32,990 nucleotides of DNA, from the NCBI GenBank assembly GCA_016793045.1, contig JAEUKZ010000314.1, positions 1 to 32,990 on the forward strand, written 5' to 3'. Under the pieces are notes generated by a model. That model searched no databases and was not told the DNA's origin. It worked only from the letters and a program-made list of their open reading frames with translations. The position numbers were made by a program, and so were the translations under genes. The number at the start of each line of letters is the position of its first letter. Within the stretch, counting starts at the first letter, position 1. Source of the DNA: Alphaproteobacteria bacterium (GTDB lineage Bacteria; Pseudomonadota; Alphaproteobacteria; CACIAM-22H2). Positions 1 through 32,990 of this stretch are shown piece after piece.

Positions 1-2
1 GC

Positions 3-26
3 GCCGCGCCAGTTGCGCGGCATTTT
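3..26 (+). terminator. Putative intrinsic terminator of an upstream gene
   Basis: A perfect 7-bp stem (GCCGCGC / GCGCGGC, loop CAGTT) is followed at once by ATTTTA. This fits a short rho-independent terminator for a plus-strand gene ending just left of the window. The T-tract is only four bases, so strength is uncertain. Confidence 0.45.
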
Positions 27-94
27 AGCGTATCGTCACGGGCCTTTAACGGCTCCCGGGCGATGATCGTCCTCGTCGAGTCTGGAGGACGGTG

Positions 95-289
95 ATGGCG
101 CGTTTGATCGAGATGCCGCGGCCCGCAATCGATGTGACGACCTGGGGTGGCATGCACGCCCTGAGCGATCCCGGCGAGCCCGCGCCGAGTCTGTCGCGCA
201 CCGTCGCCGACTGCCTGCTGATCATCGCCGGCCGCGAGCCGCGCAGCCTGCTGCCGATGTTCGAAGGCTGGTACGACTACGACCTCTAG
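95..289 (+). CDS. Small hypothetical protein (64 aa)
   Basis: I do not recognise this 64-residue protein. The ATG at 95 is preferred over the GTG at 92 because a GGAGG ribosome site at 84-88 lies six bases upstream of it. Codon use is strongly biased to G/C in the third position, like the clear genes nearby, which supports real coding. There is no signal peptide or membrane segment. The C-terminus is rich in acidic and aromatic residues (GWYDYDL). It lies 48 bp upstream of the CoA-transferase gene on the same strand and could be co-transcribed with it, but nothing in the sequence assigns a function. Confidence 0.6.
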   Translation: MARLIEMPRPAIDVTTWGGMHALSDPGEPAPSLSRTVADCLLIIAGREPRSLLPMFEGWYDYDL

Positions 290-337
290 CCGCCACACCC
301 CTATCCGTCGGGCCGCGCTTCGTCGTAAGACGGGCGC

Positions 338-1453
338 ATGGCTCTGGGGTTCCTCGCCGGCATACGCGTCCTCGATCTGTCGCAATATCTGCCCGGACCC
401 TATGCCGCGCTGATGCTGGCCGATCTCGGCGCCGATGTCGTCAAGGTCGAGCCGCCGTCGGGCGACCCTGGGCGGACGCTGCGGCCCCTCGACGACGATG
501 GCGTTTCGCCGGTGTGGAAACTCGTCAACGCCGGCAAGACAGTGGTCACGCTCGACCTCAAACGGTCCGACGAAGCCGCGCAACTCCGCGTCCTGCTCGC
601 GGCGGCCGACGTCCTGATCGAATCCTACCGGCCGGGGGTGCTCGACCGGCTTGGTTTCGGGCGCGATCATCTTGCGGCGCTCAACCCCGGGCTCGTCCAC
701 GCCGCCCTGTCGGGCTACGGCCAGACCGGGCCGTGGCGGCTGCGCACCGGCCACGACCTCAACTACATGGCGGTCGGCGGCGGGCTCGCGTCGTCGGGGC
801 CGGCGGCGATGCCCGGCTTCGCATTCCCGCCTACTGCCGACTATGCCAGCGGCGTGCAGACCGCGCTGGCGGTCGCCGGCGCGCTGTTCGGACGCACGCG
901 CAGCGGGCGCGGCGCCTTCCTCGATCTCAGCCTGATGGAAACGCCGCTCGCCTGGCAGGCGCCGCTGCTGACCTGGGCGAGTCGCGGTGCGTCGAGCGCG
1001 CGCGCGGGGCTGATGCTCAACGGCGGCGCGGCGTATTATCAGGTCTATCGCGCCGGGGACGGGCGATTCGTGACTCTGGCGGCGATCGAACCGAAGTTCT
1101 GGCGCAATTTCTGTGAGGCGGTGGAGCGGGCCGACTGGATTGCCCGCCAGAATGACGAGATGCCGCAATCGGGCCTGATCGCGGACGTCGCCCGCCTATT
1201 CGCGACGCGGACGGCTCCGGCGTGGGAGGCCTTGCTGGGTATGGTCGATTGCTGTTTCGCTGTCGTCGCCGACCCGGTCGAGGTGCCGGATCATCCGCAG
1301 GTCGCGGCGCGCGGGCTGGTCAGCCGCCCCGACGCGGCGACCGTGGCGGTCGGATTCCCCGCGCTGGTCGACGGCGCCGCACCGGTCCCGAGGCCCGCGG
1401 TCCGGGCTGCAGACGTGAGCGAGGTGATTCGACGATGGACCAGCCGCGCCTGA
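338..1453 (+). CDS. CaiB/BaiF family class III CoA-transferase
   Basis: The 371-aa product has the hallmarks of the class III CoA-transferase family (CaiB, formyl-CoA transferase, alpha-methylacyl-CoA racemase). The N-terminus has the family opening (GIRVLDLSQYLPGPYAALML), followed by the Rossmann segment LGADVVKVEPPSGD and LVNAGKTVVTLDLK. The motif ADY places an Asp near residue 168, matching the position of the aspartate that forms the acyl-enzyme anhydride in formyl-CoA transferase. The section AALFGRTRSGRGAFLDLSLME is also typical. Such enzymes are cytoplasmic and move CoA between acyl groups, or epimerise 2-methylacyl-CoA. The length is slightly short but complete. The substrate cannot be read from the sequence. 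The next gene starts inside its last codons, implying translational coupling. Confidence 0.9.
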   Translation: MALGFLAGIRVLDLSQYLPGPYAALMLADLGADVVKVEPPSGDPGRTLRPLDDDGVSPVWKLVNAGKTVVTLDLKRSDEAAQLRVLLAAADVLIESYRPGVLDRLGFGRDHLAALNPGLVHAALSGYGQTGPWRLRTGHDLNYMAVGGGLASSGPAAMPGFAFPPTADYASGVQTALAVAGALFGRTRSGRGAFLDLSLMETPLAWQAPLLTWASRGASSARAGLMLNGGAAYYQVYRAGDGRFVTLAAIEPKFWRNFCEAVERADWIARQNDEMPQSGLIADVARLFATRTAPAWEALLGMVDCCFAVVADPVEVPDHPQVAARGLVSRPDAATVAVGFPALVDGAAPVPRPAVRAADVSEVIRRWTSRA

Positions 1454-1980
1454 CCACGATCGCCGCCGACGATCCGGTTGTGCTCGCCACCGCCCAGATG
1501 GAGGCGGGGACGACGATCGTCCTGCGGCCGAGCAATGCCAAGTGGCTGCTGATGCTGGCCGCCAGCGTCGTTTTCACCGCCATCGGCGCCGCGATGATTC
1601 GCGAGGGACAGGGCGCCGGGTGGTTCGTCGCCGGCTTCTTCGGCCTGTGCGCGCTGGCTGCCGTGATCGTGCTCCTGCCCGGCTCCTCGTATCTCAAGAT
1701 CCGCCGCGACGGATTCGTGTTCGGCACGATGTTCCGCCGCCATCATCTGCCGTGGACAGCGGTCGGGCCGTTCGGCATCTCCCAGGTCGGCATGCAGCCG
1801 ATGGTCGTCTTCGACATCCTCGATCCGGCGCGGCTGCCGCGCGCGGCGCGACTCAACATGGGCGTCGCCGGCGCCAATGCCGGGCTGCCGGACACCTACG
1901 GGATGAAGGCAGGCGAACTGGCGGCCATCCTCAACGCCGCACGCGATCGCGCGCTCGAGCGTGCCCACCAGGCCGGCTAG
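1435..1980 (+). CDS. Membrane protein with two TM helices and a PH-like C-terminal domain
   Basis: This 181-aa protein starts at the ATG at 1435, overlapping the CoA-transferase gene by 19 bp, with GAGG at 1421-1424 as a modest ribosome site. Two adjacent hydrophobic helices (about residues 36-54 and 62-82) form a hairpin. The cytosolic part that follows, beginning YLKIRRDGFVFGTMFRR and HHLPWTAVGPFGI, resembles the bacterial PH-like fold seen in STM3941-type membrane proteins. No catalytic residues are apparent. The overlap with the CoA-transferase suggests co-expression but not a shared role. The family assignment rests on pattern resemblance only. Confidence 0.65.
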   Translation: MDQPRLTTIAADDPVVLATAQMEAGTTIVLRPSNAKWLLMLAASVVFTAIGAAMIREGQGAGWFVAGFFGLCALAAVIVLLPGSSYLKIRRDGFVFGTMFRRHHLPWTAVGPFGISQVGMQPMVVFDILDPARLPRAARLNMGVAGANAGLPDTYGMKAGELAAILNAARDRALERAHQAG

Positions 1981-1989
1981 GCTTGTGCA

Positions 1990-3156
1990 TCAGCCGGCCG
2001 GATCGCTCGCGGCCTTGAACGGCCCGTGATCGGCGAGGACGTCGATCTCCTGGACGACGACAGCCGTCTCGCGGCGCAGGAAATCGGCGACCGCCTCGCG
2101 GAACCCGGGATCGAGAATCAGATGCGCACTCCATGTCGCCCTGGGCATGTAGCCGCGGCTGAGCTTGTGTTCGCCCTGTGCGCCGGCCTCGACGCGCTTG
2201 AGCCCGCGCATGATCGCAAACTCGATGGCCTGGTAGTAGCACGCCTCGAAATGGAGAAAGGGATGATCGCCGCGGCTGCCCCAGTTGCGCCCGTAGATCG
2301 CATCGTCGCCGACGAGGTTGAGCGCGCCGCCGATCCAGCGCCCGTCCTGCTTCGCCATGACCAGCGCCACGCGTTCGCCCAGCGTCGCGCCGAGCAGATC
2401 GAAGAACGGCCGCGTCAGATACGGATCGCCCCACTTGCGCTCGGACGTCGCGATGTAGAAATCGAAGAAGGCGTCCCAATGCGCGGTCGTGAGATCGGCG
2501 CCCGTGACGATCTCGATCGCGATGCCCTGCGCCGCGACCTCCCGGCGCTCGCGCTTGATCATCTTGCGGCGGCTGTGGCTGAGCGTCGCCAGGAAATCGT
2601 CGAAGTTGTCGTAGCCGGCGTTGTTCCAATGGAACTGGTAGCCCTCGCGGATCAGCCAGCCGGCCGCGGCGAACGCGTCCTTCTCGGCATCGGTGCAAAA
2701 GGTGACGTGCAGCGACGAGACCTTGCGCCGGCGGGCGACTTCTCCGAGCGCCTCAATGAGAGCGGCTCGGACAAACGCGGGCGCGTCCGGCCGCACCAAC
2801 AGGCGCGGCCCTGGCACCGGCGTGAATGGAACCGCGACTTGGAGCTTGGGATAGTACCGCCCGCCCGCGCGCACAAAGGCCTGCGCCCAACCGTGGTCGA
2901 ACACGTATTCCCCGTAGGAGTGCCCTTTGAGATACATCGGCACGGCGCCGACGATCGTACCGTCGGTGACGCGCGCGACGGCGTGGTAGGGAATCCAGCC
3001 GGTGCGGCCGCCGACCGAGCCGGAGCGCTCCAGCGCGTGAAGGAAGGCGTGGGCGACGAACGGATTGGCGCTGCCGGCGCAGGCGTCCCAGGCGGCGGCG
3101 TCGATCGCTTCGATCCGGTCGACGACTTCGATGGTCAGACGGGTGTCGCCGGCCAT
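1990..3156 (-). CDS. FemAB-like / DUF482 GNAT-fold acyltransferase
   Basis: This is a 388-aa protein of the FemAB-like group (formerly DUF482, 'peptidoglycan biosynthesis/recognition' GNAT proteins). Typical features are the entry WDACAGSANPFVAHAFL, then YLKGHSYGEYVFDHGWAQA, FHWNNAGYDNFDDFLATLS with SRRKMIKRERR, GRWIGGALNL, and YQAIEFAIMRGLKRVEAGAQGEHKLSRGY towards the end. The family is thought to transfer aminoacyl or acyl groups; the acceptor here is unknown. The start at 3156 is chosen because it lies 7 bp past the stop of the secreted-protein gene, whereas a longer frame would overlap that gene heavily. It is the last gene of a three-gene minus-strand operon and ends 9 bp from the convergent membrane-protein gene. 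Confidence 0.85.
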   Translation of the reverse strand: MAGDTRLTIEVVDRIEAIDAAAWDACAGSANPFVAHAFLHALERSGSVGGRTGWIPYHAVARVTDGTIVGAVPMYLKGHSYGEYVFDHGWAQAFVRAGGRYYPKLQVAVPFTPVPGPRLLVRPDAPAFVRAALIEALGEVARRRKVSSLHVTFCTDAEKDAFAAAGWLIREGYQFHWNNAGYDNFDDFLATLSHSRRKMIKRERREVAAQGIAIEIVTGADLTTAHWDAFFDFYIATSERKWGDPYLTRPFFDLLGATLGERVALVMAKQDGRWIGGALNLVGDDAIYGRNWGSRGDHPFLHFEACYYQAIEFAIMRGLKRVEAGAQGEHKLSRGYMPRATWSAHLILDPGFREAVADFLRRETAVVVQEIDVLADHGPFKAASDPAG

Positions 3157-3163
3157 GCGCAGT

Positions 3164-3649
3164 TCAGTGCCATCGCCGGCGCAGATAGTCGCCGATGAGC
3201 AGCCGGTCCCCGGCACCGCAACTGCGGTCGCGGTTGGCGTCGAGCACTGCACTCATCGCGTGGGCGTGCAGCACGCCGATGAAGGCGAGCTGGCGTTCGT
3301 CCCAGATGCCGCGTGCACGCTGCTCGTTGAGCAGGAAGCGGAGATTTTGCTGCCAGTCGAGCTGGCACCAGCGCGCGGCGCCGGATGCGAAGCCGGTGTC
3401 GATGATCGTGCGGGCCTCGACGATCGGGATGACCGCGCCGTTGCGGTCGCTTGGCGAGTTCGCGGCGAACGGGCGACCGCGATTGTCGCTCACGCGCGGC
3501 AGGTCGGCGCGCGCGTGCTCCATCAGCTCCACGACCGCCTCATCCGGCGGCGCGGCGGAGAAACGTACCGCCGGCGACTGCGCGCGTGCGGAAAGTCCGA
3601 TCGCGACGACGACGGCGCCGGCGGTCAGGGCGAGCGCACTGCGACGCAC
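3164..3649 (-). CDS. Secreted/periplasmic hypothetical protein (161 aa)
   Basis: The protein begins with a clear Sec-type signal peptide (basic MRRS, a hydrophobic stretch to about residue 20, then cleavage after ARA), so it should be periplasmic. The mature part contains CQLDWQQNLRFLLNEQRARG and ERQLAFIGVLHAHAMSAV plus two cysteines (W-C-QLDW and RSC-GAG) that could pair. I do not recognise the family. It starts at a GTG only 3 bp after the stop of the RidA gene and ends 7 bp before the FemAB-like gene, so the three are almost certainly one transcript. An envelope role alongside the acyltransferase is possible but is inference. Confidence 0.7.
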   Translation of the reverse strand: MRRSALALTAGAVVVAIGLSARAQSPAVRFSAAPPDEAVVELMEHARADLPRVSDNRGRPFAANSPSDRNGAVIPIVEARTIIDTGFASGAARWCQLDWQQNLRFLLNEQRARGIWDERQLAFIGVLHAHAMSAVLDANRDRSCGAGDRLLIGDYLRRRWH

Positions 3650-3652
3650 CGA

Positions 3653-4123
3653 TCAGCGCACCTCGAACACCGCCTCGACCTCGCAGGCGACCCCGAGCGG
3701 CAGCGAGCCGACGCCGATTGCGGCGCGCGCGTGCTTGCCGGCGTCGCCGAGCACCTGGACGAGCAGATCGGATGCGCCATTGATGACCTTGGGGTGGTCC
3801 GTGAAGTCCGGCACCGCATTGACGAACCCGCCGACGCGAACGCAGCGCACGACGCGGTCGAGGTCGCCGCCGAGTGCCGCCTTCATCTGGGCGAGGATGT
3901 TGATGCCGCACAGGCGTGCGGCCTGCTGGCCCTGAGCGACGTCGAACTCGCGCCCCAGCTTGCCGATGAATTGCGGTTTGCCCTGAGCGTCGAACGTGAC
4001 CTGGCCGGCGACGAAGACGAGATTGCCGCTGCGCACGGTGGGCACGTAGTTGGCGGCCGGGGCCGCGGGGCTTGGCAGCGTGATGCCGAGTTCGGCGAGG
4101 CGCGCGTCGACTTTTCCGGACAT
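3653..4123 (-). CDS. RidA family (YjgF/YER057c/UK114) protein
   Basis: The 156-aa product belongs to the long RidA subgroup: KVDARLAELGITLPSPAAPAANYVPTV, then GNLVFVAGQV, a middle AARLCGINILAQMKAALGGDLDRVVR, GFVNAVPDFTDHPKVINGASDLL, and the C-terminal GVGSLPLGVACEVEAVFEV. RidA proteins are small cytosolic trimers. The best-studied members hydrolyse reactive 2-aminoacrylate and related imines; this subgroup's substrate is unsettled, so I do not give it the symbol ridA. In the canonical enzyme an Arg near position 105 binds the carboxylate. Here the equivalent block reads ARAAIGVGSLPLG with no Arg directly before xG(V), so deaminase activity is doubtful. The ATG at 4123 has an excellent AGGAAGGA ribosome site. 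It is the first gene of the operon running to 1990. Confidence 0.88.
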   Translation of the reverse strand: MSGKVDARLAELGITLPSPAAPAANYVPTVRSGNLVFVAGQVTFDAQGKPQFIGKLGREFDVAQGQQAARLCGINILAQMKAALGGDLDRVVRCVRVGGFVNAVPDFTDHPKVINGASDLLVQVLGDAGKHARAAIGVGSLPLGVACEVEAVFEVR

Positions 4124-4206
4124 AAGAATCCTTCCTTGGCGGCTGGAGGGCGCAGAATAGCGGGCCTGCGAGCCGCGTTCTACCCTCGGGCATGCCTTGC
4201 GGCCCT

Positions 4207-4221
4207 TGACGCGAGGCGTCA
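4207..4221. promoter_or_regulatory. 15-bp perfect inverted repeat in a divergent promoter region
   Basis: TGACGC-GAG-GCGTCA is a perfect dyad in the 138-bp gap between the divergent RidA-family gene and the exported-protein gene at 4262. Its place and symmetry suit an operator for a dimeric regulator. No regulator gene is adjacent, so the factor is unknown. Confidence 0.3.
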
Positions 4222-4261
4222 CACTGCGCGCCCATCGCGGCACAACCCAGGAGCCAGTCCC

Positions 4262-4882
4262 ATGCGTCGATTCATCGCCGCCCTGTTTGTCGCGTTCGCC
4301 GGCTTCGCCGCACCGGCGAGCGCCAATCCGTGGGATCTGCGAACCGAGTATTCGGCCGACGTCGTCGTGACGTCCGGCGGTCAGACATTCAATTCGCGGG
4401 TCGCACGCACCCCGCGCGCCGTGCGGACCGAAACCCAGCAGCGCAACAATCAAGTTGTCACGGCGATCTTGCGGCTCGACAGGAACCTCGCCTGGGTGCT
4501 GATCCCCAACACGCGCAATGCGGCCGAAGTGAACCTGGCGTCGTTTCCGGTGATTCCCGGTCTGCTTCGCAATCCCAATGCCACCGCGACGGCCGAAGGT
4601 ACGGAGACGATGGACGGCATGACCGTCACACGTTGGCGGGTTGCCGGCGGTGAGCCGGGTGCACGCTTCGTCGGCAAGATCTGGGCGACAGCGGAGGGTG
4701 TCGTTCTCAAGATCGAAGGCGAGGCGGAAACCCAACAGCAGCGCCAGCCCTTCACCCTCGTCGCGCGCAATGTCCGCGTGACGCGGCAGAATCCGGGCCT
4801 TTTCGAGCTGCCGGACGGCGTCCAGGCGCTGCAGATCCCGCCGCAGCTCGTCCAGGCCCTGTTGCAGGGGCAGATCCGCTGA
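4262..4882 (+). CDS. Periplasmic protein, possibly with a LolA/LolB-like fold
   Basis: This 206-aa protein has a textbook signal peptide (MRRF, a hydrophobic core, cleavage after ASA at about residue 22). The mature part looks like alternating beta strands: WDLRTEYSADVVVTSGGQTF, ARTPRAVRTETQ, LDRNLAWVLIPNTRNA, then TETMDGMTVTRWRVA, ARFVGKIWATAEGVVLKIEGEA and LVARNVRVTRQNPGLFELPDG. This strand order and the closing 'P-x-LF-ELP-G' resemble DUF4412 and outer-membrane-lipoprotein-sorting-like periplasmic proteins of the LolA fold. That is a resemblance, not a firm assignment. The ATG at 4262 has AGGAG eight bases upstream. The peptidase gene follows 40 bp downstream on the same strand. Confidence 0.7.
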   Translation: MRRFIAALFVAFAGFAAPASANPWDLRTEYSADVVVTSGGQTFNSRVARTPRAVRTETQQRNNQVVTAILRLDRNLAWVLIPNTRNAAEVNLASFPVIPGLLRNPNATATAEGTETMDGMTVTRWRVAGGEPGARFVGKIWATAEGVVLKIEGEAETQQQRQPFTLVARNVRVTRQNPGLFELPDGVQALQIPPQLVQALLQGQIR

Positions 4883-4922
4883 CACACTGGGCCGGGGAAG
4901 GCGGAACGTTGGGGAGACGGAA

Positions 4923-6026
4923 ATGGTGCACGAGGTCGATCTTGGCGCGCGCTTCTCGCGTGACTATGCGGACGCGCGCGACAAGTTCTTCGCGGCGTGC
5001 CGGCTCCACGGCGCGCCGCTGCGCAGCTATACCAACCCCAATCGGGGCCCGAACGGCGAGACGCTGACGACGGATACGGCATGGCTGGGGCCCGAGGACG
5101 CAGGCCGCGTCCTCGTGCTGATCTCGGCGACGCACGGCGTGGAGGGATATTGCGGTTCAGGTGCGCAGATCGACTGGCTGCTCGGGCCGGCGACCCGCGC
5201 CCTGCCGCCCGACACCGGTCTGCTCGTCATCCATGCGATCAATCCGCACGGCTTTGCGTGGCGGCGGCGGGTGACCGAGGAGGGGTGCGACCTCAATCGC
5301 AACTTCATCGATTTCACGAAGCCGCTGCCGCCCAATCCGGGCTACGACGAGATCGCCGATGCCGTGCTGCCGCCGGCGCTCTCAGGGCCCGAGTTCGACG
5401 CCGCCCAGGCGCGCATCCAGGCTTACAAGGACCGGCACGGCGAGCGCGCGTGGCAGATCGCCTTCTCGAGCGGCCAGTACAAGTACGCCCACGGCCATTT
5501 CTACGGCGGCACGGCGCCAACTTGGGCGCGGCGCACGCTTGAGACGATCATCGAGGAGCGCGATCTCGCGCGCCGCCGCATGGTGGCGGTGATCGACTAT
5601 CACACCGGTCTCGGCCCGTACGGATACGGCGAGCCGATCGGCGGCAATCCGCCCGGTTCGGAAGGCCTCGAGCGGGGCCGGCGGTGGTACGGAGAAAGCC
5701 TGACTTCGCCGACGCTCGGCACGTCGTCTTCGGTTCCGAAATCGGGCATGGCGGAGGAGATGTGGGTGCGTCGCCTCGGCGAGCATGTCGTCTACGTCGC
5801 GCTCGAATACGGCACGTTTCCGCCGCAGACCGGCCTGGTGGTTCTGCGTGAGGACCACTGGCTGCATCGCCATACCAATGTCGATTGGCAGGCGCCGGAG
5901 ACGAAGCGCATCAAGGCCGCAATCAAGCGACGTTTCTATCCCGAGACGCACGATTGGCAGGAGATGATGCTCTTCCGCAGCCGCCAGATCATCCGCCAGG
6001 CCCTTGCGGGGCTCGCCGCGTCGTAG
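4923..6026 (+). CDS. M14-like zinc carboxypeptidase family protein (DUF2817)
   Basis: The 367-aa product matches the DUF2817 branch of M14-type zinc peptidases. The zinc motif HGVEGYCGSG (H then E three residues on) sits near residue 74, the substrate-binding segment CDLNRNFIDF near residue 122, and the second zinc-site region YHTGLGPYGYGEPIGG near residue 228. The late LEYGTFPPQTGLVVLREDHWLH supplies the conserved Glu region. No signal peptide is seen, so it should be cytosolic. The family is widespread in proteobacteria but its substrate is not established; a carboxypeptidase or amidohydrolase-type reaction is expected. The ATG at 4923 follows GGAGACGGAA, a good ribosome site. All expected motifs are intact. 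Confidence 0.88.
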   Translation: MVHEVDLGARFSRDYADARDKFFAACRLHGAPLRSYTNPNRGPNGETLTTDTAWLGPEDAGRVLVLISATHGVEGYCGSGAQIDWLLGPATRALPPDTGLLVIHAINPHGFAWRRRVTEEGCDLNRNFIDFTKPLPPNPGYDEIADAVLPPALSGPEFDAAQARIQAYKDRHGERAWQIAFSSGQYKYAHGHFYGGTAPTWARRTLETIIEERDLARRRMVAVIDYHTGLGPYGYGEPIGGNPPGSEGLERGRRWYGESLTSPTLGTSSSVPKSGMAEEMWVRRLGEHVVYVALEYGTFPPQTGLVVLREDHWLHRHTNVDWQAPETKRIKAAIKRRFYPETHDWQEMMLFRSRQIIRQALAGLAAS

Positions 6027-6049
6027 CCGCTGCCGCGGGCCGGCGCGCT

Positions 6050-6481
6050 TCAAGCTTCCGGCGATCGGCCTTGGATTTCGGGGCTGCCGGTGTCGCGCTC
6101 GCCCCGCTTGAGCGCTTCGCGCGCCTCGCGTGCGAGGCGACCATAGTCGCGCCGGATCCGGTCGAGTTCGACCTCGTCGAGTTCCTCGAGATCGAGCAGC
6201 GCATTGTGCGCACCCTCGATCGCGCGCAACAGTTCGTCGAGCTTGATCTGGATCGCTTCGGAGTCGCGGTTCTGGGTGTTCTGAATCAGGAAGACCATGA
6301 GAAAGGTGACGATGGTCGTCGCCGTGTTGACGACCAACTGCCAGGTGTCGCTGAATTGAAAGAGTGGACCGGTGATGGCCCAGGCCGCGATGACCAGGGC
6401 CGCTGTGATGAAGGCGACTGGCCGGCCGACCGCGCGCGCCGTGGCCGTCGCCATGACGGTGAAGAGCGACGTTCGTTTCAT
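6050..6481 (-). CDS. Low-affinity iron permease family (PF04120-like) membrane protein
   Basis: This 143-aa protein starts at the ATG at 6481, which has AGGGG just upstream; a frame start seven codons earlier is less likely. Two hydrophobic helices (about residues 23-42 and 50-70) surround SDTWQLVVNTATTIVTFLMV, followed by FLIQNTQNRDSEAIQIKLDELLRA. These are the signature of small bacterial proteins in the 'low affinity iron permease' family. The C-terminal half is a charged helix rich in Glu and Arg (DLEELDEVELDRIRRDYG). Despite the family name, iron transport by such short bacterial members has little support; they may be structural or regulatory membrane proteins. It converges with the peptidase gene 24 bp away. 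Confidence 0.85.
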   Translation of the reverse strand: MKRTSLFTVMATATARAVGRPVAFITAALVIAAWAITGPLFQFSDTWQLVVNTATTIVTFLMVFLIQNTQNRDSEAIQIKLDELLRAIEGAHNALLDLEELDEVELDRIRRDYGRLAREAREALKRGERDTGSPEIQGRSPEA

Positions 6482-6528
6482 TGATGACCCCTTGTGACGC
6501 ACTCGAAGTGATGTCGTTGACAGACCTT

Positions 6529-6957
6529 TCAGCGCCCATGCCGCATGGAGCGCAGGTTCTTTGCCCGCGAGCGATCGTGCTCGTCCTGCGTGACCATGTA
6601 GCGCCTACGGGCGGCGGCGAACTGGCGCAGCCGTTCGGCCAGCGCCTCCGCAGCCTGCAGGAATGCCAGCTCCGGCTGCCCGGCCGCCGTGATGGACGCC
6701 CCCGGCTCTTGCAGGCGACGGCGGCCGAACGCCTGGTCGAACAATCCTTGGGCGAACTCGCCGTTTGCATCGCGCCTTGCGCCATTGGCGTCGACGCAGA
6801 GCATCCGTGCCGGACGGTTCGATCCGGCGCCGGGCCGGCACAGCGCGCGGCCGGCCGGGGCACGCGCGAAGCCGGTCATGCCCGGACTCGAGCCGATCGC
6901 CCCGGCGATGCCGATGAGTCGAAGGAGCAATCCGACGACCAGGAAAATTCCGCCCAT
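6529..6957 (-). CDS. Hypothetical protein with one N-terminal TM segment
   Basis: The 142-aa product starts at the ATG at 6957, which has GGGGAG ten bases upstream. It opens with a hydrophobic helix (GGIFLVVGLLLRLIGIAGAIG) that could anchor it in the inner membrane. The rest is Arg- and Ala-rich, with two cysteines (ALCRPGAG, MLCVDANG) and a helical C-terminus (LAFLQAAEALAERLRQFAAARR). I do not recognise the family. It is divergent from the methyltransferase gene (86 bp between starts) and lies upstream of the iron-permease-family gene on the same strand with a 47-bp gap. Confidence 0.6.
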   Translation of the reverse strand: MGGIFLVVGLLLRLIGIAGAIGSSPGMTGFARAPAGRALCRPGAGSNRPARMLCVDANGARRDANGEFAQGLFDQAFGRRRLQEPGASITAAGQPELAFLQAAEALAERLRQFAAARRRYMVTQDEHDRSRAKNLRSMRHGR

Positions 6958-7043
6958 GATCTCCCCGCATCCGTCTTGCTCATCGCGGCAGGCGGCAGGA
7001 TAGAGCGGCATCATTCCGCCCGGCAAACGGACCGGAGGAGGCC

Positions 7044-7634
7044 ATGACCGATCGCTTCGGGGCGGAGTTCTACCGACGGTTCTATCGCGACGCACGGACG
7101 TGCGTCGCAAGCCAGGCCGAGACGCTCAAGCTTGCCAGCCTCGTGCATGCCTATCTGCGCTATCTCGACGTGCCGGTGCGCTCGATCCTCGACGCCGGGT
7201 GCGGCCTCGGCTATTGGCGTGACGCTGCCGCGACGCTCTGGCCGCGTGCGCGCTACACCGGAATAGAAGTGAGCGGATATCTGTGCGACCTGCATGGCTG
7301 GGAACGCGCGTCCGTCGTCGACTACGCCCCGAGGCGGCGGTTCGATCTGGTGGTCTGCCAGTCCGTCCTGCAGTACCTCGACGCGCGCGACGCCGCGCGG
7401 GCGATCGACAATCTCGCCGTCCTCGCCCGCGGCGCGGTCTATATCGAGGCCCCGACCCGCGAGGACTGGGCGCAGACCTGCGACCGCAGCCGGACCGACG
7501 GGAACGTCCATCTTCGTCCCGCCGCGTGGTACCGCCGCCAGTTGTCTCCGCATTTTCACAGCGCGGGCGGGGGAGTCTTCGTCCCGAAGGACGGCAAGGC
7601 GGTTCTTTACGCGCTTGAACGGGCCGATCTCTAG
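7044..7634 (+). CDS. Class I SAM-dependent methyltransferase
   Basis: The 196-aa product has a Rossmann-type methyltransferase fold: motif I ILDAGCGLGYWRD (about residues 50-62), the acidic end of beta-2 in YTGIEVSG, a post-motif FDLVVCQSVLQYL (about 95-107), and ARGAVYIEAPTREDW for beta-5. The length is minimal, with only a short cap, so it probably acts on a small molecule or on an exposed side chain. The substrate cannot be deduced. The ATG at 7044 has GGAGGAGG upstream. The product lacks export signals and is cytosolic. Confidence 0.85.
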   Translation: MTDRFGAEFYRRFYRDARTCVASQAETLKLASLVHAYLRYLDVPVRSILDAGCGLGYWRDAAATLWPRARYTGIEVSGYLCDLHGWERASVVDYAPRRRFDLVVCQSVLQYLDARDAARAIDNLAVLARGAVYIEAPTREDWAQTCDRSRTDGNVHLRPAAWYRRQLSPHFHSAGGGVFVPKDGKAVLYALERADL

Positions 7635-7752
7635 ATTTTCGCGTTGCGCCGGTCCATCAAAACTCGCAACGATATTACGCAGATTTCACGGGCGGGATTG
7701 GGCTTGGCGTGGTTGTCTTAAGGTCAATCCTGACACAGCCACGGGCAATGCC

Positions 7753-8607
7753 ATGGGCCGCAACATTGCGTCTGCCATCGATTCCACGTTCGTTGCTTGT
7801 CGTGTTCGCAGATCTGCGGCTCGCATTTGTTTCGCCGTGCTCGCAGGTCTTGCGGGGCTCAGCAGTTCTGCTTTTGCACAAGGTGGGCCGATCGTGTTGG
7901 GCGAGCCGGTCGCCGGACTGGTGACGAACGAACGCGGCGACTCGTGGACCATCGACCTCCGCCAGGGCATGTTCCTGCGGGTCGAACTCGCGCGTGAGCG
8001 GACATCAAGCCTGAACGCCGAATTGTCGGTCGTGGCGGAAGGCGGGCGGATCGTGGCGACGGCGCGGGCGAATAGTGTCGGACTGGTCAGGCTGACGGCG
8101 AATTGCCTGCCGCGCAACGGCCGGTACACGATCGTGGCGCGCTCGCTGGAAGGCCGCCTCGGCGGCCGCTACCAGCTGCGCGTCGATCCGATCTTGGTGA
8201 CGGACGATCTCGGCACGGAAACCGTCGCGTGTTCGGCCACCGACGAGGCCACCGATCGGTCGCGCGGCGAATGTGGTCGCCCGTTGCTGCAGGTCGAGGC
8301 GACGCGGGGCGGGGCGGTGCGCGTGCCGCGCGGCGAGACGCGCCATATCGTGTTGCCGACCGACGGAACCGTCCGCTGGACCTGCGAGCAGCAGGCGGCG
8401 GAGGCCGAGCGCGTGTCGTGCGCCGATGGCAGCACGATCCTGCGCGTCAGCCGGCCTGCGGGTAGCCGCGCGGTCGAATGGACGTGCCTCAGCCGTCGCT
8501 TCGTCGACGAGGCGCCAGCCGATGGAGCGCCGGCGGTCGAACGGGGGCGCCTGACCCGCCTCGTCGCGCCGCGTGCGGCGCCGCCGGCAGAGCCGGCGGC
8601 GCCGTAG
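7753..8607 (+). CDS. Secreted protein with a PPC-like beta-sandwich domain
   Basis: The 284-aa product has an N-terminal signal sequence after a polar lead (hydrophobic FAVLAGLAGLSSSAFA, cleavage near residue 42). Mature residues about 48-135 (GEPVAGLVTNERGDSWTIDL, then LRVELA, LSVVAEGG, RLTANCLPRNGRYTIVARS, GGRYQLRVDP) look like a bacterial pre-peptidase C-terminal (PPC)-type beta sandwich, which is usually a non-catalytic accessory domain. The second half has repeated Cys-containing strands (VRWTCEQQ, RVSCADGS, VEWTCLSR), suggesting disulfides. The C-terminus is Ala/Pro-rich. No catalytic motif is seen, so it is probably an envelope or adhesion accessory protein. It ends 10 bp from the convergent ABC-binding-protein gene. 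Confidence 0.65.
   Translation: MGRNIASAIDSTFVACRVRRSAARICFAVLAGLAGLSSSAFAQGGPIVLGEPVAGLVTNERGDSWTIDLRQGMFLRVELARERTSSLNAELSVVAEGGRIVATARANSVGLVRLTANCLPRNGRYTIVARSLEGRLGGRYQLRVDPILVTDDLGTETVACSATDEATDRSRGECGRPLLQVEATRGGAVRVPRGETRHIVLPTDGTVRWTCEQQAAEAERVSCADGSTILRVSRPAGSRAVEWTCLSRRFVDEAPADGAPAVERGRLTRLVAPRAAPPAEPAAP
8577..8603. terminator. Perfect 12-bp hairpin between convergent genes (possible terminator)
   Basis: GGCGCCGCCGGC-AGA-GCCGGCGGCGCC forms a perfect stem with a 3-nt loop, ending four bases before the end of the secreted-protein gene and about 15 bp from the convergent gene's stop. There is no T-tract on either side. It could stop polymerase or protect 3' ends in both directions, but it also encodes an Ala/Pro tail. 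Confidence 0.35.
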
Positions 8608-8617
8608 ATGACACTAC

Positions 8618-10240
8618 TCAGCTCTTGGCAACCGTCCGGTAAAGGATCAGGTCGTTCGTCGCGCCCTGGCGGTAGTTCGCGACGGCCTGACGCATCGCCA
8701 CGGCCGCCTGCGCCTGGAACATGATGACGATCGGCGACTCGCGCTGCACGTCGCGCTGCAGCGCCTGATAGAGTTCGGCGCGCCGCGCCGCGTCCGGCTC
8801 GGTCAGCGCCGCCGTCGTGCGCTGGCTGAGTTCGGGGATGAGCCAGCTGTTGCGCCATGTCGTCGTGCTCTGCGGCGCGTCGTCGGCGTTGTTGGTGTTG
8901 TAGGCAAAGGCCTTGGCATTCGAATGCGCGTCCATGAAGTCCGGGTTCCAGTAGATCAGCATCATCTGGTGATTGCGTGCGCGATACTTCGTGATGACCT
9001 GCGCCGACGTGCCGGGAACGAGGTTGAGGCGGATATTGGCCTGCGCCATCGTCTGCTGAATCGACTGCGCGACGTCCATGAACGGCGCGGCACTGATGAC
9101 GTCCATGTCGATGCTGAGGCCGTCTTGGAGCCCCGCGCGGGCAAGGATCTCGCGCGCCCTGGCGACGTCGAGGCGGTACGGCCGGTCGGTCAGTGCGCCC
9201 GGAAAGCCGACGGGCAGGAATGCCTGGTGGACGCGCATCTGTCCACGCAGCAGCCGGTCGGCGATGCCGTCATAGTCGACCAGCCAGCGCATCGCCTCCC
9301 ACAGCGCAGGATTTCGCAGGCGCTCGTGGCGCAGGTTGACGGTGAAGAAATGAATCGTCGCCTGGGGAAACCGCTCCACCCTCAAGCCTGCGCGCTGCGC
9401 GGCGCTGGCGATCTCGTCGGGACCGAGATCGCGCGCGATGTCGATGTCGCCGCGCTCGAGCAGCAGGCGCTGGGTACCCGGTTCTGGAACATGGCGGAGA
9501 ATGACCTGGTCGAGCGCAGGGGCGCCGCGGAAGTGCCGCGGATTTGCCGCAAGCGTTACGCTCTCGCTCGGACGCACGCGGGCGATCCGGAAGGCGCCCG
9601 AACCGGCGGAATTCTGGCCGAGCCAAGCGTTGCCGAGATCGCCGTTCTGTTCGTGCGCCATCGCCTCGACCTGGTCGACGATCGCCGCCGGCCGCGCGCC
9701 GAGCGCGTTGAGGACGAACGCGGGCGAGAAGTTCTCGGTGATCGTCACCGAGACCTCGCGCGGCCCGGTCTTGCGAACCAGCTGGTCGACGTTGTTCGGC
9801 CGCCAGCCGAGTTGCGCGAGGATGAACGCAGGCGGCTTGTTGAGGCGGATGACGCGGCGGAACGAGAACTCGACATCTTCCGGTCGCACGGGATTGCCGC
9901 TCGCGAAGACCGCGCCTTCGCGCAAGGTGAAGGCGATCGTCTTGCCGTCCGCGCCCACTTGCCAGCTCGTCGCAAGGGACGGCTGCAGGCGCGTCGGATC
10001 CTCGACATCGTATTGGACGAGCCGGTCGTAGATGTTGGCGAGGATCTCGCCGCCGGTGAACTCGAACGTCTGTGCCGGGTCGAGGCTGATGATGTCATCG
10101 ATGTTCTTGGCGACGACCAGCGTCCGCGCCGGTACCTGTGCCGCCGCGTCGCGCTGCGATAGCCCCGAAACGATCATCGGAGCGCCGATGGCGCCGCCGA
10201 CGAAGATCCGCGCGACGTCGCGCCGTGACCATGATCCCAT
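8618..10240 (-). CDS. ABC transporter substrate-binding protein, family 5 (peptide/nickel type), Tat-exported
   Basis: The 540-aa product is a family 5 (DppA/OppA-like) solute-binding protein. It opens with a twin-arginine signal (WSRRDVARIFVGGA, then a hydrophobic core and AAAQ cleavage). It then shows ARTLVVAKNIDDIISLDPAQTFE, NIYDRLVQYD, LQPSLATSWQVGADGKTIAFTLREGAVFASGNPVRPEDVEFSF and LERGDIDIARDL, all family signatures. It should bind a peptide or similar ligand in the periplasm for an inner-membrane importer. No permease or ATPase gene is next to it; only an unrelated-looking DppC-type fragment lies 22 kb away at the right edge. The ATG at 10240 has AGGGAG upstream. The gene appears intact. 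Confidence 0.92.
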   Translation of the reverse strand: MGSWSRRDVARIFVGGAIGAPMIVSGLSQRDAAAQVPARTLVVAKNIDDIISLDPAQTFEFTGGEILANIYDRLVQYDVEDPTRLQPSLATSWQVGADGKTIAFTLREGAVFASGNPVRPEDVEFSFRRVIRLNKPPAFILAQLGWRPNNVDQLVRKTGPREVSVTITENFSPAFVLNALGARPAAIVDQVEAMAHEQNGDLGNAWLGQNSAGSGAFRIARVRPSESVTLAANPRHFRGAPALDQVILRHVPEPGTQRLLLERGDIDIARDLGPDEIASAAQRAGLRVERFPQATIHFFTVNLRHERLRNPALWEAMRWLVDYDGIADRLLRGQMRVHQAFLPVGFPGALTDRPYRLDVARAREILARAGLQDGLSIDMDVISAAPFMDVAQSIQQTMAQANIRLNLVPGTSAQVITKYRARNHQMMLIYWNPDFMDAHSNAKAFAYNTNNADDAPQSTTTWRNSWLIPELSQRTTAALTEPDAARRAELYQALQRDVQRESPIVIMFQAQAAVAMRQAVANYRQGATNDLILYRTVAKS

Positions 10241-10356
10241 TGTCTTGACTCCCTTCGTTCATGCCTTGGCCGGGAGTATGTGGGCGGGGACCGTACCGGT
10301 CAACGCGACGGCCGGCTGCGGCGGGTCGGCCGGTATTGGCGGCCCCGTCGCCGATC

Positions 10357-10390
10357 TTAGCGAAAAGTTAATCGCAGCCCGGAATATATT
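10357..10390 (+). promoter_or_regulatory. AT-rich promoter candidate for the PAS histidine kinase
   Basis: The 211-bp divergent gap is GC-rich apart from this stretch, which includes TTAGCG, AAAAGTTAA and a TATATT (10385-10390) that resembles a -10 element. No good -35 sits at 16-18 bp, so the promoter is only suggested. Confidence 0.3.
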
Positions 10391-10451
10391 CTGTCGAAGG
10401 GGGACGACCTCGTCGGGCGACCTCGCCCGGCGTTAGGGAAAGCGCCACGTC

Positions 10452-12056
10452 ATGCTGAACATCGACGACGCCGTTTCACCTGCCAGCGGCTTGCGGGGCT
10501 CTGAGATGTCGCGGCCCGCAATTCAGCATCTGCTCGATATCATCGAGGGCTCGTCGCAGGCGCTCGTCGTCCACCGCGGCGGGGCGCCGCTCTTCGTCAA
10601 CTCGGCGATGGCCAAGCTCGTGGGCATCGGATCACGCGAGGAGTTGCTGGCCGAGCCCTCGATCCTCCCCTTCCTCCATCCCGATGACAGAGCCATGGTC
10701 GGCACGAACGTCCGCGACCGACTCGCGGGGCGGTCGGCGCCGACCGACTACGAGTTCCGCCTGCTTGCCCGCGATGGGGGCATAATCTGGGTCGACTGCC
10801 GGGCGAGCGTCATCGAGTGGAGCGGCGGGCCGGCGGTGCTGGCCGCACTGTTCGACATCAACGCGCGCAAGGAAGCGTTGCAGGCCCAGACGCGGTCCGA
10901 AGCGCTGCTCGCTCGCGCCTTCACCGCGACGCCGGAAATGATGGCGCTGCAGTCGATGGCGGACGGCCGCTACGTCAAGGTCAACGACGCCTTCTGCCGA
11001 ATGCTCGGCCGCGCAGCGGAAGACTTGGTCGGGCGGACCCCGCGTGAGATCGGCGTATGGGCGAATGACGGCTTCGACGAGGCGTTGCGGAGCGAGCTCG
11101 CCGCCGCGCGGACGGTGCGCATGGCGGAGGCGACGATGCGCCCTGCCGACGGCGGTGCTGTCACCGTAGAGCTATCCGCGGAGATCCTGGAGCTGCAAGG
11201 CGACGCGCTGCTGCTGATGGTCGGCCGCGACGTCACGCTCCATCGGCTGCAGGAGGAGGACCTGCGGCGCAGCAAACAGGAAGCCGAGCTCGCGAACCGG
11301 ACGAAGAGCGAGTTTCTCGCGAACATGAGCCACGAGCTGCGGACACCGCTCAATGCGATCCTCGGATTCTCACAGGTGATGCGCGACGAGCTTCTCGGAC
11401 CGCTGGGAACTCCGCGCTACCGCGAATACGCCGACGATATCCATCGCAGCGGCGCCCTGCTGCTGAACATCATCAATGATGTGCTCGACCTCGCGAAGCT
11501 CGAGGCCGGCAAGGTCGAGCTGCGGGAGGAGACCTTCTCGCTGCCGGGAGCGATCCGCGAGAGTGCCAGGCTCGTGCGCGATCGTGCACGCGAGGGCGAC
11601 TTGACCCTCGACCTGCCGTTGTCCGACGGCGACCCGTGGATCGTCGGCGACGAACGCCTCATCAAGCAGGTTGTCCTCAACCTGCTCAGCAATGCCGTGA
11701 AGTTCACGCCGCCCGGCGGGCGCGTCTCGGTCCGGATCGAGGAGGGCGCATCGGGTGCGATCGTCATCCATGTCGCCGATACCGGCATCGGCATGAGCGA
11801 AGAGGACATCCCGCGCGCGCTCGCGCCGTTCGGCCAGATCGACAGTGCGTTCACGCGCCGCCATGCCGGAACCGGACTTGGCTTGCCGCTCGCCAAGTCG
11901 CTCGTCGAACTGCATGGCGGCGACCTCACGATCCGCAGCGGACCGGGCGAGGGCACCGACATCGCCGTCACGATTCCGACGCGCCGCGTAAGGTCGGCCG
12001 AGCGTGGGCCGTCGTCGCCGGCATCAGGCGGCGTGACCTCCACGGAGATGATCTGA
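10452..12056 (+). CDS. PAS-domain sensor histidine kinase (soluble, two PAS domains)
   Basis: The 534-aa product has two PAS domains (about residues 22-140 and 150-270), then a dimerisation/phosphoacceptor domain with FLANMSHELRTPLNAILGFS (His294) and a GHKL ATPase domain. ATPase motifs are intact: the N-box VVLNLLSNAVKFTP, G1 DTGIGM, F-box PFGQID, and G2 GTGLGLPLAKSL. There is no transmembrane segment, so it senses a cytosolic or PAS-bound signal (redox, ligand or light cannot be told apart from sequence). There is no receiver domain and no response-regulator gene beside it, so it is an orphan kinase. An AGGGAAAG ribosome site lies about 12 bases from the ATG, a little far. Its 3' end overlaps the convergent gene by 33 bp. 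Confidence 0.92.
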   Translation: MLNIDDAVSPASGLRGSEMSRPAIQHLLDIIEGSSQALVVHRGGAPLFVNSAMAKLVGIGSREELLAEPSILPFLHPDDRAMVGTNVRDRLAGRSAPTDYEFRLLARDGGIIWVDCRASVIEWSGGPAVLAALFDINARKEALQAQTRSEALLARAFTATPEMMALQSMADGRYVKVNDAFCRMLGRAAEDLVGRTPREIGVWANDGFDEALRSELAAARTVRMAEATMRPADGGAVTVELSAEILELQGDALLLMVGRDVTLHRLQEEDLRRSKQEAELANRTKSEFLANMSHELRTPLNAILGFSQVMRDELLGPLGTPRYREYADDIHRSGALLLNIINDVLDLAKLEAGKVELREETFSLPGAIRESARLVRDRAREGDLTLDLPLSDGDPWIVGDERLIKQVVLNLLSNAVKFTPPGGRVSVRIEEGASGAIVIHVADTGIGMSEEDIPRALAPFGQIDSAFTRRHAGTGLGLPLAKSLVELHGGDLTIRSGPGEGTDIAVTIPTRRVRSAERGPSSPASGGVTSTEMI

Positions 12057-12587
12057 CCAAGTCGTCGTCGGTGTGGCCGGCCGCGCCTTTACGACCTGGA
12101 AGATGAAGTCGTCGAGCGCCGCGCGCAGGTCGATGTCAGCGTTCATGTCCGGCGACCGCCAGAACGCGGCAACCGCCGGCGCAACCGTCTTCGTCCACAA
12201 CGGATAGAATCGGTCGAACTGACGAGCGATCGTCACCGTGTCGGCCGGAACGATCAGTCGGTCGCGGTGTCGGAGATTGTCGGTCGACAGCAGCAGATAA
12301 GTCGCCGGAATGAACGCCAGTCGGCGTTCAATTTCGACGGCGGCCGATGACCTGTGATCCGCCGCCGCTTCGCTCGGGGAATAGTGCTGAAACAGCTCGA
12401 TCAAGCGATCGAGCAGCGAGATCTTGAAGATCACGGCCGTGAGCTTGCCGGCGAGCAGCGGACTGTTGGCCGGCGCGGCCGCGCCCTGGTTGAGCTCGAT
12501 GCGCAGGGGCATGCAGATGTGTGCTTCCAGGAACCGGCGATAGGCGCGCACCTCTTCGAACAACGATCCGATGAGGAAGCTGGCCAT
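12024..12587 (-). CDS. Hypothetical helical protein (187 aa)
   Basis: The ATG at 12587 has a strong GGAGG eight bases upstream, so it is favoured over a longer frame that would begin in the AT-rich intergenic region. I do not recognise the family. The sequence looks mainly helical (SLFEEVRAYRRFLEAHICMPLRIEL, ISLLDRLIELFQHYSPSE, IARQFDRFYPLWTKTVAPAVAAFWR) and has no signal peptide or membrane span. It converges with, and overlaps by 33 bp, the orphan PAS kinase gene, so the two messages are antisense at their ends. A role as a kinase partner would be speculation. Confidence 0.65.
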   Translation of the reverse strand: MASFLIGSLFEEVRAYRRFLEAHICMPLRIELNQGAAAPANSPLLAGKLTAVIFKISLLDRLIELFQHYSPSEAAADHRSSAAVEIERRLAFIPATYLLLSTDNLRHRDRLIVPADTVTIARQFDRFYPLWTKTVAPAVAAFWRSPDMNADIDLRAALDDFIFQVVKARPATPTTTWSDHLRGGHAA

Positions 12588-12860
12588 GTGTTCGTCCTCC
12601 AATAGCGGGCGGATTGTCGCGGCGCCCGTGCAGACGAAGTTACGTCGCCGGGCGTCGCGGGCCAGTGATAAAAGGGGGACATTCCCTGGATCTTCAGTCG
12701 ATCCGACACGTCCCACGGAAATCAACGAATCATGGGCTAGATAATGCCACGTATTTACGAAGATATTTACATATCGTGAATGCCTGGGATTGCCGTCAAT
12801 CTTTTCAGTCCCGACTCTTTTCATCGTCGCGCTGCGGGCGCGTTCGCAGGAATGCCGCGA
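12588..12860. other. 273-bp intergenic region with an AT-rich island
   Basis: This stretch holds no credible gene. The part at about 12720-12780 is much AT-richer than the surroundings. It carries a perfect dyad GATAT-TTAC-ATATC (12762-12775) and a TATTTAC repeat spaced 12 bp apart (12752 and 12764). It lies upstream of the minus-strand hypothetical gene and beyond the end of the EamA gene, so it probably holds the promoter and an operator for the former. Confidence 0.4.
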
Positions 12861-13766
12861 TCAGCGGCGAGATGGGAGATTGACGAGATAGATGCCGGCG
12901 GCGATCAGCGCGACGGCGCCGAGCAGCTTCACGCCGATGGGCTCGCCGAGAACGATACCTCCGGCGACCACGCCGAAGATCGGCGTGAGGAAGGAGAACG
13001 ACGCCAGCAGCGAGGCGGGGTAGCGCGCCACGAGCCAGAACCACGTCGTATAGCTCGCAAATGCGACGATGGCGGTCTGATAGATCACGCATGCCAGAAC
13101 CAGCGGCGTTGCCGCGAAGACGCCGGCCTCCTCGGCCGCCAGCGCAGCGGCCGCCAGCATCGCGGCAGAGACGGCGAGTTGGTAGAACAGCGTTTTCTCC
13201 GCGGAGATGCGCGAGAGCTTCGTCGCCTTGATCAGCACCGTCGTCGCGCCCCAGGCGATCGCCCCGCCGAGGCACATCGCGTCGCCGATGAGCGCCCGTG
13301 GCGAGGGCAGCGACAACTCGTCGGAGAAGGCGAGGATCACCCCGGCCAATGCCGCGAACAGGCCGCACAGGCGGACGCGGTTGAGCCGATCGCCGGGAAT
13401 GAACACGTGGGCGCCGACAGCGACCACGAACGGCGCGGCGTAGACGAAGACGATCGCGCGCGATGCCGTGGTATAGGCGAGACCCCAGTAGATCAGGAGA
13501 AATTCGAGCCCGAACAGCGCACCTGCGATCAGGCCGGCGCACAGCGTTCCATCGCGTCGGAAGAGCGGGATCGCGCGCCAGTACGCCCACGCCATCAACA
13601 GGACGGCCGCCCCGAACGAGCGGATCGCAGCCTGGGTGAACGGCGTGACTCCCTGATTGGCCAGCTTGACCGAGACCTGATTGAGGCCCCAGCACATGCA
13701 CAAGACGGTCAGGACCACCATGGCGGAGCCGTCGAGCCGGCTGCGCGCGTAATCGGTTCGGTTCAT
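12861..13766 (-). CDS. EamA-domain DMT-superfamily transporter
   Basis: The 301-aa product shows about ten hydrophobic helices arranged as two EamA repeats. Repeat 1 begins SAMVVLTVLCMCWGLNQVSVKLA with SFGAAVLLMAWAYWR and the inter-helix RAIVFVYAAPFVVAVGAH. Repeat 2 begins GDAMCLGGAIAWGATTVLIK and ends LASFSFLTPIFGVVAGGIVLGEPIG, the family's best-conserved block. It sits in the inner membrane and probably exports a small metabolite such as an amino acid; the cargo is unknown. The start at 13766 lacks a clear ribosome site, and a Met 15 codons in (position 13721) is an alternative. It is not obviously in an operon. Confidence 0.9.
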   Translation of the reverse strand: MNRTDYARSRLDGSAMVVLTVLCMCWGLNQVSVKLANQGVTPFTQAAIRSFGAAVLLMAWAYWRAIPLFRRDGTLCAGLIAGALFGLEFLLIYWGLAYTTASRAIVFVYAAPFVVAVGAHVFIPGDRLNRVRLCGLFAALAGVILAFSDELSLPSPRALIGDAMCLGGAIAWGATTVLIKATKLSRISAEKTLFYQLAVSAAMLAAAALAAEEAGVFAATPLVLACVIYQTAIVAFASYTTWFWLVARYPASLLASFSFLTPIFGVVAGGIVLGEPIGVKLLGAVALIAAGIYLVNLPSRR

Positions 13767-13872
13767 TGGCGAATGGGACGTTGATCTGCCGCGACAGCCG
13801 TTGCGATTGCGATCGAACCATGGCCCGCGCGGTCTGCCAAGCCTCCTTGCCGGGCTTGCGCCGCGTCGCGAA

Positions 13873-15234
13873 CTAGGCGCCGATCGTGCCGGTGGATGCT
13901 GGCGGCAGGATCACCGTCGCCACGAGGCCGTGCGCCGACCGGTTGGCGACCGACAGGCTGCCGCCATGAGTATCGATGACGCGCCGCGCGATCGACAGGC
14001 CGAGGCCGAAGCCGCGGTTTCCCTCGACCTTGCGTGCCTGGTCGGATCGGAAGAATGGCGCGAAGACCTGATCGAGATCGGCCTCGGGAATGCCGGGCCC
14101 GTCATCGGCGACTGCAATCACGGCCGCGCCGTCGCGCCGCACCTCCAGCGAGACGATGGTGCTCGACCCGTACTTGACGCCGTTGTCGACCAGGTTGGTG
14201 ATCGCGCGGGTGAACGCGTCGGCGCGGCATCGCGCGAGCACGTGATCCGGGCCTTGGTAGAAGACGGCGTGGCCGACCGCCGCGAACTCGTCGCAGATCG
14301 ACTGCAGCACCGTGGCGAGGTCGACGGTCTCGACGATCTCCGGCGCATCCTGGTCGCGCAGGAAAGAGAGTGCCGATCCGATCATCGTGTCCATCAGCTG
14401 GATGTCGCGCAGCAGCGGCAGGCGAGTGTCCTGCGCCGGCAGGCTTTCGGCCCGCAGGCGCAGCCGCGTCAGTGGCGTGCGCAGGTCGTGGCTGACGGCG
14501 GCGAGCATGCGCGTGCGTTCTTCGATCAGGCGACCGATCCGCTCACGCATGCGGTTGAACGCGCCGGCGGCCTGTCGGATCTCGCTTGGTCCGGTCTCGT
14601 CGAGCGCAATGCCGCCATTGCCGCTGCCGAACGAGTCGGCGGCAGCCGAGAACCGACGCAGCGGCGCGACGAGCCAGCGGACCGCCCACAGCGACAGGAC
14701 CACCACCGTCAGTACTGCAGCGGCGATCGTGATCAGCGGAAGCCGTACGCGCGGCGGCGGAGGCGGGCCCGGCGCCTGGCGCAACTCGACCAGATAGCTC
14801 GTGCCGTCGGCGAGCATGGCGGCGAGGCGCAGCGGCGTGTCGGGCGACGGGCGGGTGAGGAGCCTGACCTGCACGGCGTCGCCGAGTTCCGCCGCGAAGC
14901 GGGCAAATGAAGGATCGCCCGACTGGGCGGTGCCCGCGGGCAGTGCGTGAGCTTCCATCGGGGCGATCGCGACGCCGGGCAATGCCAGCGTCACGGTGCG
15001 CAGCAGCCCGTCGCGACGCGCCGGCGGCTCGGCGGCCAGCAACTGGAGGACGACGGCCAGGCGTGCCGTCGACCCGCCCGGCGGGCCAGGCGGGCCGGGC
15101 GGTTCGAAGCCCGGGCTCAGCAGAATGAAGATCGCCGAAACCACCACGTTCGCGAGCAGCAGCGACCCGGCGACCAGCAGCGCGAGCTGGCCGCCGATAC
15201 CGCGCGGCATGATGCGCGCGAAGAATGCCTTCAT
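13873..15234 (-). CDS. Two-component sensor histidine kinase (HAMP, EnvZ-like architecture)
   Basis: The 453-aa product has TM1 (about residues 17-40), a periplasmic sensor region of roughly 125 residues that starts with a Pro/Gly-rich stretch (FEPPGPPGPPGG), TM2 (about 166-188), a HAMP linker, the phosphoacceptor AAVSHDLRTPLTRLRLRAE (His249), and a GHKL ATPase domain with NLVDNGVKYG (N-box), DDGPGIP (G1) and FGLGLSIARR (G2). This is a complete EnvZ-type kinase/phosphatase. Its ATG overlaps the regulator's TGA (ATGA at 15231-15234), so translation is coupled. The trigger is unknown; the Pro/Gly segment just outside the membrane is unusual. The start at 15234 is preferred over a much longer frame that runs into the regulator gene. 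Confidence 0.95.
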   Translation of the reverse strand: MKAFFARIMPRGIGGQLALLVAGSLLLANVVVSAIFILLSPGFEPPGPPGPPGGSTARLAVVLQLLAAEPPARRDGLLRTVTLALPGVAIAPMEAHALPAGTAQSGDPSFARFAAELGDAVQVRLLTRPSPDTPLRLAAMLADGTSYLVELRQAPGPPPPPRVRLPLITIAAAVLTVVVLSLWAVRWLVAPLRRFSAAADSFGSGNGGIALDETGPSEIRQAAGAFNRMRERIGRLIEERTRMLAAVSHDLRTPLTRLRLRAESLPAQDTRLPLLRDIQLMDTMIGSALSFLRDQDAPEIVETVDLATVLQSICDEFAAVGHAVFYQGPDHVLARCRADAFTRAITNLVDNGVKYGSSTIVSLEVRRDGAAVIAVADDGPGIPEADLDQVFAPFFRSDQARKVEGNRGFGLGLSIARRVIDTHGGSLSVANRSAHGLVATVILPPASTGTIGA

Positions 15235-15965
15235 CCCGCGCGCACCTCCGGTGTGAACACGTAGCCGCCGAGGCGCACGGTCTTGATGAACTGCGGATCG
15301 CGGGCATCGGCTTCGATCTTCTGGCGGATGCGGCTGACGAGGACGTCGATGCTGCGGTCGAATGGTGCCGCGCTGCGGCCCTGCGTGAAGTCGAGGAGCT
15401 GGTCGCGGCTCAACACGCGGCGCGGGTGCTGGCACAATGTGAGCAGGAGATCGAACTCGGCGCCGGTGAGTCCGATGCGCACGCCGGCCGGATCGTGGAG
15501 CTGGCGCAGCCCGGAATGGATCCGCCAGCCGTCGAAGGTCAGAACCTGCGCCCGCGGTTCGCCGGCCGGCCGTGCCTGATCGCCTCCGTTGCCGTTGCCG
15601 ACCCGCCGCAGGACCGCCCGGATGCGCGCGAGCAGTTCGCGCGGGCTGAACGGCTTGGTGAGGTAGTCGTCGGCGCCCATTTCCAGGCCGACGATGCGGT
15701 CGATTTCATCGCCGCGCGCCGTGAGCATGATGATCGGCAGGTGCGAGTTCGCGCGGAGGCGTCGGCAGATGCTGAAGCCATCCTCGCCGGGCAGCATGAT
15801 GTCGAGGACGACGACGTCGACGACATGGTCCTGCAGTGTGTGATCGGCACCCTTGCCGTCGCCGGCGGCGAGAACGCGAAATCCGTTCTCGACCAGAAAT
15901 CGCGACAGCATCCGGCTGATTTCGGCGTCGTCTTCGACGAGCAATACCTGGGGCATACGGCTCAT
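15231..15965 (-). CDS. OmpR/PhoB-type response regulator
   Basis: The 244-aa product has an intact receiver domain (VLLVEDDAEISRML; phosphoacceptor Asp55 in VVVLDIMLPGEDG; conserved Thr in IIMLTARGD; Lys in YLTKPFSPREL) and a C-terminal winged helix (LTGAEFDLLLTLCQHPRRVLSRDQLLDFTQG, then RSIDVLVSRIRQKIE and FIKTVRLGGYVF). It is a DNA-binding transcription factor phosphorylated by the kinase encoded immediately downstream with an ATGA overlap. A Met three codons in is an alternative start. The gene is divergent from a small exported-protein gene 169 bp away, a likely target, and the gap holds an imperfect inverted repeat. Confidence 0.96.
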   Translation of the reverse strand: MSRMPQVLLVEDDAEISRMLSRFLVENGFRVLAAGDGKGADHTLQDHVVDVVVLDIMLPGEDGFSICRRLRANSHLPIIMLTARGDEIDRIVGLEMGADDYLTKPFSPRELLARIRAVLRRVGNGNGGDQARPAGEPRAQVLTFDGWRIHSGLRQLHDPAGVRIGLTGAEFDLLLTLCQHPRRVLSRDQLLDFTQGRSAAPFDRSIDVLVSRIRQKIEADARDPQFIKTVRLGGYVFTPEVRAG

Positions 15966-16015
15966 CGGATGCTCTTACCACCCCGTCTTCGGGCGGCGGC
16001 AGGGAGTTTTGTATC

Positions 16016-16064
16016 GGAATGTTTCTGCCGTCCGCGCTGCGGCAACGGCGCGAAACATCATTCC
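16016..16064. promoter_or_regulatory. Imperfect inverted repeat between the two-component operon and the small exported gene
   Basis: GGAATGTTTC (16016-16025) is mirrored by GAAACATCATTCC (16052-16064) apart from a 3-base insertion. OmpR-type regulators usually bind direct repeats, so this may instead serve another factor or form a leader hairpin. It is a candidate site only. Confidence 0.25.
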
Positions 16065-16134
16065 TCCGCGCGGACATACCGGGGCAATGCGGGGCGGCGA
16101 TCCTGACCGCGGTCCATTGCCACAGGAGAATGGA

Positions 16135-16404
16135 ATGAACGCCTTGTTCAGCAGGTTGATCCTCGCGGCGGGCATCGCCGCAATCATGGCGGTCATCGCC
16201 AGCGCGGCTTCGGTCGGCGGCGCCGACGCCCGGCTGGCGGCCGCGGCCGAGAAGGCATTCGACGCCGACAGTCGGGGCGCTGACGCGCTGGCCGACGGGA
16301 GCCCCCTGCCGCCGGCGTCGCGCGCGGCGCTCGCAGCATTGTGGGAGGCGTTGTCGCCGGAACAGCGGGGCCACTTCGATCGCCCGCCGCCGCGCCCATT
16401 CTGA
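16135..16404 (+). CDS. Small exported hypothetical protein (89 aa)
   Basis: The ATG at 16135 has AGGAG six bases upstream. The 89-aa product opens with MNALFSRL and a hydrophobic stretch (ILAAGIAAIMAVIASAA) that reads as a signal peptide or single anchor. The rest is Ala- and Asp-rich and helical (ARLAAAAEKAFDADSRGADALA) and ends in LSPEQRGHFDRPPPRPF. I know of no family. It is divergent from the regulator/kinase operon, which makes it a candidate output gene of that system or a periplasmic partner of the sensor; this is inference from position alone. Confidence 0.6.
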   Translation: MNALFSRLILAAGIAAIMAVIASAASVGGADARLAAAAEKAFDADSRGADALADGSPLPPASRAALAALWEALSPEQRGHFDRPPPRPF

Positions 16405-16491
16405 ACGGTCGCGGCGTCCGGGGCGGCGGCGGGGCCGCGGCGTCGATGCGCCGCGGCCTTTTGTGCGTGCCGGATCCGCGCGGCGCCGCCA

Positions 16492-16692
16492 TCAGCCGCT
16501 GCTGTCCGTCGGGCGCCCGCGGCGGGCGAGGTCGCGCAGCAGGCGCAGAAGCCGTTCGCCGCGCGCGACATCGACCGTATCGACTGCGCTGCCCGCCGGC
16601 CGGCGCCGGAGGAAGACGACGATCTCGGTCGAACCGGCCGCGCGCTCGCTGCGCGCATGCCGACCCCGCAGCGTGTGCTCTTCCTCGGTCAT
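16492..16692 (-). CDS. Small hypothetical protein (66 aa)
   Basis: A 66-aa frame begins at the ATG at 16692 with a GGGGA element nine bases upstream. Third codon positions are overwhelmingly G or C, as in the neighbouring genes, which favours real coding. The product is charged, with STEIVVFLRRRPAGSAVDTVDV and a C-terminal helix ERLLRLLRDLARRG. It has no signal peptide and no recognised domain. It lies alone between two plus-strand genes and faces the small exported gene 87 bp away. It could be spurious, but no better frame fills this interval. Confidence 0.45.
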   Translation of the reverse strand: MTEEEHTLRGRHARSERAAGSTEIVVFLRRRPAGSAVDTVDVARGERLLRLLRDLARRGRPTDSSG

Positions 16693-16963
16693 GGCCGTCC
16701 CCGGTCTCGCGCCTTGCGAACGCGCCACGATAGTCAGACCTGCGCGCGCCGCGTAGCGCGGCTTGGTGATTTCTTGTTTCGCGATGTTGCGCGGAGCGCG
16801 TCCACCCGCGGTGACGCGGCAATGCCGACACGGCAGAAACAAAACTCAATCTCCAGGCCATCAATTGGCCAAGGTCGCGCGACAGCGTCGGCGTGTCGGG
16901 CGCGCCGCATCGATCCGTCGATCCACTGCCGCCGATGGGCCTATCACACTGAATGAGGACGAC
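16693..16963. other. 271-bp gap without a supported gene
   Basis: Frames are open on both strands here, but their products are Arg-rich, lack ribosome sites and look like shadows of high GC. The gap should hold the promoter of the minus-strand 66-aa gene and of the plus-strand gene at 16964. I see no convincing promoter or hairpin. Confidence 0.4.
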
Positions 16964-17287
16964 ATGACGAAGCTGCGACCGGTCGCGACCACCGCTCCGA
17001 AAACGACCCAGCGCGTTCCGCGCTATGCCGACCTGGCGTCGTTCGCACCCGACGGCCGCAGCGGGGCGCCGCTGGAGATCGAGCGCAAGCTGGCGATCCA
17101 TCAAGCCGCGCAGACCTTGCGCGTCGCCGCCGACGTTCTGGTCGGCGTCGAGTGCGGGGAGCCGCTGCTGAATTTCCGCGTCCGCGGCCTCGCGAGCGCG
17201 GTACGCACCGTGGCCGGCGAACTCGATGCGATCCTGATCGCCGATGACCGCATCGTCGCGGCGCGGCGCGCCGATCCAGGCGCCTAG
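16964..17287 (+). CDS. Hypothetical protein (107 aa)
   Basis: The ATG at 16964 with GAGG six bases upstream is preferred over a longer frame whose extra N-terminus is Arg-rich and shadow-like. The 107-aa product starts with a polar region (TKLRPVATTAPKTTQRVPRYADLASFAPDG), then LEIERKLAIHQAAQTLRVAADVLVG and RVRGLASAVRTVAGELDAILIADD, which suggests a helical cytosolic protein. No motif or family is recognised. It precedes the drug exporter by 151 bp, and a TATAAT plus a large palindrome intervene, so the exporter probably has its own promoter. Confidence 0.6.
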   Translation: MTKLRPVATTAPKTTQRVPRYADLASFAPDGRSGAPLEIERKLAIHQAAQTLRVAADVLVGVECGEPLLNFRVRGLASAVRTVAGELDAILIADDRIVAARRADPGA

Positions 17288-17368
17288 ACGCGCTCGCCGC
17301 CCGGGGCCATCGCCTTGTCGGGATGGCAGGCATGCGCGCCGGACCGGCGGCTTGCGGGTGACGGCGGC

Positions 17369-17406
17369 TATAATGGCCGATGCGCGCGATCGATCGCGCA
17401 TCGGCC
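17369..17406 (+). promoter_or_regulatory. TATAAT box abutting a perfect 32-bp palindrome: probable operator of the exporter
   Basis: A consensus -10 TATAAT (17369-17374) is followed directly by GGCCGATGCGCG-N8-CGCGCATCGGCC (17375-17406), a perfect 12-bp inverted repeat. It ends 32 bases before the exporter's ATG, and the expected transcription start falls inside it. This layout suits repression by a TetR- or MarR-type dimer, as is common for drug pumps. No good -35 is visible, and no regulator gene is nearby. It could also form an mRNA hairpin. Confidence 0.5.
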
Positions 17407-17438
17407 GCCGCTGCCGACGCCACCTCCGACCGAGCGCC

Positions 17439-18962
17439 ATGGAAACCAGCTTCACCCGCCGCGAAACCGTGCACGTGATCGCCGGCCTGATGCTCGCGGT
17501 GTTCCTGGCCGGCCTCGACCAGACCATCGTCGCGACGTCGCTCTCGACGATGGCGCGCGACCTCGACGGCTGGCGGCTGATGCCGTGGGTGGTATCGGCC
17601 TATCTCGTCTCCTCGACCACGACGACGCCGATCTACGGCCGCCTGAGCGATCTCTACGGCCGGCGGCCGGTGATGCTGGTCTCGCTCGGCCTGTTCGTCG
17701 GCGCATCGGTCCTGTGCGCGCTCTCGCAGACGATGCCGCAGCTGATCGCCGCGCGCGTCGTCCAGGGGCTGGGCGGCGGCGGCCTGCGCGCCGTGGCGCA
17801 GGCGGTGATGGCCGACATCATCCCGCCGCGCGAGCGCGGCCGCTACCAGGGCTACTTCGCCAGCATGTTCGCGATCTCCAGCATCGTCGGTCCGGCGCTG
17901 GGCGGCTTTTTCGCCGAGTACCTGAGCTGGCACTGGATCTTCTGGATCAACGTTCCGCTCGGCTTCGCCGCACTCGTGCTGTCGAACCGCAACTTGAAGC
18001 GCCTGCCGGTGCCGACCCGCAAGCCGACGATCGACTGGGCCGGCGCGGGGCTGATCCTCGTCTCGGTCACGCCGCTGCTGATCGGCGTCAGCCGCGTCGA
18101 GGCGGCGGGCACCTGGCTCGCCATCGACGTGCTCGGCCCGATCGCGGCCGGCGTCGTCTTCGGCATCGCGCTGGTGATGCGCGAGCGCGTCGCGCCCGAG
18201 CCGATGATCCCGCTGCGGCTCTTCGCCAACTGGACATTCGCGGTGACGAGCGTCATCGCGTTCCTGATGTACATGCTGATGATGGCGATGACGATCCTCA
18301 TCGCCATCGCCTATCAGCTCGCGGCCGGGTTGAGCGCCAATGCGGCGGCGCTGCGCGTGCTGCCGCTCACTGCCGGGACCGTGCTCGGCTCGTTCATCGC
18401 CGGCCAGATCGTGACGCGGACCGGGCGCTATCGCATCTTCCCGATCCTCGGCGCGGCGTCGGGTGCGGTGCTGTTCGCCGCCGTCGCGCTGGTCGGGCTC
18501 GGGCGCTCGCTCGCATTCGACGTCGCGGCGACCGGGCTGATCGGCATCGGCTTCGGCTTCCAGCTTTCGCCGGTCATGGTCTCGGTGCAGAACGCGCTCG
18601 AGCGGCGCGACACCGGCATCGGCATGTCGTGCATCATCTTCTTCCGCCTGATGGGCGGCGCGCTCGGCGTGGCGCTGTTCAGTTCGGTCCTGGTGGGCGC
18701 CTTCAACGGCGGCGTGACGATTGTGCCGGGCTTCGAGGTGCTCGGCGACAATCCCGGTCTGGCGCTGTTCCATCTCGACGAGCATCGCCAGCATCTGACG
18801 CCGGCGCTGCTCGGCGGGCTCGCCGGCGTCGTCGACGATGCCTTCAGGCGCGTCTTCCTGGTCGCGGCGCTGATCTCGGCGCTCGCGGCGCTCGGCGCCA
18901 CGTTGCTCACGGAGACCCCGCTGCGCGGGCGCGACACGACGGACGGCCCGCCCGGGCGTTAG
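17439..18962 (+). CDS. MFS multidrug exporter, DHA2 (EmrB/QacA-type, 14 TM)
   Basis: The 507-aa product is a 14-helix major facilitator of the DHA2 group. Signature blocks are motif D1 (LAGLDQTIVATSLSTMARDL) in TM1, motif A (YGRLSDLYGRRPVML) between TM2 and TM3, motif B (ARVVQGLGGGGLRAV) in TM4 and motif C (FAISSIVGPALGGFFAEYLSWHWIFWINVPLG) in TM5-6. These are drug/proton antiporters of the inner membrane. The substrate cannot be assigned. There is no membrane-fusion (EmrA-like) gene alongside, so it may work alone, like QacA-type pumps. The chosen ATG at 17439 lacks a strong ribosome site but begins the protein just before TM1, as in homologues. Confidence 0.93.
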   Translation: METSFTRRETVHVIAGLMLAVFLAGLDQTIVATSLSTMARDLDGWRLMPWVVSAYLVSSTTTTPIYGRLSDLYGRRPVMLVSLGLFVGASVLCALSQTMPQLIAARVVQGLGGGGLRAVAQAVMADIIPPRERGRYQGYFASMFAISSIVGPALGGFFAEYLSWHWIFWINVPLGFAALVLSNRNLKRLPVPTRKPTIDWAGAGLILVSVTPLLIGVSRVEAAGTWLAIDVLGPIAAGVVFGIALVMRERVAPEPMIPLRLFANWTFAVTSVIAFLMYMLMMAMTILIAIAYQLAAGLSANAAALRVLPLTAGTVLGSFIAGQIVTRTGRYRIFPILGAASGAVLFAAVALVGLGRSLAFDVAATGLIGIGFGFQLSPVMVSVQNALERRDTGIGMSCIIFFRLMGGALGVALFSSVLVGAFNGGVTIVPGFEVLGDNPGLALFHLDEHRQHLTPALLGGLAGVVDDAFRRVFLVAALISALAALGATLLTETPLRGRDTTDGPPGR

Positions 18963-18969
18963 CGGCGGC

Positions 18970-19006
18970 TGTTCGCTATGCGAACACGTTATGCACGCGC
19001 ATAACG
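18970..19006. repeat. Two back-to-back perfect hairpins after the exporter gene
   Basis: TGTTCGC-TAT-GCGAACA (18970-18986) is followed without a gap by CGTTATGC-ACGC-GCATAACG (18987-19006). They begin 8 bases after the exporter's stop. Neither has a T-tract, so they may act as 3'-end stabilisers or protein sites rather than as simple terminators. Confidence 0.45.
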
Positions 19007-19137
19007 CCCAAAACCGCCAAAAGGCGTTTCCCCTCAGCGGTTTGTCGAACTTCTATTCACTATTCACGTCTCCGGCGGAGCCGCCGGCACGGGCACAGAA
19101 ATGTCGGAAAGGCGGAGACGGAGTCCCGCGCCTTCAC

Positions 19138-19161
19138 AAATGGGATCGCCGCGATCCATTT
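19138..19161. terminator. Probable bidirectional terminator between convergent genes
   Basis: AAATGGGATCGC / GCGATCCATTT pair as an 11-bp stem with one bulged G and a single-base centre. Read on the minus strand it lies 14 bases past the stop of the secreted-protein gene, with the A/T pairs giving a short T-run (CATTTG). On the plus strand it would back up termination of the exporter. A 7-bp GC dyad at 19072-19087 lies further upstream. Confidence 0.4.
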
Positions 19162-19174
19162 CAACCCCCCGCGA

Positions 19175-19717
19175 TCAGCGCGGCGGCGCGATGCCGCACG
19201 GGTCGGCGGATGCGAAGCTGCGGTCGGGGGCAGGGACCATCCAGTCGTCGGGCCAGCGCGCCGGGAAGGTGTAGCCCGGACCGGCGATGCGCCGGCGGGT
19301 TTCGCGCACGCGCCGCCCGGCCTCGTCGAACACGATGCGGTCGCGCAAGTCGGTGCCGTTGACCGCGCCGGCTTCGATCAGCACCAGCCGCAGGCGGCCT
19401 TCGCGGTCGTAGTACTGGCGCGTCGCGACATGCGAATCGTCGCTGCCCTGTTCGGTGCGGTAGAGCCGCGTCACGCCGGCGCGGTCGCGGAAGCGCTCGT
19501 GCCGGCTGCCGAGCGGTGGGCAGTCGGCGAACTCCCGCGCCTCCGCTTCGAGGGCGCGGCGCGCCAGCGCCTCGTTGACCTCGCGCTCGACGATCCGCGC
19601 CGTCCGGTCGGCCTGCGCGATCGCGCGGGTGTCCTGTGCGATGGCCGGCGAGGCGGCGAACAGCGCCGCCGCCAGCGGCGCGAGGAGCCAACGCGGAGGC
19701 GGCAGGCATGGCGACAT
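19175..19717 (-). CDS. Secreted hypothetical protein (180 aa)
   Basis: The ATG at 19717 has AAGG about nine bases upstream and is preferred over an ATG five codons earlier that has no ribosome site. The product begins with a signal peptide (PPRWLLAPLAAALFAASPAIAQ, cleavage after AIA). The mature protein has a long charged helix (ARIVEREVNEALARRALEAEAREFADC) followed by beta-like segments (VTRLYRTEQGSDDSHVATRQYYDREGRLRLVLIEAGAV, DRIVFDEAGRRV). There are two cysteines, one near each end of the mature chain, that could pair. I do not recognise the family. It is divergent from the HExxH protein gene 138 bp away; both products are exported. Confidence 0.7.
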   Translation of the reverse strand: MSPCLPPPRWLLAPLAAALFAASPAIAQDTRAIAQADRTARIVEREVNEALARRALEAEAREFADCPPLGSRHERFRDRAGVTRLYRTEQGSDDSHVATRQYYDREGRLRLVLIEAGAVNGTDLRDRIVFDEAGRRVRETRRRIAGPGYTFPARWPDDWMVPAPDRSFASADPCGIAPPR

Positions 19718-19855
19718 GGTGGGCACCTTCATGGACCGCGCCAGTCTATGGCGCCGGCGGAACGCTGGCCATCCAGGCGGCCCCGTCCCGGCGCAACCTG
19801 GACCGCATGTAATAGGGAATGTATCCTCGACGGCAACAGTGACGGGGGAATGTCG

Positions 19856-20968
19856 ATGCGCAATGCCGCCCGGACGCTGATCGCCGCCGTGATCGCGGGG
19901 GCCGCGGCGATCGCCGCCGGACGCGACGGACTTGCCCAGCCGGCCTGCGACTGCACCCACCTTTCCGTTCTCCAGGCCGAACTGCGCAACGCCCAGCGTC
20001 TGCGGGCGGCCTTTCTCGGACACATGACGACGTTGCGCGGCATGGGCGCGGAGACGGCGCGCGCCGAGCTCCAGCGCTTCGCCGGCAACGAGGCGCGCCG
20101 CGGGCTCGAGGCGGTGCCGGGCGCAGGGGCGCAGAGCGAGGTCGACTACGTGCCCTATGGCGAGGGCGTCGATCCCGACCGCTTCGGCCCGAACACGCCC
20201 GAGCGCAACGCGCAGCTCTGCGCCATGCGCGAATCGAGCGCGGCCGAACTCAACCGCGCGATCGCCGGTGCGGCGTGCGCGGGCATCGGCGAGGCGCTGC
20301 GCGCGCATGAGCGCCATCACGTGGCGATGTGCGGGCGCATCGGCTATCGCAGCTATCTCGGCATGCACGGCGCCGACCGCGCGCAGGAAGAGGCGGAGGC
20401 CTACGGCGCGCAGATCGCGGTGCTGCGGCGCGCGATCGCGACCGCGCTCGAGAACGCGACGGTGCGGATCGAAACCGAAATGACGGTCACCTTCGGGTTT
20501 CCGCCCAATCCGATGTACCGGTCGATCGCCGTCACCGATCGCGGCAACGTGCGCGCCGGCCGTGCCGCCATGGACGGCGAGACGATCCGCCTCGACGGCG
20601 ACGGCGAACTCCTCACCGATGGGACGATCCAGGGCAACTGCCGGTTTTCGGATGCGATGCCGACCCGCCAGCCGGTCCGCGGCACCATCGAGACCGACGG
20701 GCTGACCGTGCAGCTCAGCCTCGCCACCGAACGTCGCCGGCGCGGGCTCGGCATGGTCTGCAGCGTGCCCGGTGCCGCGCGCGGCATCTCGGCCCAGGCA
20801 CCGGCGCCGGGCAATCTGCCGGAAGACATCGCGCTGCCGCTGCGCGACGGCGCCGAAGCGGATCTCGCGTCGGCCTATGCCATCGCGGCGCGGATGACCG
20901 CGGGCAGCGGCGTGCAGATGAGCGGCGAAGGCAAGATCCGCCTGCGCATCGAGTGCCCGATGCGGTGA
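19856..20968 (+). CDS. Secreted protein with a HExxH zinc-peptidase-like motif
   Basis: The 370-aa product starts best at the ATG at 19856, with GGGGGA seven bases upstream; the in-frame ATG at 19850 is too close to it. A signal peptide (to about residue 27, GLAQ) implies export. Residues 151-155 read HERHH, a HExxH zinc motif in a helix (EALRAHERHHVAMC), and the helix about 24 residues later (AQEEAEAYGAQIAVLRR) offers Glu residues that could be the third ligand, as in gluzincins. Five cysteines precede or flank the motif (C-D-C at 31-33, 122, 141, 159). The last 160 residues are beta-rich (ETEMTVTFGFPPN, GETIRLDGDGELLTDGTIQGNC) and may form a substrate or anchoring domain. Protease activity is inference; I know no named family for the whole protein. 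Confidence 0.7.
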   Translation: MRNAARTLIAAVIAGAAAIAAGRDGLAQPACDCTHLSVLQAELRNAQRLRAAFLGHMTTLRGMGAETARAELQRFAGNEARRGLEAVPGAGAQSEVDYVPYGEGVDPDRFGPNTPERNAQLCAMRESSAAELNRAIAGAACAGIGEALRAHERHHVAMCGRIGYRSYLGMHGADRAQEEAEAYGAQIAVLRRAIATALENATVRIETEMTVTFGFPPNPMYRSIAVTDRGNVRAGRAAMDGETIRLDGDGELLTDGTIQGNCRFSDAMPTRQPVRGTIETDGLTVQLSLATERRRRGLGMVCSVPGAARGISAQAPAPGNLPEDIALPLRDGAEADLASAYAIAARMTAGSGVQMSGEGKIRLRIECPMR

Positions 20969-21032
20969 GTGTGCCGGAAACGCTGTCGTCGGACCGCGTG
21001 CAGCGGTCGCGCTGAAGCACCCTCGCGACACG

Positions 21033-21052
21033 CTCTCCCGCTGGCGGGAGAG
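21033..21052. repeat. REP-like palindrome
   Basis: CTCTCCCGC-TG-GCGGGAGAG is a perfect 9-bp stem flanked by GGGAGGGGTGAGGGAGGCG. Sequences of this type (CTCTCCCGC...GCGGGAGAG next to G-rich GAGGG runs) recur as dispersed intergenic palindromes in many GC-rich proteobacteria. Only one copy lies in this window, between the HExxH gene and the nrdJ terminator. Confidence 0.5.
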
Positions 21053-21106
21053 GGAGGGGTGAGGGAGGCGCCGCACCGATCCCGCCTTGAGATTGCCCCA
21101 AGAACC

Positions 21107-21138
21107 AAAACGCCCGCGGGGTCTCCCCCGCGGGCGTC
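21107..21138 (-). terminator. Intrinsic terminator of nrdJ
   Basis: Read on the minus strand, CGCCCGCGGGG-GAGA-CCCCGCGGGCG is a perfect 11-bp stem with a tetraloop, followed at once by TTTTGG. It begins about 30 bases after the nrdJ stop. This is a textbook rho-independent terminator. Confidence 0.9.
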
Positions 21139-21168
21139 TTGGCTGCGGACTGAGGATTCAGCGCGCGG

Positions 21169-24100
21169 TCAGCTGCACCCGCTCGTGCTGCCGCAGTCCA
21201 GGCACTTGGTGCAGGTGCCGTTGCGGACCATCGACATCGAGCCGCAGCCCTCGCAGGCGTCGCCGGTGTAGCCCTTCATGCGGGCCTCCTGGACGATCGC
21301 GGCGCGGTTGCGCGTGACGGTCATCGTCGCGGTGGCGAGCGTCGCCGTCACCTCGGTGCGGACCATCGGCGCTTCGGCGGCGTCGCCGATCGCGAAGCCC
21401 ATCGGCTCGCGCGCCTCGATCGCCGGCTCGGCGAGGGCGAGGCCGCCCTCGCTCGCCGCCCACATCTCGGTCGCCGCCGCGGTGGCGCTGTCGCCGACCG
21501 GCGCGGCCGTCAGCGCCTGCGTGATGGCACCGCCGGCGCCACCATTCGCGCCGCCGTCATAGACCTTGAGCCGGCGGCCGCGCACGAAGCCGTTGCTGGC
21601 GACGCGGCGGAAGGCCTCGAGCGCCGCGTTCGCGGCCTCCGAGCCGTCCGACGGCAGGGTCGAATCGCCCGCACCGTTGCCGGTGGTGTCGGGCGCCAGG
21701 TCCTCTGCCTGGACATGCGCGAGGTCGTCGCGGCCGAGATAGGAGATCGCGACCTCGCGGAAGATGTAGTCGAGGATCGAGGTCGCGTTCTTGATCGCGT
21801 CGTTGCCCTGGACGATGCCGTTGGGCTCGAAGCGCGTGAAGGTGAAGGCCTCCACGAACTCCTCCAGCGGCACGCCGTATTGCAGGCCGATCGAGATGGC
21901 GATGGCGAAGTTGTTCATCAGCGAGCGGAAGGCGGCGCCTTCCTTGTGCATGTCGATGAAGATCTCGCCCAGCCGGCCGTCCTCGTATTCGCCGGTGCGC
22001 AGATAGACCTTGTGCCCGCCGACCATCGCCTTCTGGGTGTAGCCCTTGCGGCGGTGGGGCAGCTTGCTGCGCGCGGTGATGCGCTTCTCGACGATGCGCT
22101 CGACGATCCGCTCCACGATCGTCTCGGCCTTCGCCGCCGCCGGCTGGGCGGCGATCTCCTCGGCGAGCTCGGTCGCCGCCGCGTCGTCGTCGTCGACCAG
22201 CGAGGCCAGCGGCTGCGACAGCTTCGAGCCGTCGCGGTAGAGCGCGTTCGCCTTCAGGCAGAGCTTCCAGGACAGCATGTAGGCGTCCCAGCAGTCCTTC
22301 ACCGTGGCGTTGTTGGGCATGTTGATCGTCTTCGAGATCGCCCCGGAGATGAACGGCTGCGCCGCCGCCAGCATCCGGATGTGGCTCTCGACCGACAGGA
22401 AGCGCTTGCCGGTGCGCCCGCACGGGTTGGCGCAGTCGAAGACCGGCAGGTGTTCGGCCTTGAGATGCGGCGCCCCTTCGAGCGTCATCGTGCCGCAGGC
22501 CCAGTTGTTCGCCTGCTCGATCTCCGCCTTGGTGAAGCCGAGGCCGGTGAGCATGTCGAAGGCGACGTCGTCGAGCTGCGCCTGGGTGAAGCCCAGCACC
22601 TTGGTGCAGAACTCGTCGCCCAGCGTCCACTTGTTGAACGCGAACTTGACGTCGAAGGCCGAACCGAGGCCCTGCTCGATCGCCTGGATCTGGGCCTCGC
22701 CGAAGCCCTTGGCGCGCAGCGCGGCGTGGCCGATCGCGGGCGAGCCCGCGAGCGTGCCGCGGCCGACCGCGTGGGCGACGATCTCGTTGATCTGCGCCTG
22801 GTCGTAGCCGAGCGTCTTGAGCGCCACAGGCACGACGCGGTTGATGATCTTGAAGTAGCCGCCGCCGGCCAGCTTCTTGAACTTCACCAGCGCGAAGTCG
22901 GGCTCGATGCCCGTGGTGTCGCAGTCCATCACCAGGCCGATCGTGCCGGTGGGGGCGACGACGGTGGCCTGCGCGTTGCGATAGCCGTGCGCGGCGCCGA
23001 GCTCGAGCGCCTGGTCCCATGCCTTGCGCGCATGCGCGACCAGCTTCGCGTCCGGGCATTCATCGGCGAGCAGCGGCACCGGCGCGATCGACAGGCCCTC
23101 GTAGCCTGCGCTCTCGCCGTAGGCGGCGCGGCGGTGGTTGCGGATCACCCGCAGCATGTGCTCGCGGTTGGGCGCATAGCTCGGGAAGGGGCCGAGCTCT
23201 TCCGCCATCTCGGCCGAGGTCGCATAGGAGACGCCCGTCATGACCGCGGTGATGGCCGCGCAGATCGCGCGTCCCTGGGTCGAATCGTAGGACAGGCCCA
23301 TCGCCATCAGCAGGCCGCCGATATTGGCGAAGCCGAGGCCGAGCGTGCGGAAGTCGTAGGAGAGCTGGGCGATCTGGCGCGACGGGAACTGCGCCATCAT
23401 CACCGAGATCTCGAGCGTCACCGTCCACAGCCGGCAGGCGTGCTCGAAGCCCTCGACGTCGAACGTGCCGTCCTCGCGCCGGAAGACGAGCAGGTTGATC
23501 GAGGCGAGGTTGCACGCCGTGTCGTCGAGGAACATGTACTCGGAGCACGGGTTCGACGCGTTGATCCGGCCCGAGGCGGGGCAGGTGTGCCACTCGTTGA
23601 TCGTGGTGTCGAACTGCACGCCGGGATCGGCGGACGCCCAGGCGGCGTGCGAGACCTGTTCCCACAGGTCGCGCGCCTTGATCGTCTCCGACACCTTGCC
23701 GTCGGTGCGCCGGATCAGCTTCCACTGGCCGTCGGTCTCGACCGCCTTGAGGAAGTCGTTCGAGACGCGCACCGAATTGTTGGAGTTCTGGCCGGAGACG
23801 GTGAGGTACGCCTCCGAATCCCAGTCGGTGTTGTAGATCGGGAATTCGATCGCGCTGTAGCCCTGGCGCGCGAACTCGATCACGCGCTGGACGTAGTTCT
23901 CCGGGATCATCGCGCGGCGCGCCGCCGCGATCTCGGCCTTCAGCGCGGCGTTCTTCTTGGGGTCGAACGCCGAATCGCCCTGCGCGTCGCGCGCGCGCAG
24001 GCACGCCTGCATGATCGCGTTGAGATGCTTGTTGGCGAGCTTCGAGCCCGCGACGAGCGCCGCGACCTTCTGTTCCTCGATGACCTTCCAGTTGATGTAC

Positions 24101-24975
24101 TGCTGGATGTCCGGGTGGTCGATATCGACCGTCACCATCTTGGCGGCGCGCCGCGTCGTGCCGCCGGACTTGATGGCGCCCGCGGCGCGGTCGCCGATCT
24201 TGAGGAAGCTCATCAGCCCCGAGGACTTGCCGCCGCCCGAAAGCCGCTCGCCCTCGCCGCGCAGGCGCGAGAAGTTGGAGCCGGTGCCAGAGCCGTATTT
24301 GAACAGGCGCGCCTCGCGCACCCACAGGTCCATGATCCCGCCCTCGTTGACGAGATCGTCCTCGACCGACTGGATGAAGCAGGCATGCGGCTGCGGGTGC
24401 TCGTAGGCCGACTGCGACTTCACGAGCTGGCCGGTCCTGTAGTCGACGTAGAAATGGCCCTGGCTGGGGCCGTCGATGCCGTAGGCCCAATGCAGGCCGG
24501 TGTTGAACCACTGCGGCGAGTTGGGGGCGGCGATCTGCGCCGCCAGCATGTAGCGCATTTCATCGTAGTAGGTCCGGGCATCGGCCTCGGAATCGAAATA
24601 GCCGCCTTTCCAGCCCCAATAGGCCCAGGCGCCGGCGAGGCGGTCGAAGACCTGCTTGGCCGAAGTCTCGCCGACGTTGCGCTGGCTCTCGGGCAGGGCG
24701 GCGAGCGCCGCCTGATCCGGCTCGGCGCGCCACAGCCAGGTCGGGACGTCGGACTCGGCGACCGCCTTCAGTCGCGCCGGCACGCCGCGCTTGCGGAAAT
24801 ACTTCTGCGCCAGGACATCGGCCGCGACCTGCGACCACGCCTTCGGAATCTCGATATCCTTCGCCTGGAACACCACCGAGCCGTCCGGATTGCGGATCTC
24901 GCTGTTGGTGGTTCCAAATGCGATGTCCTGATACGCGTCCTCGCCCGCCCGCGTGAAACGCCGCACAATCCGCAT
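21169..24975 (-). CDS. nrdJ: Vitamin B12-dependent (class II) ribonucleotide reductase
   Basis: The 1268-aa product is a full-length class II ribonucleotide reductase, which makes deoxyribonucleotides from ribonucleotides in the cytosol using adenosylcobalamin to form a thiyl radical, with or without oxygen. Key residues are in place: the redox Cys in [14 protein letters not shown] (Cys199), the active-site block NPCSEYMF (radical Cys477, Glu479), and the partner Cys in [11 protein letters not shown] (Cys488). [19 protein letters not shown] and a phosphate-binding [20 protein letters not shown] are also typical. Past the barrel lies a linker with [13 protein letters not shown], and the protein ends in a zinc-ribbon-like cysteine tail ([21 protein letters not shown]) that probably relays electrons. 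GGGAG precedes the ATG at 24975. Promoter, NrdR-like boxes and terminator are visible, so it is likely monocistronic. Confidence 0.97.
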
Positions 24976-25087
24976 TGTCGAACTCCCGGTATTTTCCGTG
25001 TGTCATCCCGCCCGGTGACGCCCCTACATCCTGTAGGCCGGCGACCCGTACGTTACAAAATGTTGAACACAAGCATGGGAGGGTGGC

Positions 25088-25103
25088 AACGGAGATTTTG
25101 TGG
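25088..25103 (-). promoter_or_regulatory. Second, weaker NrdR-like box
   Basis: This 16-mer matches the NrdR consensus (acaCwAtATaTwGtgt) at about 9 of 16 positions. On its own it would be ignored. Its centre is 31 bp from that of the stronger box at 25119-25134, the spacing known for NrdR box pairs, and it lies just downstream of the expected start of transcription. Confidence 0.35.
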
Positions 25104-25118
25104 CTCGCGACCTGACGA

Positions 25119-25134
25119 TCGCAATATATAGACA
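25119..25134 (-). promoter_or_regulatory. NrdR-like box overlapping the nrdJ -10 element
   Basis: The core CAATATATAG (25122-25131) fits all ten core positions of the NrdR consensus CwAtATaTwG, though the flanks fit poorly. It covers the nrdJ -10 hexamer, the place expected for the ATP/dATP-sensing repressor NrdR, which controls ribonucleotide reductase genes in most bacteria. No nrdR gene is in the window. Confidence 0.55.
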
Positions 25135-25151
25135 CGGCTAGGTGTTGCCAA
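25123..25151 (-). promoter_or_regulatory. Sigma-70-type promoter of nrdJ
   Basis: On the minus strand, TTGGCA (25151-25146) and TATATT (25128-25123) are separated by exactly 17 bp; each hexamer matches the consensus at five of six positions. Transcription would start near 25116, giving a leader of about 140 nt with one small hairpin (CCTACA-GGA-TGTAGG at 25023-25037). Confidence 0.7.
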
Positions 25152-25531
25152 GCGAATCTCATCTAAATGTTGAGAGTCTCGCCGGAGTCGAAGAATCGAC
25201 TCTAGAAACGCCAGTATCATTATTGTTTATCAGTATGTTGAAGCGCTGTTCTTCCCTCAAATCTCGCGTTTTTGCGCTGCGGCAGCAATCTCCAGCAAGA
25301 AACGAGGCGACGCGCCGGTCTGGCAGGGATATCAGCGCGTTAACCAAGGGCGGCAGGGATCGTGACAGGACCAAGTCCAGCATTTGCGAGGGGGCGGCCT
25401 GCGACACCGCGAAGGGCCCCCGGATGCCTCAGCGGGCATCCTCGGACGGGGGCGTCCGGTCGGCACCCAACTGGACGGGCGCTGCGGGCGATGCCATAGT
25501 CCGCGCCCACGGATTCCCGGACGCGAGCGAG
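25152..25531. other. 380-bp gap between the nrdJ promoter and the NDUFA12 gene
   Basis: No supported gene lies here. The left half is AT-richer and has a perfect dyad GAGTCGA-AGAA-TCGACTC (25185-25202). A 9-bp direct repeat GGCAGGGAT occurs at 25322 and 25352, 30 bp apart. An open frame runs upstream of the NDUFA12 start in the same phase, but its product has no family resemblance, so the stretch is more likely leader and promoter DNA. I cannot place a promoter with confidence. Confidence 0.45.
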
Positions 25532-25894
25532 ATGGCCGCCTACACCAAGATCTACACCTGGCTGCGCGGCGAAGAGGTCGGCGCCGACAGCTTCGGCAAT
25601 CACTATTTCCGCTCGAAGCGCTGGCGCCGCGACGACGGCCGGCGCGAGCGGCGCTGGGTCGTCTACGGCGGCGAGCCGGAGGCGTCGACCGTCCCGCCGG
25701 AATGGCATGCCTGGCTGCACTACATCGCGGCCGAGCCGCCGAAGCCGGGCACCGCCAAGGTGCAGGCGTGGGAAAAGGATCATCTTCCCAATCTGACCGG
25801 CACCGCCGCCGCCTACCGGCCGCCCGGCCACGAGTTCAAGGGCGGCCAGCGCGCGCGGGCGACCGGAGACTACGAACCCTGGACGCCGAACTGA
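25532..25894 (+). CDS. NDUFA12/B17.2-like accessory subunit of NADH:ubiquinone oxidoreductase
   Basis: The 120-aa product is a member of the NDUFA12 (B17.2) family, a supernumerary subunit of respiratory complex I shared by mitochondria and alphaproteobacteria. It shows GEEVGADSFGNHYFRSKR, RRWVVYGGEPEASTVPPEWHAWLHYIAAEPP, KDHLPNLTGTAAAYRPPGHE and the terminal TGDYEPWTPN, all family hallmarks. It has no signal or membrane segment and would sit on the matrix/cytosol-facing side near the peripheral arm. The ATG at 25532 gives the usual length; the ribosome site (GAGCGAG) is weak. It is followed 28 bp later by the MlaD gene, an order often found in alphaproteobacteria although the functions are unrelated. 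The nuo operon itself is not here. Confidence 0.93.
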   Translation: MAAYTKIYTWLRGEEVGADSFGNHYFRSKRWRRDDGRRERRWVVYGGEPEASTVPPEWHAWLHYIAAEPPKPGTAKVQAWEKDHLPNLTGTAAAYRPPGHEFKGGQRARATGDYEPWTPN

Positions 25895-25922
25895 ACGGGG
25901 CGGCCGGGGGCGAGGGGGCTAC

Positions 25923-26456
25923 ATGGGGCGCAATCTGGTCGAAACCTTGATGGGCGCGATCGTGCTCGTGGTGGCGGGGGTGTTCCTGTCCTTCGCCTAC
26001 TCGGTCACCAACGTGCGGACCGTCAACGGCTATGAGGTGACGGCGCGCTTCGAGCGCATCGACGGCCTCAACGTCGGCGCCGACGTGCGCCTCTCGGGCA
26101 TCCGCGTCGGTTCGGTGATCGACGCGCGGCTCGATCCTGAAACCTATCTCGCGGTGATCCGCCTGGGGCTCGAGCGCAACGTCCGCCTGCCGACCGACTC
26201 GGTGGCTCAGGTCGCGAGCGAAGGGCTGCTCGGCGCCTCGTTCGTGGCGCTGGTGCCCGGCGGCGACGACGCCATCATCCAGCCCGGCGGCGTCATCCGC
26301 CACACCCAGGCGCCGGTCAACATCGTGCAGCTGCTGGGGCGCATCATCTTCGCCGCGGCCGAGAACCCCAACGCCAGCCGCGATGCGCCGAGCGAACTCG
26401 GCGGGCCGGGCCGCCCCGCCCCCGCGGGCGGCGCGCCCGCGGCGCCCCCGCGCTGA
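25923..26456 (+). CDS. mlaD: MlaD-family lipid-binding protein (phospholipid transport)
   Basis: The 177-aa product has one N-terminal transmembrane helix (NLVETLMGAIVLVVAGVFLSFAYS) and one MCE/MlaD domain (about residues 38-115: GYEVTARFERIDGLNVGADVRLSGIRVGSVIDARLD, then SVAQVASEGLLGASFVALVPGG). MlaD forms hexameric rings on the periplasmic side of the MlaFEDB importer that moves phospholipids between the membranes. The C-terminus is a Pro/Ala/Gly tail (APAGGAPAAPP) that is probably disordered. No mlaE, mlaF, mlaB or mlaC gene is adjacent. Its ATG is 28 bp after the NDUFA12 stop, so the two are likely co-transcribed. It ends 18 bp from a convergent gene. Confidence 0.9.
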   Translation: MGRNLVETLMGAIVLVVAGVFLSFAYSVTNVRTVNGYEVTARFERIDGLNVGADVRLSGIRVGSVIDARLDPETYLAVIRLGLERNVRLPTDSVAQVASEGLLGASFVALVPGGDDAIIQPGGVIRHTQAPVNIVQLLGRIIFAAAENPNASRDAPSELGGPGRPAPAGGAPAAPPR

Positions 26457-26474
26457 ATCGCCTCGTCCGGCGCT

Positions 26475-27407
26475 TCAGGCGTCCGGCGTCGGCAGATCGG
26501 GCGCGAGCAGGCCGGCGCTCCGCAGCGCCGCCCACAGGCGCGCCGGGATCGGGTGCGCGAGCATCGCCTGCGAGTCCGCAAGCTCGGCCTGCGAGCCCGC
26601 GCCGAGCAGAACACAGGTCACGTGCGGATTGGCGGCCACGAAGCGCAGCGCCGCCGCGCGCAGCGGCACGTCGTGGGCACGGCAGACCGCCTCGATCGCA
26701 CGGACGCGCGCGATGACCGCCGCCGTCGGCTGGGCGTAGGCGTAGGTGCCGGGCCGCTCGGCGCCGGTCGCGAGAATGCCCGAGCCGAACACGCCGGCCG
26801 CAATCACCGCGACGCCGCGCGCCGCGCATTCGGCGAAGAATGGCGCCGCGCTGTGGTCGAGCAGCGTGTAGCGTCCGGCGACCAGCACGGCGTCGAGCGG
26901 TGCGATGGCGAGCAGAGCGGCGGCGGTCGCCGGCGTGTTGACGCCGGCGCCGATCGCGCCGATCTTGCCGGCCTCGCGCAGCCTCAGCAGGGCGGGCACC
27001 GTGCCCGCGGCGGCCTCGTCGACGCGGCCTTCCGGGTCGTGGACGAAGGCGATGTCGATCCGCTCGAGGCCGAGGCGATCGAGGCTCGCCGCGATCGAGC
27101 GCTCGGCAAAGGCCGCCGAATAGTCGCGTACGCGCTCGGCCTCGGGAATGCGCCGCCCGGGCGGTCCGCTAACGACGTAGCCGACCTTGGTCGACACCCG
27201 GGGCCGCGACGGCATCGCGCGCAGCGCCGCGCCGAGCCGTTGTTCCGACAGGGTCGCGCCGTAGAGCGGCGCCGTGTCGAAATAGGCGATGCCCGCCCGT
27301 GCGGCTGCGACCATTGTCGCAACCGCGGCCGCATCGTCGGGCACGGCATCGATGCGGCCAAGCAGTGCGCAGCCGAGGCCGAGCCGGGGCAGGGCGAGCG
27401 CGTTCAT
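26475..27407 (-). CDS. Aldo/keto reductase (D-threo-aldose dehydrogenase-like)
   Basis: The 310-aa product is a complete aldo/keto reductase with an (alpha/beta)8 barrel and the full catalytic tetrad: Asp44 and Tyr49 in AYFDTAPLYG, Lys74 in VSTKVGYV, and His123 in IAFVHDPEG. The block LGCALLGR at the start and AVLVAGRYTLLDHSAAPF in the middle resemble the D-threo-aldose 1-dehydrogenase/L-fucose dehydrogenase subgroup, which oxidises sugars to lactones with NAD(P). The exact substrate is not readable. The ATG at 27407 lacks a clear ribosome site but begins the protein where homologues start. It is divergent from the OpgC gene (134 bp between starts). Confidence 0.9.
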   Translation of the reverse strand: MNALALPRLGLGCALLGRIDAVPDDAAAVATMVAAARAGIAYFDTAPLYGATLSEQRLGAALRAMPSRPRVSTKVGYVVSGPPGRRIPEAERVRDYSAAFAERSIAASLDRLGLERIDIAFVHDPEGRVDEAAAGTVPALLRLREAGKIGAIGAGVNTPATAAALLAIAPLDAVLVAGRYTLLDHSAAPFFAECAARGVAVIAAGVFGSGILATGAERPGTYAYAQPTAAVIARVRAIEAVCRAHDVPLRAAALRFVAANPHVTCVLLGAGSQAELADSQAMLAHPIPARLWAALRSAGLLAPDLPTPDA

Positions 27408-27541
27408 CGGTCGGTTGCGCCGGCGGCGGTACGGCGGGGCGGCTTCATGCGACGGGTATACAGCACCACGCCCGCCGGAGCGACCGGCCCCGCGCGCTTC
27501 GTGCTTGCGCTGCGCGGCGCCGACCGCAAAAATCGACATAC

Positions 27542-28705
27542 ATGGCCACCGCAGCTGCCGCCGCGCCGCGTCCGACCGCCGCCTCCGTGCCGTCCGAGCG
27601 CGCGCGCGATCTGCGGCTCGACTTCTTCCGCGGCCTCGGACTGATCCTCATCTTCATCGATCACGTTCCCGACAATCCGATTTCCAACTACACGCTGATC
27701 TCGATCGCCTTCTGCGACGCGACCGAACTGTTCGTATTCATCTCCGGCTACACGGCGGCGCTGGTCTTCGTCGGCCTCGCGCGCCGCGCCGGCACGCCCT
27801 TCGCGACCGCCCAGGTGCTCCGGCGCTGCTGGACGCTCTACGTCGCCCACATCTTCCTGTTCGTGATCTTCACCGCCCAGGTGGCCTGGACGGTGGAGCG
27901 CCTCGCCAACCCGATGTTCGCGGAGGAGATGAACGTCACCGGCTTCCTGCGCGAGCCGCACATCGCGGTGCTGCAGGCGCTGTCGCTGCAGTTCCAGCCC
28001 ACCTACATGAACATCCTGCCGCTCTACATCCTGCTGATGCTCGGGCTGGCGGTCAGTCTCGCGGGGCTGCGCTGGTGGAAGCTGCTGATCGTCGTCGGCG
28101 CGGTCGGCCCCTATGTCGCCGTGCAGCTCGCCGACCTCAACCTGCCGACCTATCCCGACGGCCACTGGTACTTCAATCCGTTCGCCTGGCAGCTGCTGTT
28201 CAACGCCGGCGCGCTGCTCGGCGTGCTGTTCGAGGTCGAGAAGCGCGACTGGTCGCCGCCGTCCTGGCTCGTCCCTGCGGCCGCCGCCTTCGTGGTCGGC
28301 GCGAGCGCGCTGCGCATCGCTGTCAACGAAGGCTGGCTGTCGGGCGCCGCGGTCCAGGCGATCTGGCAGATCGCCGACAAGACCGACATGGGCCCGCTGC
28401 GCTTGCTGAATTTCGCGGCGCTGGCGATCGTCGCGGTCGCGCTGGCGCCGCGCGACGCCGCGTGGGTCCACGCGCCGTGGCTGCGGCCGATCATCGTCTG
28501 CGGGCAGAACGGCCTCAACGTCTTCTGCGTCGGAATCTTCCTGACCGTGATCGGCCATGCGCTGGTGGTCGAGATCAATCCCGGGCTGGCGCCGCAGATC
28601 CTGGTGACGATCGTCGGCACGGTCGCGCAGATCGCCGTCGCCTACTACCTGGAATGGCTCAAGGGCCGCGGCCGCGCCGCCGCGGCCGGCGGAGGAGGCG
28701 CGTGA
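27542..28705 (+). CDS. OpgC-family membrane acyltransferase
   Basis: The 387-aa product has about ten hydrophobic helices and the OpgC family's opening (RDLRLDFFRGLGLILIFIDHVPDN), followed by DATELFVFISGYTAALVFVGLARR and RRCWTLYVAHIFLFVIF, FQPTYMNILPLYILLML and LPTYPDGHWYFNPFAWQLLFNAGALLG. Known members (OpgC) add succinyl groups to osmoregulated periplasmic glucans; the wider fold transfers acyl groups from cytosolic donors across the membrane. The Asp/His pair in FIDHVP is the likely active-site region. The acceptor here is unknown, as no opgG/opgH gene is present. Its TGA overlaps the next gene's ATG by one base, so it is coupled to the SGNH protein. Confidence 0.92.
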   Translation: MATAAAAAPRPTAASVPSERARDLRLDFFRGLGLILIFIDHVPDNPISNYTLISIAFCDATELFVFISGYTAALVFVGLARRAGTPFATAQVLRRCWTLYVAHIFLFVIFTAQVAWTVERLANPMFAEEMNVTGFLREPHIAVLQALSLQFQPTYMNILPLYILLMLGLAVSLAGLRWWKLLIVVGAVGPYVAVQLADLNLPTYPDGHWYFNPFAWQLLFNAGALLGVLFEVEKRDWSPPSWLVPAAAAFVVGASALRIAVNEGWLSGAAVQAIWQIADKTDMGPLRLLNFAALAIVAVALAPRDAAWVHAPWLRPIIVCGQNGLNVFCVGIFLTVIGHALVVEINPGLAPQILVTIVGTVAQIAVAYYLEWLKGRGRAAAAGGGGA

Positions 28706-29505
28706 TGATGAGAACCCCGCGCCCCAGGCGCGTCGCAGTACGGCATGCGGCGGCCCTGGCGCTCGTCGCCGCGCTGGCCTTCGCGGATGCGCCCGCCGCG
28801 GCCCAGCGGATGCGCGAACTGCCCGAGGACACGCCCGCGTCCTGCCGCGCGCCGGCGGCGACGATCGGCGATCCGGTGCCGCTGGTGCGGGCGGCGGCCG
28901 AGTTCAGGCGCTCGCGCCGGCTCAAGATCGTCGCCATCGGATCGTCGTCGACCGCCGGCGGGGCGGCGTCCGAGCCGGCGCGGGCGTGGCCGGCGCAGCT
29001 CGAGGCCGCGCTCCGCCGCCGCCTGCCGAATGCGGAGATCAGCGTCGCCAACATGGGGGCGGTGCGCCAGACCAGCGCGATGATGGTCGCGCGCTTCGCG
29101 CGCGTCGTCGCCGAGCGGCCGGACATCGTGGTGTGGGAGGTCGGGACCGCCGAGGCGGTGCGGCACCTCGATGTCGACGATTTCCTGCGCGTCGTCGTCA
29201 ACGGCATCGAGCAGCTCGCCGCCGCGGGGATCGAGGTCATCCTGGTCGATCCGCAATACACGCGCGACACCGCGCGGCTGATCACGTTCGAGCCGTACCT
29301 GGCGGCGATCGCGCGCGCGGCGCAGATGCGCGACGCGGCGCATTTCCGCCGCTTCCAGGTGATGCGCTACTGGGTCGACAACGACCAGTTCCAGTTCGAC
29401 GGCGCGCGGCCGGCGGAGTTCAGCCGCATCGCCGATGCGGCCTATGAATGCGTCGGGCGGCTGCTCGCCCATTTCGTCATCGCCGGCCTGCGCATCCGGC
29501 CCTAG
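28705..29505 (+). CDS. Periplasmic SGNH-fold protein, possibly with an incomplete catalytic set
   Basis: The 266-aa product starts at the ATG at 28705, six bases after a strong GGAGGAGG, with its first base shared with the OpgC stop. A signal peptide (AAALALVAALAFADAPAAAQ) implies export. The SGNH block I reads IVAIGSSSTAGG, keeping the serine region. In block III the usual GxN(D) appears as VGTAEAV, with Ala where Asn is expected. In block V, where family members have DGxH, it reads FDGARPAEF, with Arg where His is expected. DPQYTRDTARL fits relatives. It may be a non-catalytic partner or use different residues. Pairing with OpgC suggests a role in acyl transfer to a periplasmic sugar, by analogy with other membrane-acyltransferase/SGNH pairs. 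Confidence 0.8.
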   Translation: MMRTPRPRRVAVRHAAALALVAALAFADAPAAAQRMRELPEDTPASCRAPAATIGDPVPLVRAAAEFRRSRRLKIVAIGSSSTAGGAASEPARAWPAQLEAALRRRLPNAEISVANMGAVRQTSAMMVARFARVVAERPDIVVWEVGTAEAVRHLDVDDFLRVVVNGIEQLAAAGIEVILVDPQYTRDTARLITFEPYLAAIARAAQMRDAAHFRRFQVMRYWVDNDQFQFDGARPAEFSRIADAAYECVGRLLAHFVIAGLRIRP

Positions 29506-29534
29506 GGAGCGGCGGCGCCAAGCCGCCGGACAGC

Positions 29535-30584
29535 ATGGAGCGACCGCGGCTCAATCTCGCCAGCGACGGCAGCGACCTCGATCCGCGCGCGACCGCGCAG
29601 CTCCTCGACCGGCTGACCGCCGCGTCGCCCGTCGTCGCCGACTCCTACGGGCTCGGCGGCGCCGTCGCAGCCTTCGAGGCACGGCTGGCGGCAGCGCTCG
29701 GCAAGGAGCGCGCGATCGTGATGCCGACCGGCACGCTCGCCAACATGCTGGCGCTCGACCTGCACGCGACCCGCCGGGCGCGCCGCGTCGCGGTCCAGTC
29801 CGACGGCCACATCATGAACGACATCGGCGACGGCCCGGCGCGGCTCGCCGGCATCACCCTGGTGCCGTTGCAGGACCGCGGCGCGGGCTATTCCGCGGCC
29901 GCGCTCGAGCAGGCGATCGCGCATGCGGCGAGCGGGCGGGTCGCCCAGCCGCTCGCCGCGGCGGTGATCGAGACGCCGGTGCGCCGGCGCCTCGCCCAGA
30001 TGGTCGACATGGCGGATTTCGATGCGGTCATCGCGGTGGCCCGGCAGGCGGGGTTGCGGCTTCATCTCGACGGCGCGCGCATCTTCATCGCCGCGGCGTG
30101 GAGCGCACGCAGCGTGGCGGCGCTCTGCGCGCCCTTCGACACGGTCTACGTCTCGCTCTACAAGCAGCTCGGCACGCCGTTCGGCGCAGCACTCGCGGGG
30201 CCGGCGGCGCTGATCGACGGGCTGCATCACGACCGTCGCGGCTGGGGCGGCGGCCTTGCGCAGATGTGGCCCGCCGCGGTGATCGCCGATCACTTCCTCG
30301 CGGGCATGGAGGAGCGTTGGCGGCGGGTCGCGGCGATGGCACCGGTGGTCTGGGACGCGCTCGCCGCCAGCGGCCGGCTGCGCGTCGAGCGCATCGCGCA
30401 CGGCAGCAACATCGCGAAGATCGCGCCGCTCGGTGACGGCGACGCCTTCGCCGCGCGCGCCAAGGCGGCGGCGATCAAGCTGCCGGAGAAGGACGGCGCG
30501 ATGTGGCCGATCCGCGCCAATGAAACCTGGCTGCAGAGCAGCGCCGACGAGATCGCCGCACGGCTGATCGCCGCGGCGGGTTGA
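29535..30584 (+). CDS. Threonine aldolase-like PLP enzyme (beta-eliminating lyase family)
   Basis: The 349-aa product is a fold-type I PLP enzyme of the threonine aldolase/beta-eliminating lyase family. It shows ADSYGLGGAVAAFEARLAAALGKE, the cofactor loop MPTGTLANMLAL, the stacking-His region SDGHIMNDIGDGPA, LHLDGARIF (Asp179) and the Schiff-base lysine in VSLYKQLGTPFGAAL (Lys210). Typical members cleave threonine or allo-threonine to glycine and acetaldehyde in the cytosol. The stretch before the Asp (VIETPVRRRLAQMVD) lacks the usual EN-T-x-x-x-GG pattern, so another beta-hydroxy amino acid may be the substrate. The ATG at 29535 has no strong ribosome site. It lies 29 bp after the SGNH gene and may be read from the same message. 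Confidence 0.85.
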   Translation: MERPRLNLASDGSDLDPRATAQLLDRLTAASPVVADSYGLGGAVAAFEARLAAALGKERAIVMPTGTLANMLALDLHATRRARRVAVQSDGHIMNDIGDGPARLAGITLVPLQDRGAGYSAAALEQAIAHAASGRVAQPLAAAVIETPVRRRLAQMVDMADFDAVIAVARQAGLRLHLDGARIFIAAAWSARSVAALCAPFDTVYVSLYKQLGTPFGAALAGPAALIDGLHHDRRGWGGGLAQMWPAAVIADHFLAGMEERWRRVAAMAPVVWDALAASGRLRVERIAHGSNIAKIAPLGDGDAFAARAKAAAIKLPEKDGAMWPIRANETWLQSSADEIAARLIAAAG

Positions 30585-30610
30585 CCTTCACGCTGCATAC
30601 ACCCGCGCGC

Positions 30611-30639
30611 TTGTCAGTGTCGCGGGCGCGGCGCATGCT
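30611..30639 (+). promoter_or_regulatory. Weak promoter candidate for the Tat-exported hydrolase
   Basis: TTGTCA (30611-30616) is a good -35, and CATGCT sits 17 bp downstream as a poor -10 (three of six matches). It lies in the 143-bp gap before the hydrolase gene, whose strong ribosome site suggests its own transcript. Confidence 0.25.
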
Positions 30640-30727
30640 GCGCGCATAACAACGACAGGCATTGGGCGATCGACACCGTCGGGATGGCGGGACGATCCGG
30701 CGCCCGCCTCCCACCAAGGAGGACGCC

Positions 30728-32029
30728 ATGACTCGTGCCAATTCGAGTGAATCGACGACGTCGCCGCTGGCGCGTCGCGCGATACTGCGCGGCGGGCTGC
30801 TTGCGGGTGCGGCGGCCCTGGTCGGGCCGGCGACGCTGCTGCGCCCCGCGGCGGCGCAGAGCGCCGGCGCTACATGGGTCGGAAGCTGGGGCGCGAGCCC
30901 GATCCGGCCGCTCCCGCGCAACAACCTGCCGCCGCGCTTCACCAACCAGACGATCCGCCAGATCACGCGCATCAGCGCCGGCGGCGACCAGGTGCGGGTG
31001 CAGTTCTCCAACGAGTTCGGCACGACGCCGCTGACGATCGGCGCGGCGCATGTCGCGCTCTCCGCCAGCGGGCCGGCGATTCAGTCCGGCAGCGACAAGC
31101 CGCTCACCTTCGGCGGCAAGACCTCGATCACCGTGCCCGCCGGCGCGCCCGCGCTGAGCGACCCCGTGGATCTGCGCGTGACGCCCCTCGCCAGCCTCGC
31201 GATCAGCCTGTTCCTGCCCAATGCCACCGACGTCACGACCGCGCATCCGACCGGCGTGCAGACCGCCTTCGTTTCCCCCGCCGGCAACCACGCCGCCGCC
31301 GCCGAGCTGCCGATCGAATCGCGCTTCCTCAATCGCTTCTTCCTCGCCGGCGTGATGGTGCGGGTGCCGAGCCGGATGCCGACGGTGGTGACCTTCGGCG
31401 ATTCGATCACCGACGGGACGCTGTCGACGCCCGACAGCAACAACCGCTGGCCGGACCATCTGGCGCGGCGGCTGCTTGCGGAGGCGAACGCGCCGGCCGC
31501 GGTGTTCAATGCCGGCATCGGCGGCAACCGGCTGCTCACCGACGGCGCCGGGCAGAGCGCGCTGGCACGCTTCGATCGCGACGTGCTGGCGATTCCGGGC
31601 GTGAGCCACGTCACCGTGATGGTCGGCATCAACGACATCGGCTGGCCGGGCACGGCGCTGGCGCCAGAGAGCGAACGGGTGAGCGTCGACGATATGATCG
31701 CCGGCTATCGCCAGCTCGCCGAACGCGCGCACGCGCGTGGGATCAAGATCATCGGCTGCACATTGACGCCGTTCGAAGGCACGGCGCTGCAGAACGTCGG
31801 CGACTACTACACGCCGGAGAAGGAGACGCGCCGCGCGGCGGTCAACGAGTGGATCCGCACGGCGGGCGCGTTCGACGCGGTGATCGACTTCGACGCGGTC
31901 ATCCGCGACCCGGCAAACCCGCGCAAGATGCAGGCGGCCTTCAATGGCGGCGACTGGCTGCATCCCGGCGACGCCGGCTATCGCGCGATGGGCGAGTCGA
32001 TCGACCTCGCGCTGTTCCGGCGGACCTAG
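30728..32029 (+). CDS. SGNH/GDSL hydrolase, Tat-exported
   Basis: The 433-aa product begins with a twin-arginine signal (LARRAILRGGLLAGAAALVGPA, cleavage near AAAQS). An N-terminal beta-rich domain starts with the family motif TWVGSWGASPI. The catalytic SGNH domain has all blocks: GDSITDGT (Ser), GIGGNRLL (Gly), VGINDIGWPG (Asn) and GDWLHPGDAGY (Asp and His). It is therefore an intact periplasmic or secreted esterase, lipase or carbohydrate deacetylase; similar proteins are often annotated as lysophospholipase L1-like, without proof of substrate. The ATG at 30728 has AGGAGG upstream. Tat export implies folding before secretion. It contrasts with the motif-poor SGNH protein 1.2 kb upstream. 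Confidence 0.92.
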   Translation: MTRANSSESTTSPLARRAILRGGLLAGAAALVGPATLLRPAAAQSAGATWVGSWGASPIRPLPRNNLPPRFTNQTIRQITRISAGGDQVRVQFSNEFGTTPLTIGAAHVALSASGPAIQSGSDKPLTFGGKTSITVPAGAPALSDPVDLRVTPLASLAISLFLPNATDVTTAHPTGVQTAFVSPAGNHAAAAELPIESRFLNRFFLAGVMVRVPSRMPTVVTFGDSITDGTLSTPDSNNRWPDHLARRLLAEANAPAAVFNAGIGGNRLLTDGAGQSALARFDRDVLAIPGVSHVTVMVGINDIGWPGTALAPESERVSVDDMIAGYRQLAERAHARGIKIIGCTLTPFEGTALQNVGDYYTPEKETRRAAVNEWIRTAGAFDAVIDFDAVIRDPANPRKMQAAFNGGDWLHPGDAGYRAMGESIDLALFRRT

Positions 32030-32099
32030 CGCGGTTCGCCGGCGATCGTCGTGGGGGCCGAGAGGCCGGCCCCTACGGCTGGTCGCGCAGACGCGGCGC

Positions 32100-32600
32100 T
32101 CAGAGACACTGCGGCAGGCAGCCTTCCTCCCAGAAGGGCCGCGCCGGCCATTGGCGGTCGGTGCGGCCCTGGCCCGGCGGGGGTGGGGCGATCTGGCCCC
32201 ACCAGCCATGGGCGCACATCGAGCGCCACGCCATCTGGTCGGCGACGGGCCTGCCCGCCTTGGCGAAGGCGGCATCGAGTGCCGCGATCGCGGTGCGGAG
32301 CGCCGCATCGGTGGCGGCGCTCGGCGCCTTGACGTGGTCGTGGAAGGCGACCGTCACCGCCTCCATCTCCGCGACATGCGGCCAGGTCGAGCGGGTGAGC
32401 GCCCACGCCTCGAGCCATTCGTCGACGACCGCGCGCACCGCCACGTCGCGCGGCCTGTCCTTCGACTTTGCCGCGGTCGTGCGCATGTGGCGCATCAGCT
32501 CGGCGCGGGCGTGCAGCGCGCGTGCCCTGATCGCGGCCTCGCGCATCGCGGCGACGGCCCGGTCGGCCTCTTGCAGCAGCTCGTCGACGACGTCGGTCAT
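32100..32600 (-). CDS. Hypothetical protein (166 aa)
   Basis: The ATG at 32600 has GGAG about ten bases upstream. The product opens with helices (MTDVVDELLQEADRAVAAMREAAIRARALHARAELMRHM), continues with VVDEWLEAWALTRSTWPHVAEMEAVTVAFHDHV, and ends in a Trp-, Pro- and Cys-rich tail (MCAHGWWGQIAPPPPGQG, FWEEGCLPQCL). It has no signal peptide or membrane segment. I do not recognise the family; the three cysteines in the last 40 residues could bind a metal. It lies 24 bp downstream of the permease gene on the same strand and may be the last gene of that transporter operon. Confidence 0.6.
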   Translation of the reverse strand: MTDVVDELLQEADRAVAAMREAAIRARALHARAELMRHMRTTAAKSKDRPRDVAVRAVVDEWLEAWALTRSTWPHVAEMEAVTVAFHDHVKAPSAATDAALRTAIAALDAAFAKAGRPVADQMAWRSMCAHGWWGQIAPPPPGQGRTDRQWPARPFWEEGCLPQCL

Positions 32601-32624
32601 GGTCGGAAGTCTCCGTGGTGGGGT

Positions 32625-32990
32625 TCAGATCGCCGGCGCATCCTGCGCCGTGCGCGGGTCGAGCCAGTCGCGCAGGCCGTCGCCGAGCAGGTTCATGCCG
32701 AGCACGATCGCGGCGAGGCCGAGGCCGGGGAAGATGGCGATGGTCGGCGCGCGGCCCATGTGGGTCTGCGCGTCGTTGAGCATGCGCCCGAGGCTCGCGT
32801 CGGGCGGCTGGATGCCGAGGCCGAGATAGGACAGGCCGGCCTCGATCAGCAGCGCCACCGCGACCTGGACGGTGCCGTGGACGATCAGCAGGCCGGCCAT
32901 GTTGGGCAGCACGTGCACGAGCGCGATGCGCAAGGGGCCGCAGCCGAGCGCGCGCGCGGCGCGCACGAAGTCTCGGCTCCACAGGTCGAG
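32625..32990 (-). CDS. ABC transporter permease, DppC/OppC type (partial, cut by window edge)
   Basis: Only the C-terminal 121 residues are inside the window; the gene continues beyond 32990. The visible part starts LWSRDFVRAARALGCGPLRI, the cytoplasmic EAA loop that docks the ATPase in binding-protein-dependent permeases. It continues with HVLPNMAGLLIVHGTVQVAVALLIEAGLSYLGLGIQPPDASLG, a diagnostic DppC/OppC block, and ends FPGLGLAAIVLGMNLLGDGLRDWLDPR. It is an inner-membrane subunit of a peptide/nickel-type importer. Other subunits should lie to the right. Whether the distant binding protein at 8618-10240 works with it is unknown. Confidence 0.93.
   Translation of the reverse strand, partial: LDLWSRDFVRAARALGCGPLRIALVHVLPNMAGLLIVHGTVQVAVALLIEAGLSYLGLGIQPPDASLGRMLNDAQTHMGRAPTIAIFPGLGLAAIVLGMNLLGDGLRDWLDPRTAQDAPAI

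Follow-up and report, generated by a model that had tools for sequence, protein, structure and literature searches.

A rare family of exported HExxH proteins from an alphaproteobacterium, Gammaproteobacteria and Acidobacteriota, putatively Glu-zincin-like metallopeptidases

Introduction

What is the exported, cysteine-rich protein that an alphaproteobacterium encodes at positions 19856-20968, and does the HExxH motif that it carries mark a metallopeptidase? The gene lies in a stretch of 32,990 nucleotides, which is the whole of the DNA analysed here and is referred to as the window; its product is called P0001. In the zincin fold, a beta-sheet precedes the helix that bears HExxH, and the Glu of this motif serves catalysis only, without ligating the metal. 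Zincins combine the two His of HExxH with a third ligand on the C-terminal subdomain, which is a Glu in the Glu-zincins (PMC3890501). The PVC metallopeptidase displays HExxHxxQ, with the His on one helix and the Glu on the next, and Tox-MPTase1-5, the metallopeptidase domains of polymorphic toxins, have been described as alpha+beta (PMC3482391). DUF922 (PF06037) has been predicted to be zincin-like, and HExxH also occurs in proteins that are not peptidases, with FA_desaturase being listed among them (PMC3650047). In this study, the gene, its relatives, its putative metal site and its surroundings were investigated.

Results

The open reading frame at 19856-20968 (+), stop codon included, encodes 370 amino acids, and its GC content at codon positions 1/2/3 is 0.73/0.56/0.89 (GC3 0.889); since this resembles the adjacent genes, we consider it a coding gene. 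A second in-frame ATG is present at 19850, and the ATG at 19856 is preferred as the start because a Shine-Dalgarno-like GGGGGA, read from the sequence at 19845-19850 (+), sits about 6 nt before it. The protein begins with a signal-type sequence (RNAARTLIAAVIAGAAAIAAGRDGLA), predicted as a signal peptide over residues 1-27 (19856-19936, +), from which cleavage would fall near A27, and no lipobox was found before C31. Eight cysteines are harbored, at positions 31, 33, 122, 141, 159, 262, 302 and 367. The translation thus agrees with the first-pass annotation in length, signal peptide, number of cysteines, HERHH at residues 151-155 and EEAEAY at residues 178-183. P0001 is single copy in its own genome, where it is the sole family match.

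The earlier statement that the protein belongs to no recognised family also holds, as P0001 has no match in Pfam or NCBIfam, and none of the seven family members described below matches a Pfam-A or NCBIfam model above its curated cut-off. Neither the PHROGs (phage) nor the PADLOC (defence) profiles gave a match, and the sequence search of the PDB returned nothing beyond noise with P0001 and no match with the seven-member profile. With the single sequence, plasmids yielded no match, phages only two hits, both sub-threshold, and the scan of 85,000 species none. In genome searches covering the order (23 genomes, one family), the class (386) and the phylum (398), nothing but the P0001 gene itself proved to be a real match. 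Weak genome matches were inspected at L002, L003-L005, L014 and L017, with L006, L007, L015 and L016 left out; the inspected ones were rejected, being mostly in another frame and lying at genes among which L,D-transpeptidase, MltA-like, DnaJ/DnaK, MFS and similar genes could be named.

Relatives were disclosed by a motif pattern, HE[RKQNHS]xH[VIM]xxC followed after 12-20 residues by ExxAYxx[EQ], which gave only two matches when scanned over 85,000 species. These are P0003 (L011; 390 amino acids, from a gammaproteobacterial metagenome-assembled genome) and P0004 (L012; 259 amino acids, from one of Acidobacteriota), both exported and Cys-rich, and in single BLASTP comparisons they align with P0001 at E = 2e-10 over 312 columns and E = 1e-5 over 183 columns, respectively. 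The profile of these three sequences detected L023, L024 and L025 (E about 1e-22) in the class of the acidobacterium, and the six-sequence profile detected L027 (E = 6e-6) in the class of the gammaproteobacterium. In total, six remote homologues, 22-27% identical, were obtained from Gammaproteobacteria and Acidobacteriota, and all seven members are exported, each starting with a comparable signal sequence.

The similarity is not confined to the residues used in the search. The leave-one-out family profile scored 56.8 bits against P0001, and 17.7 bits after both motifs of P0001 had been masked by X, where the best of 1,000 shuffles reached 4.8; for the profile of the four acidobacterial members the scores were 42.6 bits, and 17.2 when masked, with 6.8 as the best of 1,000 shuffles. 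Shuffles with the motifs held in place reached a top score of 25.0 bits. As the masked scores exceed those of the shuffles, the homology of P0001 is independent of the search motif. The two gammaproteobacterial members are less secure, as masking took away most of their score and left 4.3 and 4.5 bits, which is equal or close to the best shuffle, but a direct comparison of L027 with P0003 gave 3e-11. P0001 displays the signal peptide, CxC or CxxCC, C122, HExxHxxxC, ExxxY and homology outside the motifs that characterise these proteins, and it is a member of a small, rare and undescribed family of exported proteins.

The conserved core begins at the CxC of C31 and C33 (19946-19954, +). Nine residues of this framework and of the motif region are invariant in 7/7 members, namely C33, C122 (20219-20221, +), H151, E152, H155, C159, A176, E179 and Y183, as are P100 and P107; in reading this invariance, it should be considered that the pattern which picked out P0003 and P0004 itself requires H, E, H, C, E, A and Y, that L023-L025 and L027 were found by profiles, not by the pattern, though those motif residues weigh heavily there, and that members without HExxH would be harder to detect. 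In 7/7 members a Cys precedes HExxH by 8-10 residues (C141 in P0001, 20276-20278, +), its alignment column shifting slightly. The segment HERHHVAMC (residues 151-159; 20306-20332, +), with its motif residues invariant in 7/7, lies on a predicted helix, and AQEEAEAY (A176-Y183; 20381-20404, +) on the next one. The first-pass annotation had named conservation of HExxH in homologues as a test that its proposal could fail, and H151, E152 and H155, together with the Glu, were found to be kept in 7/7 members from three bacterial groups.

The same annotation had proposed E178, E179 or E181 as a third ligand, and only one of the three withstands the comparison. Across the seven members, position 178 reads E, E, N, D, G, R and H, and position 181 reads E, A, K, A, A, A and S, while position 179 is E in every one; because E178 and E181 vary, the putative third ligand, if there is any, is E179. 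Helix-face analysis at 100 degrees per residue placed A176, E179, Y183, Q/E186 and L190 together on a single face (clustering this tight arises in 0.34% of random sets), with E178 and E181 off it, and H151, E152, H155 and C159 likewise share one face (4.4% of random sets).

The core, residues 29-205, was modelled with AlphaFold from a three-sequence alignment (model residue + 28 = protein residue). The best of five models reached pLDDT 67.4 and pTM 0.71, and the other four pLDDT 45-56. This weak model predicts helices at 32-60, 65-85, 115-137, 144-162 and 172-204, with HERHH on the helix 144-162 and E179 on the helix 172-204, and so the modelled core agrees with the earlier proposal of a downstream Glu on the helix next to HExxH. 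Seven residues separate H155 from the end of its helix, and E179 lies seven residues into the next, the level expected of the two residues in a predicted helical hairpin. The core model consists of helices only and places no beta-sheet ahead of the one that bears HExxH, but this lack of a sheet is unreliable at the low quality of the model (pLDDT 67.4, others 45-56). The acidobacterial members harbor a strand-like segment before HExxH, of which P0001 shows only a shortened form. Foldseek with the core model gave nothing at E<=0.001, and its matches were helical bundles without meaning. The full-length model of P0001 (pLDDT 35) is uninformative.

The C-terminal half (residues 206-370; 20471-20965, +), which contains C262, C302 and C367, appears beta-rich by sequence. 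It is weakly similar to the C-terminal half of P0003 only, where 2/978 shuffles reach the real score, and it is absent from the other five relatives, whose proteins end soon after the core. The view of this half as a separate part is thus sustained by its absence from 5/6 relatives, and on this comparison it is best described as an accessory part.

The gene of P0001 is flanked by an MFS transporter gene and by a class II ribonucleotide reductase gene that runs convergent to it, and both neighbours are uninformative on its role. Two GC-rich palindromes, cgctctcccgctggcgggagag and acgcccgcggggtctcccccgcgggcgt, were observed at about 21033-21140, between the convergent ends of the P0001 and ribonucleotide reductase genes, and the second, which lacks a T run, may serve both genes as a terminator. 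On the other side, the divergent exported reading frame was confirmed as P0002 (19175-19732, -), an orphan of 185 amino acids; its start at 19717 gives a gap of 138 bp, and the alternative start at 19732 a gap of 123 bp. P0002 has YD-like strands, with sub-threshold hits to TIGR01643 and DUF6443.

In 4/4 acidobacterial members, the HExxH gene lies within a tight same-strand run of three genes (L033:4243-6410 and downstream; L029:1-2296; L030 at about 8400-11692; L031:3819-7001), of which the first encodes a polytopic-looking membrane protein with a C-terminal TPR, the second the HExxH protein and the third an exported protein with HEAT repeats. This cluster is a possible clue to the substrate or the site of action. 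As for the gammaproteobacterial loci, a DUF6683 protein (5.6e-15) with an export-type N-terminal part is encoded directly upstream of P0003 (L034:2061-3668), and an exported protein of 681 amino acids without Pfam match, as well as a protein of 1653 amino acids with Big_5 and RCC1 repeats, are found beside the L027 member (L032:707-7710).

Discussion

Our data point, with a probability of roughly 0.6, to P0001 being a small metallopeptidase (or metallohydrolase), secreted or periplasmic, of an undescribed, Glu-zincin-like family, in which metal binding and catalysis would reside in the conserved HExxH and E179. The protein would fold outside the cytoplasm, stabilised by disulphides, into a mostly helical core, to which the beta-rich C-terminal part is an accessory. 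A divalent metal, probably zinc, would be bound by H151 and H155 from one helix and by E179 from the following one, and water would be activated by E152, as in the Glu-zincin peptidases; the C-terminal part may help to hold the presumed substrate. Like the Glu-zincins (MEROPS MA(E)), P0001 harbors HExxH and a conserved Glu 24 residues past the second His, and like secreted zincins it has an export signal. Unlike MA(E) members, it shows no sequence, profile or fold match and no sheet in the weak core model, and it is set apart by the Cys four residues past HExxH, the conserved Cys framework and the ExxAY of the helix that would bear the third ligand. That no peptidase family was matched by profile or by structure speaks against the peptidase reading, as do the sheetless core model, weak as it is, the choice of two of the six relatives by the motif itself, and the drop in score of the gammaproteobacterial members upon masking.

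It is possible, if rather unlikely, that the metal site of HExxH and E179 plays a structural role or serves storage, sensing or delivery, in which case P0001 would be no enzyme but a helical metal-binding protein that is exported. Such a protein would fit the all-helical core model without a zincin-type sheet, weak as that model is, the want of a peptidase family match and the occurrence of HExxH in non-peptidases such as FA_desaturase (PMC3650047). Against it stands E152, invariant in 7/7 members as expected of an enzyme; since this Glu ligates no metal in zincins, its invariance fits catalysis.

A distinctly doubtful, further-reaching version of the peptidase reading is that P0001 is a founding member of a new superfamily of metallopeptidases, exported, all-helical and framed by disulphides, in which a helical hairpin came to carry the HExxH...E zinc site in the absence of the zincin sheet.

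We regard it as improbable that P0001 belongs, as a very divergent member, to one of the known zincin families, for instance DUF922 (PF06037), PF13699 or DUF6782, and the comparisons with each can be set out here. Like DUF922 proteins, which are exported or membrane-anchored, the members are bacterial, exported and HExxH-bearing, and in the acidobacterial ones a segment WDxTLKVxPxTC...P before HExxH resembles DUF922. However, the DUF922 (PF06037) model matches 0/7 members and nothing in the genome of P0001, the DUF922 example lacks both E..AY (ExxAY in P0001) and the Cys framework, and hhalign against this one protein gave a probability of 1.5% over HExxH alone. PF13699, the PVC/eCIS core, is similar in that the modelled P0001 has its His pair on one helix and the Glu on the next, and differs in that P0001 has M158 at the Q position of HExxHxxQ; its Pfam model also matches 0/7 members and nothing in the genome of P0001, and hhalign against one eCIS domain gave 0.7%, again over HExxH alone. 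Both hhalign tests are weak because a single example was used for each. No member matches the DUF6782 model either. Tox-MPTase1-5 resemble P0001 as small HExxH domains in exported bacterial proteins, but P0001 has neither RHS nor other toxin architecture, nor a Pfam match.

A phage comparison also bears on this point. An alignment-based search of viral contigs confirmed none of 533 pattern matches. By the pattern HE..H...C..E..[AG]Y, four short phage ORFs with HE..H...C..E.EAY, mostly of unannotated kinds, were caught in viral contigs (L041:5303-5719; L042:679-1158; L043:4310-4735, -; L044:1475-1738), displaying HELIHREQC...EAEAY, HELIHAKQC...EAEAY, HEMVHVRQC...EIEAY and HEATHALQC...EVEAY. Two of the four weakly match metallopeptidase models, one the PHROG 87 metallo-protease (3e-4) and one DUF6782 (1.1e-4, below cut-off), the latter lending something to the known-family reading. 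They share with P0001 the succession of His, Cys, Glu and Tyr and the distances between these residues, a likeness by construction, as these ORFs were found by pattern; their surroundings differ, and against the family profile they score 2.6-12.1 bits over the motif region only. This says that the P0001-type signature occurs in zincin-like proteins, and it does not make the phage ORFs homologues.

The first-pass annotation had further suggested that P0001 and its divergent neighbour form a regulated secreted pair, for example a protease with its inhibitor or substrate, and this could not be upheld. The two genes are divergent over 123-138 bp, both products are exported, and within the order both genes are unique to the genome of P0001. 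Nevertheless, matches to P0002 were absent from the remaining 22 genomes of the order, from plasmids and from every locus holding another family member; no promoter-like site or joint signal was found between the genes in a scan for the sigma-70 type; and two adjacent orphans could also be one lineage-specific insertion. We therefore consider the pair highly improbable. That HExxH arose by chance in an otherwise ordinary exported protein of helical build is just as hard to credit and largely refuted, for although the motif arises in 110 of 20,000 shuffles of P0001 (about 0.55%, with dozens expected per proteome) and is thus weak evidence by itself, it gains weight from being kept in remote homologues, with H151, E152, H155 and E179 invariant across three bacterial groups at 22-27% identity and homology backed outside the motifs.

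Conclusions

If the Glu-zincin-like metallopeptidase reading is true, an undescribed, rare and cross-phylum family joins the exported metallopeptidases, and it comes with a clear set of residues for testing, namely H151, E152, H155, E179, C159 and Y183. A core that truly consisted of helices alone would be unusual as a scaffold for HExxH. The gene cluster of the acidobacterial members may, in that case of a peptidase, point to the substrate of the family.
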